From an uncultured Microbacterium sp. (GTDB lineage: Bacteria; Actinomycetota; Actinomycetes; Actinomycetales; Microbacteriaceae): DNA of 64,000 bases. The stretch spans positions 186,001-250,000 of the forward strand of contig CAJYHN010000002.1 of NCBI GenBank assembly GCA_913774665.1, in the 5' to 3' direction. The position numbers and the translations under genes were made by a program. Below are positions 1-64,000 of the stretch, in pieces. Position 1 is the stretch's first letter; each line of letters starts with the position of its first letter. The notes under the pieces were generated by a model that searched no databases, was not told the origin of the DNA, and was given only the letters and a program-made list of their open reading frames with translations.

Positions 1-223
1 AGCCGCGCGAGCCGTACCGCTCGTAGAACGCCACCTGCGGCTTGACCACGCCGACCCGCCCGTGGGCGGCTTCGACCGTGCGCAGGCCGAACTCCCGCGC
101 GCCCTCAGCCGTGGCATCCAGCCCCCACGCCGACAACAGCGCGGCGTGGGGGTCGATGCCGACGCACAGGGCGCCGTGCACGCCGAGGGCTGCGGAGAGT
201 CGCTGACCGAACGTCTCGCTCAC
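1..223 (-). CDS. pyrF: Orotidine 5'-phosphate decarboxylase, partial (3' end outside window)
   Basis: The last enzyme of UMP synthesis, decarboxylating OMP to UMP. Only the first 74 or so codons are inside the window. I read [12 protein letters not shown] near residue 19 and [14 protein letters not shown] near residue 60, both typical of the long actinobacterial (group 2) PyrF with its D-P-H and K-P-Q-x-A-F signatures. The start is GTG and overlaps the carB stop as GTGA, so it is translationally coupled to carB and is the distal gene of the pyr operon. The catalytic Lys region lies beyond the edge. Confidence 0.93.
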
Positions 224-3200
224 AGGCGTCCCGCGCGATCCGAGGCGTGCTCCTGCAGGCTGCGCACCTCGAAGCCGTTCTTCATCGCACCCAGGGCGCT
301 CACCGCGGCACCGAGCACGGCCATCGTGGTGAACAGGGCCTTGTCGGCGGCCACCGCGGCGGCGCGGATCTCGTAGCCGTCGGCCCGCGCGGTGCCACCC
401 GAGGGGGTGTTGACGATCATGTCGATCTCGCCGGCGTTGATGAGGTCGACCACGTTCTGCTGGTCGGACCCTTGCGTCTCGGAGTACTTCTCGACGACCT
501 TCACCCGGATGCCGTTGCGCGCCAGGATCTCGGCGGTGCCCTCGGTCGCGAGCAAGGAGAAGCCGAGCTCCTGCAGGCGGTGGGCGGGCAGGATCACGGC
601 GCGCTTGTCGGCGTCGGCGACCGAGATGAACACGGTTCCCGACGTCGGCATGCCGCCGTACGCGGCCTCCTGCGACTTCGCGAACGCGGTCGGGAAGTCG
701 CGGTCGATGCCCATGACCTCACCGGTCGAGCGCATCTCGGGTCCGAGGACGCTGTCGACGGTGGCGCCGTCGGTGGTGCGGAACCGCTTGAAGGGCAGCA
801 CGGCCTCCTTGACGGCGACCGGAGCGTCGAGCGGAACGCGCGAGCCGTCCTGCGCGGGCAGGAGCCCCTCGGCGATGAGCTCGGCGATCGTGTTGCCGGC
901 CATGATGCGGCTGGCGGCCTTGGCCAGCGGAATGCCGAGGGCCTTCGACACGAACGGCACCGTGCGGCTCGCGCGCGGGTTCGCCTCGATGACGTAGAGC
1001 ACGCCCGCCGAGATCGCGAACTGCACGTTCAGCAGACCGCGCACGCCCACGCCCTTCGCGATGGCGAGGGTCGCCTCGCGGACGCGGTCGACTTCCGTGC
1101 GGCCGAGCGAGACCGGCGGCAGGGTGCACGACGAGTCGCCGGAGTGGATGCCGGCCTCTTCGAGGTGCTCCATGACGCCGCCGATGTACAGGTCGGTGCC
1201 GTCGTACAGGGCGTCGACGTCGAGCTCGATCGCGTCGTCGAGGAAGCGGTCCACCAGCAGCGGGAGGCCGGGGCCGATGATCGCCTGGTCGGCGACGCGC
1301 ACGAAGTAGTCGCGCAGCGCCTCCGTCGAGTAGACGATCTCCATGCCGCGCCCGCCGAGCACGAAGCTCGGGCGCACGAGCACCGGGTAGCCGATCTCCT
1401 CGGCAACGCTCACGGCGCCCTCGACGTCGATCGCGGTGCCGTTGCGCGGGGCCACGAGACCGGCGTCGTCGAGCAGGCGCGAGAACAGCTCGCGCTCCTC
1501 GGCGAGGTCGATCGCCTCGGGGCTCGTACCGAGGATCGTGTAGCCGGCCGCCTCGATGCCCTTGGCCAGGCCCAGGGGCGTCTGACCGCCGAGCTGGCAG
1601 ACCACGCCCAGGATCGTGCCCGACTGCGACTCCGCGTGCAGCACCTCGAGCACGTCCTCGAGCGTCAGCGGCTCGAAGTACAGGCGGTCACTGGTGTCGT
1701 AGTCGGTCGACACGGTCTCGGGGTTGCAGTTGACCATGACGGTCTCGTAGCCGGCGTCCGACAGGGCGAACGAGGCGTGCACGCACGAGTAGTCGAACTC
1801 GACGCCCTGACCGATGCGGTTGGGACCCGAGCCGATGATGACGACCTTCGTGCGGTCGGAGGGGGTGACCTCGGTCTCGGCGTCGTACGAGGAGTAGTGG
1901 TACGGCGTGAGGGCCGGGAACTCCCCCGCGCAGGTGTCGACCGTCTTGTAGACCGGGCGCACGTCGAGCGCGTAGCGGCTCTCGCGCACCTCGGCCTCGT
2001 CGAGCCCGCGGATCTGCGCGATCTGCGCGTCACTGAAGCCGTGCTCCTTCGCGACGCGGAGGGTGTCGGCATCCAGCTCGTCGGCCTGCGCGATGAACTC
2101 CGCGACCTCGTTGATGAGCACCATCTGGTCGATGAACCAGGGGTCGATCGCCGTCGCGTCGAACGCCTGCTCGGGCGTCGCGCCCTTGCGCAGCGCCTGC
2201 TGCAGCACGACGATGCGACCGTCGGTCGGGGTCTTCGCGATCTCGAGCAGCTCCTCGACCGAGCGCGACTCCTCGCCCCAGTGGAAGCTCGATCCGCGCT
2301 TCTCCAGGGACCGCAGCGCCTTCTGCAGGGCGGTGGTGTAGTTGCGGCCGATCGCCATCGCCTCGCCCACCGACTTCATGGTGGTGGTGAGGGTGGTGTC
2401 GGCGGCGGGGAACTTCTCGAAGTTGAACCGCGGCACCTTGACCACGACGTAGTCGAGCGTGGGCTCGAAGCTCGCCGGGGTCACCTTGGTGATGTCGTTC
2501 GGGATCTCGTCGAGGCGGTAGCCGATCGCGAGCTTCGCGGCGATCTTGGCGATCGGGAAGCCGGTGGCCTTCGACGCCAGCGCCGACGACCGCGAGACGC
2601 GCGGGTTCATCTCGATGACGATGATGCGGCCCGTCTTCGGGTCGACGGCGAACTGGATGTTGCAGCCACCGGTGTCGACGCCCACCGCGCGGATGATGTC
2701 GATGCCGATGTCGCGCAGCCGCTGGTACTCGCGGTCGGTCAGCGTCAGCGCGGGCGCCACCGTGATCGAGTCGCCGGTGTGCACGCCGACGGGGTCGACG
2801 TTCTCGATCGAGCAGACGACCACCGTGTTGTCGGCGGTGTCGCGCATGAGCTCGAGCTCGTACTCCTTCCACCCGAGGATCGACTCCTCGAGCAGCACCT
2901 CGTTGGTGGGCGAGTCGTGCAGGCCCGCACCGCCGATGCGGCGGAGGTCGGCCTCGTCGTACGCGAAGCCCGAGCCGAGGCCGCCCATCGTGAAGCTCGG
3001 CCGGACGACCAGGGGGTACCCCAGCTTCTCGGCACCGGCGAGCAGTTCGTCCATCGAGTGGCAGATGACGGATGCCGCGACATCGGCGCCCGCCTCGATG
3101 ACGAGCTCCTTGAAGATCTGGCGGTCCTCACCGCGGTTGATCGCGTCGAAGTCGGCGCCGATGAGCTCGACGTCGTACTTCTCGAGGATGCCGCGCTTGT

Positions 3201-3507
3201 GCAGCTGGATCGCCGCGTTCAGGGCCGTCTGCCCACCGAGCGTGGGGAGCACGGCATCAGGCTTCTCCTTCGCGATGATCGATTCGATGACCTCGGGGGT
3301 GATCGGCTCGATGTAGGTCGCGTCGGCGAAGTCGGGGTCGGTCATGATCGTCGCCGGGTTGGAGTTGACGAGGATGACGCGCACGCCCTCTTCGCGCAGC
3401 ACGCGGCACGCCTGGGTGCCGGAGTAGTCGAACTCGCAGGCCTGACCGATGACGATCGGGCCGGAGCCGATGACGAGGACGGAGTGGATGTCGTCGCGCT
3501 TAGGCAT
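220..3507 (-). CDS. carB: Carbamoyl-phosphate synthase large subunit
   Basis: Makes carbamoyl phosphate from bicarbonate, ammonia (channelled from CarA) and two ATP, feeding both pyrimidine and arginine synthesis. At 1095 aa it is full length. The two homologous synthetase halves are visible: each begins with a GSGP-x-x-IGQ nucleotide-site element (near residues 14 and 560) and carries its own ATP-grasp domain. The last 150 or so residues form the MGS-like allosteric domain (NTPSGG motif). The ATG start overlaps the carA stop by 8 bp and its own stop overlaps pyrF. Product certain from motifs, length and context. Confidence 0.98.
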
Positions 3508-4672
3508 TGGTCTTGGTCTCCTGGGTCGCGATCACCATGTCGCGGAAGCGGTCGAACAGGTAGTTGGCGTCGTGCGGGCCGGAGGCGGCCTCGGGGTGGT
3601 ACTGCACACTGAACGCCGGGATGTCGAGGGCGCGCAGACCCTCGACCACGTTGTCGTTCAAGCCGATGTGGCTGACCTCGACGCGGCCGAAGCCGGCGGG
3701 GCTGTCGACGACCTGGTCGAGGGGCGCCTCGACCGCGAAGCCGTGGTTCTGCGAGGTGATCTCGACACGGCCGGTGGTCTTGTCGAGCACGGGCTGGTTG
3801 ATGCCGCGGTGACCGAACGGCAGTTTGTAGGTGCCGAAGCCGAGGGCGCGGCCCAGCAGCTGGTTGCCGAAGCAGATACCGAAGAAGGGCAGGCCCTCGT
3901 GGAGCACGGCGCGCAGCAGCTCGACGTGCTGATCGGATGCCGCGGGGTCGCCGGGACCGTTCGAGTAGAACGCCGCGACCGGCTCGATCGCGCGGATCTC
4001 GTCGATCGTCGCGGACTGCGGGAACACGTGCACGTCGAAACCGCGCGCGGCGAGGTTGTTGATCGTCGAGGTCTTCACGCCCAGGTCGAGCACGGCCAGG
4101 TTGCCGATGCGTTCGGCGGTGGCGGGAGTGACCTCGACCTCGGAGACCGAGACCTCGGCGGAGAGGTTGCGACCCGCCATACCCGGGGCTTCGCGCACGC
4201 GGCGCAGCTGCTCCTCGGCATCCAGGTTCGCGGCCTCCCCCGAGAACACGCCGCCGCGCATGCTGCCCTCGGAGCGGATGCGGCGGGTGACGGCGCGGGT
4301 GTCGATGCCGGAGATGCCGACGATGCCGTCTTCGACGAGCGCCTCGTCGAGCGAGCGGTTCGCGCGCCAGTTCGAGACCATGCGCGAGGGGTCGCGCACG
4401 ACGTAGCCGGCGACCCAGATGCGACGGGACTCGGGGTCTTCGTCGTTCACGCCGGTGTTGCCGATGTGCGGGGCGGTCTGCAGCACGATCTGGCCCGCGT
4501 ACGAGGGGTCGGTGATCGTCTCCTGGTAGCCGGTCATGCCGGTGGCGAAGACGACCTCGCCGAGGGTCTCGCCGCGAGCGCCGTAGGCGCGGCCGGTGTA
4601 GCGGGTGCCGTCTTCGAGCACGAGGACGGCCGGATCGCGCGAGAGGCGCGCGGAAGGGATCAGGGCGGTCAT
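3500..4672 (-). CDS. carA: Carbamoyl-phosphate synthase small (glutaminase) subunit
   Basis: Hydrolyses glutamine and passes ammonia to CarB. The 390-aa protein has the CPSase small-chain N-domain ([24 protein letters not shown]) followed by a class I glutamine amidotransferase with the nucleophile Cys in [12 protein letters not shown] (near residue 270) and the His/Glu pair in VQYHPEA. The ATG at 4672 overlaps the upstream stop as ATGA. Longer upstream readings in the same frame are antisense-type low-complexity peptide and were not used. Fifth of seven genes in the pyr operon. Confidence 0.98.
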
Positions 4673-5169
4673 GCGTCGCTTCCTGTCGAGGTGAGGGGGC
4701 GGATGGCGTCGGCCAGGGCTTTGGCCGAGGCATCCTGAGGACGGAGGTAGGTGTCGACGATCGTGTCGTCGTCGATGCGCCAGCTGACGCGCGTCAGGCC
4801 GTCGCGCTCGACCACGCGGTCGATGGCGACCGTGGCTTGAGCGGCGTCGACGAGGCGGTCGCGGGTGAGCGCGATGCGGGGCTGGCCCTGCAGGTCGAGG
4901 GCGACGCCGGCCGAGGTGACCGTGACGTCGACGCGGGAGCGGAAGCCGAGACTCTTGATGGCGAGACGTTCGAGCGGCTCGTCGTGTCGCGTCGTGGCGA
5001 CGTAGAGCCCCGAGAACACCGCGGTTTCGACGGCGTCTGCGGGCAGCTCCCCCACCGGGGCCGTGTAGCGCGCATCGCGCCGCGTTCGTCGGACCCAGGC
5101 CCACGCGAGCACGGCCAGCAGCGCGAGGGCCACGCCGATCATCACGACGAGAGCGCCCTCGCGGCTCAT
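4669..5169 (-). CDS. Single-pass membrane protein with PH-like domain, pyr-operon associated
   Basis: 166 aa: a short N-terminus, one membrane helix ([20 protein letters not shown], residues 6-25), a basic stop-transfer VRRTRR, then a cytoplasmic all-beta domain of about 130 residues. No catalytic motif is visible. Mycobacteria carry a membrane protein of similar size at exactly this position between pyrC and carA (Rv1382 in M. tuberculosis), which supports orthology by context. It overlaps pyrC (ATGA) upstream and carA (ATGA) downstream, so it is obligately cotranslated with pyrimidine enzymes. Its function is unknown; a membrane scaffold is possible but unproven. Confidence 0.85.
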
Positions 5170-6488
5170 GCGAGCACCCCGGGAGCGTCGAGCACCGCGC
5201 CGTCGACGACGGTCGGGATGCCGGCGCGCACGGTCCAGCGCACCTCTCCGGGCAGCTCCCGGCCGAGGTAGGGCGAATTGGTGCTGCGCCCGCGCAGGTC
5301 GTCGAGGCCGAACGCGCGCGAGCGGCGCGGGTCGTAGAGCGTGAAGGTCGCCGGCTGCCCCGCGGCCACGCGTGTGCCGTGTCCGTCGAGGCGTCCGATG
5401 CGGGCCGGGTTCGCCGACATCACGCGGGCGACGTCGGCCCAGTCGAGCAGGCCCGTCTCGACCATGGCATGGTGCACGACGCGCAGCGCGCTCTCGAGAC
5501 CCACCATGCCGTTCGCGGCGGCCGCCCACTCGCAGGCCTTCGCCTCGGTGGGGTGCGGGGCGTGGTCGGTGGCGACGATGTCGATCGTGCCGTCGGCCAG
5601 GCCCTCGCGCACGGCCATCACGTCTTCTTCGCGGCGCAGCGGCGGATTGACCTTGAACCGCGCGTCGTAGTCGCGCACGAGCTCGTCGGTCAGCAGCAGG
5701 TGGTGCGGGGTGACCTCGGCGGTGACGTTCACGCCGCGCTTCTTGGCCCAGCGGATGATGTCGACAGAGCCCGCGGTGCTGAGGTGGCACACGTGCAGGC
5801 GCGAGCCCACGTGCTCGGCCAGCAGCACGTCGCGCGCGATGATCGACTCCTCGGCGACGGCCGGCCAGCCGGTCAGGCCCAGCTCGGCCGAGACGGCGCC
5901 CTCGTTCATCTGCGCGCCCTCGGTGAGACGCGGATCCTGCGCGTGCTGCGCGATGACGCCGTCGAAGGCCTTCACGTACTCGAGCGCTCGCCGCATGATC
6001 AGCGGGTCGAACACGCAGAAGCCGTCGTCGCTGAAGACGCGGACGCGAGCGCGGGAGTCGGCCATCGCACCGAGCTCGGCGAGGCGCTCGCCCTTCTGCC
6101 CCACGGTCACGGCACCGATCGGCTGCACGTGCACGTAGCCCGCGGCCTCGCCCAGGGCGAGTTCCTGCTCGACCACGCCGGCGGTGTCGGCGACGGGCGA
6201 GGTGTTCGGCATCGCGAAGACGGTGGTGAAACCACCCGCCGCGGCGGCGCGTGAGCCGGTGAGGATCGTCTCGGATGCCTCGTACCCGGGCTCGCGCAGG
6301 TGCACGTGCAGATCGACGAGACCCGGCAACGCGAGGAGACCATCGGCATCGACGACCGTCGCACCCGCGTGCGAGAGACCGGAGCCCGTTTCGGCGATGA
6401 TCCCGTCGCGGACGAGGAGGTCCGTGGCATCCCGGCCCTCGATGCGCGCGCCGCGCACCAGAAGGGTCTGAGCGGGGGCGTGGCTCAT
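5166..6488 (-). CDS. pyrC: Dihydroorotase
   Basis: Cyclises N-carbamoyl-aspartate to dihydroorotate. 440 aa, the class I amidohydrolase size. The metal-binding [10 protein letters not shown] motif is near residue 60, the conserved ATDHAPHP near residue 307, and HVCHLST and VTPHHL contribute the remaining metal and substrate ligands. The ATG start overlaps the pyrB stop (ATGA) and its stop overlaps the PH-domain gene. Third gene of the operon. Confidence 0.97.
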
Positions 6489-7453
6489 CGGAGGTCCTCT
6501 TTCTCGGTGTGGGGCCGTTCACCTGCCAGGAGCAGGTAGAGAACGGCCATCCGCACGGAGACGCCGTTCGTGACCTGCTCGAGCACCGTCGAGCGAGGCG
6601 AATCGGCGGCTTCGGCGGAGATCTCCAGACCCCGGTTCATGGGGCCCGGGTGCAGGACAATGCTACCGTCCGGCAGAGCCTGCAAACGCCGTGCGTCGAG
6701 ACCGTACCGGCGGGAATACTCCCGTTCAGTCGGGAAATACGCTGCGGACATCCGCTCGAGCTGGATGCGCAGCATCATCAGGGCGTCAGGACCCGCCGCG
6801 ATCGCGTGGTCGAGGTCGAAGTCGATCTCGACGGGCCACCGGCTGACGTCCTGCGGAACCAGCGTCGGTGGAGCCACCAGCGTCACGTTCGCGCCGAGCG
6901 TGTCCAGCAGCCACACGTTCGAGCGCGCGACGCGCGAGTGCAGCACGTCACCGACGATCGTGACCCGGATGCCGTCGAGGTCGCGGCCGCGGCTGTCGTC
7001 GCCGAACAGGCGCTTGCGGATGGTGAAGGCGTCGAGCAGGGCCTGCGTCGGGTGCTCGTGCGTACCGTCGCCGGCGTTCACCACGCCCGCGCTGATCCAG
7101 TCGGAGGTGGCGAGGGTGCGCGGAGCGCCGGATGCGCCGTGGCGGATGACGACGGCATCCGCCCCCATCGCCTGGAGTGTCTGCGCCGTGTCCTGCAGCG
7201 ACTCGCCCTTGCTGACGCTCGAGCCCTTCGCCGAGAAGTTGATGACGTCGGCCGAGAGGCGCTTGGCGGCGGCCTCGAACGAGATGCGCGTGCGCGTGGA
7301 GTCCTCGAAGAAGAGGTTGACCACCGTCTTGCCGCGCAGCGTCGGGAGCTTCTTGACCTCGCGCCGCTGGGTGTCGGCCATGTCCTCGGCGACGTCGAGG
7401 ATCTCGAGGGCGTCGGCGCGCGAGAGGTGCTGGGTGTCGAGGAGGTGCCTCAT
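6485..7453 (-). CDS. pyrB: Aspartate carbamoyltransferase, catalytic chain
   Basis: Condenses carbamoyl phosphate with aspartate, the committed step of pyrimidine synthesis. 322 aa, normal for a catalytic chain. The carbamoyl-phosphate site S-T-R-T-R ([12 protein letters not shown], near residue 52) and the [13 protein letters not shown] and HPGPMNRG signatures are all present. No pyrI-like regulatory chain follows, as usual for Gram-positive bacteria, so regulation is expected through PyrR. Overlaps pyrR by ATGA. Confidence 0.97.
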
Positions 7454-7980
7454 GATTCGATCGTCACCTCTTCGATGCCGTCGATCTCGGCGAGGCGCAC
7501 GTTGACGCGCTCGTCGCGGGCGCTCGGGAGGTTCTTGCCCACGAAGTCGGGGCGGATCGGCAGTTCGCGGTGGCCGCGGTCGATCAGTGTCGCCAGCCGT
7601 ACGGCGGCGGGGCGACCGATGTCTTGGAGTGCGTCGAGGGCGGCGCGGATGCTGCGGCCCGAGAACAGCACGTCGTCGATGAGCACGACGACCTTGCCGT
7701 CGATGCCGCCGGCGGGGATCTCGGTGCGGCGCGGCGCCCGCGTGGGATTGCGGTGCAGGTCGTCGCGGTACATCGTCACGTCGAGCGAGCCGACCGGGAC
7801 GGGGGCGCCGCCGAAATCACTGACGAGGGGGCCGATCCGGTTCGCGAGCGTGACGCCGCGGGTCGGGATGCCGAGGAGGACGAGTCCCTCCGGTCCCTTG
7901 TTGGACTCCAGGATCTCGTGCGAGATGCGCGTCAAAGCGCGGGCGATATCGGCATCGTGCATGACGGTGCGCGTATTCAT
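7450..7980 (-). CDS. pyrR: Bifunctional pyr operon regulator / uracil phosphoribosyltransferase
   Basis: 176 aa. The PRPP-binding loop [20 protein letters not shown] marks a type I phosphoribosyltransferase, and N-terminal position in the pyr operon identifies it as PyrR, which binds pyr mRNA in a UMP-dependent way. I chose ATG 7980, not an ATG eight codons upstream, because GGGAG lies 6 nt before it and the upstream codons (RRRRERR) lie over the leader hairpin. The leader carries a PyrR-loop match, so the operon is probably autoregulated at the translational level, as reported for Mycobacterium smegmatis. Confidence 0.96.
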
Positions 7981-7986
7981 CCGCCG

Positions 7987-8011
7987 CTCCCTTCTCCGCC
8001 TCACGGGACGG
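7987..8011 (-). promoter_or_regulatory. PyrR-binding loop overlapping the pyrR ribosome binding site
   Basis: Read as mRNA, 8009 to 7998 is GUCCCGUGAGGC, which fits the PyrR recognition consensus RUCCNGNGAGGY at every position. It sits in a hairpin (8011-7996) with stem CCG/CGG, a bulged U, CC/GG and loop CGUGA. The 3' strand runs directly into GGAGAAGGGAG, the Shine-Dalgarno region of pyrR (7997-7987). PyrR bound here would occlude translation initiation. No intrinsic terminator is visible in the leader, which favours translational repression over attenuation. Confidence 0.8.
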
Positions 8012-8039
8012 GGTTAAAGGTTGCTGTGGTTCTTCGTCG

Positions 8040-8045
8040 AGTGTA
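8040..8045 (-). promoter_or_regulatory. Predicted -10 element of the pyr operon
   Basis: TACACT on the minus strand fits the actinobacterial -10 consensus TANNNT. It would place transcription start near 8032 and give a leader of about 52 nt that contains the PyrR loop and the pyrR Shine-Dalgarno. No convincing -35 was seen. Confidence 0.45.
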
Positions 8046-8120
8046 GCGGGTGGGGCGGGGTGAATTCCGGGTGGTGGCGGATGGTGTCGTGCTCCGTCGC
8101 TGGCGGAGGGATCGAGTCAT

Positions 8121-8136
8121 TCGTACATTTGTTCTA
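8121..8136 (+). promoter_or_regulatory. LexA (SOS) box overlapping the start of the DUF222/HNH gene
   Basis: TCGTACATTTGTTCTA matches the actinobacterial LexA palindrome TCGAACNNNNGTTCGA with one mismatch per half. Its last base is the A of the ATG at 8136. A -10 box, TACATT (8124-8129), lies inside it exactly 6 nt before the ATG, so the transcript is probably leaderless and LexA would cover both -10 and +1. Confidence 0.75.
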
Positions 8137-9728
8137 TGGATGTGAGCGCGCCGACCGACCGCCTGCGGGCGGCGAGCGCGTCCGTCGTCGGGCTGCTGAC
8201 GGGGCGAGACGTCGAGGCGCTCGACGATCGCGCGCTCGTGGGGCTGATGAGCGAGATCACGGCGGCGCGGAATGCGCTCGACGTGCTGGCGGCGTGCGCG
8301 GCGCGCGTGATCGACGCGAGGTCGGCGCGCGAGCGGGGCGGTGCGGGCCTGGCGCAGAAGACGGGGCACCGCAACGCGACCGAGTTGCTGCAGTCGTTGA
8401 CGGGGCTACCGCGAAGAGACGTGATCCGGTCGGTGACGACCGGAGGTGATCTGCTCCCCGCGGTCAGGCCCGACGGCGAAGGTTTTCGGGCCGTGTCCGC
8501 CGTCGTGTCCCAGGATGCCGGCGGGGCGTGGCTCGACCGCCTGAGCGGGGCGCTTCGCGACGGGGTGCTCGGTCACGCGCAATTTCAGGCGATCCGCGTC
8601 GGGCTCGGTGAGCCGCCGGTCCAGAGGTATCCCGAGCTCGATCCGGATGTCCTCCCCCGGGCCTGGGCGGCCGCCGTCGAGCGGCTGATCGACGAGGCGC
8701 CCCACCTGCCGGTCGAGGAGGTGCGGGCGTCCGCCCTGATCGCGCGGGACCGGCTCGACCCCGTCGGCGTGACCCTGCGGTTCGAGGAGCGCTTCGCGGC
8801 GCGGTCGTTCCGGTCGTGGACCGACGAGCACGGGCAGCGCCACGGGCGGTTCGTGTTCGATGACGATGCGGCGGCGTGGGTCGACGCGATCCTGCAGGCG
8901 GCGTTGAGGCCACGGCGGGGCCCGCGATTCGTGGATCCGAATGCCGCGCGCACCGGCCCCGGCACTGGTTCAGATGCGCTCGCCGACGCCTCCGACGAGC
9001 GGTCGGGCGAGCAGATCGCGTACGACACGTTGATCGCCGTCATGCGCACCGGGGCTGCGGCCGATCCCGCGCGGGCGTTCGGCGATCGGCAGCCCGGGGT
9101 GCGGATCGTGGTGGAGGCGTCAGCGGTGACGACGGGCGGGAGCGGAAGCGCCGGCGGTCGTTCGGGCGGAGGGGTTCCGCGCATAGCCGCCGGTGTCGGC
9201 GGGGCGACGAGCGCCGAGACCGTCGTGCGCGGGGTCGGGCACCTCGAGACCGTCGTGCGCGGGGTCGGGCACCTCGAAGACGGTGGAGAAGCCCTTCCCG
9301 GCGGGGTGGTCGAAAGCTACCTGTGCGATGCGGGTGCGGTGACGGTGACTCTCGGTGACGCGGGTCGGCCACTCGACGTCGGCCGACACCAGCGTCTGTT
9401 CACCCGGGCCCAGCGGACCGCGATCGCGGTGCGCGACGGAGGGTGCGTCGGGATCGGATGCCGTGCCCCGATCTCGCAGTGCGAGATGCACCACATCGAT
9501 CACTGGGCGGCGGATCGCGGCAGGACCGACGTCGACGACGGCGTCCCGCTCTGCCGGAACCACCACCTCGGACTCCATAATCGGGGCGAGAAGATCGTGC
9601 GCGAGCGAGATCTCGTGACCGGGCGGGACTCGTACTGGTTGCATGCGCCGCCCGATCCGCTCACCGGCGAGGTGAAGCCGCCGGCGCTGCTGCGGTCGAG
9701 ATCCCCTCGTCGCTTCGGTGCGGCGTGA
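8136..9728 (+). CDS. DUF222 / HNH endonuclease (13E12 repeat family)
   Basis: 530 aa. The N-terminal 300 or so residues are the helical DUF222 domain; the C-terminus carries an HNH nuclease with C-x4-C (CVGIGC), HHIDHW (near residue 450), and C-x2-NHH (CRNHHLGLH), i.e. a zinc-supported HNH fold. This is the architecture of the mycobacterial 13E12 family, which is SOS-induced in M. tuberculosis. The joining linker (residues 330-390) is Gly/Ala-rich and contains a perfect 30-bp tandem duplication. No Shine-Dalgarno precedes the ATG; it appears leaderless under an SOS box. Substrate unknown. Confidence 0.9.
   Translation: MDVSAPTDRLRAASASVVGLLTGRDVEALDDRALVGLMSEITAARNALDVLAACAARVIDARSARERGGAGLAQKTGHRNATELLQSLTGLPRRDVIRSVTTGGDLLPAVRPDGEGFRAVSAVVSQDAGGAWLDRLSGALRDGVLGHAQFQAIRVGLGEPPVQRYPELDPDVLPRAWAAAVERLIDEAPHLPVEEVRASALIARDRLDPVGVTLRFEERFAARSFRSWTDEHGQRHGRFVFDDDAAAWVDAILQAALRPRRGPRFVDPNAARTGPGTGSDALADASDERSGEQIAYDTLIAVMRTGAAADPARAFGDRQPGVRIVVEASAVTTGGSGSAGGRSGGGVPRIAAGVGGATSAETVVRGVGHLETVVRGVGHLEDGGEALPGGVVESYLCDAGAVTVTLGDAGRPLDVGRHQRLFTRAQRTAIAVRDGGCVGIGCRAPISQCEMHHIDHWAADRGRTDVDDGVPLCRNHHLGLHNRGEKIVRERDLVTGRDSYWLHAPPDPLTGEVKPPALLRSRSPRRFGAA
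9216..9275 (+). repeat. Perfect 30-bp tandem duplication inside the HNH gene
   Basis: Two identical 30-bp units, 9216-9245 and 9246-9275, encode ETVVRGVGHL twice in the linker between DUF222 and HNH. Length is a multiple of three, so the frame is kept. The absence of any difference between copies indicates a recent duplication or ongoing slippage. Confidence 0.97.
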
Positions 9729-9792
9729 AGGGGCACGGGCGGATGCGGATAATCCCGGGGAATCGTGCCGTGAAGGGCGCACCGCGAGCATC

Positions 9793-9998
9793 GCGGCATC
9801 CGCTGCTCGCGCACCGCCGCGCAACCGTAGGCGCACGGTCGGTTTTCGGAGGATCGCGTCGTGAGCCCCCGCGCCATCCGTGGCTCGCGCACGGCTGCGC
9901 TACCGAGCGCGCGCGGGCGGGTGACGGGGATGGTTCCCCGAGCCCCGCGGCATCCGCTGCTCGCCCCACCGCGGGGCAGCCGGAACGCCCGTGCCGGG
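9793..9998. repeat. Imperfect tandem repeats of about 77 bp downstream of the HNH gene
   Basis: Three related copies begin at 9793, 9871 and 9947 (spacings 78 and 76 bp; the third is cut short near the end of the VOC gene). Each starts GCGSCATCCGYKGCTCG, continues with a CACCG/GCGC-rich block and, in the first two, ends with GTGAGCCCC or CCGAGCCCC. This fills the whole 270-bp intergenic space between the HNH gene and the VOC gene; I see no gene in it. Reading frames across it are not maintained between copies. Confidence 0.75.
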
Positions 9999-10394
9999 TC
10001 ACTCCGCGTCCGCGACGATCTCCGCCTTGAAACCCGCGGAGTTCTCGAGCCACCCGGCATAGTGCGACGGGCCACCGGCGAACGGGTACCGCTCCTGATA
10101 CAGCGGGCGCCACCCGTGGGCGCTCGCCGCGGCCATCACGGCATCCACCTGCCCGCGGGAGCCGCAGAGGAAGGCGAGATGGTTCACGCCCGGAGCGCGC
10201 CGGTCGTGGTCGAGCCGCGACAGGTTCGGCGAGGTCGTCAGCGTCAGGTACGGGCCGTCACCCGCGCTCCACGTCTCGCCGTCGGCCCAGTGCGCGGTTC
10301 GCTCGAAACCGACCGCGGAGAGCAGCCAGCCCCATTCGAACTGCGCCGCTGCCAGGTCGCCGACCCACACCTCGACGTGATGAAAGCCGGGCAC
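9999..10394 (-). CDS. VOC (glyoxalase/bleomycin-resistance superfamily) protein
   Basis: 131 aa with GTG start, 3 nt after the stop of the MBL-Rieske gene, so probably cotranscribed with it. FHHVEVWVGDL at the start and PGVNHLAFLCGS near residue 68 are the paired beta-alpha-beta-beta-beta metal-site strands of a VOC fold (His5/His6 and His72), with Glu near the C-terminus (FKAEIV). Family members act as isomerases, dioxygenases, fosfomycin or bleomycin resistance proteins; nothing here decides among them. The link to the upstream oxidoreductase-like gene suggests a shared small-molecule pathway. Confidence 0.8.
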   Translation of the reverse strand: MPGFHHVEVWVGDLAAAQFEWGWLLSAVGFERTAHWADGETWSAGDGPYLTLTTSPNLSRLDHDRRAPGVNHLAFLCGSRGQVDAVMAAASAHGWRPLYQERYPFAGGPSHYAGWLENSAGFKAEIVADAE

Positions 10395-10397
10395 GGG

Positions 10398-11981
10398 TCA
10401 GCCCGCGGCGACCTCAGCGGCGGCGCGCTCTCCGCTCGGGGTGGTGCGCACCCGCGACGAACGGATCGGGTGACCCGTCGTCGTCAGACAGCGACCCGTC
10501 TCCAGGTCCCACTTCCAGTCGTGCAGCGAGCAGGTCAGCACGCCGTCCTCGATCTTGCCGGTCTTGGTGAGGTCGGCGCGAAGGTGCGGACAACGACGCT
10601 GCACGGTCCAGCCCTCGATCTCGGCATCCTCAGTCTGATCGCTCTGCTCGGCGTACCAGTTCTCGACGTACTCGATGCGGTCGCGCGAGAGGCACTTGAG
10701 GAAGGTCGTGAGGAACTCGTTGAACTTGCCCGAGCGGCCGACCTCGAACTGCATCGACAGGAAGATCGAGTTCGACCAGTCGATCTCGTGATCGCGGATG
10801 TTCGTCGAGACGAGGTCGGCGGGGATCGTGTACCAGTAGATGCACTCCTCCCCCGCGTACTCGCGCAGCTTCGCCTTGGGGAAGTCCACCACCATGTCGA
10901 GCTCGCCGATGCGGAAGCGCACCATGCCGCCGACGCCGTTGCGGATCGTGCGGGCACGGCGCAGCAGCGGCTCCCACCACTCCTTCAGCGCGGCGAGCAT
11001 CTCGGCCGGGGGGATGACCTCGGCGCGGGTCGCCTCTTCGGCGCGGATCTCGTCCTGGCGGCTGTCGCGCTGCGCGGCGAGGTAGTTCCACTTGTCGCCG
11101 AAGACCCGCTCGATCTCGGCTTCGGTGTACAGCGTCTGCGTCACGGTGACATCCGACCCCTGCACCTCGACCTCGGTGCCCGGGAGGAACAGGTAGCCCT
11201 TCTGGTCGGGGCGCTGCTCCTCCATGTGCGCGAGGAACTCGCGCTGGTCGGTGAAGATCGAGTCGCCCTCGAGCCCCGTGCCGTTGTAGCGGAACAGGTC
11301 CTCGCGCAGGAACATCGGCGGACCGGCCATCGGGAAGACGTGCTCCGCGTCGACCTTGTCGATGTAGTACATCGCGCGCTTGTTCTGCGCATCGCGCTTG
11401 AGATGGGCGAAGTTCTGCTTGGCATCCTGGGGCAGGTCGTAGACCATGGGCCACCAGATCGCCCCGGACACCTGTGTGAAGTACGCGTCGGGCTTGCCGA
11501 AGGCGAACAGCTTCTCGAGATCGAGGGGGTGGGAGTCGTTCTGGTTGAGAACGGATGCCGTGCCGTCATCGAGCGACAGCGACGAGTCGCCGATGGGTCC
11601 GTCGGAGGGGGCCCGCAGCGGAGTGACCATGAGCTTCAGGTCGCCGAACTGCAGGGGGACGCCCGCCTCGGTGCGGATGAGGTTCGTGTAGCCGAGGGCG
11701 ACCAGATCCTGCTCGAGGTCATCGGTCGGGTACTCGGGCAGGAGGACCTTGATGTCTTTCGACACGTAACGCTCGAGCAGCGCCGGGTCGAAGTGATCGC
11801 GGTGACGGTGCGAGATGTAGAGGAAGTCCGCCGCGCCGAAGCGCTCCCAGTCGAGCGCGCGGTTGTCGGGGAACGGGAACCACGAGCCGAAGAAGCTCGG
11901 ACCGAGGACGGGGTCGCAGATGATGCTGCCGCCGCGCGTCTCGATGAACATTCCCGCGTGGCCGAGGCCGGTGATCTTCAT
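10398..11981 (-). CDS. Metallo-beta-lactamase-fold / Rieske [2Fe-2S] fusion protein
   Basis: 527 aa. The N-terminal third is a UlaG-like MBL domain (GHAGMFIETRGGSIICDPVL; metal motif SHRHRDHFDP near residue 57). A middle region of about 200 residues has no motif I recognise. The C-terminus is a Rieske domain with C-x-H (CPHLRADL) and C-x2-H (CSLHDWKWDLETG), the four cluster ligands. The combination recalls CMP-N-acetylneuraminate hydroxylase (CMAH), which joins Rieske and MBL-type domains with Rieske first; here the order is reversed. Predicted soluble oxygenase. AGGAG lies 4 nt before the ATG and a -10 box TAGACT is at 12017-12012. Substrate unknown. Confidence 0.85.
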   Translation of the reverse strand: MKITGLGHAGMFIETRGGSIICDPVLGPSFFGSWFPFPDNRALDWERFGAADFLYISHRHRDHFDPALLERYVSKDIKVLLPEYPTDDLEQDLVALGYTNLIRTEAGVPLQFGDLKLMVTPLRAPSDGPIGDSSLSLDDGTASVLNQNDSHPLDLEKLFAFGKPDAYFTQVSGAIWWPMVYDLPQDAKQNFAHLKRDAQNKRAMYYIDKVDAEHVFPMAGPPMFLREDLFRYNGTGLEGDSIFTDQREFLAHMEEQRPDQKGYLFLPGTEVEVQGSDVTVTQTLYTEAEIERVFGDKWNYLAAQRDSRQDEIRAEEATRAEVIPPAEMLAALKEWWEPLLRRARTIRNGVGGMVRFRIGELDMVVDFPKAKLREYAGEECIYWYTIPADLVSTNIRDHEIDWSNSIFLSMQFEVGRSGKFNEFLTTFLKCLSRDRIEYVENWYAEQSDQTEDAEIEGWTVQRRCPHLRADLTKTGKIEDGVLTCSLHDWKWDLETGRCLTTTGHPIRSSRVRTTPSGERAAAEVAAG

Positions 11982-12123
11982 GCCGCTCCTGTGTCGTTGG
12001 CGAACCCGACGAGTCTACGCGGGGCTCCGGCGAGAGGCCTGGGAGCGGCGGGAGTGTCCGCGTCAAGCCGCCCGCCCGCACAGTCGCCGCGCGTAACGTG
12101 CGGACCCCCACGAAAGGATTGCC

Positions 12124-12519
12124 ATGCCCCTGGTGATGATCGACACGATCCGCGGACAATACGACGAGACCGAACTGCGCACGATCATGGATGCCGTGCA
12201 GGATGCCGTCGTCGAGGCGTTCGGCGTTCCCGAGACCGACCGCTACCAGATCCTCACGCAGCACGAGCCGTTCGAGCTCGTCGCTCTCGACACGGGTCTG
12301 GGGATCGAGCGCAGCGAGCGCCTCGTCATCGTGCGTCTCGCGTCGAAGCAGCGCACGCAGGACGCCAAGGTTCAGCTGTACCGGCTGCTGGCGGAGAACC
12401 TGAACGACCGCGTCGGAGTCGAGGGCAACGACCTCGTCGTCAGCATCACCGAGAACGGCGACGCCGACTGGTCGTTCGGGCACGGCACGGCGCAGTTCCT
12501 CACCGGCGAGCTGGGCTGA
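12124..12519 (+). CDS. Tautomerase family protein
   Basis: 131 aa. Begins MPLVMIDTIRG, giving Pro at position 1 after Met removal, the catalytic base of the 4-oxalocrotonate tautomerase/MIF superfamily. The length and the two similar beta-alpha-beta halves fit the long tautomerase group (about 130 aa, as in PF14552). AAAGGA lies 5 nt before the ATG, and TAACGT at 12095-12100 is a plausible -10. It is divergent from the MBL-Rieske gene with a 142-bp spacer. Substrate not predictable. Confidence 0.85.
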   Translation: MPLVMIDTIRGQYDETELRTIMDAVQDAVVEAFGVPETDRYQILTQHEPFELVALDTGLGIERSERLVIVRLASKQRTQDAKVQLYRLLAENLNDRVGVEGNDLVVSITENGDADWSFGHGTAQFLTGELG

Positions 12520-12541
12520 CCCGGGGAGGCGCCGCGACCGC

Positions 12542-12987
12542 TCACGCGGACGCCGACGGGTAGCCCCACCAGCCCTCGGCGAGGTGCAGCGTCCAGTCCG
12601 CCCGGCGCAGCACCGGCATCCCCAGGATGACGTCCAGGGGCGGCTCGCCGGGGCGTCGCATCCCCGCGAGCGGAGTGACGACGGCCGTGCTCGGCGGGAA
12701 GGAGCATCCGCCGATCGTCACCGCCGCCATGCGGACGAGCTCCACGCGACGGCTCGCCCCGCGCGCGTCTCCCGCGTCCGCCGCGCCGAGGGGGTCGAGC
12801 AGGTGCGCGTGCCGGGCGGCGAACGCCTCGTCGATGACGGTGACCTCGGCGCCGGAGTCCCACAGCACGTCGGTCTCGACCCCGCCCCACGACGCGCGGA
12901 CGCACTCCCTCTTCGCCGAACACCGCCTCGTACAGGGGGGAAGGCGGGCGGATGGTAGCCGGGCTCGGGCCCCACGGTTCTCGTCAT
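12542..12987 (-). pseudogene. Retropepsin-like aspartyl protease domain protein, apparent frameshift
   Basis: The C-terminal part (about 125 codons) reads VLWDSGAEVTVIDEAF, then SFPPSTAVVTPL and VILGMPVLRRADW. The D-S/T-G-A motif and the hydrophobic-hydrophobic-G element define a single-lobe retropepsin fold. That frame has no start codon near the domain. A good start (ATG 12987, MTRTVGPEPGYHPPAFPP) lies in another frame and leads into a run of six G on the plus strand at 12935-12940, after which the frames must switch. One added base in the run would join them. Either a real frameshift or a sequencing error; the domain call itself is moderately secure. Confidence 0.55.
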
Positions 12988-13029
12988 GATTTCTTTCGCC
13001 CCCCTCCCGTCGACCGGTGACGGAGCTCC

Positions 13030-13045
13030 GACCCCATCCGGGGTC
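13030..13045 (-). terminator. Hairpin after the SNF2 helicase gene
   Basis: GACCCC, a 4-nt loop and GGGGTC form a 6-bp GC stem 6 nt after the helicase stop. No T-tract follows, so it may be a weak or Rho-assisted terminator. Confidence 0.4.
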
Positions 13046-13050
13046 CGGTG

Positions 13051-16011
13051 TCAGGGCCCGAGCAACTGCCGGATGTCGTCGGCATCCAGCGCCGACGCGA
13101 ACGCCTCTCCGTCGTCGATCACCGCATCGAACAGCGCGGCCTTGCGGTGCTGCAGCTCGCGCACCTTCTCTTCCACCGTTCCGGCGGCGATCAGTCGGTA
13201 GACGAAGACGCTTCGGGTCTGTCCGATGCGGTGCGCCCGATCGATCGCCTGGTTCTCGGCCGCGGGGTTCCACCACGGGTCGAGCACGAACACGTACTCC
13301 GCTTCGGTGAGGGTCAGGCCGAACCCGCCCGCCTTCAGGCTGATGAGGAAGACCGGGGCCTCTCCCCCACGGAACCCCTCGATTACCTCTCCCCGCCGGG
13401 CCGTCGAACCGTCGAGGTGCGCGTACGCCAGGCCCGCGGCATCCAATCGATCGGCGGCGAGATCGAGGAACGACGTGAACTGGCTGAACACCAGCGCTCG
13501 ATGCCCCTCCGCGGCGACCTCGACGAGGCGCTCCAGCAGGGCATCGAGCTTCGCGGAGCCGAGGTGCGCATCGCGTTCGTCGACGAGCCCCGGGGCCAGC
13601 GCCAGCATGCGCAGCAGCGTGAGCGAGCGGAACACGATGAACCGCTGACGGTCGAGGTCGTCGAGCAGCCCCAGCACCTTCTGGCGTTCGCGCTGAAGGA
13701 CCCGGTCGTAGAGCTCCTGATGAGCGGGCCCGAGGGCGACGACGAGCTGCTGCTCCTGCTTGGGCGGGAGATCGGATGCCACGACGTCTTTCGTGCGCCG
13801 CAGCAGGAAGGGCCGCACCCGCCGGCGCAGGCGGTCGAGCATCTTCTCGCGGTGCGCGCTCGCCGCGGCTGCGGACAAGGCGGTCGGCGCGTCGGAGGGC
13901 ACCTGCTCGATCGCGCGGGTGTAGTCCTCGCGGAACTGGCGGATCGAGGGGAAGAGCCCCGGCGCCGTGAGCGACAGCAACGCCCAGAGGTCGTCGAGTC
14001 CGTTCTCGAGCGGCGTGCCCGTCGCCGCGAACACCGCGTCAGTGCGCAGCTCCGCGATCGCCCGGTGGATGCGCGTCGCCGGGTTCTTCACGAACTGCGC
14101 CTCGTCGAGGACGACACCGGCCCAGTGCGGTACGGCGAACTCCGCGGCATCCGTCCGCACCACCCCGTAGGGGGCGACCACGACGTCGGCTCCCGCGGCG
14201 ACCTCGGCGATCGACGTCGTCCGGCGCACCGCGGTGGCCTCGACCACCCGCACCCGCAGGGCGGGGACGAACCGGGCGGCCTCGTCGCGCCACGTCGGCA
14301 GCACCGAGGTGGGCGCGACGACCAGCCACGGACGGGCGTCGCCGCGCGAGCGCGCGTGCGCGATGAGGGCGAGCAGCTGCAGCGTCTTGCCGAGACCCAT
14401 GTCGTCGGCCAGGATGCCACCGAGCCGGTGCGCGTGCAGGAGTGCGAGCCACGACAGACCCTCCCGCTGGTACGGACGCAGATCGGCGAGGAATCCGGGC
14501 GGGGGCGCCACCTCGGGCACCTCGCCGACCTCGCGCAGCGCCCGGGCGAGACCGCGCCATTCGACGGCGGCGTCGGACTCATCGGCGAGGTCTTCGAACT
14601 CCGCCCACAGGGCGAGGTGGGTGCGCGGCAGGCGCGGACCGGTCTCCCACTCGTCGAGGCTCGCCGCCTCGTCGAGCAGCTCGCGCAGCCGCTGCAGCGC
14701 CGGGTGGGCGAGCGAGAACCACGCGCCGTCCGACAGTTTGATGCGCGTGCGCCCCCGGGACAGGGCGGAGAACAGCGTCCCGAAGGGGATCGTGCGCCCG
14801 TCGATGGTCACGACGATCCCGAGGTCGAACCAGTCGCGGTCGACGGATTCGACCGCGGTGATGCGCAGGCGAGGATCTCCGCGCAGCTCGCGGAACGACG
14901 GAGCGGTGCCGCTCGTGCGCACGCGCACCTCGTCGAGCACGTCGAGCGCCGGAAGGACACGGGTGGCGAAGACCGCGGCATCGGCGTCGCGCAGGGTCGC
15001 GCCGGCCGCGACCGGAAGATCGGATGCCGCCGACCACGCCGTCTCGACGCGCTCTCGGATCTGCGCCTCGGCGCGCGTGTCGCGGTCGGCTCCTCCGTGA
15101 CCGCCCGTGTCGTCGGCGTCGTACACGATGCGGAGTCCACCCGGGTAGACCCAGGTCAGGACGTAGTCCATGTCGTCGTCGGCGTAGGTCACCCCCACCT
15201 CGAGGGTGGGGCGGGCGGGCGGCGGTGCGGGCACCCCCGCCCCCACCGACAGTGGGGCGCGTCGAGCGAGCCGCGGGTACACCTCGGCGACGAACTCCGC
15301 CGCCTCCGCCGGGGGCACCTCGACCGGGGGCGCCCCCAGCAGCGACGGCAGGGGGTCGGGGAGGGCGACCGGCGCGAGCACGATCGGTACGGGATCGACC
15401 TCGGTCGCGAACGCGAACAGCCCCGCGTCTCCGAGGGCGCGGGCGTGGGCGGCATCCGTCGGCTGCCCGTCGATCTCGAGGTCGGCGGAGACGCGCAGGC
15501 CTCCCCCGCCGATCGCGTCGAGGGCCACGCGCGCGGTCGCGGCCCGCGCGAGACGCACGCGCTGCTGGGCGTTCAGGGAGACGAGAGGGATGCCGAGCGC
15601 CTCGGCGGCCGCCAGGTGGGGCCACAGCAGGGGCGAGTCGACGGCGTCGAGGGCGACGGTGTCGCCGGACGGGGCGAACGGTCCGGTCGTGCGCAGCGCC
15701 TGGGTGAGGGCGTGCAGCTCGGCGAACCATCGCACCTGCGTGGGCTCGAAACGGCCGGCGCTGCGCCGCACCGCGTCCCACGTGGCATCCGCCCGGATCC
15801 AGGCGTCGCGGGCGCCGCGCACGAGGGGACGGGCGACGAGCTGCAGGTCGTCCTGCCGGCGGGCGAGCAGGCGCGGCGTCACGGGCACGACCGCGCGGGC
15901 CTCCCATCGGGCGGGGTCGTACGCCTCGCGCTGACGCAGCTCTATGCCGAGAGCGAGCGCGTCGAAGGTCCGCGCCGGGGTGCCGGGGAGGAGGTCGCGC
16001 CACGAGGTCAC
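13051..16011 (-). CDS. SNF2-family DEAD/DEAH-like helicase (HepA/RapA type)
   Basis: 986 aa from GTG 16011. Helicase motifs in order: Q-region PYQREGLSWL, Walker A ADDMGLGKT, Walker B VLDEAQ, motif III ATGTPLENGLDDLW, then C-lobe motifs HLDGSTARR, LISLKAGGFGLTLTEA and DRAHRIGQTR. The N-terminal 450 residues are the poorly conserved SNF2-associated region and contain no SWIM zinc finger that I can see. Such proteins are ATP-dependent DNA translocases that remodel protein-DNA or RNA polymerase complexes. GTG 16011 is favoured over ATG 16059 because AGGA lies 7 nt before it and ATG 16059 falls in the predicted -10 (TATGCT). Confidence 0.9.
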   Translation of the reverse strand: MTSWRDLLPGTPARTFDALALGIELRQREAYDPARWEARAVVPVTPRLLARRQDDLQLVARPLVRGARDAWIRADATWDAVRRSAGRFEPTQVRWFAELHALTQALRTTGPFAPSGDTVALDAVDSPLLWPHLAAAEALGIPLVSLNAQQRVRLARAATARVALDAIGGGGLRVSADLEIDGQPTDAAHARALGDAGLFAFATEVDPVPIVLAPVALPDPLPSLLGAPPVEVPPAEAAEFVAEVYPRLARRAPLSVGAGVPAPPPARPTLEVGVTYADDDMDYVLTWVYPGGLRIVYDADDTGGHGGADRDTRAEAQIRERVETAWSAASDLPVAAGATLRDADAAVFATRVLPALDVLDEVRVRTSGTAPSFRELRGDPRLRITAVESVDRDWFDLGIVVTIDGRTIPFGTLFSALSRGRTRIKLSDGAWFSLAHPALQRLRELLDEAASLDEWETGPRLPRTHLALWAEFEDLADESDAAVEWRGLARALREVGEVPEVAPPPGFLADLRPYQREGLSWLALLHAHRLGGILADDMGLGKTLQLLALIAHARSRGDARPWLVVAPTSVLPTWRDEAARFVPALRVRVVEATAVRRTTSIAEVAAGADVVVAPYGVVRTDAAEFAVPHWAGVVLDEAQFVKNPATRIHRAIAELRTDAVFAATGTPLENGLDDLWALLSLTAPGLFPSIRQFREDYTRAIEQVPSDAPTALSAAAASAHREKMLDRLRRRVRPFLLRRTKDVVASDLPPKQEQQLVVALGPAHQELYDRVLQRERQKVLGLLDDLDRQRFIVFRSLTLLRMLALAPGLVDERDAHLGSAKLDALLERLVEVAAEGHRALVFSQFTSFLDLAADRLDAAGLAYAHLDGSTARRGEVIEGFRGGEAPVFLISLKAGGFGLTLTEAEYVFVLDPWWNPAAENQAIDRAHRIGQTRSVFVYRLIAAGTVEEKVRELQHRKAALFDAVIDDGEAFASALDADDIRQLLGP

Positions 16012-16038
16012 GGCAGCATCCTGCCCCGGGCCTCCGAC

Positions 16039-16084
16039 ATCGGTGTGTGTGACGAGCATACCGGGTCGTGCCCCACACACCGAT
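16039..16084. promoter_or_regulatory. 11-bp inverted repeat flanking the predicted helicase promoter
   Basis: ATCGGTGTGTG (16039-16049) and its exact complement CACACACCGAT (16074-16084) are separated by 24 nt that contain the minus-strand -10 candidate TATGCT. Perfect 11-bp arms around a -10 look like a dimeric repressor operator, or a long-loop hairpin in the 5' end of the transcript. Confidence 0.5.
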
Positions 16085-16100
16085 CAACGCTCTGCCTGCG

Positions 16101-16127
16101 GAGAAACGCTGCGACGCCGCGTTTCTC
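16101..16127. repeat. 9-bp inverted repeat upstream of the helicase promoter
   Basis: GAGAAACGC (16101-16109) and GCGTTTCTC (16119-16127) are perfect complements with a 9-nt spacer. It lies between the nusB 3' end and the helicase promoter, so it could be a second regulator site or part of transcription termination. Confidence 0.45.
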
Positions 16128-16243
16128 GGGACGAAGGGCGTTTATCGAAGCGCCCGCGCCGCCCTCGGACCGCGAACGGCTCCCCAGGTGACGACGTGCC
16201 GCCGGCGGACGCCGAAGGTCCCGGCATCCCGCCCGCAAACGCC

Positions 16244-16281
16244 GCGACGCGGCCACCGGCCGGGGGCCGGGACCGCGTCGC
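16244..16281 (-). terminator. Hairpin terminator of efp-nusB
   Basis: On the minus strand GCGACGCGG pairs with CCGCGTCGC (9 bp) and an inner CGGCC/GGCCG extends the stem, starting 16 nt after the nusB stop. There is no U-tract, which is common in high-GC actinobacteria. Confidence 0.5.
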
Positions 16282-16297
16282 ACGGGACCGACCGCGT

Positions 16298-16708
16298 TCA
16301 GGACGAGCGGGCGATGCGCGCGAGCACGCCGTGCACGAACGAACCGGAGTCGTCGGTCGAGAACTCCTTCGCCAGCTCCACGGCCTCGTCGATCGCGACG
16401 GCCGTGGGCACCTCGTCGTTGTAGAGGATCTCCCACGTGCCCATGCGCAGCAGCGCGCGGTCGACGGCGGGCATGCGCTGCAGCGACCAGTCCTTCGCGA
16501 ACGTGGTGATCTGTTCGTCGATCGCGTCGCGGTTGTCGATCACTCCGTCGACGATGTCGCGGGCGTAGAGCCACGACGCTTCGCGAGCGGGCTCGGACGC
16601 TGCACGCTTCGCCTCGGTGGCGAGCATGATCGCGAGTTCTTCGCCGCGGACGTCCGCCTGGAAGAGGATGTCGAGGGCGCGCTTGCGCGCTTTGGTACGG
16701 GCGCTCAA
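16298..16708 (-). CDS. nusB: Transcription antitermination factor NusB
   Basis: 136 aa, all-helical. The N-terminal ARKRALDILFQADVRG and the C-terminal [21 protein letters not shown] and AIDEAVELAKEFS are the conserved NusB helices that bind boxA RNA and NusE. Start is TTG 16708, 2 nt after the efp stop, implying coupled translation. The efp-nusB pairing is standard in actinobacteria. Acts in rRNA transcription antitermination. Confidence 0.95.
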   Translation of the reverse strand: MSARTKARKRALDILFQADVRGEELAIMLATEAKRAASEPAREASWLYARDIVDGVIDNRDAIDEQITTFAKDWSLQRMPAVDRALLRMGTWEILYNDEVPTAVAIDEAVELAKEFSTDDSGSFVHGVLARIARSS

Positions 16709-16710
16709 GG

Positions 16711-17271
16711 TCAGCTGATGCGGCCGAGGTACTCGCCGGTGCGAGTGTCGACCTTGATCTTCGTGCCGGTCTCGAGGAACAGGGGAACCTGCATCTCGTA
16801 GCCGGTCTCGACGGTGGCGGGCTTGGTGCCGGCCGACGAACGGTCGCCCTGCAGGCCGGGCTCGGTGTACGTCACCTCGAGGATGACGGACGGCGGCATC
16901 TCGACGTAGAGGGGGTTGCCGTTGTTGAGGGCGATCTGCACCTGCTGGTTCTCGAGCAGGAAGTTGGCCGCGTCGCCGACGGTGGCCGCACCGACGGTGA
17001 GCTGGTCGTAGTCGGCGACGTCCATGAAGACGAAGCCCTCGCCGTCGTTGTACAGGTACGTGAAGTCGCGGCGATCGACGTTTTCGGTCTCGATCTTGGC
17101 GCCGGCGTTGAAGGTCTTGTCGACGACCTTGCCGCTCATGACGTTCTTGAGTTTCGTGCGGACGAACGCGCCGCCCTTTCCGGGCTTGACGTGCTGGAAC
17201 TCCACGACGCTCCAGAGCTGACCGTCGATGTTCAGGACGACGCCGTTCTTGATGTCTGCGGTGGATGCCAT
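16711..17271 (-). CDS. efp: Elongation factor P
   Basis: 186 aa with KOW-like N-domain and two OB domains. The tip loop reads [17 protein letters not shown], with a Lys at the modification position (near residue 33); the N-terminal neighbours are the form that in many actinobacteria works without a known modification enzyme, and no epmA or epmB is seen here. The C-terminal signature [13 protein letters not shown] is intact. EF-P relieves ribosome stalling at polyproline. A -10 box TAGACT at 17329-17324 gives it its own promoter with a leader of about 45 nt. Confidence 0.97.
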
Positions 17272-17343
17272 GAGTGCCGATATTCCGTTTCGTGAGTCGA
17301 TGTGGGCGAGAGCCCGACGTCAGAGTCTACGCGATCCCCGCCG

Positions 17344-17802
17344 TCAGCCGTCTGCGCGACCCGAGATCACCTCGACGAGCAGGTCGACGGCGCGCGCGTA
17401 GCCGGGCACTCCTTCGCCGATGACGTGCACCGCGGCGACGTCGCGGATGTACGAGAAGTGGCGGAAGCTCTCGCGCTCGAGGATGTTCGAGATGTGCACT
17501 TCGGCGACGGGGAGGTCAATGGATGCCAGGGCATCGCGCAACGACACGGAGGTGTGCGTCAGCCCTCCGGCGTTGATCACGATCCCGGCGCAGTCGTGCC
17601 GCGCGGCGTGGATCTCGTCGATCAGCACGCCCTCGTGGTTGCTCTGGATCGCGCGCACCTCGAGGCCGTGACGGGCCGCTGCCTCGCCCGTCACGCGCTC
17701 GACGTCGGCGAGGGTGTCACGGCCGTAGATCTCGGGCTGCCGGGTGCCGAGCAGGTTGAGGTTCGGACCGTTGACGAGCAGCAGGCGGCGGGGAGTGGTC
17801 AT
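17344..17802 (-). CDS. aroQ: 3-dehydroquinate dehydratase, type II
   Basis: Dehydrates 3-dehydroquinate to 3-dehydroshikimate. 152 aa from ATG 17802; the dodecameric type II size. LVNGPNLNLLGTRQPEIYG (catalytic Tyr and Arg), QSNHEG, VINAGGLTHTSV and AEVHISN are the active-site segments in order. No Shine-Dalgarno precedes the ATG; TAGCGT lies 7 nt upstream, the spacing of a leaderless transcript. A GTG three codons upstream is possible but would fall within the untranscribed part in that model. It is separated from aroB by a GNAT gene. Confidence 0.96.
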   Translation of the reverse strand: MTTPRRLLLVNGPNLNLLGTRQPEIYGRDTLADVERVTGEAAARHGLEVRAIQSNHEGVLIDEIHAARHDCAGIVINAGGLTHTSVSLRDALASIDLPVAEVHISNILERESFRHFSYIRDVAAVHVIGEGVPGYARAVDLLVEVISGRADG

Positions 17803-17922
17803 GGTCGGCACGCTATCAGCGCCGAGCCTGCGCGCTCAGGCGGACCGGGCCGGGCCGGGCCGGGCCGAGCGGTCCACAAGCCGTGGCATCCGGGAAGTCG
17901 AGTGGACAGGCGGTCCCCCGCG

Positions 17923-18459
17923 TCAGAGCGTCCGCAGCGAGCGGCTCATCACGAGCTCGGGACCGATCGGTCCGGTGAATTCCTCGCCGGTGGGCACGAA
18001 GCCGGCGCGGCGATAGGCGGTCTGCGCGCGGAGGTTGTCGACGTGGACGTCGAGCGACACCGTCTCGAACCCCTGACCCGCCGTCCAGCGCGCGGACGCG
18101 TCGAGCAGCGCGTCGATCGCCCCGGTCCCCCGCGCCTCGGGCGCGACGAACACGCCCACGATGTCGGCGCTTCCCTCGCTCAGCCGACGACCCGTGTGAT
18201 CGATGTCGCCCGCGCGACGCACGAGCACGCTCAGCGTTCCGAGCCACGCCTCGTCACGTTCCGCGATGAACATCGCCGCCGCATCGCCCGCGGCGCCCGT
18301 CGCGGCCCGCTCGTCCCAGAAGGCCTGGTCGCGCTCGAGCTCCTGCTCGCGGGTGGTGAGGAAGGCGATGGATGCCACCGGGTCGCTCACCGCGCGCAGC
18401 CGCAGCTCGCGCACGCGCGCGCCCTCGCCCGCGCGCACTCGGCGCACCTCGATCGTCAC
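17923..18459 (-). CDS. GNAT-family N-acetyltransferase
   Basis: 178 aa from GTG 18459. The acetyl-CoA site reads VGVFVAPEARGTGAIDALL (motif A, R/Q-x-x-G-x-G/A) near residue 100, followed by LDVHVDNLRAQTAYRRAGF (motif B), the normal GNAT order. The substrate is unpredictable. It lies between aroB and aroQ, 106 bp after aroB, and is probably cotranscribed without a shikimate-pathway role. Upstream in-frame codons to 18573 are Arg/Pro-rich and were not included. Confidence 0.85.
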   Translation of the reverse strand: MTIEVRRVRAGEGARVRELRLRAVSDPVASIAFLTTREQELERDQAFWDERAATGAAGDAAAMFIAERDEAWLGTLSVLVRRAGDIDHTGRRLSEGSADIVGVFVAPEARGTGAIDALLDASARWTAGQGFETVSLDVHVDNLRAQTAYRRAGFVPTGEEFTGPIGPELVMSRSLRTL

Positions 18460-18565
18460 GCCCGGACCCCGCCCGTGCGCGCGGGGCGAGGGGCGCGTCC
18501 CACGCGGGCCCGCTTGCGGCTGGCGACCGAACCGTGGCCGACGGGTGTCCCCCGTCGGGCGGTGC

Positions 18566-19642
18566 TCACGCACCGACCTCCTGGTAGGCCGCGAACAGCA
18601 GGGACTCGTCGGGTGCCTGCAGCACCGTCGGGCGGGCGAGGTCGTCGAGCACGATGAAGCGCAGCATGCTGCCGCGGCTCTTCTTGTCGCGCTGCATCGT
18701 GGCCTTGAGCGTCTGGAACGCGCCGGCGCGGTAGGTCGTCGGAAGCCCCAGTGACTCGAGCACCGTGCGATGGCGCTGGGCGACGTCGTCGGACAGGCGA
18801 CCGGCGAGGCGCGACAGCTCGGCCGCGAAGACCATGCCGACCGAGATCGCCGCGCCGTGGCGCCAGCGGTAGCGCTCGGCGTGCTCGATCGCGTGTCCGA
18901 GGGTGTGGCCGTAGTTCAGCACCTCGCGCAGCCCGGCCTCGCGCAGGTCTTCGCCGACGACGCGAGCCTTCATGTCGATCGCGAGCTCGACGCAGCGGCG
19001 GAAGCCGTCTCCGCGCGGATCGACGATCCCCTCCGGGTCGGCCTCGATCAGGTCCAGGATCTCGGGATGCCAGATGAAGCCCGCCTTGACCACCTCGGCG
19101 AACCCGGCGGTCGCCTCGTTCTTCGACAGCGTGTCGAGCAGATCCAGGTCGCACACCACGGCGACCGGAGGCCAGAACGCGCCGACGAGGTTCTTGCCCT
19201 CGGCGGTGTTGATGCCGGTCTTGCCGCCCACCGCGGCATCCACCATCCCGAGCACGGTCGTCGGAACCTGCACGAGCGCGACGCCGCGCAGCCAGGTCGC
19301 CGCGACGAAGCCCGCGAGGTCGGTCACCGCTCCCCCGCCGAAACCGATCACGACGTCGGTGCGGGTGAAGTCGGCCTGACCCATGACCTGCCAGCAGAAG
19401 GCCGCGACCTCGACGCGTTTTCCGGCCTCGGCGTCGGGGATCTCGGCGAGCAGCACCTGCCGGTCGCCCATCAGCTGCGCCCGCAGCTCCTCGGCTTGCT
19501 TCGCGAGGGTCGGCGGGTGCACGACGAGCACCTTCTGCGCCCCCGCGGGGAGCGTCTCGCCGAGCGAGGCGAGCAGGCCCCGACCGATCGTGATGTCGTA
19601 GCCGGGGTCACCGGCGACGCTGATGGTGGTGGTGTCGGTCAT
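18566..19642 (-). CDS. aroB: 3-dehydroquinate synthase
   Basis: Second step of the shikimate pathway: converts DAHP to 3-dehydroquinate using NAD and a divalent metal. 358 aa. Visible signatures: [19 protein letters not shown] and [20 protein letters not shown] (nucleotide and phosphate site), [10 protein letters not shown], and the metal ligands in [12 protein letters not shown] and [13 protein letters not shown] overlaps the aroK stop (ATGA), so aroC-aroK-aroB is one translational unit. Confidence 0.98.
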
Positions 19643-20193
19643 GCCGTCTCTCCGGCCGGCACACGGCGTGCCCAGGCCACGATGTCGTCCACGACCCGCG
19701 AGAGGGGGCCGGACGAGGTGTCGAATGCGATGTCGGCCGTCTGCTCGTAGACGGCTCGGCGCTCGTCGAAGATGCGCTGCCAGCGCGCGACGGGATCTTC
19801 TCCGCCGAGCAACGGCCGCTCGTCGCCGTGGATGCGGGATGCCACGACATGCGGCGCGACCGTCAGCAGCACGACGTGATGCTCGCGCAGGCGTTCGCGC
19901 GTCAGCGGGTCGAGCACTGCTCCCCCGCCGAGCGCCACGACACCGCCGCGGGCCAGGGCCTCGACGACGGCGTCGCGCTCCAGGGCGCGGAAGTGCGGTT
20001 CGCCGTGCGCGGCGAACAGTGCCGGGATCGGACCGTGGTCGCGCACGACGAGCTTGTCGGTGTCGGTGAACGGCGTTCCGAGCGCGCGTGCCACACGACG
20101 GCCCACGCTCGTCTTCCCCGCCCCCATCGGCCCGATGAGCACGACGGCGGGACCCGCGGACGCGGTCTCGGAAGCGGCGTCAGGCGAGGTCAT
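19639..20193 (-). CDS. aroK: Shikimate kinase
   Basis: Phosphorylates shikimate at O3. 184 aa from ATG 20193. P-loop [15 protein letters not shown] near residue 19, substrate-binding FTDTDKLV and [15 protein letters not shown] near residue 88, and RPLLGG in the lid. The start overlaps the 3' end of aroC by 14 bp. A longer upstream reading in the same frame runs through aroC in antisense-like low complexity and is rejected. Confidence 0.96.
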
Positions 20194-21406
20194 GCGCGAG
20201 GAGCGCCGCGTCGGACGCGTCGGTCGTGCGCAGCGTCTCGGGCAGGTTCGCGAGATAGGTCTCGACGTTGCGGCGGGTCTCGACGATGTTGTCGCCGCCG
20301 AACTTCTCGAGAACGGCGTCGGCGAGGGTGATCGCGACCATGGCCTCGGCGACGACACCGGCGGCGGGGACCGCGCAGACGTCGGAGCGCTGGTGGTGCG
20401 CCGCGGCGGTGTCGCCCGTGGCGACATCGACCGTGCGCAGGGCCTTGGGGATCGTCGCGATCGGCTTCATGCCGGCGCGCACGCGCAGCACGGTGCCGGT
20501 CGACATGCCGCCCTCGGTGCCGCCCGCGCGATCGGACGACCGGGTGATCCCGTCACCCGTGGCGAAGAGCTCGTCGTGCGCCTGCGATCCACGGCGGGTC
20601 GTTGTGAGGAAGCCGTCGCCGACCTCGACGCCCTTGATCGCCTGGATGCTCATCAGAGCCTGAGCCAGCTTGGCATCCAGTCGACGATCCCACTGCACGT
20701 GGGAGCCGAGTCCGGGCGGGAGGCCGTAGGCGAGGACCTCGACGACGCCGCCGAGCGTGTCACCGGTCTTCTTCGCGTCGTCGACCTCGGCCACCATCGC
20801 GGCACTCGTCTCGGCGTGGAAGCACCGCAGCGGGTCGGCATCGAGGCGGTCGACGTCGTCGGGCGTCGGGAACTCGGCATCGTCGGGGACGCGCACCGGG
20901 CCGATCGAGAGGGTGTGACTGACCAGACGGATGCCGAGTTCGTTCAGGAACGACCGTGCGACGGCGCCGAGGGCGACGCGTGCGGCGGTCTCGCGGGCCG
21001 AGGCCCGCTCGAGGATCGGTCGGGCCTCGTCGAAGCCGTACTTCTGCATGCCGACGAGGTCGGCGTGACCGGGACGCGGCCGCGTGAGAGCGGCGCCGCG
21101 ACCCCGCGAGCGATCGGACAGCTCCACGGGCTCGGGGCTCATGACCTCGGTCCACTTGGGCCATTCGGTGTTGCCGATGCGCAACGCGATCGGGCTGCCG
21201 ATCGTGAAGCCGTGCACGATGCCGGTCGACAGCGACAGCTCGTCTTCTTCGAATTTCATGCGCGAGCCCCGGCCGTAGCCCAGGCGACGACGCGCGAGTT
21301 CGGCGCGGATCTGGGCCGCAGAGATGGGGACGCCGGCCGGCATCCCTTCCATGAGGGCGATCAGCTCGGGGCCGTGGGACTCGCCGGCGGTGAGAACGCG
21401 AAGCAT
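20180..21406 (-). CDS. aroC: Chorismate synthase
   Basis: Final shikimate-pathway step, EPSP to chorismate, needing reduced FMN. 408 aa from ATG 21406 ([20 protein letters not shown]). Signatures [42 protein letters not shown] and [13 protein letters not shown] are all present. It begins 4 nt after the aroE stop and overlaps aroK downstream. Confidence 0.98.
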
Positions 21407-21410
21407 GGTC

Positions 21411-22247
21411 CTAGTCTCCCATGAGCGCGGTGCGCATTGCGGCCAGCACCTCGGCCTCGCGCTCGACGGCGACCCCGGGGTCTCCCCCGACGAAGACGCG
21501 CACCTGCAGCAGGGCCTGGTGAAGAAGCATCGCGAGACCGTCGTGCGCCTCCGTTCCCGCGCGCTCCCACGCTCGGGCGAGCGGGGTCGGCCAGCCACCG
21601 TAGACGACGTCGACGAGCGGACCCGAGACGGATGCCAGATCCTCGGCGACGCGGCCGAGGTCGGTGCCCCCGGGCAGGGCCGCGATGGTGGCGTCGACGC
21701 GTGCCGGCGGCGAGTGGTCGAGAGCGGCCACGCGGATCGTCACGCCCAGGGCGTCGCCGAGAGCGGCGATCGGCGCGGCGGCCTCGGGACGGCGGGCGCG
21801 CACCTCGACGGTCCGGGCACCGGCGCGGGCCGCCGCGACGACCGCCGAGGTCGCGGTGGCACCGGCGCCGAGGACGCGGATGGCCTCGGGCTCTCGCACC
21901 CCGACCTCGTCCAGGGCTCGCGCGAGGCCGCCCACGTCGGTGTTGAAGCCGTGGGGTCCGTCCCCGGTCAGCAGGAAGGTGTTGACGGCGCCGGTGAGGC
22001 GCGCATCGTCGTCGAGCGAGATGGCGTCGCGAGCGGCGGCGTGCTTGAGCGGCATGGTGAGCGAGAGGCCGCGCCAGTCGGCATCCAGGCCCCTCCAGGC
22101 GCTCTCGAAGCCCGCCTCGTCGACCTGCCGGCGCCCGTACTCCCAGTCGAGCTCGAGGACGCCGTACGCGGCGGCGTGCAGCCGGGGCGACCGCGAGTGC
22201 GCGATCGGGTCGCCCCAGACGGCGAGGCGGCGTGGGGCGGTCAGCAT
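21411..22247 (-). CDS. aroE: Shikimate dehydrogenase (or quinate/shikimate dehydrogenase-like)
   Basis: Reduces 3-dehydroshikimate to shikimate with NADPH. 278 aa. The shikimate site is [19 protein letters not shown] and LTMPLKHAA (catalytic Lys), GFNTDVGGL supplies Asn and Asp, and the Rossmann loop is [15 protein letters not shown]. The usual GGAGGA loop is GAGATA here, as in many actinobacterial members. ATG 22247 overlaps the mltG stop by 7 bp and the gene runs directly into aroC, which supports the biosynthetic role. Confidence 0.93.
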
Positions 22248-24349
22248 CCGCCGTTCGGATTCTCGCGGCACCACTGCTGGAACTGCGCGACCGCCTTCTC
22301 CTGATCGGCGTAGGTGGTCGAGAACACCGTCTCGCCCGTCTTCAGGTTCACGGTCGTGAAGTAGTACCAGGGGCCGTCGACCGGATGCATCGCGGCGTCG
22401 ATCGCGAGGTCTCCGGCATTGGCGATGGGGCCGACCGGCAGCCCGGGGTACTTGTAGGTGTTGTACGGGTTGTCGCCGTTCAGGGCGTTCGCGCTCGACG
22501 ACGACGATCCGGCGTCGAGTTCGTTCGCGCCGTACTGCGCGGTGGAGTCCATCTGCAACAGACCGTGCGTCTCGGTGTTGTCGGGCTGCAGGCGGTTCTC
22601 GATCACGCGCGAGACCTTGTAGAAGTCCTCGCTGCTGCGCGCCTCGCGTTCGATGATCGAGGCGATCGTCAGGACGCGCTCCCGATCGTCGGGCGCGACA
22701 CCGGCCTTGTCGAGCGACTCGATCGTGCGCTTGACCATGCGGTCGATGACCTGCGGGGCGGTCACGCCGTCGTCGAAGTCGTAGGTGGCGGGGAAGATCC
22801 AGCCCTCGAGGGTCGACGCCGTCACTCCATAGGTCGACGGCGTTGCCACCGCCGCATCGAGGTCGGCGCGCGGGATGCTCGTCTGCTCGGAGATGATGTC
22901 GAGCGACTGCTTCAGGGTCAGCCCCTCGCGAAGCTGCACGGAATTGTCGAGCCTGCTCGCCGGGTCCTTCAGGGCGGCGAGCACCGCCGCCGAGGTCATC
23001 TGCTGCTGCAACTTGTAGACGCCGGGCTGGAACGTGAAACCGACGGCGTTGTCGACCATGTACTTGTAGAGCGAGTTGGAGGCCTTCGTGACCCCCGCCT
23101 CGAAGAGCTTGGGCGAGACGGACTGCCCCGTGTCGCCGCTCACGATCGTCACGCGGGCCTCGCCGGTGGCCTGGCCCGCCTCGTACTCGAGCGACTCCCC
23201 ATTGCCGAGGAACGCCTGCACGCGCTCCCCGTAGGTGTTCCACAGGGCGATACCTCCGCCGGCGACACCGCCGACGAGGACCAGCACGATCGCGAGGGCG
23301 ATCCAGCGACCGACGGACCGGCGCCGCTTGGGAGGCTTCTGCGGTGCCCACCCGATCTGCTGCGTGGTGGTCTCACCGGTGAACAGGTCTTCGAGGGATC
23401 CGGATGCCGCGCTCGAACGCGACGCTTCGGGGGCGGCGGCTGCGGCTCCGGCTCCGGCTCCGACGAGCACGGGCTCGCGATCGCGCGACGGTTCGGTGCG
23501 GCGGGCGTTCGCGCCGGCGGGGCGCGGGGTGTCGGCGGGGCGGGTCTCGCTGGCGCGCGGGGTCTCGGTGGAGCGCGGGGCTTCGAAGGAGCGCGGGGTC
23601 TCGGCGGCGCGCGGGGTCTCGGCGGCGCGCGGGGCGTCGGCGGAGCTCGGGGCCTCGGCTCGACGGGCGGCCGCTTGCCACACGGCGGACTGCGTGTCGC
23701 GGAACGGCTGTGCGTCGCGAGGAGGGTGCGCGTTCGGGGAGGCCGGCGCGGAGCGGGCGTCGAGCGCGTCGTCGGAGGACGATGGGGCGACCGAACGCGG
23801 ACCGGCGGCGGCAGCGGCCTGAGCGCGTGACGCCTCCTCCCGGACCGGCTGTGCGGCGCCGGGGGTTCCGGACGCGGTGGGGGCGCTCGTGCGACGGGGG
23901 CCGGGGGCGGTGTCGCCGCTGCGGCGCGGTCCGGGAGCGTCATCGGACCGGCCGGCCGGGAGGGGCGAGCGCTCGGACGCGGTCGAGGAAGCCGCGGCTC
24001 CGGGCAACGACGAGGGCTCTCCCCAGCGGGTGCCCTGCTGCTCCTCGGCGGCGCGGGGGGCCGGCGCGGGTGCCGAGGCGGCCGGGAGGGACGCGGTCTG
24101 GCGAGGCGCCTCGGCACGTGAGGTGGCGGCTGCGGAGTCGTCCGCTGCGCGAGCGGCCTGGTCCGATCCGGTGATCGGGGTCGCTTCCGTCGCGGCCCGG
24201 CGGGCCTCTCGAGCTGCTCGGCGCGAGGGCGGCGCGGCATCCGTCTGCGGCGCGGACTCCCGTGAGCTGCGCGCGCCGGTGCGCGGGTCGGGCAGACGAC
24301 CGTAGAGATCCGCGAACGGATCGCTCTCAGGGGGCTGGTTCTCGGGCAT
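22241..24349 (-). CDS. mltG: Endolytic murein transglycosylase MltG with long disordered cytoplasmic tail
   Basis: Cleaves nascent glycan strands at the membrane and may set strand length. 702 aa from ATG 24349. Residues 1-345 are a Pro/Ala/Arg/Glu-rich disordered region with short repeats (variants of ETPRA). One membrane helix follows (LAIVLVLVGGVAGGGIAL), then the extracellular LysM-like and YceG domains with the catalytic Glu in TIASIIEREAR and the signature HGLLQMDSTAQYG. Typical MltG is 340-400 aa, so the N-terminal extension nearly doubles it. Lies 1 nt after ruvX. Confidence 0.95.
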   Translation of the reverse strand: MPENQPPESDPFADLYGRLPDPRTGARSSRESAPQTDAAPPSRRAAREARRAATEATPITGSDQAARAADDSAAATSRAEAPRQTASLPAASAPAPAPRAAEEQQGTRWGEPSSLPGAAASSTASERSPLPAGRSDDAPGPRRSGDTAPGPRRTSAPTASGTPGAAQPVREEASRAQAAAAAGPRSVAPSSSDDALDARSAPASPNAHPPRDAQPFRDTQSAVWQAAARRAEAPSSADAPRAAETPRAAETPRSFEAPRSTETPRASETRPADTPRPAGANARRTEPSRDREPVLVGAGAGAAAAAPEASRSSAASGSLEDLFTGETTTQQIGWAPQKPPKRRRSVGRWIALAIVLVLVGGVAGGGIALWNTYGERVQAFLGNGESLEYEAGQATGEARVTIVSGDTGQSVSPKLFEAGVTKASNSLYKYMVDNAVGFTFQPGVYKLQQQMTSAAVLAALKDPASRLDNSVQLREGLTLKQSLDIISEQTSIPRADLDAAVATPSTYGVTASTLEGWIFPATYDFDDGVTAPQVIDRMVKRTIESLDKAGVAPDDRERVLTIASIIEREARSSEDFYKVSRVIENRLQPDNTETHGLLQMDSTAQYGANELDAGSSSSSANALNGDNPYNTYKYPGLPVGPIANAGDLAIDAAMHPVDGPWYYFTTVNLKTGETVFSTTYADQEKAVAQFQQWCRENPNGGC

Positions 24350-24350
24350 G

Positions 24351-24820
24351 TCAGGCGGGCTCCTGTCCCGGTGTGACGGTGGGTCCGGCCGGCTCGCCAG
24401 ACTGTCGCTCCACGTCGAGCGCCTGCTGCAGAAGGACCACAGCGGCGACTTGGTCCACAATGCTACGAGAATCCCGCTGGGAACGCCCTGCTTCTCTCAA
24501 CACGCCGTGCGCCGAGACGGTACTCAACCGTTCGTCGACCAGTCGGACGGGCATGGGGAGCGCCTCCGCGAGAGCAGCCGCGAACGTCCGCGCATCGGTG
24601 GTCGACGCCGTGTCCTCCCCGCGCAGGTTGAGAGGAAGCCCGACCAGGATCTCGAAGGCTTCGTACTCCGCAGCCAGCGCCGCGATCCGCCGGATCGGCT
24701 CCCCCTTTCGGGGCACGGTCTCGACCGGAACGGCTAGCACCCCGTCCGGATCCGACCGTGCCACGCCCACGCGGGCACGCCCGACGTCGATACCGAACCG
24801 GATGCCGCGACGGAACGCCG

Positions 24821-24824
<4 letters not shown>
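24351..24824 (-). CDS. ruvX: Holliday junction resolvase-like / pre-16S rRNA nuclease RuvX (YqgF)
   Basis: 157 aa from GTG 24824, which overlaps the alaS stop as GTGA. RNase H-fold with GIDVGRARVGVARSD at the N-terminus (first acidic residue), EILVGLPLNLRGE and VDERLST in the middle, and IVDQVAAVVLLQQAL at the C-terminus with the last catalytic Asp. The family processes the 5' end of 16S rRNA. The alaS-ruvX-mltG order is conserved in actinobacteria. Confidence 0.94.
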
Positions 24825-27490
<2,666 letters not shown>

Positions 27491-27552
27491 GGCGGGTCTT
27501 TCCGTACGCATGCGGATCCGCCCCACGTACCGGGGCGGGAGGCCGGAGGGGG

Positions 27553-27843
27553 TCAGTCGGAGGAGGAAACGGCCTTCTTGGCCGCGGCGGCGGCGGATTC
27601 CACCGCGTCGCCGGTTTTGTCGACAGCGGAGGACGCGACGCCCTTGGCGTCGTCGATGATCTCGGAGAGACGGTTCTCCTGCTGGTGGTAGGCGTCGCTC
27701 ATGTGGTCGGTGAACTCGCTGATGCGCGAGTCGAGCTGCGCGAGCAGCTCCTGACCGCGAGGGTCCTTGTTGACGAGATGGGCGGCGACGAAACCGCCGG
27801 CGATACCCAGCGCGAACCAGACGAGGCTTTTCACGATCACCAC
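27553..27843 (-). CDS. Small membrane-anchored protein of unknown function
   Basis: 96 aa. Residues 3-23 form a membrane helix (KSLVWFALGIAGGFVAAHLV); the rest is a predicted amphipathic helix (ISEFTDHMSDAYHQQENRL, then Ala/Lys-rich ends) likely to form coiled coil. Start is one of three nearby GTG codons (27843, 27840, 27834); GAGG lies 5 nt before the first. Small membrane proteins are often found between rpsD and alaS in actinobacteria. Function unknown. Confidence 0.75.
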   Translation of the reverse strand: MVIVKSLVWFALGIAGGFVAAHLVNKDPRGQELLAQLDSRISEFTDHMSDAYHQQENRLSEIIDDAKGVASSAVDKTGDAVESAAAAAKKAVSSSD

Positions 27844-28014
27844 TTCTTCCTCGATACGACGCCGCGATCACGGCCCTCTCCATCGTAGGCGAGGGGCCCC
27901 GCTTCCCGGGCAAAGGCGCGGACGCCGCCCGCCCCGCCCCCACCCCGTTCACGCAGACGGTCACGGGTCGGCGAACCCGCGACCTTCGGATGGCCTCTGC
28001 GTTCATTCGCCGCT
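27844..28014. other. Intergenic segment with degenerate first repeat unit
   Basis: No gene seen. 27962-27984 holds GGTCG, a 9-nt spacer and CGACC followed by a GCGTTCATTCGCCG element, which looks like a decayed unit of the array that follows. Confidence 0.4.
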
Positions 28015-28532
28015 CATGGTCGGGTGCGCGGCGGTGCCCCGACCATCTCAGGCAATCGAATCCACCCCCTCGGCGTTCATTTGCCGCACATAGTCGCCAG
28101 CGCGGCGAGGTTGCGACCATCTGGGGCAATCGAATCCACGCCTTCAGCGTTCATTCGCCGCACATGGTCGCCAGCGCGGCGAGGTTTCGACCATCTCAGG
28201 CAATCGAACCAGCGCCCTCGGCGTTCATTTGCCGCACATGGTCGCCAGCGCGTCGAGGTTGCGACCCTCTGGGGCAATCGAATCCACGCCCTCGGCCTTC
28301 GTTCGCCGCACATGGTCGGGTGCGCGGCGGGGCCCCGACCATCTCGAGCAATCCAACCAATGCCCTCGGCCTTCGTTCGCCGCACATGGTCGCTGGCGCA
28401 GCGAGGTTGCGACCATCTCAGGCAATCGAACCCAAGCCCTCCGCATTCATTCGCCGCACATGGTCGCCGGCGCGGCGGTGCCCCGACCATCTCAGGCAAA
28501 CGAACCAACGCCCCCGCGCCCATCCTCCGCAG
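28015..28532. repeat. Seven-unit 74-bp tandem array; each unit contains a conserved hairpin
   Basis: Units begin at 28015, 28089, 28163, 28237, 28311, 28385 and 28459, exactly 74 bp apart. Each starts with ATGGTCG and 24-29 nt later has CGACCAT (unit 2 and unit 4 have one mismatch), making a 7-9 bp stem. The next stem pair is G-C in units 1 and 5 but C-G in units 2, 4 and 6, a compensatory change. Unit 7 has the left arm of one type and the right arm of the other. The array lies between the rpsD terminator and the small membrane protein gene. All six frames stay largely open, but 74 is not divisible by three and no start or ribosome site is convincing. Confidence 0.93.
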
Positions 28533-28571
28533 ACGACGAAGCTTCGCGCGAAGCGCAACCCGCGAACGACA

Positions 28572-28599
28572 AAGGGCGCCGGGAGAACCCGACGCCCTT
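28572..28599 (-). terminator. Rho-independent terminator of rpsD
   Basis: A 12-bp stem on the minus strand (AAGGGCGTCGGG, loop TTCT, CCCGGCGCCCTT, with one G-U pair) follows the rpsD stop by 16 nt and is followed by TTTG. It separates rpsD from the 74-bp array. Confidence 0.85.
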
Positions 28600-28615
28600 C
28601 GTGTGCTCGCTGGGA

Positions 28616-29245
28616 TCAGCGGGCGGCGTAGTACTCGACGACGAGCTGCACGTCACACGTGACGGGCACCTCGGCGCGCTTGGGACGACGCACGAGCTTC
28701 GCCTGCAGCGTGGAGAGGTCGACCTCGAGGTAGCCCGGAACGGGGGGCAGCACTTCGGCGTGCCCACCAGCGGCGGCGACCTGGAAGGGCTCGAGGCCCT
28801 CACTCTTGGTCTTGACGTGGATCAGCTGACCCGGCTTCACGCGGAACGACGGGCGGTCCACGAGCTGGCCGTCGACCATGATGTGGCGGTGCACGACGAG
28901 CTGGCGAGCCTGCGCGGTGGTGCGGGCGAAGCCCGAACGCACGACGAGGGCGTCCAGACGCATCTCGAGCAGCTCGACCAGGTTCTCACCGGTCAGGCCC
29001 TCGGTGCGGCGGGCCTCGTTGAACGCGATGCGAAGCTGCTTCTCGCGGATGCCGTACTGCTCGCGCAGACGCTGCTTCTCACGGAGACGGACGGCGTAGT
29101 CGCTGTCGGCCTTGCGCTTGGTGCGGCCGTGCTCGCCGGGAGCGTAGGGACGCTTCTCGAGGTAGCGGGCGGCCTTAGGGGTGAGTGCGACGCCGAGGGC
29201 GCGCGACAGACGCACCTTACGGCGGTCCTGAGACTTCGTGGTCAC
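28616..29245 (-). CDS. rpsD: 30S ribosomal protein S4
   Basis: 209 aa. N-terminal RKVRLSRALGVAL, the S4 RNA-binding domain MRLDALVVRSGFARTTAQAR and LVVHRHIMVDGQLVDRPSF, and the C-terminal VVEYYAR-like end. The zinc-binding Cys cluster of some S4 proteins is absent, so this is the C-minus paralogue type. GTG start with GGAAGGAG 8 nt upstream. It is a lone gene here, outside the ribosomal operons, and S4 may autoregulate through its 150-nt leader. A -10 candidate TAGCAT lies near 29400. Confidence 0.97.
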   Translation of the reverse strand: MTTKSQDRRKVRLSRALGVALTPKAARYLEKRPYAPGEHGRTKRKADSDYAVRLREKQRLREQYGIREKQLRIAFNEARRTEGLTGENLVELLEMRLDALVVRSGFARTTAQARQLVVHRHIMVDGQLVDRPSFRVKPGQLIHVKTKSEGLEPFQVAAAGGHAEVLPPVPGYLEVDLSTLQAKLVRRPKRAEVPVTCDVQLVVEYYAAR

Positions 29246-29433
29246 GAAGTTCTCCTTCCGATGACGTGGCCGCGCCTTTCACGGCTCACGGGCGTATCGC
29301 CCCCTTCCGCCCGATCCGAAGCGCACGCCGGGGCGCACCGGAAGGTGATCACAGGAAGGAGGGGATGCCCGAAAACCCTGTTTCGAGCCGGTTCATGCTA
29401 TCAGAGCGGGCCGGGCGCATCCCGGATGCCGTG

Positions 29434-30843
29434 TCAACGCCCCTCGAGAATGCGGCGGATCTTCTCGAGGCGCGCCGACACGTCGCGTTCGGCACCGTGA
29501 CTGGTGGGTTCGTAGTACCGCTTGCCGACGAGCTCGTCGGGCAGGTACTGCTGCGTGACGATGCCGATCTCGCTGTCGTGCGCGTACTTGTAGCCCTTGC
29601 CGTGGCCGAGACGCTTGGCTCCCGGATAGTGCGCGTCCCGCAGGTGCAGGGGGACGCGCCCGAAGCCGCCCGCGCGCACGTCGGCGATCGCGGCGTTGAT
29701 GGCGTTGTACGCGGCGTTCGACTTGGCGGTCGTCGCCAGGTACACCGTGGCTTCGGCGAGGGGGATGCGTCCCTCGGGCATGCCGATGAACGCCACCGCG
29801 TCGGCCGCGGCCACCGCGATCTGCAGGGCCTGCGGGTCGGCCATGCCGATGTCCTCAGCGGCCGAGATGACCAGGCGCCGCGCGATGAAGCGGGGGTCCT
29901 CCCCCGCCTCGATCATGCGCGCGAGGTAGTGGATGGCGGCATCCGGATCGGAGCCCCGCACCGACTTGATGAAGGCGCTGATGACGTCGTAGTGCTCGTC
30001 TCCCTGGCGGTCGTAGCGCAGCAGGGCGCGGTCGACGGCCTGGGCGATGTGGTCGGCGGTGATGACGGGCAGCTCGTCGCCCTCGCCGGTGAACGGACCG
30101 GGGTCCTGTTCGTCGTCTTCGTCTTCGTCGTCGTCGCGGGCCGCCGGAGCAGGGGCCCCCGCGTCGTCGCCCGCGACCGAGGCCGCGGCCTCGAGGGCGG
30201 TGAGAGCGCGCCGCGCGTCGCCCGAGGCCAGACGCACCAGCGCCGCCCGGGCGTCGTCGTCGAGCACGACACGACCAGCGAGCCCGCGCGGGTCGGTTAC
30301 CGCGCGATCCACCAGTGCGCCGAGGTCGTCATCGCCGAGCGGGCGGAGGGTGAGCAGAAGGGAGCGAGACAGCAGGGGCGAGATCACCGAGAACGACGGG
30401 TTCTCGGTGGTGGCGGCGATCAAGACGACCCAGCCGTTCTCGACACCCGGCAGCAGGGCGTCCTGCTGCGCTTTGGTGAAGCGGTGGATCTCGTCGAGGA
30501 AGAGGATGGTCGACTGGCCGTACAGATCTCGCTGTGTCAGCGCGTCTTGCATGACCTCGCGCACGTCTTTGACCCCCGCCGTGATGGCCGAGAGCTCCAC
30601 GAACCGCCGCCCCGACGACCGGGCGATCGCCTGCGCCAGCGTGGTCTTTCCGGTGCCGGGCGGACCCCACAGGATCACCGAGGCGGCCGAGACGGATGCC
30701 GAGGAGTCGGTCGTCGCGAGAGTGACCAGCGGGGAGCCGGGTCGCAGCAGATGCCCTTGGCCGGCCACCTCATCGAGGCTCACCGGCCTCATGCGCACCG
30801 CCAACGGCGTCTGGCCTTGGAAGAGCGCGGAAGAAGGGGTCAC
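29434..30843 (-). CDS. rarA: Replication-associated recombination protein RarA (MgsA)
   Basis: 469 aa AAA+ ATPase. N-terminal [17 protein letters not shown], Walker [16 protein letters not shown] near residue 60, Walker [11 protein letters not shown], sensor 1 AATTENPSF, then the C-terminal tetramerisation domain ([23 protein letters not shown]). It acts at stalled forks as a clamp-loader-like protein. Residues 228-252 hold an acidic insert ([11 protein letters not shown]) between the ATPase and C-terminal domains, not usual in the family. Start is GTG 30843 with GGAGAGG just upstream. Confidence 0.95.
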
Positions 30844-30960
30844 CTCTCCAGGCTAACCGGGGCCTCCGACACCGGGATCGCCCATGCCCACGCCGTCATC
30901 CGGGACACTCCGACCTCTGTTTATAGGATCGAGGGGCCCGGACGGGCGGAGGAGGTCGAT

Positions 30961-31251
30961 GTGGCGGCGCGTGGGAAAGACCGGCGGACCCGAGAGCAGC
31001 GCGAGCGTGCGCGCGCCTACCAGGCTCGACTCGAACTGCACGACCGTCAGGGACGTCGCCGCACCCGTGACAACCTCGTCGGCGTCATCGTCGGTCTGAT
31101 CGTGATCGCCGGGGCGATCGCCCTGCAGACGGCGTATTTCGTGACCGGTCCCGGAGCGCCGACCCCCGAACCGTCGTCGACGGTCAGCCCGGAGACTCCT
31201 GCCCCGACCGAGATCCCGGCCCCGCTGCCCTCGGAGTCGACCGCACCCTGA
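30961..31251 (+). CDS. Small single-pass membrane protein, basic N-terminus, Pro/Thr/Glu-rich tail
   Basis: 96 aa from GTG 30961, preceded by GGAGGAGG at 5 nt. The first 42 residues are strongly basic and helical (KDRRTREQRERARAYQ), followed by one membrane helix (LVGVIVGLIVIAGAIALQTAY) and an outer tail of Pro, Thr, Ser and Glu. A -10 TATAGGAT lies at 30932-30939. It is divergent from rarA. Function not recognised. Confidence 0.75.
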   Translation: MAARGKDRRTREQRERARAYQARLELHDRQGRRRTRDNLVGVIVGLIVIAGAIALQTAYFVTGPGAPTPEPSSTVSPETPAPTEIPAPLPSESTAP

Positions 31252-31383
31252 ACGATTCCCCCGCGCCGCGGGATGGGTGCCGTGGCGGGGCGGGAATGAC
31301 CATCCTGTGTCGGAGCGGTCGCGCGTACTAGGCTCGGAGGGTCCTTCTCCCCCAGGCGGTTCTGCCGCGATGAGGTGCTACCC

Positions 31384-33027
31384 GTGACTTCCGCTCCCAC
31401 TCCCGAGACCTCCGACCCGCGCGACGACGCGAGCAGCGCCGAGGTCGATCCCACCGTCACGACCCCGGTCGAGGCGGAAACCGACTCTTCCGACGCCGTT
31501 CCGGCCCCGGATCCCTCCGCTCCCGACGCCGACGCCTCGTCCGGCGAGTCGTCGCTCGACGAGCAGGCGACGGATGCCGCTGACCCCGCGTCCCCCACCG
31601 AGCCCGCTGCCGAAGAGCCCGCTGCTGAAGAGCCCGCTGTTGAAGAGCCCGCCGCCGCGGCGCCGGTCGAAGACGAAGAGGCCGCCGCTTCGAAGGACGA
31701 CGCCGCTCCCGCCGTGCAGTCCGCCGCTGCGCAGCCCGCGGCCCCGCGTCCCGGCCTTCGACTCCCCGGGCCTCCTCCCGGCAAGACCGCGTCCACCTCG
31801 GCCACCCAGCCCTGGGGCCGCGTCGACGACGAGGGAACCGTCTCGGTCCGCGAGGGCGACGACTGGCGCGTCGTGGGCCAGTACCCCGACGGCACGCCGG
31901 CCGAGGCGCTGGCCTATTTCCAGCGCAAGTTCTCCGACCTCGCCGGTGAGGTCACTCTGATCGAGACGCGCCACCGTCGCGGAGGGGCCTCGGCATCGGA
32001 CCTGCGTTCGACGGCGAAGACGCTTCGCGGCAAGCTGGAGGGTGCGGCCGCCGTGGGCGACCTCGCCGCTCTCATCGCCCGTGTCGACGCCCTCACGGCT
32101 GAGCTCGCCGAAGCGAGTGAGACCGAGGCCGTCGCCGCGAAGCAGGCCACCGAAGAGGCCGTGCGCGAGCGCACCGCGATCGTCGAAGAGGCCGAGGCCC
32201 TCGCCGCCCGCGACCCGCAGACGGTGCAGTGGAAGCAGATGACCGCCGACATGACCGCGCTGTTCGACCGGTGGCAGGCCCACCAGCAGAACGGTCCGCG
32301 CCTGTCGAAGTCGACCGCGCAGCAGCTCTGGCGCCGCTTCCGCGACGCGCGCGCCACGGTCGATCGTCACCGCCGCGAGTTCTTCTCGTCGCTCGACGAG
32401 ACCCACAAGTCGGCGCGCGAGGCCAAGACGCGTCTGGTCGAGCGCGCCGAGGCCCTCGCCCCGCGTGGTGAGGACGGGATCGGGGCGTACCGCGACCTCC
32501 TCGACGCGTGGAAGGCCTCGGGTCGCGCCGGCCGCAAGGTCGACGATGCGCTGTGGGCTCGCTTCAAGGCCGCCGGCGACGCGCTCTACGGAGCTCGTAT
32601 CGAGCGCGAGTCCGCCGATGCCGAGGCGTCGAAGGAGAAGATCGAGCAGAAGCGCGCTCTCCTCGAGCAGGCCGCGCCCATCGTCGACGAGAAGAACCTC
32701 GCGACGGCCCGTCAGAAGCTGACCGCCATCCAGCGTCAGTGGGACGAGATCGGACGCATCTTCCCGCGCGACAAGGAGCGCGTCCTCGACGACGAGCTCC
32801 GCAAGATCGAGCAGAGCGTGCGCACCCGCGAAGACGCCGACTGGAAGCGCAACGACCCCGAGCAGAAGGCCCGCGCCAACGACATGACGCGTCAGCTCAC
32901 CGACGCGATCGACAAGCTCGAGGCCGAGCTGGCCGAGGCCGAGTCGCGCGGCGACAAGCGTGCCGCGGCGCAGGCGTCGGAGGCTCTCGAAGCGCGTCGT
33001 ACCTGGCTGCGCGCCCTCGGCGGCTGA
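31384..33027 (+). CDS. DUF349-domain coiled-coil protein
   Basis: 547 aa from GTG 31384 (GAGG 8 nt upstream; another GTG at 31375 is less well placed). Residues 1-140 are an acidic Ala/Pro/Glu-rich tail with EEPAAEEPAVEEP repeats. From 140 on there are highly charged helices with repeated DUF349 units (WKQM near 285, W-x-x-F at LWRRFRDAR, LWARFKAAGD). No enzyme motif is visible. DUF349 proteins are widespread in actinobacteria and lack a firm function. TAGGCT at 31329-31334 is a possible -10. Confidence 0.85.
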   Translation: MTSAPTPETSDPRDDASSAEVDPTVTTPVEAETDSSDAVPAPDPSAPDADASSGESSLDEQATDAADPASPTEPAAEEPAAEEPAVEEPAAAAPVEDEEAAASKDDAAPAVQSAAAQPAAPRPGLRLPGPPPGKTASTSATQPWGRVDDEGTVSVREGDDWRVVGQYPDGTPAEALAYFQRKFSDLAGEVTLIETRHRRGGASASDLRSTAKTLRGKLEGAAAVGDLAALIARVDALTAELAEASETEAVAAKQATEEAVRERTAIVEEAEALAARDPQTVQWKQMTADMTALFDRWQAHQQNGPRLSKSTAQQLWRRFRDARATVDRHRREFFSSLDETHKSAREAKTRLVERAEALAPRGEDGIGAYRDLLDAWKASGRAGRKVDDALWARFKAAGDALYGARIERESADAEASKEKIEQKRALLEQAAPIVDEKNLATARQKLTAIQRQWDEIGRIFPRDKERVLDDELRKIEQSVRTREDADWKRNDPEQKARANDMTRQLTDAIDKLEAELAEAESRGDKRAAAQASEALEARRTWLRALGG

Positions 33028-33091
33028 TCGGGTTCTCCACAGTTCGACGGTTCGACCGTCACGGGCGACACCGCTCCGTCACACTGACGGG

Positions 33092-33655
33092 ATGGTGTCG
33101 CCCTTTCTGTTCTTCCCCGGGGAGCGTCTCGCGTTGACCGAGCTCAGTGCGGCGTGCCTCGACGGTCTGCTCGTGCCGCTCGGCGAGGGTTTCATGCCGG
33201 CCGATGCGGTGGAGACGGTCTGGATGCGGGCACGGAGCCTGTCTCCCCTGCTCGGCGGACGGTGGGCCGGGGTGCGGCTGACGGCGGCGTGGGTGCACGG
33301 CGGAACGGCGACCGAGCCCAGACGGCACCACCTCCAGCGTGTGGGGCCGACGCGGACGCGCGCGCAGGACGCGACCCGGGCCGTGTTCCACGATGTGCGG
33401 CTCCCGGATGCCGACACGACCTTCGTCGCGGGCGTTCACCTCAGCACACCGGGGCGAACGCTCGCCGACCTCGCGCGTTCCGACGACGAGGCTCAGCGCG
33501 CCGTGGCGATCGAGTGGGCGGCATCCGATGTCGAATCGCGACACGAGGCCCAGGCGTGGCTGGTGCGACACCCGACGTTCCCGCACGGCAGGAGGGGCGC
33601 CGCGCTCCTTACCGACGTCGTGGCGGAGAGGACCCCGGCTGCTACGAGGAGGTGA
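33092..33655 (+). CDS. Uncharacterised protein resembling AbiEi-like antitoxin/regulator family
   Basis: 187 aa from ATG 33092. LTAAWVHGGT, RTRAQDATRAVFHDV and HLSTPGRTLADLAR follow the order seen in the AbiEi-like or DUF559-associated actinobacterial proteins (a W-x-H-G strand, a degenerate middle domain and a T-P-x-R-T-x-x-D-L helix). The assignment is by pattern only. No partner toxin (AbiEii nucleotidyltransferase) is adjacent. Its last 14 bp overlap the 3' end of the convergent rsh gene. Confidence 0.5.
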   Translation: MVSPFLFFPGERLALTELSAACLDGLLVPLGEGFMPADAVETVWMRARSLSPLLGGRWAGVRLTAAWVHGGTATEPRRHHLQRVGPTRTRAQDATRAVFHDVRLPDADTTFVAGVHLSTPGRTLADLARSDDEAQRAVAIEWAASDVESRHEAQAWLVRHPTFPHGRRGAALLTDVVAERTPAATRR

Positions 33656-35891
33656 CGCGGTACACGTCGTAGACCGCGTCGATGCGCCGCACGGCGTTCA
33701 GCACGCGATCGAGGTGCACGGTGTCGCCCATCTCGAACACGAACTTACTGAGCGCGAGGCGGTCGTTCGTGGTCGACACGGTCGCCGAGAGGATGTTCAC
33801 GTGGTGCTCGCTCAGCACGCGCGTGACATCGCTCAGCAGTCCCGAGCGATCGAGGGCCTCGACCTGGATCTGCACCAGGAAGACGCTCTTCGTCGTCGGC
33901 GCCCACTCGACGTCGATCAGACGATCGGGCTCCTCCTTCAGCGACTTCACGTTCGTGCAGTCGCCGCGGTGGACCGACACCCCGCTGCCGCGCGTGACGA
34001 AGCCGACGATCTCGTCGCCCGGAACGGGGGTGCAGCACTTGGCGAGCTTGACGAGGATGTCGGGGGCTCCGCGCACCAGGACGCCGGAGTCGCCGCCACG
34101 CGGAGCGCGGCTGCGGCCGACGGGGATGTCGATGGGGCCGGTGTTGGCCTCTTCGACGTTGACGAGAGCGGTGACCTTCTCGATCACGGATTGCGTGGAG
34201 ACGTGCCCCTCGCCGACCGCGGCGTAGAGCGCGGACACGTCCTCGTAGTGGAAGAGCCGGGCGACCTCGGTGAACGAGTCCTGGCTCATGAGGCGCTGCA
34301 GGGGCAGGTTCTGCCGACGCATGGCGCGGGCGATCGAGTCCTTGCCCTGCTCGATGGCCTCTTCGCGGCGTTCCTTCGTGAACCACCCGCGGATCTTGTT
34401 GCGCGCGCGGGTGCTCTTGACGAACCCGAGCCAGTCCTGGCTGGGGCCGGCATCGGGGTTCTTCGAGGTGAACACCTCGACGACGTCGCCGCTCTGCAGG
34501 GTCGACTCGAGCGGCACCAGGCGACCGTTGACCTTGGCACCCATCGTGCGGTGACCGATCTCGGTGTGAACGGCGTACGCGAAGTCGACCGGGGTCGCGC
34601 CGGTGGGAAGCCCGACCACGCGGCCCTTCGGGGTGAAGACGTAGACCTCTTTCGCGCCGATCTCGAAGCGGAGCGAGTCGAGGAACTCCCCCGGGTCGGC
34701 GGTCTCGGCCTGCCAGTCGGAGATGTGCGCGATCCACGCCATGTCGGCGTCGACGGCCTTGGCGTCGGCCTTACCGCCCGCCATCCGCTCCTTGTACTTC
34801 CAATGCGCGGCGACGCCGAACTCCGCCTGCTGGTGCATCTCGTGCGTGCGGATCTGGATCTCGACGGTGCGCCCGCCGGGTCCGATCACCGTGGTGTGCA
34901 GCGACTGGTACAGGTTGAACTTGGGGGTCGCGATGTAGTCCTTGAAACGCCCCGGCAGCGGGGTCCACCGTGCGTGGATCGCACCGAGCACGGCGTAGCA
35001 GTCGCGCACGGTGCCGACCAGGATCCGGATGCCGATGAGGTCGTAGATGTCGTCGAACTCGCGGCCGCGGACCACCATCTTCTGGTACACGGAGTACAGC
35101 TGCTTGGGTCGGCCCATCACCCGGCCGCGAACGCGGAGTTCGCGCAGGTCGGCGTCGACGGCATCGATGACGTTCTGCACGTACTGCTCGCGCTGGGGCG
35201 TGCGCTGCTTGACCAGGCTGTCGATCTCGGCGTAGAGCTTCGGGTGCATCACCGCGAACGACAGGTCCTCGAGTTCGCTCTTGATCGCCTGGATACCGAG
35301 ACGGTGTGCGAGCGGAGCGTAGATCTCGAGGGTCTCCGTGGCCTTCTTCGCGGCCTTGTGCGGCGGCACGAATCCCCAGGTGCGCGCGTTGTGCAGCCGG
35401 TCGGCCAGCTTGATGAGCAGCACGCGGATGTCTTTCGACATCGCCACGATCATCTTGCGGACCGTCTCGGCTTGGGCGCTGTCGCCGTACTTGACCTTGT
35501 CGAGCTTGGTGACGCCGTCGACGAGCATCGCGACCTCGTCACCGAAGTCGGCGGCGAGCTCGTCGAGCGGATAACCCGTGTCCTCGACGGTGTCGTGCAG
35601 CAGCGCGGCGGCGATCGCCTTGGGGCCGAGGCCGAGCTCCGCCAGGATCTGCGCGACCGCCAGGGGGTGCGTGATGTACGGCTCGCCGCTCTGTCGCTTC
35701 TGCCCGTCGTGGGCCTTGTCGGCCACGGCGTAGGCGCGCTCGATGATCGCGAGGTCGCCCTTGGGGTGGTGCGTGCGGACCGTGCGGAGCAGCTTGTCGA
35801 CGTCGTCGCGACGGGCCGCGCGCGAGAAGATGCGCGGGACCAGCCGTCGCAGGGAGGACGGCGGCGGCGCGGAGGAAGCGGTCTCGGTCAT
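33642..35891 (-). CDS. rsh: Bifunctional (p)ppGpp synthetase/hydrolase
   Basis: 749 aa from ATG 35891, with AGGAAGG 8 nt upstream. HD hydrolase domain (LLHDTVEDTGYPLDELAADF near residue 80), synthetase domain (VRGREFDDIYDLIGIRIL), TGS domain (EVYVFTPKGRVVGLPTGATP near residue 400), a CC/zinc-finger-like region (KLAKCCTPVPGDEIVGFVTR) and a C-terminal ACT domain. Intact HD residues make it the long bifunctional Rel type that sets alarmone level in the stringent response. A -10 TAGAAT is at 35927-35922. Position after secDF-yajC-ruvB matches other actinobacteria. Confidence 0.97.
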   Translation of the reverse strand: MTETASSAPPPSSLRRLVPRIFSRAARRDDVDKLLRTVRTHHPKGDLAIIERAYAVADKAHDGQKRQSGEPYITHPLAVAQILAELGLGPKAIAAALLHDTVEDTGYPLDELAADFGDEVAMLVDGVTKLDKVKYGDSAQAETVRKMIVAMSKDIRVLLIKLADRLHNARTWGFVPPHKAAKKATETLEIYAPLAHRLGIQAIKSELEDLSFAVMHPKLYAEIDSLVKQRTPQREQYVQNVIDAVDADLRELRVRGRVMGRPKQLYSVYQKMVVRGREFDDIYDLIGIRILVGTVRDCYAVLGAIHARWTPLPGRFKDYIATPKFNLYQSLHTTVIGPGGRTVEIQIRTHEMHQQAEFGVAAHWKYKERMAGGKADAKAVDADMAWIAHISDWQAETADPGEFLDSLRFEIGAKEVYVFTPKGRVVGLPTGATPVDFAYAVHTEIGHRTMGAKVNGRLVPLESTLQSGDVVEVFTSKNPDAGPSQDWLGFVKSTRARNKIRGWFTKERREEAIEQGKDSIARAMRRQNLPLQRLMSQDSFTEVARLFHYEDVSALYAAVGEGHVSTQSVIEKVTALVNVEEANTGPIDIPVGRSRAPRGGDSGVLVRGAPDILVKLAKCCTPVPGDEIVGFVTRGSGVSVHRGDCTNVKSLKEEPDRLIDVEWAPTTKSVFLVQIQVEALDRSGLLSDVTRVLSEHHVNILSATVSTTNDRLALSKFVFEMGDTVHLDRVLNAVRRIDAVYDVYRVTSS

Positions 35892-35979
35892 CGCCACCCC
35901 TTCCTCACGGCCAGTAGATCGATTCTATGCCTCGCGGCGGGGGTCACAGGTGCGGGCCCGAAGGGCGGGGCCCCGGCCG

Positions 35980-36966
35980 TCAGGCCGGGACGCCCGCCTT
36001 CTCACGGGCCGACACGACGCGTGCGTCGCGCAGAGCGATCGGCTTCTCCTTCTCGCGCAGCAACGCGTACATCGGCACCGCGACGAAGAGTGTCGAGTAT
36101 GCGGCGACGATCGTGCCGACGAAGATCGACAGCGAGATGTCGCTCAGCGTGCGCGCACCGAGCGGCACACCGATGAACAGGATCGCGCCGACGGGGAGGA
36201 TCGCGACGACGGTGGTGTTGATCGAGCGGATCAGCGTCTGGTTCGCGGCGAGGTTCACCGACTCCGCGAATGTGCGACCGGAGATCTCCCCGTCCTCTCG
36301 GGTGTTCTCCCTGACCTTGTCGAACACGACGGTGGTGTCGTACAGCGCGTAGGAGAGGATCGTGAGGAAGCCGATGACGGCGGCGGGCGAGATCTCGAAC
36401 CCGAAGACGGCGTAGACGCCGATGGTGATCACGAGGACGTCGACGAGGCCGATGATCGCGGCGACCGACATCTTCCACGTACGGAAGTACAGCGCGAGGA
36501 TGAGGAACGTCAGCGCGAGGAAGATCGACAGACCCCAGAGCGACTGGCGCGTGACGTCGTTACCCCAGGTCGGCCCGATGAACGAGTTCGTGATCTCGGA
36601 CGCCGGCACCTGGTAAGCGGTCGCGAGGGCTGCCGAGACCGCCTGTGTCTGGTCGTTGTCCAGCTGGTCGGTCTGCACGCGCACCGACTGGCCGCTGATC
36701 GTGGTGACGCGGGTCGTGGCATCCGGAACCACCGAGGTCACGGCCTGCGTGGCGAGCCCCTGGTCGAACGTCGACGGGTTCGACACGGTGAACTGCGATC
36801 CCCCCGTGAATTCGATCGAGAACTGAACGGGGCGGATGAACGGGACGAGGGCCGCGCCGATCACCAGGACCGCGGCGATGATGAACCACAGGCGACGACG
36901 CTGCACGAAGGGGAAGGACGTCTTCCCCGAGTAGAGGTCGTTACCGAGCTGCGACATGGAGCGCAT
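35980..36966 (-). CDS. secF: Protein translocase subunit SecF
   Basis: 328 aa with six predicted membrane helices and a periplasmic-type P1 domain. N-terminal helix FIIAAVLVIGAALVPFI, then IEFTGGSQF, the GPTWG signature before helix 2, and ALYDTTVVFDKVRENTRE in helix 4-5 (the conserved D-D/E-x-V-V region). With SecD it uses proton motive force to pull proteins out of SecYEG. The start overlaps the secD stop as TGATG; a second ATG at 36957 is also possible. Confidence 0.96.
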   Translation of the reverse strand: MRSMSQLGNDLYSGKTSFPFVQRRRLWFIIAAVLVIGAALVPFIRPVQFSIEFTGGSQFTVSNPSTFDQGLATQAVTSVVPDATTRVTTISGQSVRVQTDQLDNDQTQAVSAALATAYQVPASEITNSFIGPTWGNDVTRQSLWGLSIFLALTFLILALYFRTWKMSVAAIIGLVDVLVITIGVYAVFGFEISPAAVIGFLTILSYALYDTTVVFDKVRENTREDGEISGRTFAESVNLAANQTLIRSINTTVVAILPVGAILFIGVPLGARTLSDISLSIFVGTIVAAYSTLFVAVPMYALLREKEKPIALRDARVVSAREKAGVPA

Positions 36967-38675
36967 CAGTCGTCTCCCTCCTTCGTGGAGCGGCTATCGC
37001 CGCGGCTGGCGGCGGCCAGCTCGGCCTGCTTGCGTTCGGCGATCGTCTGTCGACGCTGCGCCTCGCCGCGCGACTTCTTCACGCGGCCCGCCTCGACCAC
37101 GGGGGCGCGGAACTGCGCGCGTCCCCGGTAGACGGCGCCGAGCGCGTTGGGGTCCATTCCCGACAGGGGGTGGCCCGAACCGAAGAACCGCGTGCGAGCG
37201 AGCAGCTGCATCACCGGGTGGGTGAACAGGATGAAGATCAGGATGTCGATGGCCGTCGTGAGACCCAGCGTGAACGCGAAGCCCTTCACCGTGGCATCCG
37301 CGAGGATGTACAGCACCACAGCCGCCAGGATGTTGATCGACTTCGAGATGTAGATCGTGCGCTTGGCGCGCGACCATCCGTCTTCGACCGCGGCGGTGAT
37401 CGACTTGCCGTCGCGCAGCTCGTCTCGTATTCGCTCGAAGTAGACGATGAACGAGTCCGCCGTGAAGCCGATGGTGACGATCAGACCGGCGACACCCGCG
37501 AGCGAGAGTCGGAAGCCGGCACGCCACGCGAGGATGCACAGGGCGAGATAGGTCAGGACCGCCATCACCCCGAGCGAGGCGATGATCACCGTGCCGAGCG
37601 CTCGATAGACGATCAGCGAGTAGATCGCCACGAGCCCGAGGCCGATGAGACCGGCGATGAAGCCGACCTGCAGCTGCTGCGAACCGAGCGTCGCCGACAC
37701 GGTGTCGGAGCTGACCACCTGGAAGCTGAGCGGCAACGCGCCGTACTTGAGCTGGTCGGCGAGGGCCTTGGACGACTCCTGCGTGAACGATCCCGTGATG
37801 CTGGGGCGACCGTCGACGATGATGCCGTTCATCGACGGCGCCGACAGGACCGACCCGTCGAGCACGAACGCGAACTGGTTCAGCGGAGCCTGGGCACCGT
37901 AGAGGCGCTGGCTGATCTCGGCGAACTTCTGCGTGCCCTGGTCGTTCAAGACGAGGTTGACCGCCCACTGCCCGGTGTTCTGCTCCTGGCCGTTGGTGGC
38001 GTTCGAGATGGCGGTGCCGTCGAGCTCGACGGGGCCGAGGATGTACTTCTGCCCGTCGTTCGTTCCGCACGTGATCATCGGCTGGTCGGCCGGAGCCTGC
38101 GCCGGGTTGCTCGGCGGGTTCGCGCAGTCGTATGCGAGGAACTGCGCCTGCAGGGCCGGGGTGATGTATGCCGGGTCGCTCGCGTTGGTGGGCGAGGCGG
38201 TGGGCGTCGACGGCAGGTTCGGGTCGGGCGTCGGGTACGGCGTGCTCACGCCGTCCTGACCCACGAACGTGGTCGCCGGCGAACCGGTGAACAGCACGGG
38301 GCGCAGCTGCAGCTGAGCCGAGCTCTGGATGCGCTGACGCGTGGCCTCGTCGGCCTGGCCGGGGATCTGCACGACGATGTTGCGGCCACCCTCGGTGGCG
38401 ACGTCGGCTTCACCCACGCCCGAGGCGTCGACGCGCTGGCGGATGATCGTGACAGCCTGCGCCAGCTGTTCGCTGTCGGGCGCGGCGCCGTCGGTGGTCT
38501 GGGCTTGCAGGATGATCTGAGTGCCGCCCTGGAGGTCGAGCGCGAGCTCGGGGGTCCAGGAGCTGGCATTGAACACGTACACACCCAGCGCGTTGATGCC
38601 GAAGAGCACGCCGGTGATGGCGAGCAATCCGGTCAAAACGCGCCAGGCGTGACGGACGGGAGTCGAGGGCGCCAC
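36966..38675 (-). CDS. secD: Protein translocase subunit SecD
   Basis: 569 aa from GTG 38675. Helix 1 (LTGLLAITGVLFGINALGVYVF), LDLQGGTQIILQ (the D-L-x-G-G signature), a large outer P1 region with a Pro/Thr-rich insert near residues 170-200 and the head GRPSITGSFTQESSKALADQL, then five C-terminal helices with GFTADSFIVYFERIRDE. The C-terminal 60 residues are basic and cytoplasmic. Partner of SecF and YajC. Confidence 0.97.
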   Translation of the reverse strand: MAPSTPVRHAWRVLTGLLAITGVLFGINALGVYVFNASSWTPELALDLQGGTQIILQAQTTDGAAPDSEQLAQAVTIIRQRVDASGVGEADVATEGGRNIVVQIPGQADEATRQRIQSSAQLQLRPVLFTGSPATTFVGQDGVSTPYPTPDPNLPSTPTASPTNASDPAYITPALQAQFLAYDCANPPSNPAQAPADQPMITCGTNDGQKYILGPVELDGTAISNATNGQEQNTGQWAVNLVLNDQGTQKFAEISQRLYGAQAPLNQFAFVLDGSVLSAPSMNGIIVDGRPSITGSFTQESSKALADQLKYGALPLSFQVVSSDTVSATLGSQQLQVGFIAGLIGLGLVAIYSLIVYRALGTVIIASLGVMAVLTYLALCILAWRAGFRLSLAGVAGLIVTIGFTADSFIVYFERIRDELRDGKSITAAVEDGWSRAKRTIYISKSINILAAVVLYILADATVKGFAFTLGLTTAIDILIFILFTHPVMQLLARTRFFGSGHPLSGMDPNALGAVYRGRAQFRAPVVEAGRVKKSRGEAQRRQTIAERKQAELAAASRGDSRSTKEGDD

Positions 38676-38723
38676 GGAGTCGGCTTTCTGTGCGGCGGTG
38701 AACGAAAAGGCGGGAGGGGGCGA

Positions 38724-39167
38724 TCAGACCGCGGGGCGGTCCTTGTCGTCGCGCTCGGCGTCGGCAGCGTGCTGACGGGCGGCGCGCTGGTCGTCGCTGA
38801 TCGAGGTGATGTCGCCGTCGGCGACGCCGGCCACGTACTCGGCCTCGGTCTCTTCGGCTTCGATGAACTCGTCCTCGGTGACGGTGCCCGCGGCCGAGTC
38901 GACGATGCGGAGGATGGCCTGGCTGTGCACCTTGATGACGACGCCGGGCGCGATCTCGACGTGCGCGGGCTTGTCGAGGTCTTCACCGTCGTACTCGACG
39001 ATCGTGCCGTAGAGGCCGCCCTGCAGCAGCACCTCGGCACCGGGGACCGTCTCGCGGGCCTTCTGCTCGAGCTCGGCCTTCTGCTTCTTCATGCGACGGC
39101 GGGAGCTCAGGAACATGAAGACGAGCAGGCCCGCGAACAGAATGAGCAGGAGGAAACTGGAGTCCAT
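38724..39167 (-). CDS. yajC: Preprotein translocase subunit YajC
   Basis: 147 aa. N-terminal membrane helix (FLLLILFAGLLVFMFL), basic RRRMKKQKAEL, then the conserved PGAEVLLQGGLYGTIVEYD and IKVHSQAILRIV, which is the YajC beta region. The acidic C-terminal 50 residues extend beyond the usual 100-aa protein. A -10 TATACT lies at 39245-39240, giving a leader of about 65 nt, so secretion genes have a promoter separate from ruvB. Confidence 0.95.
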   Translation of the reverse strand: MDSSFLLLILFAGLLVFMFLSSRRRMKKQKAELEQKARETVPGAEVLLQGGLYGTIVEYDGEDLDKPAHVEIAPGVVIKVHSQAILRIVDSAAGTVTEDEFIEAEETEAEYVAGVADGDITSISDDQRAARQHAADAERDDKDRPAV

Positions 39168-39239
39168 GGAGGCGGTGCACCTTTCAGATCAGGCGCGCCG
39201 TGCGGCACTGCCTAGCGTGGGTCGGGGAATCCCCCGCCG

Positions 39240-39245
39240 AGTATA
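39240..39245 (-). promoter_or_regulatory. Predicted -10 element for yajC-secD-secF
   Basis: TATACT on the minus strand, one mismatch from TATAAT, about 72 nt before the yajC ATG and just beyond the ruvB stop. The -35 is weak (CGGTTC region). Confidence 0.45.
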
Positions 39246-39247
39246 GG

Positions 39248-40294
39248 TCATGACCCCTGGCTGAACCGGAGCATGCCGTCCGGGTGGGGGGCTCCGAGGT
39301 GGTCGTAGGCCTCGGGAGTCGCCACGCGTCCGCGGGGCGTGCGGCCCATGAATCCGATGCGCACGAGGTAGGGCTCGACGACCGACTCGATGGTCTCGGG
39401 CTCTTCCCCCACGGCCACGGCGAGCGTGCTGAGCCCCACCGGTCCCCCGCGGAATCGGCGGACGAGGGCGTCGAGGACGGCTCTGTCGAGGCGGTCGAGC
39501 CCGATGGCATCCACGTCGTAGAGATCGAGAGCGGCGCCGACCGTCCGCACGTCGGCGTGACCCTCGTCGGTGCCGGTCGACGGACCGTTCACGACGAGAT
39601 AGTCCCGGACACGTCGGAGCAGACGGTTGGCGATTCGGGGCGTCCCCCGCGAGCGGCGGGCGATCTCGGAGCGCGCCGTTCCCGGGAGGCCGACGTCGAG
39701 CATGGATGCCGAGCGGGAGACCACCCGCTCGAGTTCTTCGGGCTCGTAGTACTCGAGGTGGGCGGTGAAACCGAAGCGGTCACGGAGGGGGTTCGGCAGC
39801 AGGCCCGCGCGTGTCGTGGCGCCCACCAGGGTGAACGGAGCGAGGTCGAGGGGGATGCTGGTCGCTCCCGCGCCCTTGCCGACCATGATGTCGATGCGGA
39901 AGTCCTCCATCGCGAGGTACAGCATCTCTTCGGCGGAGCGTGCCATGCGGTGGATCTCGTCGATGAAGAGCACCTCCCCCGGCGTGAGCGACGACAGCAG
40001 GGCCGCGAGGTCGCCCGCGTGCTGGATCGCCGGTCCGCTCGACAAGCGCAGCGGACGCCCGCTCTCGTGGGCGACGATCATCGCGAGGGTGGTCTTGCCG
40101 AGCCCGGGAGGGCCGGAGAGCAGGATGTGGTCGGGAGAGCGCTGCTGGATGCGCGCGGCGTCGAGGAGGAGCTGCAGCTGGCCGCGGACCTTCTGCTGAC
40201 CGACGAACTCGGCGAGGGAGGTGGGGCGCAGGGCCCCTTCGATCGCGAGTTCGACCTCGTCGTCGGGGGTCCCGGCGTCTCGGACGTCAGCCAC
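39248..40294 (-). CDS. ruvB: Holliday junction branch migration ATPase RuvB
   Basis: 348 aa from GTG 40294, overlapping ruvA by 8 bp. Walker [16 protein letters not shown] near residue 62, Walker [30 protein letters not shown] (arginine finger and sensor), and the C-terminal winged helix ending [17 protein letters not shown]. Hexameric motor for branch migration with RuvA. Likely SOS-induced with ruvA from the internal promoter described separately. Confidence 0.98.
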
Positions 40295-40907
40295 TCACGC
40301 TCTCCTTGCGGGCCGGGCCCAGGAGGGCGAGCGTGAGTCGGAGCAACGACTGGACCGAGGCGCGGTCGGCCTCGGAAGCGGATTCGGCGACGGATGCCAC
40401 GGCCTCGGCCGCCGTCCGTTCCGTCCAGCCCAGGCCCACGAGGGCCTGCGTGACCTGCAGGGGCACCTGGCCGTGCGTCGAGGCGGTAGCGGGCGCCGCG
40501 GAGGGCGCCACCTGGAGCTTGCCGGCGAGCTGCACCACGATCAGCTTCGCCGTCTTGGGGCCGATGCCCGAGACGCGCCGGAACGGGGCGTCGTCGTCGT
40601 CGGCTACGGCCTGGGCGATCTGCGGCACCGTGAGCGACGACAGCACCCCGAGCGCGGACTTCGGGCCGACGCCGGTCACGCTGATCAGCTGTGTGAAGAC
40701 GGTCAGCTCTTCGCGCGCCTCGAAGCCGTAGAGCGACAGGGCGTCCTCGCGCACAATGAGGTTGGTGTGCAAGTGGACGTCGTCGCCGACGTGCACCGTG
40801 CGCGCGAGCTGAGCGGTGACCGCGACGGAGAAGCCGACGCCCCCGACCACGATGACCAGCGAGTCGTCGGCGACGTGAGCCGCCGTGCCGTGCAGCGAGG
40901 AGATCAT
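40287..40907 (-). CDS. ruvA: Holliday junction binding protein RuvA
   Basis: 206 aa. [12 protein letters not shown] and VGGVGFSV in the OB domain, then two helix-hairpin-helix motifs ([15 protein letters not shown] and [13 protein letters not shown]) that hold the junction, and the C-terminal RuvB-binding domain ([17 protein letters not shown]). ATG 40907 is 9 nt after the ruvC stop. TAGGCT lies exactly 6 nt before the ATG, so an internal leaderless transcript is likely, under an SOS box. Confidence 0.97.
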
Positions 40908-40916
40908 CCGGCCAGC

Positions 40917-41519
40917 CTACGCGCCCGTTCGTACATGTGTTCGAGCGACACGCTTCGGCGGGGTGCGCTTCTTCTCGGCATCCCTCCAGGCCTTCTGGGC
41001 GGGCGTCAGCGCGTCATCGGCCGAGGCGGCGACCGCTCCTCCGCGCCAGGCATGGCAGAGGGCGATGGCGAGGGCGTCGGCGGCATCCGCCGGCTGGGGA
41101 GGCGCGTCGAGGTGCAGCACGCGGGCGACCATCGTCTGCACCTGCAGCTTGTCGGCGGAGCCGTATCCGGTGATCGCGGCCTTGACCTCGCTCGGGGTGT
41201 GGGTCGCGGCGGTCAGGCCGTGTTCGGCCGCGAGCAGCAGCGCGATGCCGCTGGCCTGAGCGGTCCCCATCACCGAGTGGAGGTTGTTCTGCGCGAAAAC
41301 GCGCTCGACGGCGACGACGTGCGGCTGATGGGTGACCAGCACGTCCCGGATGCCGGCGGCGATCGCCGCGAGACGCTTCTCGATCGGGTCGGTGGGTGCG
41401 GAACGGGCGACGCCCACGTGCACGAGTGAGGCCGTGCGGTTCGGCGAGACGTCGACGACACCGAGGCCGCACCGGGTCAGGCCGGGGTCGATGCCGAGAA
41501 CGCGGAGGGAACGAGACAC
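40917..41519 (-). CDS. ruvC: Crossover junction endodeoxyribonuclease RuvC
   Basis: 200 aa from GTG 41519 (a GTG three codons upstream at 41528 is also in frame). RVLGIDPGLTRCGLGVVD gives the first catalytic Asp; AVERVFAQNNLHSVMGTAQA gives Glu; ADALAIALCHA gives the last Asp. The C-terminus carries a 30-residue basic tail (KKRTPPKRVARTHVRTGA) beyond the usual end, which is where the SOS box lies. TAGCGT sits 7 nt before GTG 41519, a leaderless arrangement, and the start codon is inside a perfect 11-bp inverted repeat. Confidence 0.96.
   Translation of the reverse strand: MSRSLRVLGIDPGLTRCGLGVVDVSPNRTASLVHVGVARSAPTDPIEKRLAAIAAGIRDVLVTHQPHVVAVERVFAQNNLHSVMGTAQASGIALLLAAEHGLTAATHTPSEVKAAITGYGSADKLQVQTMVARVLHLDAPPQPADAADALAIALCHAWRGGAVAASADDALTPAQKAWRDAEKKRTPPKRVARTHVRTGA
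40929..40944 (-). promoter_or_regulatory. LexA (SOS) box inside the 3' end of ruvC, upstream of ruvA
   Basis: TCGAACACATGTACGA on the minus strand matches the LexA palindrome with one mismatch. It ends 9 nt before a -10 box, TAGGCT (40919-40914), whose first three bases are the ruvC stop codon and which lies 6 nt before the ruvA ATG. The box would cover the -35 region of this promoter. Confidence 0.8.
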
Positions 41520-41549
41520 GGCCCCCACGCTATGCGCAGGGGCCGTGTC
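41515..41549 (-). terminator. 11-bp inverted repeat between yebC and ruvC, overlapping the ruvC start
   Basis: GACACGGCCCC (41549-41539) and GGGGCCGTGTC (41525-41515) pair perfectly with a 13-nt loop. For a transcript from yebC this is a strong hairpin 19 nt after the stop, followed by TCTCGTT, so it can serve as a terminator. Its 3' arm contains the ruvC GTG, so in any readthrough mRNA the start codon would be paired. Confidence 0.65.
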
Positions 41550-41567
41550 GAGATCGAGGGCGCGCCC

Positions 41568-42326
41568 TCAGTCGTCGTTCTCGAGCTCGGCCTGCACCTC
41601 GGCGCTCATGTCGAAGTTGGTGAAGACGTTCTGAACGTCGTCGCTGTCTTCGAGGGCGTCGATGAGGCGGAACACCTTGCGAGCGGTGTCGGCGTCGACC
41701 TCGACCTTGAGCGAGGGCACGAACTCGACGTCGGCGGAGTCGTATTCGATGCCGGCATCCTGCAGGGCGGAGCGCACCGACACCAGGTCGGAGGCCTCGG
41801 TGATGACGCCGAAGCCGTCGCCGTGCGGCTCGACCTCTTCAGCGCCCGCCTCGAGGACGGCGAGCATGACGTCGTCTTCGGTGGTGCCCTCGGAGGGGAC
41901 GACGATGACGCCCTTGCGGCTGAAGTTGTAGGCGACGCTGCCCGGGTCGGCGAGGGTGCCGCCGTTACGGCTGAGCGCGGTGCGCACCTCGGCCGCGGCG
42001 CGGTTCTTGTTGTCGGTCAGACACTCGATGAGGAAGGCGACGCCGTTGGGGCCGTAGCCCTCGTACATGATCGACGAGTACTCGACGGCTTCGCCGCCGA
42101 TACCGGCACCACGTTTGATCGCGCGATCGATGTTGTCTTTGGGGACCGAGGTCTTCTTCGCCTTGAGGACGGCGTCGAAGAGGGTGGGGTTGCCCTGGAG
42201 GTCGGCTCCACCGAGCTTCGCCGCGACCTCGATGTTCTTGATGAGCTTGGCCCACGACTTGGCGCGACGGGAGTCGATGACCGCCTTCTTGTGCTTGGTC
42301 GTGGCCCATTTGGAGTGTCCGGACAT
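41568..42326 (-). CDS. yebC: YebC/PmpR family transcriptional or translational regulator
   Basis: 252 aa. [20 protein letters not shown] at the N-terminus, [14 protein letters not shown] and [20 protein letters not shown] in the middle are the family signatures. Usually encoded with ruvC-ruvA-ruvB. Family members are DNA-binding regulators or ribosome-associated factors that help at difficult peptide bonds. TAAAGT lies 6 nt before the ATG with no Shine-Dalgarno, again pointing to a leaderless transcript. Confidence 0.96.
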
Positions 42327-42437
42327 GTACCAACTTTATCCTGGCTTGCGAGAGGCCGTCGGACTGGGGAGATCGGGCTCAGGTGGGACCCTCGACATGC
42401 ATGCTTCTCCGCCGGGCCGGTCGGAGGCTCAGGCGGC

Positions 42438-42722
42438 TCAGGCCCAGAGCGCGGCGACGTCGACCTCGGTCTGAGTGAGGCGGTCTCCGGCGGACTGCGC
42501 GGCGTTGGTGGCCTCTTCGAGAGCCGCTCGCAACCGGCTCATGGGACCCGCCCACTGACGGTGAGCGTCGTCGTACGCGGCTTGCGCAGCGCCGGACCAT
42601 TGCCCACGCAACGTCCCGACTTCCTGATCCAGGGCATCCAGACTCTCTTGCAGCCCGGCTACCGCGCGCCGGAGATGTGCCATCGTCTCGGCGTGCAGGG
42701 CGGCGTCGAACGATAGAATCAC
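42438..42722 (-). CDS. WXG100-like (ESAT-6 superfamily) protein
   Basis: 94 aa from GTG 42722, overlapping the lipoprotein stop as GTGA. Helix-turn-helix hairpin pattern with the turn at QWSGAAQAAYDDAHRQW (W-x-G near residue 42). The size, absence of signal peptide and motif fit the WXG100 group of type VII secretion substrates. The usual C-terminal Y-x3-D/E export motif is not evident (end is TEVDVAALWA). Last gene of the low-GC cassette and probably a dimer partner for the exported hydrolase. Confidence 0.75.
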   Translation of the reverse strand: MILSFDAALHAETMAHLRRAVAGLQESLDALDQEVGTLRGQWSGAAQAAYDDAHRQWAGPMSRLRAALEEATNAAQSAGDRLTQTEVDVAALWA

Positions 42723-43243
42723 GGGCTTGGCGTTCGAGCGTTGAGCTGGAGGATGTCCCCCGCCACGCAGGCACTGTCGGCCCGGAAGTAGACGGCATTC
42801 TCGCCCACATCAAGAGAGTAATAACTGCCGTCGGGTCGCGTTCCGGTGAGGTAGGGGGGGTCAGAAAGGATCCAGCGAGGCGGGGTGAGGTTCGTATCGC
42901 GTTCGATCTGAACCTCGTGGCCTCGTTCTTGCCACGCCTTTTGTGCCTGAGCAATGAGTTCAGCGGGCGCGCCGGGCAATGGCGCCGTTCGTGATGCTGC
43001 GAGGTTCCAGCGGACTCTCACGTCGTCTGAGCTGGGTGAGCAATCCAGCCATGAGCCCTGAAGCTCCCAGCCATCCGGGGAGATGGCGGCCGCGCTGGCC
43101 TCATAGAGATCCATTAACTGTGTTTTGACGTCGTCGGGCGTCATATCTGGTCCTTCCGGAGTGGGGGCGCTCGGGGGCGCACACGCCGTCAAAAGCAGGC
43201 CGAGCAGCATGCCTGCGGGGATGAAGAGATATCTGGTCGTCAT
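42719..43243 (-). CDS. Predicted lipoprotein in ESX-type cassette
   Basis: 174 aa. Signal peptide MTTRYLFIPAGMLLGLLL followed by lipobox LTAC, so Cys21 is the lipidated residue and the protein is anchored outside the membrane. The mature part has two Cys (DCSPSS and SACVAG) that may form a disulphide, and a segment QKAWQERGHEVQIERD. No family recognised. Base composition is clearly less GC-rich than the flanks. Position between a T7SS-type hydrolase and a WXG100 gene suggests an immunity or chaperone role, which is inference. Confidence 0.75.
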   Translation of the reverse strand: MTTRYLFIPAGMLLGLLLTACAPPSAPTPEGPDMTPDDVKTQLMDLYEASAAAISPDGWELQGSWLDCSPSSDDVRVRWNLAASRTAPLPGAPAELIAQAQKAWQERGHEVQIERDTNLTPPRWILSDPPYLTGTRPDGSYYSLDVGENAVYFRADSACVAGDILQLNARTPSP

Positions 43244-43304
43244 TGCTGGCGATTGTTCCGTCCGCTGGAGTACGAGGATTGGAATGGACCGATCAGGAGA
43301 ACAA

Positions 43305-44417
43305 TTACCGGGCGATCACATCATCGCCCCGGTCCACCGTAGCTAGAGCAGTGTTGTACTGGGCCGTGGTGTTGGGGTCGAGGTAGCTGAAGGTGGTGGA
43401 CCCGTCGCCGAACGGACCATGTTTGTCGACAGCGCGCAGTACCTCACCGCTGGGAGTGGTGGCGGCTTCAGAGGAGAATTCGTGTGCGCCGAAGGACGCT
43501 TGGGTCGGATCGACTCTCCCGTCGCCGACGACGCGGGAGGTGAACTGCCCGATGGGAGCCCATCCGTCGTGGTCGGCCTGCGAGGCGAAGACCTGCCCGG
43601 GCGGGACGTTCATGGCGGCTGCATTGTCAACCTGACTGTCGACGCCTGCTGAGCCGAGTAGCACGACGTGATCGGCATGCGCTTCCGTCAGGGCGAGGGC
43701 GGTGACGTTTGTGCCGTAAGAATGGGCCACAACCGATACAGCCGCCGGAGAACCCGTCGCGGCGTGAACCGCGGCCATCGAGGTCAGATCCCTCGCCAGC
43801 GCGGACGCGCCCGCCTCTGCTTTGCCGTTGAAAGCAACGTCCGCGGGGTTCGAATTCATCGGGGGGTGATATCCGAGCCACGCGACAACTGCATAATCAC
43901 CCAGATCGCCGCCGCCAAACTTCTGCTGTGCCTGCTGTAATTTCTGTGATGCGTTGACGTAGGACAGCATGTCGCCCTCCACATTCGAGTTCATCCCCGG
44001 CACGATGAAGGACACATTGGTCGCCGCATCTAGGTTGCCGACCGCGACCTGCGCGAGCGGTGGCACGTCGAGCACGAGGGACGCCAGTGTGTATCCCGAC
44101 GCGCTACGTTCGAGCGCCTCCAGAGCTGCCAGCTGGTCGGGGCTTTCGGATGCGTGGCGCCGCGCGTCATGGATTGCCTGCTCGAGCACGATGCGATTGG
44201 CTTCATCGCGCGCTCGGTAGGCCACGCCGCCGAGATTGCCGATCACCGCCGGAATGGCGTGAATCAACGCGTCCTGTTGCTCATTGTCCAAGCCCGGCCA
44301 CCACGCGGCGACGTCCGCTGGCGTCGTCCGGGATGCAAGACCGACGAGATCCGGGCGGAGAGCGCCGTCGCCGAGGTAACCGGCGCCGTCGCGAGGGCGG
44401 CTCCGGCCGTTGCCCAC
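43305..44417 (-). CDS. DUF1023-type alpha/beta hydrolase, C-terminal part of a frameshifted gene
   Basis: From GTG 44417 this gives 370 aa. The hydrolase core is NVSFIVPGMNSN (oxyanion strand), VVAHSYGT (nucleophile Ser in a G-x-S-x-G variant), and later HVVLLGSAGVDS and FGAHEFSSEA (candidate His). This is the PF06259/DUF1023 domain. In relatives it is fused behind a W-x-G signal domain; here that domain lies just upstream in another frame (next entry) and the two overlap from 44264. I treat GTG 44417 as a nominal start; a frame change near 44370-44395 is more likely. Confidence 0.7.
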   Translation of the reverse strand: MGNGRSRPRDGAGYLGDGALRPDLVGLASRTTPADVAAWWPGLDNEQQDALIHAIPAVIGNLGGVAYRARDEANRIVLEQAIHDARRHASESPDQLAALEALERSASGYTLASLVLDVPPLAQVAVGNLDAATNVSFIVPGMNSNVEGDMLSYVNASQKLQQAQQKFGGGDLGDYAVVAWLGYHPPMNSNPADVAFNGKAEAGASALARDLTSMAAVHAATGSPAAVSVVAHSYGTNVTALALTEAHADHVVLLGSAGVDSQVDNAAAMNVPPGQVFASQADHDGWAPIGQFTSRVVGDGRVDPTQASFGAHEFSSEAATTPSGEVLRAVDKHGPFGDGSTTFSYLDPNTTAQYNTALATVDRGDDVIAR

Positions 44418-44986
44418 ATCGAGCCGTCGGCGACGTGGAGGAGCTCGGTCGCTGCGTTCACCTCGGCGACCGCGATACGTGCCACGTCGCTCACCCACCC
44501 GCGGGCCTCACTGAGCCAGCCGGTGGCCTTCGCAAAAGCCTCGTCACTGGTCCTCGGGGCCACCCGGTCGGTACCCGCGCTGAAGACGTGCGGCGACGGC
44601 GTCAGACGTTGTGTGAACGGCGCCGCCGGCGGCCCCGCTTGTTCCTGGCGTTGCAACGCTTCGCCGTATTCCCACACCGTCACCGCGATTGCCGCCCTCT
44701 GCTGGGCCTGCGCTAGTGCGGATCGGTAGGCGCGCATCGCCACGGCCACGCGAGAAAGAGCATCCTGTGCGTCCGTCCACGCCCGGGTCAGACGGGCTAC
44801 TTTCTCTGCGTACGCATCTGCGGCGGTGCCCGCCCAGTCGTCGATGCTCTTCTTGCGACCCACCGTGTCGGCCGCATCGCCGGCCACACCTGCGCGCCGA
44901 CGGCACATCGCGATGATCGCCTCGATCTCGCCGATCGAACCGGGCACCAATGCTGTCGGGTCCTCGGTCTGCCCCAATTCCGCCAT
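44264..44986 (-). CDS. T7SS signal-like N-terminal domain of the frameshifted DUF1023 hydrolase
   Basis: 240 aa from ATG 44986, which overlaps the preceding stop as TGATG. Long alpha-helices with IDDWAGTAADAYAEKV near residue 52 (W-x-G turn) and WEYGEALQRQEQAG resemble the N-terminal type VII signal domain of large ESX effectors. Homology-like sequence continues to about ATAGAALATAPVT, after which the frame yields a basic tail ending MSNRTR, while the hydrolase frame opens with YLGDGALRPDL. A -1/+1 shift in the GCGACGGCGC repeat around 44370-44395 would restore one protein of about 580 aa. Confidence 0.7.
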   Translation of the reverse strand: MAELGQTEDPTALVPGSIGEIEAIIAMCRRRAGVAGDAADTVGRKKSIDDWAGTAADAYAEKVARLTRAWTDAQDALSRVAVAMRAYRSALAQAQQRAAIAVTVWEYGEALQRQEQAGPPAAPFTQRLTPSPHVFSAGTDRVAPRTSDEAFAKATGWLSEARGWVSDVARIAVAEVNAATELLHVADGSMWATAGAALATAPVTSATALSARISSVLHPGRRQRTSPRGGRAWTMSNRTR

Positions 44987-45273
44987 CAGAAGTCTTCCGC
45001 TCGGCACACGTCCTGCACACCTTCGTCATCGGCCGCTTCGTACAGCGCCGCCGATGCCGTCAAGGTCTGCGCCACGCCCTCGGTCTGCGATACCCGTTGC
45101 ATCCACCCGCCCGGAAACGCTTCCATGAACGTCGAGAGCGCCGACGCGAGCCCCGCATCGCCGACGTGTGCCGTTGCCGCCGTCGTGGTTTCGCCTTCGG
45201 TAAAGTCCACCGCGCGGGCGACGACACTGGCTGCTGATCGCAACCCCTCCGGATCTACTGCCCACCCACCCAC
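44986..45273 (-). CDS. EspC-like/WXG-type secreted protein
   Basis: 95 aa from GTG 45273. VDPEGLRSAASVVARAV followed by a Gly-poor turn (GDAGLASALSTFMEAF) and TLTASAALYEAADDEGV gives the two-helix pattern of the EspC/ESAT-6-like family, with Y-x3-D (YEAAD) near residue 79 matching the T7SS export motif Y-x3-D/E. No Shine-Dalgarno; TACGCT lies 7 nt before the GTG, so this leaderless promoter probably drives the whole cassette. Confidence 0.7.
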   Translation of the reverse strand: MGGWAVDPEGLRSAASVVARAVDFTEGETTTAATAHVGDAGLASALSTFMEAFPGGWMQRVSQTEGVAQTLTASAALYEAADDEGVQDVCRAEDF

Positions 45274-45426
45274 GTGGCACAGCGTACTGATCGCGCATAT
45301 GCATCGACGTCCGGACGGGACTAAATCACCCGCCGACTGCGCGAATGCCGACCGGGCAGGCGTCACCTCAACCGCGCCTCACGGTCGAGGTCGAGACCGC
45401 GCCCGAGGTGCCTGCGTTGTCCGGCG

Positions 45427-46053
45427 TCAGCTCGAGCCGGCGGGCGCGCGCCCCTCGCGCCTGCTCGCGACGTGATCCAGGAACCGACGGTGGAAGCGCG
45501 TCTCCCCCGTCGACTCGGGGTGGAATGCGGTGCCCAGCAGCACTCCCTGCTCGATCGCCACGACGCGCCCATCGGGAAGGGATGCCAGGGGCTCGGCATC
45601 CGGTCCCCACTCGACGACCGCGGGCGCCCGGATGAACACCGCGTGCACCGGCGGATCGCCCAGGACGGGTACATCGAGGTCGGTCTCGAACGAGGCGGTC
45701 TGGCTGCCGAACGCGTTGCGCGCGACGCGCGCGTCGATGCCGCCGAACGTCTGCTGACCGGTGATCGCGCCGTCGATGCGGTCGGCCAGCAGGATGAGCC
45801 CCGCGCACGTGCCGTACATCGGCATGCCGTCGGCGATGGCCGCGCGGATCGGATCGAAGAGGCCGAATGCGCGCGCGAGCTTGTCGATGACGCCGGACTC
45901 GCCGCCGGGGAGCACCAGGCCCTCCACGGCGGCGAGCTCGTCGGGCCGGCGCACGGGCAGCGCATCGGCGCCGAGCCCGCGCAGCACGGCGAGGTGCTCG
46001 CGCACGTCGCCCTGCAGCGCGAGCACTCCGACGCGGGGGGTGTTACCAGCCAC
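45427..46053 (-). CDS. pdxT: Pyridoxal 5'-phosphate synthase glutaminase subunit
   Basis: Supplies ammonia from glutamine to PdxS. 208 aa from GTG 46053, overlapping pdxS by 11 bp. [25 protein letters not shown], nucleophile Cys in [12 protein letters not shown] near residue 83, and AFHPE with the catalytic His/Glu. Class I (triad) glutamine amidotransferase. The 153 bp that separate it from the ESX-type cassette upstream hold nothing recognisable. Confidence 0.96.
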
Positions 46054-46927
46054 GCTCGGCCAGGCGGTGCGGGGCGGGGAGATCGGCGACGTTGATGCCC
46101 ACCATGGCCTCGCCGAGTCCGCGCGACGCCTCGGCCACGATCTTGGGGTCGTCGTGGAAGGTCGTCGCCTTCACGATCGCCGCCGCGCGCTGGGCGGGAT
46201 TACCCGACTTGAAGATGCCGGAGCCCACGAACACGCCGTCGGCGCCGAGCTGCATCATCATCGCGGCGTCGGCCGGGGTGGCCACTCCCCCGGCGGTGAA
46301 GAGCACGACGGGCAGCTCGCCGGTTTCGGCGATCTCGGCGACCAGGTCGTAGGGCGCCTGCAGCTCCTTGGCGGCGACGTAGAGCTCGTCCTTCGTCTTG
46401 GCGCGCAGGGCGTTGATCTCGCTGCGGATCGTGCGGATGTGTTTGGTCGCCTCCGACACGTCGCCGGTGCCGGCCTCGCCCTTGGAGCGGATCATCGCCG
46501 CTCCCTCGGTGATGCGGCGCAGGGCCTCGCCGAGGTTGGTCGCACCGCAGACGAAGGGGACGGTGAAGTTCCACTTGTCGATGTGGTTGACATAGTCGGC
46601 GGGCGAGAGGACCTCGGACTCGTCGATGTAGTCGACGCCGAGCTCCTGCAGGATCTGCGCCTCGACGAAGTGGCCGATGCGGGCCTTCGCCATGACCGGG
46701 ATGGAGACGGATGCCACGATGTCGTCGATCAGATCGGGGTCGCTCATGCGCGCGACGCCGCCCTGGGCGCGGATATCGGCGGGCACGCGCTCGAGAGCCA
46801 TGACGGCGACGGCGCCGGCGTCTTCGGCGATCCGGGCCTGCTCGGCGGTGACGACGTCCATGATCACGCCGCCCTTGAGCATCTCGGCGAGACCGCGCTT
46901 GACGCGGGAGGTTCCGGTGTCGGTCAT
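46043..46927 (-). CDS. pdxS: Pyridoxal 5'-phosphate synthase, PdxS lyase subunit
   Basis: Builds PLP from ribose 5-phosphate, glyceraldehyde 3-phosphate and ammonia. 294 aa from ATG 46927 (GGAG 5 nt upstream). TIM-barrel residues visible: GGVIMDVV (Asp24-type), [11 protein letters not shown] (first catalytic Lys), RSKGEAGTG (second Lys), and GVFVGSGIF (phosphate site). Divergent from a MocR-type regulator that likely controls it. Confidence 0.98.
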
Positions 46928-46960
46928 GTCCACTCCGTTCCGCGCGTCGTGGCGCGATCA

Positions 46961-47015
46961 TTGGCTTAGGCCAAACCGTAGCACGGCTCAGGACATAGGC
47001 TGGGCAGGACCCAGG
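46961..47015. promoter_or_regulatory. Candidate PdxR operators in the pdxS-pdxR divergent region
   Basis: Two elements lie in the 95-bp spacer: a near-palindrome TTGGCTTAGGCCAA (46961-46974) and a direct repeat CAGGACATAGG (46989-46999) / CAGGACCCAGG (47005-47015) with 16-bp register. MocR/PdxR proteins often bind direct repeats. The first repeat overlaps a plus-strand -10 candidate TAGGCT (46996-47001) for pdxR itself, which would allow autorepression. Confidence 0.45.
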
Positions 47016-47022
47016 GGGGCCT

Positions 47023-48363
47023 ATGACCATCGACATCACCGGGCGTTCGGCATCCGCCATCGCCGCTGATCTACGCGAGCGCATCGAGCGCGGCGAGCTT
47101 CGTCCGGGCACGCTGCTGCCCTCCGTGCGTGCTGTCGCCGCCGACCTCGGCGTCAACCGCAACACCGTCGTCGCCGCGTACCGGCAACTCGCCCAGGCCG
47201 GTCTGGTCGAGGCCCGCGGCCGCAGCGGCACGCGCGTGGCGGACCGCACGGCCGTCGCACAGGAGGGGTACGCGCCCGACACCGTGCTGCGCGACGTGGG
47301 CACCGGCAACCCCGACCCCGCACTCATCCCCGACCCGACGGCCGCCCTGGCGCGCTCGGCCCGGCCGGTTCTCTACGGCGAGCCGGTCATCGACCCGGGC
47401 CTCGAGGCGTGGGCCCGCGGCTGGATGGCCGAGCAGCTCCCCCACGACGACCTGCTGATCACGGTGACGAGCGGCGCGAGTGATGCGATCGAGCGTCTGC
47501 TCGCTCAGGCCCTGCAGCGCGACGACGCCGTGGCGCTCGAAGACCCCTGCTTCCTCTCGGCCCTGCACACGGTTCGCACGGGCGGATACCGCGCGGTGCC
47601 GGTGGAGGTGGATGCCGAGGGCATGACCGTCGCCGGACTGCGCGCGGCCCTGGCCGCCGGCGTTCGCGCCGTGATCTGCACGCCCCGCGCGCACAACCCC
47701 ACCGGGGCGAGCCTGAGCGCCGAACGCGCCGCGGCTCTCCGCGCGGTCCTCGCGGAGCACCCCTACGTCCTCGTCATCGAAGACGATCACTTCTCGTTGC
47801 TGTCCCGCGCTCCCCTGCACTCCGTCATCGGACCCGCGCAGCGCCGGTGGGCGCGTATCCGCTCGATGTCGAAGTTCCTCGGACCCGACACGTGCCTCGC
47901 CGTCACGGCATCCGATCCCGACACCGCCGACGGACTCGCCGTACGCCTCACGCCCGGCACCACCTGGGTGAGCCACATCCTGCAGCGCATGACCCTCGCC
48001 CTCGTCACCGACGACGCGGCGCGAGCCGGCATCGAGGCGGCAGCCGAGCATTACGCCGCGCGCAACGCGGCGTTCGCGGCCGCCCTCACCGAGCGGGGGC
48101 TGCCGGTGACCCCGGGTGACGGCCTCAACCTGTGGGTGCCGCTGCCGGTTCCGGCCGCGGCGGTGCGGGAAGAGCTCATGCGCCGCGGCTGGCTGGTGCG
48201 CGAGGGCGATCCGTTCTTCCTCGCCCCCGACCCTGCCGGCGCGTTCCTGCGGTTGACCGTGCACGATCTCGACGCGGCCTCGGCCGAAGCCCTCGCCGAC
48301 GACCTCGCGCGTGCAGCGGGCGCGCTCCGGTCCGGTGCCCGAGGTGGGAGGATCGAGGCATGA
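47023..48363 (+). CDS. pdxR: MocR/PdxR-type transcriptional regulator (GntR HTH plus aminotransferase fold)
   Basis: 446 aa. Residues 1-70 are a GntR winged helix (LRPGTLLPSVRAVAADLGVNR, NTVVAAYRQL); the rest is a class I aminotransferase-like domain with RAHNPTGASL, the PLP-Asp region VIEDDHFSLL and the PLP-Lys in RSMSKFLGPD (near residue 286). PLP binding would report B6 status. Divergent position to pdxST and overlap with pdxY make PdxR the best name. G/A-rich AGGGGGG lies 4 nt before the ATG. Confidence 0.88.
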   Translation: MTIDITGRSASAIAADLRERIERGELRPGTLLPSVRAVAADLGVNRNTVVAAYRQLAQAGLVEARGRSGTRVADRTAVAQEGYAPDTVLRDVGTGNPDPALIPDPTAALARSARPVLYGEPVIDPGLEAWARGWMAEQLPHDDLLITVTSGASDAIERLLAQALQRDDAVALEDPCFLSALHTVRTGGYRAVPVEVDAEGMTVAGLRAALAAGVRAVICTPRAHNPTGASLSAERAAALRAVLAEHPYVLVIEDDHFSLLSRAPLHSVIGPAQRRWARIRSMSKFLGPDTCLAVTASDPDTADGLAVRLTPGTTWVSHILQRMTLALVTDDAARAGIEAAAEHYAARNAAFAAALTERGLPVTPGDGLNLWVPLPVPAAAVREELMRRGWLVREGDPFFLAPDPAGAFLRLTVHDLDAASAEALADDLARAAGALRSGARGGRIEA

Positions 48364-49211
48364 AGGTTCTCTCGATCCAGTCGGCCGTCGCGTTCGGACA
48401 CGTCGGCAACTCCGCCGCCGTCTTCCCCCTGCAGCGCATCGGCGTCGAGGTGCTGCCGGTGTACACGGTCAACTTCTCGAACCACACCGGCTACGGCGCA
48501 TGGCGCGGCCCGCTGATCGCCCCCGACGATGTCGCGGCCGTGATCGAGGGCATCGAAGACCGCGGCGTCTTCCCCGAGATCGACGTGGTGCTGTCGGGCT
48601 ACCAGGGCGGCGAGGGGATCGCCGACGTCATCATCGACGCGGTCGCGCGGGTGAAGAAGGCGAACCCGGATGCCGTGTACGCCTGCGACCCCGTCATGGG
48701 CAACGCCAAATCGGGGTGCTTCGTGGCGCCCGCGATCCCGGTGCTGCTGCGCGAGCGCGTCGTGCCGGTCGCCGACATCCTCACCCCCAACCAGTTCGAG
48801 CTCGGCTTCCTCACCGACACCGAGCCCGGCAGCATCGAGTCCACGCTCGAGTCGGCCGACATGCTGCGCGCCCGCGGCCCGCGCACGGTGCTCGTCACGA
48901 GCGTCGAGCGTCCCGATCGTGAGCCCGACACCATCGAGATGATGGTCGTCGACGATGCCGGGGCGTGGATCGTGCAGACGCCCCTGATCCCCATGAAGGC
49001 GAACGGCTCGGGGGACGTCACGGCGGCTCTGTTCACGGCGCACTACCGACGGACCGGCGACGCCGCCGACGCGCTCGCGCGCACGGCATCCAGCGTCTTC
49101 GACCTGCTCTCGAACACGTTCGAGGCCGGCTCGCGCGAACTCCGGCTCGTGGAATCGCAAGAGGCGTACGCCCACCCGCGCCTGCAGTTCTCCGTCCGTC
49201 AGGTGCGCTGA
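48360..49211 (+). CDS. pdxY: Pyridoxal kinase
   Basis: Salvages pyridoxal to PLP. 283 aa from ATG 48360, overlapping the pdxR stop (ATGA). Ribokinase-fold marks: MKVLSIQSAVAFGHVGNSAA at the start, YGAWRGPL, VYACDPVMGN with the metal site, DILTPNQFELGFL and the anion-hole motif ANGSGDVTAALF near residue 225 (catalytic Asp). Forms a regulator-kinase operon divergent from de novo PLP synthesis. Confidence 0.94.
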   Translation: MKVLSIQSAVAFGHVGNSAAVFPLQRIGVEVLPVYTVNFSNHTGYGAWRGPLIAPDDVAAVIEGIEDRGVFPEIDVVLSGYQGGEGIADVIIDAVARVKKANPDAVYACDPVMGNAKSGCFVAPAIPVLLRERVVPVADILTPNQFELGFLTDTEPGSIESTLESADMLRARGPRTVLVTSVERPDREPDTIEMMVVDDAGAWIVQTPLIPMKANGSGDVTAALFTAHYRRTGDAADALARTASSVFDLLSNTFEAGSRELRLVESQEAYAHPRLQFSVRQVR

Positions 49212-49226
49212 GGTCGGCCTGCCGCC

Positions 49227-49250
49227 GAGCCCGGCGGCTACGACGGGCTC
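49227..49250. terminator. Bidirectional hairpin between convergent pdxY and lipoprotein genes
   Basis: GAGCCCG and CGGGCTC form a perfect 7-bp stem with a 10-nt loop, 15 nt after the pdxY stop. Confidence 0.5.
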
Positions 49251-49320
49251 AGCCATCCGCAAGGACCGCAGGTCCCCGGGCTGGTCGAAGGGGCCGGAAA
49301 CCGCCGAGCGCTCCGGCGCG

Positions 49321-49926
49321 TCAGCCGCCGTAGACCTCTCGGTAGGCGGCGAGCCACTGATCGCCGTCGGCGGGGCACATGAAGGTCGCGCCGAACACCA
49401 TGACGCTCGCGATCGGCTTCTCGGCCTGCGTGCGGGCGGCGCCCTGGAGGTCGCTCGGGACGAGTTGGGCGAACAGCGGCGAGGTGGCCACGTGCGTGCT
49501 CATCGTCGTGGCGTCGATCTGGTGACGGTTCAGGATCGCCGTCTCGCACGCGTCGCCCGCCAGGGCGAGGGCGAGGCTCTCGTCGGCCGACGTCCAGGTC
49601 GACCCCTGCTGCTCGACGTAGGCGCGCTGCTCGGCGATGAACTCCTTCTGAGCGGGCGTCACCGCGACCAGGGGGGAACCGTCCATCGGCAGCTGCTGCT
49701 CGCGGAAGTACTCCTCGCGCTCGGCGAACACGTCGCCGATGTCGTCGGGGTCGACCGTGCTCGATTCCTCGGGCGCGGGGCTTTGCGCCGCGCCCGGAGC
49801 GGACGTCGGCCGCCCCTCGGCGCCATTGGGCCCCAGGGGGCTCGGCAACGGGATGCACGCCGTGGTCGCGAGGAGCACGACGGCGAGGGTGAGGGAGAGA
49901 ACCAGAGGGCGAGTCCGAGCGTTCAT
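49321..49926 (-). CDS. Predicted lipoprotein, DUF732-like
   Basis: 201 aa. Signal peptide with hydrophobic LVLSLTLAVVLLA and lipobox TTAC, so Cys24 is the anchor. After a Pro/Ser-rich linker the folded part has two Cys (GDACETAI near residue 125 and FMCPADG near 181) likely forming a disulphide, resembling the helical DUF732 group of actinobacterial exported proteins. Role unknown. Convergent with pdxY. Confidence 0.75.
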   Translation of the reverse strand: MNARTRPLVLSLTLAVVLLATTACIPLPSPLGPNGAEGRPTSAPGAAQSPAPEESSTVDPDDIGDVFAEREEYFREQQLPMDGSPLVAVTPAQKEFIAEQRAYVEQQGSTWTSADESLALALAGDACETAILNRHQIDATTMSTHVATSPLFAQLVPSDLQGAARTQAEKPIASVMVFGATFMCPADGDQWLAAYREVYGG

Positions 49927-49982
49927 CCCTTCACGCTAGCGAGAACGCCCCGCGAGCGGGTGGGGCTTGTGGATAACCCGTT

Positions 49983-50603
49983 TCACGCTTCCCAGGCGTC
50001 GGCGACCGCCCGGCGCACATCGCCGAGCAGCTGCGGCAGGGCCTTGGTCTTCGCGATGATCGGGAAGAAATTGGCATCCGACGCCCACCGGGGAACGATG
50101 TGCTGGTGCAGGTGCGCGTCGACGCCCGCACCCGCGATCGCTCCCTGATTCATGCCGAGGTTGAAGCCGTCGCAGTTCGACACCGCGCGCAGCACCCGCA
50201 TCCCGCGCTGCGTGAGTGCGCCGATCTCGGCGACCTCTTCGTCGGTGGCCTGGTCGTAGGTCGCGATGTGGCGGTACGGGCAGACCAGCAGGTGGCCCGA
50301 GTTGTACGGGAACAGGTTGAGCAGCACGTAGGCCGTCTTGCCGCGCGCGACGATCAGCCCGTCTTCGTCGCTCTTGCCGGGGGCCGCGCAGAACGGGCAG
50401 GTCTTCTCCATCGGCTCGCGCCCAGCGGAGATGTACGCCATGCGGTGCGGCGTCCACAGGCGCTGGAACTCGTCGGGCACGCCCGGAAGGGTCGCGGCGT
50501 CGACGAGTTCCGCATCGGTCGTGTGCGATCCGGACCCGTCGACGGCAGGCGTCATGCCAGGACCCGACGAAGAGCCCGCCGCGACGGCATCCGGATCGCC
50601 CAT
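49983..50603 (-). CDS. HIT-domain nucleotide hydrolase/phosphorylase
   Basis: 206 aa from ATG 50603 (TGATG overlap with thrS; GTG 50606 is also possible). CPFC near residue 67 with a later His suggests the zinc site of the Fhit/Ap4A-phosphorylase branch; LLNLFPYNSGHLLVCPYRH and the HIT triad HLHQHIVPRW (near residue 163) are clear. Mycobacterial orthologues next to thrS (Rv2613c) are Ap4A phosphorylases, which is the most likely activity here. Confidence 0.9.
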   Translation of the reverse strand: MGDPDAVAAGSSSGPGMTPAVDGSGSHTTDAELVDAATLPGVPDEFQRLWTPHRMAYISAGREPMEKTCPFCAAPGKSDEDGLIVARGKTAYVLLNLFPYNSGHLLVCPYRHIATYDQATDEEVAEIGALTQRGMRVLRAVSNCDGFNLGMNQGAIAGAGVDAHLHQHIVPRWASDANFFPIIAKTKALPQLLGDVRRAVADAWEA

Positions 50604-52588
50604 CACGCCAGGTCCTCGGCGGTGTTGACCAGGGCGCGCTCAGCGATCGCGCCGGTGATGCGCGCGACGGCGTCCTCGACCGGGATGCCGTTGAGCTGCG
50701 TGCCGTCGCGGAAGCGGAACGAGACCGTGCCGTTCGAGCGGTCCTGCTCTCCGGCGATCAGCATGAGCGGGACCTTCTGCGTGGTGTGCGTGCGGATCTT
50801 CTTCTGCATGCGGTCGTCGCTGTGGTCGGCCTCGGCGCGCACGCCCTTGGTCTTGAGGTCGGAGACGATGCCCTGCAGGTAGTCGCCGTACTCGGCGGCG
50901 ACGGGAACGGCCACGACCTGCACGGGGGCGAGCCACACCGGGAAGGCCCCGGCGTAGTGCTCGAGCAGGATCGCGAAGAAGCGCTCGACCGAGCCGAACA
51001 GGGCACGGTGGATCATCACCGGACGGTGCTTCTCGCCGTCGGGGCCGGTGTACTCGAGCTCGAAGCGCTCGGGCTGGTTGAAGTCGAGCTGGATGGTCGA
51101 CATCTGCCAGGTGCGACCGATCGCGTCGCGCGCCTGCACCGAGATCTTCGGACCGTAGAACGCCGCCCCACCCGGGTCGGGCACGAGCTCGAGGCCCGAG
51201 GCCTCGGCGACCTCGCGCAGCGTCTCGGTCGCCTCGGTCCAGAGGGTGTCGTCGCCGATGAACTTCGGGTTGCCCTCCTCTTTCGTGGACAGCTCGAGGT
51301 AGAAGTCGTTCAGGCCGTAGTCGCGCAGCGTCTGCAGCACGAAGTCGAGGCTGTGGGTCAGCTCGCCCTTGACCTGCTCGGCCGTGACATAGATGTGCGT
51401 GTCGTCCTGGGTCATGCCGCGCACGCGCGTGAGGCCCGACAGGGTTCCGCTCTTCTCGTAGCGGTAGACCGATCCGAACTCGCTCAGGCGCAGCGGCAGC
51501 TCGCGGTAGCTGCGGCCGCGCGAGCGGAAGATCAGGTTGTGGAACGGGCAGTTCATGGGCTTGAGGTAGTACTCCTGGCCCTCGCGCGAGACGTGGCCAT
51601 CGGCATCCGTCACCTCGTCGAGCACCATCGGGGGGTACATGCCGTCGGCGTACCACTGCAGGTGGCCGCTCGTCATGAACAGGTCGCCCTTGGTGATGTG
51701 CGGGGTGTTGACGACCTCGTAGCCGCTGGCGAGAAGGCGCTCGCGCATGTAGCGCTCGATCTCGTAGCGGATGATGCCGCCCTTGGGGTGGAACACCGAA
51801 AGACCGGGGCCGATCTCGTCGGGGAACGAGAACAGGTCGAGCTCCTTGCCGAGCTTGCGGTGGTCGCGCTTCGCTGCCTCTTCGAGACGGTGCTGGTAGG
51901 CGCGCAGTTCGTCCTTGGTGGGCCACGCGGTGCCGTAGATGCGCTGCAGCTGGGGGTTCTTCTCGCTGCCGCGCCAGTAGGCGCCGGCGATGCGGGTGAG
52001 ATCCCACCCGTTGCCGATGAGGCGCGTGCCGGGCACGTGGGGTCCGCGGCAGAGGTCTTTCCACGCGGTCTCGCCGTCGCGATTCACGTTGTCGTAGATC
52101 GTCAGCTCGCCGGCGCCGACCTCGACCGACGCGCCCTCGGCGGCCTCGGCCGACCCGCCCTTGAGGCCGATGAGCTCGAGCTTGAAGGGTTCGTCGGCGA
52201 GCTCGGCGCGGGCCTCGTCGTCGGTGACGACGCGACGCACGAAGCGCTGGTTCTCGCGGACGATGCGCTCCATCTCTTTCTTGATGACCTTGAGGTCATC
52301 GGGGGTGAAGGGCTCGTCGACCTGGAAGTCGTAGTAGAAGCCGTCGGTGACGGGCGGCCCGATGCCGAGGTTGGCCTGGGGCTTGACACGCTGCACCGCC
52401 TGCGCCAGCACGTGCGCGGTCGAGTGGCGCAGGATCGAGAGGCCGTCGGCGCTGTCGATCGTGACCGGCTCCACCTGGTCGTCGGCCGTCACGGTCGTGG
52501 CCAGGTCTTTCAACTCCCCGTTCACGCGCAGAGCGACGACCGAACGGTCGGGGAAGAGGGCGAAGCCATCGGCGGGGAAATCAGTCAC
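50603..52588 (-). CDS. thrS: Threonyl-tRNA synthetase
   Basis: 661 aa class II synthetase. Residues 1-50 are a TGS-like domain, 60-220 the editing domain ([11 protein letters not shown] and the C-x3-H-equivalent CRGPHVPGT), then the core with [20 protein letters not shown] (zinc Cys, motif 2) and [16 protein letters not shown] (motif 3), and the C-terminal anticodon domain. ATG start. Cotranscribed with the HIT gene. Confidence 0.98.
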
Positions 52589-52670
52589 AGAACATCTCCT
52601 GAAGGGGTCGTTTCCAGGCTACCGGGCGGGCGTGGTCTCGACGGCACGCGACGTGCCTCATAGTGGAGCG

Positions 52671-53822
52671 GTGACTTTGGCCATCATCGGCGGCGTGCTC
52701 TGGGTCCTCGGGATCATCGCGCTGCTCACCGGCGTCTTCCCCGCCGACGCCGCTCTTGCCGTCGCCGACCGCGTCTGGCCCATCCTGCTCTTCGTCGTCG
52801 CCGTGACGATCGTCGCCGAACTGGCCTCGAAGGCGGGGCTGTTCGACGTCGTGGCCGCGCGGTTGGCGAAGCTCGCCCGCGGACGCACGGCGCTGCTGTG
52901 GGTGCTGGTGGTGGCCCTGGCCACCGTCGCCACGGCGTTCCTCTCCCTCGACACCACCGCCGTCTTGTTGACCCCCGTGGTGGTCGCGATGGCGGTGGCT
53001 CGAAAGCTCAACCCGCTCCCCTTCGCCTTCGTCACCGTCGTGCTCGCGAACACCGCGTCGCTGGTGCTGCCGGTGTCGAACCTGACCAACCTGCTGGCAT
53101 CCGAGGCGCTGGGCGGGGGTCACGACCCCATCGCCTTCCTCGCGCTCCTCGGACCGTCGGCGCTCATCGCGATCGTGGTCTCGGTGATCGTGTTGACGGT
53201 CGTGTTCCTCCGCCGGCTGCCGAAGACCTACCCCGATGCGGCCGCCCCGGACGTGTCCGACCGCGTCCTCCTGCGCATCTCGGCGGTGGTGACGGTCGCG
53301 TTGCTGCCTCTGCTGGTCGTCGGGCTCGAACCGTGGATGCCGGCCACGGCCGCCGCGGTCGTGCTCATCGCGGCGTTCGCCTGGCGCGCGCCGCGGGCTC
53401 TCGGCATCCGTCTGGTGCCCTGGTCGCTCCTGGTGTTCGCGGGGGGCCTGTTCCTCGCGGTCGGGGCGCTCGAGGCTGTGGGGATCGGGCGCGTCACCTC
53501 GGTCCTCGCCGGTTCCGGAGACGACCTGGTGTCGCTGTGGCAGCTGGCGGGTGTCGGAGCGCTGGCCGCGAACGGCATCAACAACCTCCCCGCCTATCTC
53601 GCCCTCGAGTCGGTGGCGGGCTCCCCCGCGCGCCTCGCGGCCCTGCTGATCGGTGTGAACGCCGGGCCGATCGTCACGCCCTGGGCGTCCCTGGCCACCC
53701 TCCTCTGGCACGACCGCCTGGTCGCCGCGGGTGTCGAGGTGAGGTGGAGCCGATTCATCCTGCTCGGCGCGATTATCGCGCCGGTGATCCTGTTCCTCGG
53801 GGTCCTGCCGCTCGTCTGGTGA
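52671..53822 (+). CDS. SLC13/ArsB-type permease (ion transporter superfamily)
   Basis: 383 aa from GTG 52671, divergent from thrS. About ten membrane helices fill the protein with short loops. FLSLDTTAVLLTPVVVAMA near residue 90 and GALAANGINNLPAYLALE near residue 305 are the repeated hairpin-loop motifs (T-T-A-x-x-x-T-P and N-x-x-x-N-x-P) of the ArsB/CitM family, and SNLTNLLASE is the clamshell region. No ars genes are nearby, so the anion is unknown. GGAG precedes the start closely. Confidence 0.85.
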   Translation: MTLAIIGGVLWVLGIIALLTGVFPADAALAVADRVWPILLFVVAVTIVAELASKAGLFDVVAARLAKLARGRTALLWVLVVALATVATAFLSLDTTAVLLTPVVVAMAVARKLNPLPFAFVTVVLANTASLVLPVSNLTNLLASEALGGGHDPIAFLALLGPSALIAIVVSVIVLTVVFLRRLPKTYPDAAAPDVSDRVLLRISAVVTVALLPLLVVGLEPWMPATAAAVVLIAAFAWRAPRALGIRLVPWSLLVFAGGLFLAVGALEAVGIGRVTSVLAGSGDDLVSLWQLAGVGALAANGINNLPAYLALESVAGSPARLAALLIGVNAGPIVTPWASLATLLWHDRLVAAGVEVRWSRFILLGAIIAPVILFLGVLPLVW

Positions 53823-53825
53823 GCT

Positions 53826-54242
53826 TCAGTCCTCGTACGTCTGCGACCAGGCTTTGTGGGGCTCGATGAACCACACGGCCAGGCCCGTCCGCAGACCGTA
53901 CTCTTCGCCGGTGTAGAGCCGCGAGATCCGGTCGACGTAGGGCAGGGCCTCGTCGCCGTCGATCCGTTCGACGGCCACCCCGCGCACGAACGCCATCGAG
54001 TAGCTGTTGTCAGCAGCGGTGACCGAGACGGCCACGCGCGGGTCGCGCCGGAGGTTGCGGTCCTTCAGGGTGTCGGCCTCGGTGAACAGCATGAGTCGGT
54101 CGCCGTCGACTCCGACCCAGAGCGGGATCGAGTGCGGCGATCCGTCGCGCATCAGCGTCGCGAGGTGTGCGACGGCGTCGGTCTCGAAGTACGGCTTGGT
54201 GGCGTCCCAGTCGGTCATTGTCGGTGCAACAGCCGGGGTCAT
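53826..54242 (-). CDS. Pyridoxamine 5'-phosphate oxidase family (PPOX, probably F420 or FMN) protein
   Basis: 138 aa from ATG 54242 (GGGGA 9 nt upstream; ATG 54251 and 54217 are alternatives). Split-barrel pattern: AVAHLATLMRDGSPHSIPLW, GDRLMLFTEADTLKDRNLRRDPRVAVSV and a WFIEPHKAW end, matching the class of actinobacterial flavin/F420-dependent PPOX proteins. It is convergent with the permease (3 bp gap). A second PPOX domain is encoded 600 bp away. Confidence 0.85.
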   Translation of the reverse strand: MTPAVAPTMTDWDATKPYFETDAVAHLATLMRDGSPHSIPLWVGVDGDRLMLFTEADTLKDRNLRRDPRVAVSVTAADNSYSMAFVRGVAVERIDGDEALPYVDRISRLYTGEEYGLRTGLAVWFIEPHKAWSQTYED

Positions 54243-54258
54243 GGCATCCATTCCCCGT

Positions 54259-54642
54259 TCAGGACCGGACGGAGTGCGGGGCCTGATCGTTCGGCACCTC
54301 GCTGAAGACCATCTCTTCGCGCCGGCTGCTCCCGCGCGGCACGAACTCGTCGGGCTCGGTGACGACGTACAGTCCGCGACCCGAGTTCGCGTTGTAGGTC
54401 AGCGCGTGCAACCACGCGCTGCTCAGTTGCGGGGTCCGGCTCCCGTGGAATTTGAACACGAGCGACACGTGCGGATGGATGTACACCGTGGTGCGTCCGC
54501 CGCCGGTGCTGATGTCGTCTTTCCACGTGAACGGGAAGCTCTCGCCGCGACGCACTTTCGCCATGATCACCGCCTGCAGGTGCGCGAGTAGTCGGTCTTC
54601 GAAATCGACCTTGACGTTGCCGTCGTAGATGAATTTGCCCAT
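54259..54642 (-). CDS. DUF7882 family protein (often mis-annotated as ATP-dependent DNA ligase)
   Basis: 127 aa. MGKFIYDGNVKVDFEDRLLA, then AVIMAKVRRGESFPFTW and GRTTVYIHPHVSLVFKFHG are typical of a small protein family that is abundant in Microbacteriaceae. No ligase adenylation motif (K-x-D-G) is present, so the inherited ligase name is not supported. 184 bp upstream is gene-free and contains the palindrome CTTGCAAG (54769-54776). Function unknown. Confidence 0.8.
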   Translation of the reverse strand: MGKFIYDGNVKVDFEDRLLAHLQAVIMAKVRRGESFPFTWKDDISTGGGRTTVYIHPHVSLVFKFHGSRTPQLSSAWLHALTYNANSGRGLYVVTEPDEFVPRGSSRREEMVFSEVPNDQAPHSVRS

Positions 54643-54826
54643 GTCGGTCCCCCTGACCGCCGCCCACCGTCTTGCGCCTCTCGGCGAGAAGTCGAACGCA
54701 GAAATCGAGGGCGACGACCGCTTTCTCTGCGTGCACCGTCTCTCGGAACCGGCTCTCGCGCAAACCCCCTTGCAAGAAATTGCGGTTTCGGGATATCGGA
54801 GGGGTGAAAGCGAGGAATGCCGCCGT

Positions 54827-56626
54827 TCAGGCTCCGCGCGAAATGCGGATGATCACGCGATCGCCGGGCTTGCGCTGCAGTCGACGCACGAACGCCTCGA
54901 CGCCGAGGATCGCGCGATACTGAAAGCCGTATTTGCGCTTGAGGGCGGCGTCGGCGCGAGCGTCGTCCGCGGCGGGACCGGCGATCCGCCCGTGCGCCTC
55001 GACGCGAACGGCATTCGGTTCGACGGCCCCCATCCTGCTGCAGGGCTGCAGGGTCACACGCGAGTCGTTGCGCAGACGCTTCACCTTGCCGGTCGACCGC
55101 TCGCTGGTCACGACCAATTCGTCGCCGTCGCGCGCGACCCACACCGGGACGGCCACGAGGGCACCGTTTCGGCGATAGGTGCCGAGCGAGACGAACGACG
55201 AGGCCGCGATCTCGCGCCACAGGGTGTCGGGGACGGTCATGGTCTCACCGTACTGGGCGGGTGCCGCGGCGGACACGGGTTGCGCCGACGGCCCGCCGCG
55301 GGGTCCGAACAGATCGAGGATCCCGGGAACGGATGCCATGTCCTCGACGCGTCCGTGAGCGAAGCCGCCCCAGAGGGCGCGGATGCTTCGGCCGACAGCG
55401 GTGAGCTCGTCGGGACGTGCGCCGGCGTAGGGCGGCAGGTGCGGCCCGATCAACTCGGTACCGAAGACGAAGGGCACCTCGATCGCGTGCGAGGCGCGGT
55501 AGAGGTCGTTTGCGCGCCAACGGAACACATAGCGCAGCGCTGTTCCTCCGGCCCTGCGGTAGTCGCGGGCGAGGCGACGGGCCGGGCGGCCGTAGACGAA
55601 CGCATTCATCACGGTGTCGAGGACGGTCGAGACCAGCGCGTGCACGGCGGGAACAGCGCGCAACCCCTCCAGGGCCGCCACCCCGGGCAGGAAGAGCCGT
55701 GTCTCCTCGGCCGTGACCCCGATCAGTAGAGGGATACGCGCGGCTCCCTCGAGCCACCGCTCGGCGATCTCGCCGTGGGGAGGCAGGGGGTCGAACCCGG
55801 GCTGCGGAGCGAAGGGCATCAGCGAGAAGCGTCCGAAGCCGCGAGAGGCCTTCAACGCGTCGGCCTGGAGGGGCATCAGATCGTGTGACGGGGTCGCCGG
55901 ATTCAGCCGCGCGGTGGCCGCGCTCATCGCCGCCACGAGCGCGACGCGTGCACCCATGGTGCCCATGGGGGCGCTCTGCACGATGGCGCGCGAGAAGAGT
56001 CCTCGGGCGCGCTCGACAGCCAGGAGATGGAGCACGGCATCACCGCCCGCGGATTGCCCGAACGCGGTCACGCGGTGCGGGTCTCCGCCGAACGCCGCGA
56101 TGTTGCGCTGGACCCATTCGAAGGCGGCGAGCTGATCGAGGAGCCCGAGGTTGGCCGGGCGCTGGTCCCCGTCGCCGAGATAGCCGAGCACTCCGAGCCG
56201 GTAGGTGACCGTGACGACGATGACGTGCTGTTCGGCCGCGAGCACGGCGGGGTCGTAGACGGGCAGATCCCCCGCGCCGCTGGTGTACCCCCCGCCGTGC
56301 ACCCATACCATCACGGGCAGCGCGGGGTCCGCGTCGTCGCGGTTGGCCGGAACGGTGATCGAGAGGTGCTGGCACTCCTCGCGGATCGGAAGACCGCCGG
56401 TCTGGTCACCGAGAGCGTCGATCAGCGGGGTGGGCGCCTGCGGCGCGGCGGGCGAGCGCTCGAGGGCATCGAGAACGTCGTCCGCGGCCCGGTCCGGCAG
56501 GGGAAGGGGAAGACCGAAGCGCTCCGCGCGTGCATACGGGATGCCACTGGCCCGCACCACCGCACCGTCGCGGCGTCCGCGAATCGGGCCCGTCGGCGGG
56601 GAGAAGAGGGGGGCTTCGCTCGTCAC
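54827..56626 (-). CDS. Type B carboxylesterase fused to a C-terminal PPOX domain
   Basis: 599 aa from GTG 56626. Residues 1-460 are a carboxylesterase: oxyanion VMVWVHGGGYTSGAGDL, nucleophile elbow TAFGQSAGGDAV (Ser near residue 188), TAEETRLFLPGV (Glu/Asp region) and SHAIEVPFVFG (His). Residues 462-599 are a complete PPOX split barrel of the F420-binding type (ASSFVSLGTYRRNG, VTSERSTGKVKRLRNDSRV, ending RVIIRISRGA). The reading frame is open throughout. An internal ATG at 55240 is preceded at 6 nt by TACGGT, so the PPOX part may also be made alone (137 aa). Confidence 0.8.
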   Translation of the reverse strand: MTSEAPLFSPPTGPIRGRRDGAVVRASGIPYARAERFGLPLPLPDRAADDVLDALERSPAAPQAPTPLIDALGDQTGGLPIREECQHLSITVPANRDDADPALPVMVWVHGGGYTSGAGDLPVYDPAVLAAEQHVIVVTVTYRLGVLGYLGDGDQRPANLGLLDQLAAFEWVQRNIAAFGGDPHRVTAFGQSAGGDAVLHLLAVERARGLFSRAIVQSAPMGTMGARVALVAAMSAATARLNPATPSHDLMPLQADALKASRGFGRFSLMPFAPQPGFDPLPPHGEIAERWLEGAARIPLLIGVTAEETRLFLPGVAALEGLRAVPAVHALVSTVLDTVMNAFVYGRPARRLARDYRRAGGTALRYVFRWRANDLYRASHAIEVPFVFGTELIGPHLPPYAGARPDELTAVGRSIRALWGGFAHGRVEDMASVPGILDLFGPRGGPSAQPVSAAAPAQYGETMTVPDTLWREIAASSFVSLGTYRRNGALVAVPVWVARDGDELVVTSERSTGKVKRLRNDSRVTLQPCSRMGAVEPNAVRVEAHGRIAGPAADDARADAALKRKYGFQYRAILGVEAFVRRLQRKPGDRVIIRISRGA

Positions 56627-56755
56627 GCGTACTCGCTTCCTGTTCCGCCGGGGCGGTGCATCGCGCCCCGCCGCGGGGGCGGCGGAGCATCTGTTCAGCC
56701 TACTGAGCCGTCCCATGGCCCCGCCGTGCGACCCGGGGCCGTGGATCTCAAAGCG

Positions 56756-56788
56756 AGCGCAAGATCAGCGCAAGGACAGCACAAGACT
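56756..56788. promoter_or_regulatory. Three 11-bp phased direct repeats (AGCGCAAGNNN)
   Basis: AGCGCAAG (56756), AGCGCAAG (56767) and AGCACAAG (56778) recur with exact 11-bp spacing; 56745 holds a weaker 5/8 match. One-turn spacing of direct octamers is the pattern bound by OmpR/PhoP-family response regulators. It lies 130 bp upstream of the carboxylesterase start. Confidence 0.6.
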
Positions 56789-56798
56789 GGACCGAACC

Positions 56799-56883
56799 TG
56801 TCCCCCAAATGGTGGACACGACGTAGTCTCGTGTTGTTCCCGCCGCCAGGCACTCCGCAGCCCCCCTTACTGGCGGCGGGAAC
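56799..56883. repeat. Nested inverted repeats in the gene-free region, with a perfect 14-bp pair
   Basis: GTTCCCGCCGCCAG (56836-56849) and CTGGCGGCGGGAAC (56870-56883) are exact complements with a 20-nt spacer. Just to the left are TGTCC/GGACA (56799-56818) and ACACGA/TCGTGT (56816-56834). No T-tract follows, and no gene ends here. Confidence 0.7.
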
Positions 56884-57439
56884 GACCACCTCCCCCGACG
56901 TCGGCGCCGATGATCCGCGGGAGCTGCCACACCGCCCGTCGAGCTCGAGACTGGCGCGGAACTCGATGTCGGGTGCCGCGTGCGCAGAGCGCCTGTGGTG
57001 GAGAGCGCGTTCTCGTGACGGCTGAGGCGGGGGCGGGCCCCGGCCATACGTCGCGCGCCCCCCGATGACCGCGGCCGTGACGTTCGTGCGGATCGCCCGA
57101 TCGCCCGGTTCCGTGTTCCGTGGGCCGGCTACCGGTTCGTCCGAAGGGCGGCCAGCCACTGTCGAAGCTTCGCCCACACAGGCGCTGTGCTGGCTTCCCC
57201 GGCGGCAACCTGTGGCGTCTCTCTTGTCGACCCCGGCGGCGATCGCAGTCTCTTGGGGCGGCGCTGGGAGCGCCTCGAGGCCTGCCGCCGCGGGCGATTG
57301 ACGCAATCTTCGCGGCCGACAGCGGGAGTGTCGGCCTGCACCTCAGCCGAGCCGCCACGGGCGGTTTCACAGAGCCGCGGCAGTCACCGAACACGAAGCG
57401 CTTCCGCGGGCACCCCAGGAAGAGCGGCCAGCGGACAAA
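56884..57439. other. Gene-free stretch next to the tRNA cluster
   Basis: No open frame here has a family motif, a convincing ribosome site or normal codon bias; products are Arg/Pro/Gly-rich. It could be the decayed remnant of something integrated beside the tRNA genes, but no tRNA-end duplication, integrase or IS end was seen. Confidence 0.5.
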
Positions 57440-57441
57440 GC

Positions 57442-57466
57442 AAAAACCCCCGGCGAGCCGGGGGTT
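57442..57466 (-). terminator. Rho-independent terminator after tRNA-Val(GAC)
   Basis: On the minus strand AACCCCCGGC, a TCG-type loop and GCCGGGGGTT form a strong stem followed by TTTTT, starting 6 nt after the tRNA CCA end. Confidence 0.88.
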
Positions 57467-57471
57467 TCAGG

Positions 57472-57546
57472 TGGTGCGCGATACTGGGATCGAACCAGTG
57501 ACCTCTTCCGTGTCAGGGAAGCGCGCTACCGCTGCGCCAATCGCGC
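57472..57546 (-). tRNA. tRNA-Val (anticodon GAC)
   Basis: Acceptor GCGCGAT pairs with ATCGCGC over 7 bp, discriminator A and an encoded CCA follow. D-arm GCGC/GCGC, anticodon arm CTTCC-CTGACAC-GGAAG with GAC, and T-arm ACTGG-TTCGATC-CCAGT are all well formed. Confidence 0.97.
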
Positions 57547-57573
57547 CTATACAGGCTGTTCTTTTATGAGTTG

Positions 57574-57644
57574 AGGTGGCGACGGGATTCGAACCCGTGT
57601 AAACGGCTTTGCAGGCCGGTGCCTAGCCGCTCGGCCACGCCACC
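57574..57644 (-). tRNA. tRNA-Cys (anticodon GCA)
   Basis: Acceptor GGTGGCG/CGCCACC, discriminator U as required for Cys, anticodon arm CCGGC-CTGCAAA-GCCG with GCA, T-arm ACGGG-TTCGAAT-CCCGT. CCA is not encoded. Confidence 0.96.
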
Positions 57645-57710
57645 GTGATGTGGTTCGACCCACGTGTCGTGATGATCCGTCGGTTTCCCAGACGGAGATC
57701 CCTCCACTCG

Positions 57711-57783
57711 AGCGGATGACGAGACTCGAACTCGCGACCCCAACCTTGGCAAGGTTGTGCGCTACCAACTGCGCTACATCCGC
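57711..57783 (-). tRNA. tRNA-Gly (anticodon GCC)
   Basis: Acceptor GCGGATG/CATCCGC with discriminator U, anticodon arm CAACC-TTGCCAA-GGTTG with GCC, and T-loop TTCGAGT. CCA is not encoded. First gene of the Gly-Cys-Val tRNA unit on the minus strand. Confidence 0.96.
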
Positions 57784-57935
57784 ATTTCGTTCCCGGGGCT
57801 TGCCCCGAGCACTCGTAAGACATTACCCGATCTGAGCGCGGGTGCAAAACGGCGCGCGCCCCGCGCGTGTCCTCTCCCCGTGGTTCGAAGCACGTCTCGG
57901 CATCCGGTACGATCGATGAGTCCCGTTCGGGATGA

Positions 57936-58008
57936 GGGCGATTGGCGCAGTTGGTAGCGCGCTTCCTTCACACGGAAGAGGTCGTCGGTTCGAGTCCGGC
58001 ATCGCCCA
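57936..58008 (+). tRNA. tRNA-Val (anticodon CAC)
   Basis: Acceptor GGGCGAT/ATCGCCC, anticodon arm CTTCC-TTCACAC-GGAAG with CAC, T-arm GTCGG-TTCGAGT-CCGGC, discriminator A. Divergent from the Gly-Cys-Val unit; CCA is not encoded. Confidence 0.97.
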
Positions 58009-58015
58009 CAGTTTC

Positions 58016-58039
58016 ACCCCCGGTCCTCCCGGGGGTTTT
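58016..58039 (+). terminator. Terminator of tRNA-Val(CAC)
   Basis: CCCCCGG, loop TCCTC, CCGGGGG then TTTT, 8 nt after the tRNA end. Confidence 0.9.
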
Positions 58040-58181
58040 CTGTTTCTGTGCCGGTCTGGCGCTCGTCGTCGCCGACCGTCTGCGCATCGCCCGCCCGACG
58101 TGAGGGCGCGGCCCATTCGGGGACGCGTCGCCGCACGGCCGCCTCCCGTCGTCCCCCGGCCGATCGACGCCCCACGTGGTA

Positions 58182-58224
58182 ACGCCCCGGCGCCCGGCCG
58201 TCGTGAGGCCGGACGCCGGGGCGT
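58182..58224 (-). terminator. Terminator of the ESX-type operon
   Basis: On the minus strand ACGCCCCGGCG with inner CCGGCC pairs with GGCCGG and CGCCGGGGCGT, giving a stem of about 17 bp starting 14 nt after the stop of the 418-aa gene. Confidence 0.8.
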
Positions 58225-58238
58225 CGTCGGATCGCGGG

Positions 58239-59495
58239 TCAGTCGTCTTCGATGACCACGCGGAGATCGCGGCGGCGCTGACCGAGCTTCTGTCGGCTGC
58301 CGGCCCCTGCTCCGTGCTGGGTACCCGCCCCCGTCATCGGGGGTCGAAGACCGCCGGGGCCGGTGCCGTGCGCGGCCGACATCGAGGTCGCGGCCATCGC
58401 CGCTCCCCCGGTGGTCCCGCCGATGAGTGCGCCGGTGCTGCCGCTGTGGACGCCGGTGAAGGTCTTCGCATCGAGCCCGGTCAGCCCGCCGAGCGAACCG
58501 CTCGCGCCGCCGGACCCGCCGAGGGAGGCCTGGCCGATGACGGCCCCATCGGGCGTGGGGGCTCCGGAGAGCGCCCCGGAGCCGGTGAGGTGGAAGTCCC
58601 CCGAAGCGTGCTCGCCCGAGACGGCGAACGGGCGGTAGACGACCCCGTCGGCGCGCTGACCCTTCACGGTGAGGTCGTGTGCCGCGCTGTTTCCGTAGCG
58701 GGTGGCGTCGGACGCGTCGACGACGGCGCCCGAGTCGATGCGGATGGTCTGGGCGCTGCTCTGCAGGGCTGCGGCGGTCGTGGTCGACGTGCGGTCGAAG
58801 ACGCCGCGGAGCTGCTGCACGAGCCCGGTGAGGGCCTTGACCGACCCGAGCACGGCACGCAGGGGCCGTACGACCTTGTTCACCATCTCGTTGACCTTCA
58901 TCACGACGCGCGCGATGGCGTATCCCATGCCGAGACCGAATGAGGCGGCGACGACCGCCATGGCCTCGATCGCGGTGGCGACGACCTTGGAGATCGCCGA
59001 CTTGACGACGCCCTGCATCTTCGTCACCAGGGTCGAGGCGGAGGTGAGTCCGCTCGCCGCCGCTTCGGCCCATTCGCCCGACGCGCCGAGGTGCTTCGCC
59101 GCGTCGGTGGCGAACCGCACATAGGCGGTGATGCTGCCGCCGGTCATTCCCTCGAGATCGCTCAACCGGCGGGTGAGGTCGGCGCCCGCCTGTCGCATCG
59201 ACGACCCGGCAGAGACCCACTGCGACGCGACGGAGGCGACGTTGGAGGCGCTGCCGGCGAGTTGGTCCAGCCAGGTGCTGAGAGGCTTGAGGTGCTCCAT
59301 CACCCATCCGAGACCACACGCGGTCAGCGTGCCGATGGGGTCGGTGAGAGCAGCGGCCGCGTCGCCCAGGGTGTCGAGGAAGGCCATTCCTCCGTCGAGC
59401 CAATTGCCGCTCTTGACGGCCTCGGCGAGGGCTCGACCCGACTCGATGACGCGGCTCCCCGAGAAGGTGGTGCCGGGGGCGACGACGGTGCTCAT
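58239..59495 (-). CDS. Large helical ESX-type (WXG/PPE-like) substrate protein
   Basis: 418 aa from ATG 59495 (TGATG overlap). Residues 1-260 are alpha-helical with WLDGGMAFLDTLGDAAAAL and WVSAGSSMRQAGADLTRRL, and a hydrophobic stretch MAVVAASFGLGMGYAIARVV near residue 205. Residues 300-395 are Gly/Ser/Ala/Thr-rich and disordered, ending in a basic RQKLGQRRRDLRVV. No signal peptide. The pattern is that of T7SS-exported EspB/PPE-like proteins; a specific family was not recognised. Confidence 0.7.
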   Translation of the reverse strand: MSTVVAPGTTFSGSRVIESGRALAEAVKSGNWLDGGMAFLDTLGDAAAALTDPIGTLTACGLGWVMEHLKPLSTWLDQLAGSASNVASVASQWVSAGSSMRQAGADLTRRLSDLEGMTGGSITAYVRFATDAAKHLGASGEWAEAAASGLTSASTLVTKMQGVVKSAISKVVATAIEAMAVVAASFGLGMGYAIARVVMKVNEMVNKVVRPLRAVLGSVKALTGLVQQLRGVFDRTSTTTAAALQSSAQTIRIDSGAVVDASDATRYGNSAAHDLTVKGQRADGVVYRPFAVSGEHASGDFHLTGSGALSGAPTPDGAVIGQASLGGSGGASGSLGGLTGLDAKTFTGVHSGSTGALIGGTTGGAAMAATSMSAAHGTGPGGLRPPMTGAGTQHGAGAGSRQKLGQRRRDLRVVIEDD

Positions 59496-59815
59496 CAGAC
59501 CCCCATCGCAGACTCGAGCGATCGGATGGTCGCGATGGTGTCGCTCTCGAACTGCTCCCACTGGTCGGCGGTCTGCCGCAGCTCTCCGGCGGTCCGCATG
59601 AGCAGGGCCTGGTCCTCGCCGAGAAGGCCGGTGGCGGCTGCCGACAGCGCGAGTCCCGGGGGAACGAGGAACGCGCACAGGAGTCCGAAGGCTTCGGGGA
59701 GCAGGTTGCCTCCGCGGAGGACGGAGAGTGCCGATCCGACGTCGCCCACGAGGGAATCGACGAATGCGGCGTGCTGTCGGAGTCGATCGAAGTCGACGGC
59801 GATGTCATCGGCCAT
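59495..59815 (-). CDS. EspC-like small ESX-associated protein
   Basis: 106 aa from ATG 59815, overlapping the upstream gene by 11 bp. VDFDRLRQHAAFVDSLVGDV and ELRQTADQWEQFESDTIATI form two amphipathic helices separated by a hydrophobic segment (LLCAFLVPPGLALSAAATGLL), like the EspC/type VII excreted-factor family (helix, turn, helix with a short C-terminus). It is the likely partner of the 418-aa protein. Confidence 0.7.
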   Translation of the reverse strand: MADDIAVDFDRLRQHAAFVDSLVGDVGSALSVLRGGNLLPEAFGLLCAFLVPPGLALSAAATGLLGEDQALLMRTAGELRQTADQWEQFESDTIATIRSLESAMGV

Positions 59816-60185
59816 GAAGAGTCCTCTCGGGTGAGGCGGGTTCGGTGTCGCGCAGCTGCGCGACGATGGGGTCGTCGGCGCCGAGCAGCGCACTCACCGC
59901 GCGGAGCGTGCTCTCGCGGGCGTCGACCTCGGCTTGACGGATGGTCGAGAGGATCTCGGCGGACAGTCGCTGCGCGCCGCGGGCCAGGGCCGCCTCGCTC
60001 AGTCGCAGATCGACGACCCGGCCGCCCGAGTCCACCTGGGCGATCACGTCGCGGCCGCGGGAGCGACCGGTGCCGCGCACGGACGCGACCGTCGCCTCGA
60101 AGGCCGGCATCTGCGCAGCGCGCAGCTCGGCGCGACGAACGTCGGCTTCGACCTGCGCGAACGACTCTTCGGGATCCAACGGCAC
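59805..60185 (-). CDS. YbaB/EbfC-family DNA-binding protein associated with ESX genes
   Basis: 126 aa from GTG 60185. FAQVEADVRRAELRAAQMPAF is the N-terminal helix, the middle RDVIAQVDSGGRVVDLRLSE is the YbaB beta-hairpin, and LARGAQRLSAEILSTIRQAEV is the C-terminal helix. ESX loci commonly encode such a protein (EspL-like). TAAATT lies 6 nt before the GTG with no Shine-Dalgarno, so it starts a leaderless three-gene transcript. Confidence 0.75.
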   Translation of the reverse strand: MPLDPEESFAQVEADVRRAELRAAQMPAFEATVASVRGTGRSRGRDVIAQVDSGGRVVDLRLSEAALARGAQRLSAEILSTIRQAEVDARESTLRAVSALLGADDPIVAQLRDTEPASPERTLHGR

Positions 60186-60312
60186 GGCAGAAATTTATCG
60201 ACCCGGGCGCCGAGAACGAACGGTTCCGGACGAGAAAGCACCGTAGATGAGAGGAATCTCACGTAGCTCTCACGAAGAGTTCCTCGTCCGGTCCGGTGAT
60301 GGACGCAGAGCC

Positions 60313-60837
60313 TCAGCCGCGCGACCAGCCGTAGCGCGCGGCGAGAGCGGCGGCGACCGCGTCGAAGCGCGCACGGTCGAGGGCCGCTGCCTCCCGGCGC
60401 ATCCCCGCGTCGTGGACCAGGTAGAGCTGTTCGATGTCGATCCACGAGGGACGACGCTGGGGGTCCCACTCCCCCGTGCCGAGGGACAGGTACTGCCGGT
60501 CGCCGTCGTGCGGCTTGCTGGTGAGCCGCACGGCGTAGGAGCGGGTGGCATCCGCTCGACCGATGACGAGGACCGGCCGATCCTTGCCCCGCCCGTCGCG
60601 CTCCTCGTAGGGAACCCACGTCCACACGATCTCGCCCCCGTCGGGGGCGTTGTCGCGCTTCGGCGCGTACGAGAGGGTGAGGCGGCGCGGCGGATCGATC
60701 TCGACGGTCTCGCTCCCGCGGGGGCCGGAAGGACGCGCGGTCGGCGCGACGGGAGTGGAACGACGAGCGGGCGGAGCGGTCGGCGTCGACCGGAACATGC
60801 CCAGCACGGCGGACAGGAGACGAGAAGCGGTTCCCAT
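60313..60837 (-). CDS. PemK/MazF-like toxin-fold protein, no antitoxin nearby
   Basis: 174 aa. After a 55-residue Pro/Ala/Thr/Arg tail comes a CcdB/MazF-fold domain: GEIVWTWVPYEERDGRGKDRPVLVIGR, then YAVRLTSKPHDGDRQYLSLG and RPSWIDIEQLY. G-E-I-V-W and the K-D-R-P-V-L strand are PemK-like. Canonical PemK toxins are about 110 aa with a cognate antitoxin upstream; here the upstream gene is amt and no small antitoxin ORF is present. ATG 60837 has TAGGGT at 6 nt (GTG 60843 alternative). Confidence 0.75.
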   Translation of the reverse strand: MGTASRLLSAVLGMFRSTPTAPPARRSTPVAPTARPSGPRGSETVEIDPPRRLTLSYAPKRDNAPDGGEIVWTWVPYEERDGRGKDRPVLVIGRADATRSYAVRLTSKPHDGDRQYLSLGTGEWDPQRRPSWIDIEQLYLVHDAGMRREAAALDRARFDAVAAALAARYGWSRG

Positions 60838-60858
60838 ACCCACACCCTAGGCACGCGG

Positions 60859-60894
60859 AACGGGGCGCCGCCGACGAATCGGCGACGCCCCGTT
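60859..60894 (-). terminator. Terminator of amt
   Basis: AACGGGGCG and inner CGCCGA pair with TCGGCG and CGCCCCGTT around a TTCG tetraloop; starts 16 nt after the amt stop. Confidence 0.8.
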
Positions 60895-60910
60895 CGGGGT
60901 CAGGCGGGTA

Positions 60911-62185
60911 TCAGGCGCGGACGTCTGAGAGGACGTAGCCCTCTTCGCCGTGCACGACGGTGTCGATACCGGCGATCTCGTCCTCGTTCTTCACGCGGAA
61001 GCCGATCGTCTTCTCGATCGCGAAGCCGATGATGAAGGCCAGCACGAACGAGTAGACCAGCACCGCGAGGGCCGCGATCGCCTGGACGATCAGCTGGTTG
61101 AACGAGCCGCTGTAGATGAGTCCGCTCGTGTTGGCGAAGAAGCCCAGGTACAGCGTTCCGAGCAGACCACCGACGAGGTGGATGCCGACCACGTCGAGCG
61201 AGTCGTCGAAGCCGAGCTTGAACTTCAGCTCGATGGCGAGGGCGCAGACGGCGCCGGCGAGGAGGCCGAGAACGATGGCCCAGAAGGGCGTCAGAGCGGC
61301 GCAGGCGGGGGTGATCGCGACGAGACCCGCGACGGCACCGGAGGCGGCGCCGACCGAGGTGGGCTTGCCGTCCTTGATCTTCTCGACGATCAGCCACGAC
61401 AGCAGGGCGGCGGCGGGAGCGGCGATCGTGTTGACGAAGGCCAGGGAGGCGGTGTTGTCGGCCGCGAGCTCGGAGCCGGCGTTGAAGCCGAACCAGCCGA
61501 ACCACAGCAGGCCCGCACCGAGGAGGACGAAGGGCGGGTTGTGAGGGACGTGAGCGCCCTTCTGGAAGCCGACGCGCTTTCCGAGCACCAGGGCGAGGGC
61601 GAGGGCCGCCGCACCGGCGTTGATGTGGACCGCGGTGCCACCGGCGAAGTCGATCGCGCCGACGCCGAACACATCCTGCAGACCGTGCGTGATCCAGCCG
61701 CCGTAGCTGAACGTGCCGTCCTCGGCGAGGCCGAAGTTGAACACCCAGCTCGCCACGGGGAAGTAGACGACCGTGGCCCAGATACCGGCGAAGATCATCC
61801 AGGCGCCGAACTTGGCGCGGTCGGCGATCGCACCCGAGACGAGGGCGACGGTGATGATGGCGAAGGTGGCCTGGAAGGCGACGAAGGCGAGCGGCGGGTA
61901 CGCGGCGCCCTCGGGGGTGGTGAGCACGTTGGCGAGGCCGAAGTCGGTGCCGTCGATCTTCCACGGGAAGTTGGTGACCCCGGCGTCGGTCGCGGGGAAC
62001 GCGATCGCGTAGCCGTAGAGCACCCACAGGACGCCCATGAGGCCCATCGCGCCGAAGCTCATCATCATCATGCTGATGACGCTCTTGGCCTTGACGAGAC
62101 CGCCGTAGAAGAACGCGAGTCCTGGCGTCATCAGCAGCACGAGGGCGGCTGCTATCAGGATGAATGCGGTGTTGCCTTGATCCAT
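60911..62185 (-). CDS. amt: Ammonium transporter
   Basis: 424 aa with 11 predicted membrane helices. GLAFFYGGLVKAKSVISMMM, the signature DFAGGTAVHINAGAAALALA near residue 158, twin-His positions in VGIHLVGGLLGTLYLG and AHVPHNP, and a cytoplasmic C-terminal tail that binds PII (KNEDEIAGIDTVVHGEEGY). No glnK or glnD follows; a terminator closes the unit. Preceded by a perfect GlnR box, so it should be induced under nitrogen limitation. Confidence 0.98.
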   Translation of the reverse strand: MDQGNTAFILIAAALVLLMTPGLAFFYGGLVKAKSVISMMMMSFGAMGLMGVLWVLYGYAIAFPATDAGVTNFPWKIDGTDFGLANVLTTPEGAAYPPLAFVAFQATFAIITVALVSGAIADRAKFGAWMIFAGIWATVVYFPVASWVFNFGLAEDGTFSYGGWITHGLQDVFGVGAIDFAGGTAVHINAGAAALALALVLGKRVGFQKGAHVPHNPPFVLLGAGLLWFGWFGFNAGSELAADNTASLAFVNTIAAPAAALLSWLIVEKIKDGKPTSVGAASGAVAGLVAITPACAALTPFWAIVLGLLAGAVCALAIELKFKLGFDDSLDVVGIHLVGGLLGTLYLGFFANTSGLIYSGSFNQLIVQAIAALAVLVYSFVLAFIIGFAIEKTIGFRVKNEDEIAGIDTVVHGEEGYVLSDVRA

Positions 62186-62273
62186 CTCGGAGGGAACCTC
62201 TCTGCAGGGACGCAGGTAAAGCGTCGGGTCCCCTCAGTGTTCCCAGCCCCGGTTCCGTCGCCGTTCGCCCCGT

Positions 62274-62289
62274 GTTTCGGGAGTGTTAC
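62274..62289 (-). promoter_or_regulatory. GlnR box upstream of amt
   Basis: GTAAC-ACTCCC-GAAAC on the minus strand matches the actinobacterial GlnR consensus GTNAC-N6-GNAAC at all ten fixed positions, 89 bp before the amt start. Confidence 0.85.
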
Positions 62290-62350
62290 AGGCGACCCGC
62301 TCCGGTAAACATCGCGTTTCGCGCGCCCGCGAACCGGCGATGAACGGGCG

Positions 62351-63388
62351 TCAGGAGTGCGTCAGCGCCACGAGACGCGAGACCGCGCGCAGGTATTTCT
62401 TGCGGTACCCGCCCCCCAGCATCTCCTCGCTGAACACCGTGTTGAGGGGCACCCCCGTGGCCCGGATCGGGATCTGCGCGTCGTAGGCGCGGTCGACGAA
62501 GGCGACCAGGCGCAGGGCCGCCGACTGGTCGTGCAGGACCTGCACGTCGCGCAGGCCGATCACGTCGACCCCGTCGATCAGGCGGATGAAGCGCGAGGGG
62601 TGGACGCGCGCGAGGTGGCCGACGAGGTCGGAGAACGCGTCGTCGGATGCCACGGAGCCCGAGGCGGCGGCATCCATCGCCTCTCGATACCCCTCGTCGG
62701 ACAGGACCTTCGCCTCTCCGTCGATCGCGCGCTGGCGGAAGTCGGTGCCGTCGATGCGGATCGTGCGGAAGCTGTCGGCCATCGACTGGATCTCGCGCAA
62801 GAAGTCCTGCGCCGCGAAGCGCCCCTCGCCCAAGGCATTCGGCGGGGTGTTCGAGGTCGCGGCGAGCCGGGTTCCGGATGCCACGAGCTCGCCGAGCAGG
62901 CGCGTCATGACCATCGTGTCGCCCGGGTCGTCGAGTTCGAACTCGTCGATGCAGAGGAGGTCCGAACCGCGGAACAGCTCGACGGCCTTGGCGTAGCCGA
63001 GGACCCCGACGAGGGCCGTGTACTCGATGAACGATCCGAAGTACTTCCGGCGGGCGGGCATCGCGTGGTAGATCGCCGCGAGGAGGTGGGTCTTGCCCAC
63101 GCCGAACCCGCCGTCGAGGTAGACGCCCGGCTTCACGGGGGCCACCTTCTCGGCGCGGCGGAAGAAGCCGCCCTTCTTGGCCGGAGCCGCCTGTCGGCCC
63201 GCGAACTCCTGCAGCAGCTCCTTCGCCTCCTGCTGCGAGGGATAGGCGTCGTCGGCGCGGTACGACTCGAAGGTCGCTCCGTCGAACTGGGGCGGCGGAA
63301 CGAGGGCGTTCACCATGTCGGCGCCCGAGACGGCGGGCTCGCGTTCGGTGAGGTGGATGAGGCCGGTCGTGGCGGGAGTGGAGGTCAT
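62351..63388 (-). CDS. zapE: Cell division protein ZapE / AFG1-family ATPase
   Basis: 345 aa from ATG 63388 (AGGA 6 nt upstream). Walker [16 protein letters not shown] near residue 91, Walker [15 protein letters not shown], sensor [20 protein letters not shown] and the C-terminal [10 protein letters not shown] and [12 protein letters not shown] fit the AFG1/ZapE family, which destabilises FtsZ filaments under stress in proteobacteria. The actinobacterial role is less clear. Divergent from the sulfurtransferase. Confidence 0.93.
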
Positions 63389-63506
63389 GGCCGTCCTGTG
63401 TCCAAGTCTTACGGGGAGGGTGCGTGCCCCATGCCGCGGATCTAGGGTCGATGGTGCGGTGTCCACCCTATGCCGCGCCATCCATCGCCCTGACCGAGGA
63501 GTCCCC

Positions 63507-64000
63507 GTGACCGTCGAGTTCGACACCACGTCCCCCAAGTTCGCCGACTACGCCGAGCCCGGCCGGCTCGTCACGGGCGAGTGGCTCCAGGAGCGTCTCG
63601 GGCAGCCGGGCCTCGCGGTCGTGGAGTCCGACGAAGACGTCCTCCTGTACGAGACGGGGCACATCCCGGGGTCCGTGAAGGTCGACTGGCACACCGAGCT
63701 CAACGATCCCGTCGTCCGCGACTACGTGGACGGCGCGGGATTCGCCGAGCTGTTGAGCCGCAAGGGCATCTCGCGCGACGACACCGTCGTGATCTACGGC
63801 GACAAGAACAACTGGTGGGCGGCGTACGCCCTGTGGGTCTTCTCGCTCTTCGGTCACGAGGACGTCCGCCTGCTCGACGGGGGCCGCGACAATTGGATCG
63901 CCGAGGGGCGCCCGATCACGACCGACAAGACGGTCGTCGAGCCCAGCGACTACCCGGTCGTCGAGCGCGACGACTCAGCGCTGCGCGCGTACAAGGACGA
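63507..64000 (+). CDS. Rhodanese-type sulfurtransferase, partial (3' end outside window)
   Basis: GTG 63507 with GAGGAG 6 nt upstream. [13 protein letters not shown] and [17 protein letters not shown] begin the first rhodanese domain, and [23 protein letters not shown] gives Asp in place of the catalytic Cys in the first domain, as normal for two-domain thiosulfate sulfurtransferases. The second domain with the catalytic Cys is beyond the window. About 164 codons are visible. Confidence 0.92.

Follow-up and report, generated by a model that had tools for sequence, protein, structure and literature searches.

What kind of element is an array of seven palindromes, set at a fixed period behind rpsD, and what might act on it? 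The array lies in the window, by which we mean the whole 64,000-nucleotide stretch that was analyzed (G000:C2:186001-250000), taken from a genome of 3.58 Mb on 14 contigs (G000, here the own genome), for which gene content and gene neighborhood suggest Microbacterium/Microbacteriaceae. We consider it probable that it consists of tandem REP-like 57-bp palindromes that are the putative cognate sites of a 256-aa Vsr-like/EDxHD-type endonuclease. The features at this locus are as follows.

24821 to 27490, reverse strand: alaS, assigned by Pfam
27553 to 27843, reverse strand: 96-aa gene between the array and alaS, a gene call with no Pfam match
27994 to 28513, no strand assigned: complete tandem array at a 74-bp period, in which 17-bp linkers separate seven 57-bp palindromes
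28003 to 28059, forward strand: unit 1, 57-bp palindrome of the G:C stem type
28077 to 28133, forward strand: unit 2, 57-bp palindrome with the arm substitution ATAGTCG
28151 to 28207, forward strand: unit 3, 57-bp palindrome
28225 to 28281, forward strand: unit 4, 57-bp palindrome with the arm substitution CGACCCT
28299 to 28355, forward strand: unit 5, 57-bp palindrome of the G:C stem type
28373 to 28429, forward strand: unit 6, 57-bp palindrome
28447 to 28503, forward strand: unit 7, 57-bp palindrome, a mosaic of both stem types
About 28571 to 28600, reverse strand: terminator-like hairpin of rpsD, recognized by eye, adjoining the array and separate from it
28616 to 29245, reverse strand: rpsD (Pfam Ribosomal_S4 and S4), flanking the array

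For the array, TRF reports 7.0 copies at a period of 74 with 0% indels, and comparison of the unit positions gives 74 for all successive spacings, in agreement with the seven copies at exactly 74 bp described in an initial annotation of this DNA. Each unit comprises a 57-bp imperfect palindrome and a 17-bp linker. The seven palindromes together span 28003-28503, so that the extent first given, 28015-28532, is approximately right but needs shifting at both ends: the first palindrome starts 12 bp earlier and the last ends 29 bp earlier. Since the linkers resemble each other and TRF takes the 74-bp unit whole, the array lacks the unique spacers between repeats by which a CRISPR is recognized, as the initial annotation had stated. 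The stem arms ATGGTCG/CGACCAT, initially thought to be kept throughout, are altered in unit 2 (ATAGTCG) and unit 4 (CGACCCT). The reported swap of the adjacent pair is real for units 1 and 5 (G:C) versus units 2, 4, and 6 (C:G), but the pair is broken in units 3 and 7. Units 1 and 5 do share one stem type, and the sequence of unit 7 is indeed a mosaic.

The array has the terminator of rpsD on one side and the next gene on the other, and its annotated position just past a terminator is borne out by the hairpin after rpsD, which by eye is recognizable in 30 compared loci. In the 30 nearest loci, the spacer downstream of rpsD ranges from 131 to 772 nt (that of G016 being cut by a contig end), and clear copies of the window repeat were seen by eye in five of them, namely, those of the own genome, G366, G309, G367, and G336. 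An empty-site comparison did not yield readable insertion ends, the spacer being too diverged among the 30 loci. As judged by eye, the same spacer (L111-L139) is a hot spot that carries other palindromes or repeats in several relatives: G110 and G071, for example, have CACAACTCC...GGAGTTGTG, and a TCGGGTCGCGCTCTCGCGCGGCC-like unit recurs several times in G366. Elsewhere in the window there is a 67-bp inverted repeat at 16081-16147 (CGATCAACGC...GCGTTTATCG), which resembles a 67-bp family found three times in L196, and TRF lists tandem repeats at 9778-9972 (78-bp unit, 2.5 copies), 23515-23659 (18-bp unit, 8.2 copies), and 31600-31657 (15-bp unit, 3.9 copies).

A genome-wide search with a covariance model had been suggested. 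The model R1, built from own-genome units, found 20 more units in three arrays, plus three further copies, beyond the window array.

C2, about 437.4-438.2 kb: 10-unit array, after a formamidopyrimidine-DNA glycosylase gene
C2, about 592.3 kb: 4-unit array, after an MFS gene
C2, about 604.8 kb: 6-unit array, after a nicotinate phosphoribosyltransferase gene
C8, 38.6 and 39.8-40.0 kb: three copies

The unit spacing varies by array (74, 81-84, 83-93, and 107-121), and the palindrome length is nearly constant across the arrays, at 57 bp in 25 of the 27 units and 56 and 58 in the remaining two. By eye, the flank of the 10-unit array (L009 2690-2860) is similar to the 3' end of the MFS gene that precedes the 4-unit array (L010 1640-1830), as though a flank had been duplicated along with its array.

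Relatives of the repeat are found in 63 of 366 genomes of the same genus at an R1 E value of 0.001 or better. These are again palindromes of about 57 bp, with different outer arms, and several are again tandem, with a period of 72 to 77 or 84 bp. A second model, R2, made from 52 diverse units of which 12 come from the own genome, detects the repeat in 81 of 299 genomes and, counted by genus, in 41 of 85 genera of the bacterial family. Among 198 genomes sampled across the order it matches 22, of which 9 belong to the home family and 13 to other families, f14 contributing the most (five). Among 198 sampled across the phylum it matches 3, these being the own genome and two weak matches at 1.0e-4 and 4.4e-5. 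In f14, another family of the order, G783 has 21 matches (best E, 4.9e-7) and G703 has 3 (best E, 3.9e-9), so that this class of element reaches beyond the home family. An exact 18-mer sought in 11.3 million genome contigs, from which the own genome was possibly excluded, occurred in just 20 stretches with one match each; being single and scattered over unrelated phyla, these are read as chance. Plasmids and phages gave no blastn match, and viral contigs gave no match to one exact pattern. We found no report of the palindrome family, or of a nuclease-palindrome link, in the open-access literature, which this search covered.

The paired stem changes had been taken to argue for selection on structure. 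Within the own genome such covariation is weak: the 27 units hold 10 double-change cells, compared with 6.1 +/- 1.9 after shuffling, a count reached in 20 of 500 shuffles, and the paired percentage is slightly in excess (83.2 versus 81.6). The array alone is thus weak evidence for structure. Across genomes, however, the signal is strong. In 52 units, double changes occur at 19 of 24 pairs, with 170 double-change cells versus 70.7 +/- 7.4 in shuffles and a covariation score of 0.334 versus 0.138 +/- 0.009 (maximum, 0.107 with the partner slid). Arm sequences diverge between lineages with strong compensatory change, and the length stays at about 57. Because R1 rewarded pairs 1 to 9 and 14 to 21, its hits are biased toward paired arms there; at pairs 10 to 13, which are not in R1, 61, 50, 78, and 54% of 46 units are Watson-Crick versus an expected 55, 43, 69, and 33%, an excess that is modest but for the last pair. 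The length tally of 109 loci (98 of 57 bp, seven of 58, one of 56, two of 55, and one of 53) comes from a 57-position model that leans toward 57, and when inverted repeats were counted without such bias in 1.18 Mb from three genomes, many were found, with widely varying lengths and no single peak at 57. The half-site spacing peaks at 23 (15/65), mostly from the arrays of the own genome.

Is the symmetry that of an RNA? The suggestion of a structured RNA array found no support. An Rfam scan of 27500-29000 gave as its only match tpke11, at 18.5 bits against a gathering score of 43 (E, 0.67). Folding z-scores ranged from -0.43 to -3.65 for the single 74-nt units of the seven-unit array as RNA and from -0.70 to -2.32 for the 57-mers as single-stranded DNA, so that most units, with values near those of shuffles, are ordinary in folding. 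RNA folding should favor G-U pairs. Read in the sense of the flanking co-directional genes, 53 units contain 947 Watson-Crick pairs, 17 G-U, 36 A-C, and 60 other mismatches, with more A-C in 21 units, more G-U in 8, and equal numbers in 24. These counts were made in gene sense and not in the orientation of the covariance model, which is itself dictated by the model; the unit ends are those placed by the model, and all units were retained. The lack of a preference for G-U over A-C speaks for a constraint at the DNA level, or a DNA process, rather than an RNA fold.

Selection is not the sole possible cause of such a pattern. Template switching during replication occurs at quasi-palindromes, and a neutral process of this kind could symmetrize long palindromes while tandem duplication adds the rest, with no partner needed. 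This would yield just the Watson-Crick symmetry without G-U preference and the compensatory-looking changes that we observe. We nevertheless regard it as a very unlikely explanation, as it accounts neither for a length of about 57 across genera and the conserved TGGTCG/CGACCA core nor for the gene 3'-end preference and the tie to one gene family described below.

The repeats occupy a particular position relative to genes. According to a home-made gene caller, 38 of the 109 loci are convergent, 53 co-directional, and 13 divergent; the caller places 3 within a gene and leaves 2 unassigned. Background spacers of at least 60 bp in 1.18 Mb from three genomes number 84 convergent, 278 co-directional, and 139 divergent (convergent versus divergent, repeats against background, p 1.9e-6). 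The median distance is 32 bp on the stop side, where 64 of 129 distances are 30 bp or less, and 114 on the start side, where 5 of 79 are; of the 53 co-directional copies, 43 are closer to the stop than to the start. All this is what would be expected if the palindromes were bidirectional terminators or 3'-end stabilizers kept for RNA structure, the window array being an overgrown terminator region. In the pckG spacer, for which our query, L078, was compared with 30 related loci, a window-type 57-mer is found in two (G092 and G015), and by eye the loci with the 57-mer palindrome have no other terminator. Such a role is nonetheless improbable in our view, given the G-U and A-C counts in the transcribed sense and the separate hairpin that already ends rpsD in the window. 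It would also leave unexplained the length of about 57, the genome-specific arms, and the matching flanks of one gene family. As a separate observation, L141, L142, L143, and L146 carry, at the place of the window-type 57-mer in the pckG spacer, another palindrome of exactly 57 bp, CGACCCGACGC...GCGTCGGGTCG.

Among the identities suggested initially, a REP-like family comes closest, in view of copies that are dispersed, mostly intergenic, palindromic, genome-specific in their arms, and arranged in tandem arrays. Like REP/REPIN elements with their RAYT (TnpA_REP), the repeats form several families per genome, with tandem and paired copies, and an enzyme gene is flanked by its own repeats. The RAYT-type transposase suggested as a target of search was not found: Pfam Y1_Tnp (PF01797) has no match in the own genome, and hence no Y1 transposase flanked by repeats was found there, while the control search gave matches in 5 of 14 named genomes. 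What emerged in its place is encoded on a different contig, outside the stretch seen in the initial annotation: a Vsr-like nuclease. At 14 loci we examined the gene between two copies of the repeat about 0.2 to 1.7 kb apart, and in 7 of them it encodes one kind of protein, related to Pfam MTES_1575 and DUF559; four of the seven proteins are above the curated Pfam cutoff for either family and three are below. In the own genome, this nuclease is the 256-aa protein encoded at G000:C8:39035-39802, between the C8 copies of the R1 repeat. Three of the seven bracketed nucleases are orthologous (own genome, G365, and G366).

In 22 genomes searched, PF18741, the MTES_1575 domain, has 3 to 10 matches per genome. 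Among the matches listed and judged by eye, 13 of the 22 genomes have a nuclease no more than 1.2 kb from a 57-mer, and 9 show none beside one; as seven of the 13 were known beforehand, the fair figure is 6 of 15 others. The reverse test started from 70 PF18741 loci, 30 chosen by a tool and 40 by us, including six for their known adjacency, with 233 random genes of 180 to 420 aa from G514, G000, and G092 as controls. A palindrome was counted when an inverted repeat of 45 to 125 bp with an ungapped score of at least 12 lay within 600 bp of the gene. Of 65 short nucleases, 23 have palindromes on both sides, 13 upstream only, 9 downstream only, and 20 none, whereas the corresponding figures for the controls are 2, 17, 27, and 187. 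Hence, 45/65 nucleases versus 46/233 controls have any palindrome (p 1.8e-13), and 23/65 versus 2/233 have them on both sides (p 3.8e-15). Without the six loci picked for adjacency, the figures are 20, 12, 8, and 19 of 59 (40/59 any), and for the tool-chosen loci alone they are 6, 6, 4, and 10 of 26 (p 1.4e-5 for both sides). A further 30 loci, selected for similarity to the own nuclease and in some cases cut by contig ends, gave a weaker result of 4, 5, 4, and 17 (13/30 any, 4/30 both). PF18741 domains also occur in frames of about 1,250 to 1,300 codons in many genomes (e.g., G000:C1:181839-181964), and in four of five such long-frame loci a palindrome is absent by this definition.

The two palindromes around one gene mostly resemble each other. 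With an arm score of 10 or more as a match, 19 of 23 genes have matching flanks, versus 8 matches in 253 between-gene comparisons (p 1.7e-19). For instance, 57-mers of the sequence CGAGGTCCC...GGGACCTCG flank the nuclease of L353 on both sides, and L326, L358, L359, L361, and L365 are bracketed in the same manner but with other arms. Orthologous nucleases of different species share a palindrome family, as in L328 and L363 (TGTCCCACTTATGG, 51 bp), L359 and L362, the group of L314, L320, L324, and L327, and L300 and L302. We searched 448 kb of the own contig, a figure in which window and bulk sequence overlap by 10 kb, for the arms of six palindromes that flank nucleases. Four of the six families gave inverted arm pairs there: the window type with 14 (ten of 51 to 52 bp arm to arm and four spanning units), L331 with 6 (five of 82 bp, four of those consecutive), L328 with 4 (three of 51 bp), and L327 with 2 (both 82 bp). 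L321 and L329 arms gave none in this sequence, and shuffled control arms gave 0 to 0.2 pairs per search.

The palindromes beside the nuclease could have a more local function. In that case, the nuclease would be a defense or restriction protein, the bracketing palindromes its own operators, and the dispersed copies decoys or other operators. Upstream palindromes are often within about 340 bp of the nuclease start, the nuclease domain has weak PADLOC matches (PDC-S37; E, 1e-4), and its first description was from Microbacterium testaceum, as part of a Vsr-fold REase with a fused HEPN (PMC3710099), all of which would suit such a protein. However, operators are seldom perfect palindromes of 57 to 104 bp in tandem arrays beside rpsD, and copies also lie directly after the nuclease stop codon, which makes this an unlikely account in our opinion.

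Repeats and nucleases also vary together across genomes. A tree of 63 nucleases splits into two clades with 31 members each, besides a single long branch. Clade A palindromes are 65 to 104 bp (present in 20/31) and clade B palindromes 51 to 78 bp (present in 27/31, with eleven set to 57 by label), a difference in length with a Mann-Whitney p of 4.7e-8 when shared descent is ignored. The window-type label changes 6 times on the tree versus a shuffled mean of 10.3, with none of 500 shuffles as low; kinship is ignored here too, and the low count is partly due to five rows that are orthologues. The own-clade nuclease (79 to 100% identity) is present in 7 of 80 genomes that we chose (31 with R1 E of 1e-5 or better, 28 near relatives, and 21 arbitrary), namely, the own genome, G365, G366, G367, G073, G166, and G336; apart from the own genome, these are six of the eight that score best with R1. 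Leaving aside those eight and the own genome, the other 71 of the 80, including the 28 near relatives by rpsD, lack it, and G309 and G316 have strong repeats without an own-clade nuclease. R1 repeats flank all seven own-clade nucleases, and weak ones are found at three of 23 other nuclease loci. The own-clade locus is syntenic, with an MFS gene at the right in six cases and a contig end in the seventh, and so looks inherited rather than mobile. In sum, palindromes and nucleases co-occur and show a partial co-phylogeny.

This distribution bears on the idea that the palindromes are REP-like repeats moved by another enzyme, such as a transposase outside PF01797, with the nuclease a chance passenger between copies. 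Families that are dispersed, intergenic, genome specific, and in tandem arrays would fit, as would the many palindrome families and the unbracketed nucleases. Yet Y1_Tnp, the sole transposase family searched, is missing from the own genome, and a passenger would not produce the 23/65 versus 2/233 bracketing, the matching flanks, the length by clade, or the own-clade co-occurrence. We hold this explanation to be improbable.

As for the enzyme, clade B keeps E153, D185, E196, H202, and D212 in 31, 30, 31, 31, and 31 of 31 proteins, so that the E-D-x-H-D catalytic residues are present, at positions which we take to be those of the published EDxHD motif. Clade A retains the acidic residues (E or Q at 196) and has the histidine in 5/31 only. 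A PDB profile search gave no significant match, the best nucleases being 3r3p (E, 0.27) and 3hrl (E, 0.43). A review (PMC3943268) describes the EDxHD enzyme I-Bth0305I as forming a dimer on a nearly 60-bp target, a length close to 57, which leads us to propose one subunit per arm. The palindromes are, then, probably the binding sites of the nucleases that they bracket; their association is what the data demonstrate, and binding, cutting, the dimer, and any part in spreading are inferred from it. Each of two subunits may recognize a single arm (about 20 bp), with TGGTCG as the inner motif and a variable outer arm; the need for both arms to fit one protein surface would account for the exact two-fold symmetry, the length near 57, and arms that drift with the protein. 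Binding or cutting at a palindrome might in turn promote recombination between copies, by which copies would be homogenized within a genome, tandem arrays such as that in the window grown and shrunk, and copies retained near the nuclease gene. With odds that we put slightly below even, the whole may be a new class of selfish repeat system, in which each of several nuclease paralogues in a genome owns private, two-fold symmetric palindromes of fixed length, spreads or homogenizes them by dimer cutting, and co-evolves with them. The window array would in that event be one private family, tandemly amplified.

We liken these elements to REP-RAYT in their working and do not count them as members, because size and stem differ and Y1_Tnp is absent. 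REPs bear a GTAG or CGTC tag. They are 20 to 40 bp with stems of 5 to 13 bp (PMC3733652), whereas here the arms are about 20 bp, the total is 57 in 98/109 loci, and other families measure 51 to 104; the enzyme is a tyrosine transposase there and a Vsr-like nuclease here. The CGTC-tagged REP families are alike in that they are reported to have no dedicated transposase, and differ in their 8- to 9-bp stems and 4- to 5-bp loops (PMC3733652). I-Bth0305I and other EDxHD homing endonucleases share similar invariant acidic and histidine residues with clade B, and the nearly 60-bp dimer target (PMC3943268) compares with our 57-bp palindrome; in contrast, the putative site here is genome-wide and on both sides of the gene, and an intron or intein was not seen. 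The fused conflict-system proteins with an MTES_1575 REase domain (PF18741) have the same nuclease domain family but are large, while the bracketed genes are small (mostly 200 to 350 aa).

The means by which short palindromic repeats spread and are maintained in bacteria have long been in question, with an answer so far just for REPs with RAYT. If our reading is true, a second, unrelated enzyme family is tied to palindromes, which would imply a new mechanism, with an EDxHD-type nuclease doing for palindromes what the tyrosine transposase does for REP elements. Many DUF559/MTES_1575 genes would thereby gain a function, and each nuclease would be predicted to bind the palindrome of its own gene and not that of its neighbor, so that dozens of natural nuclease-site pairs with differing specificities may exist.
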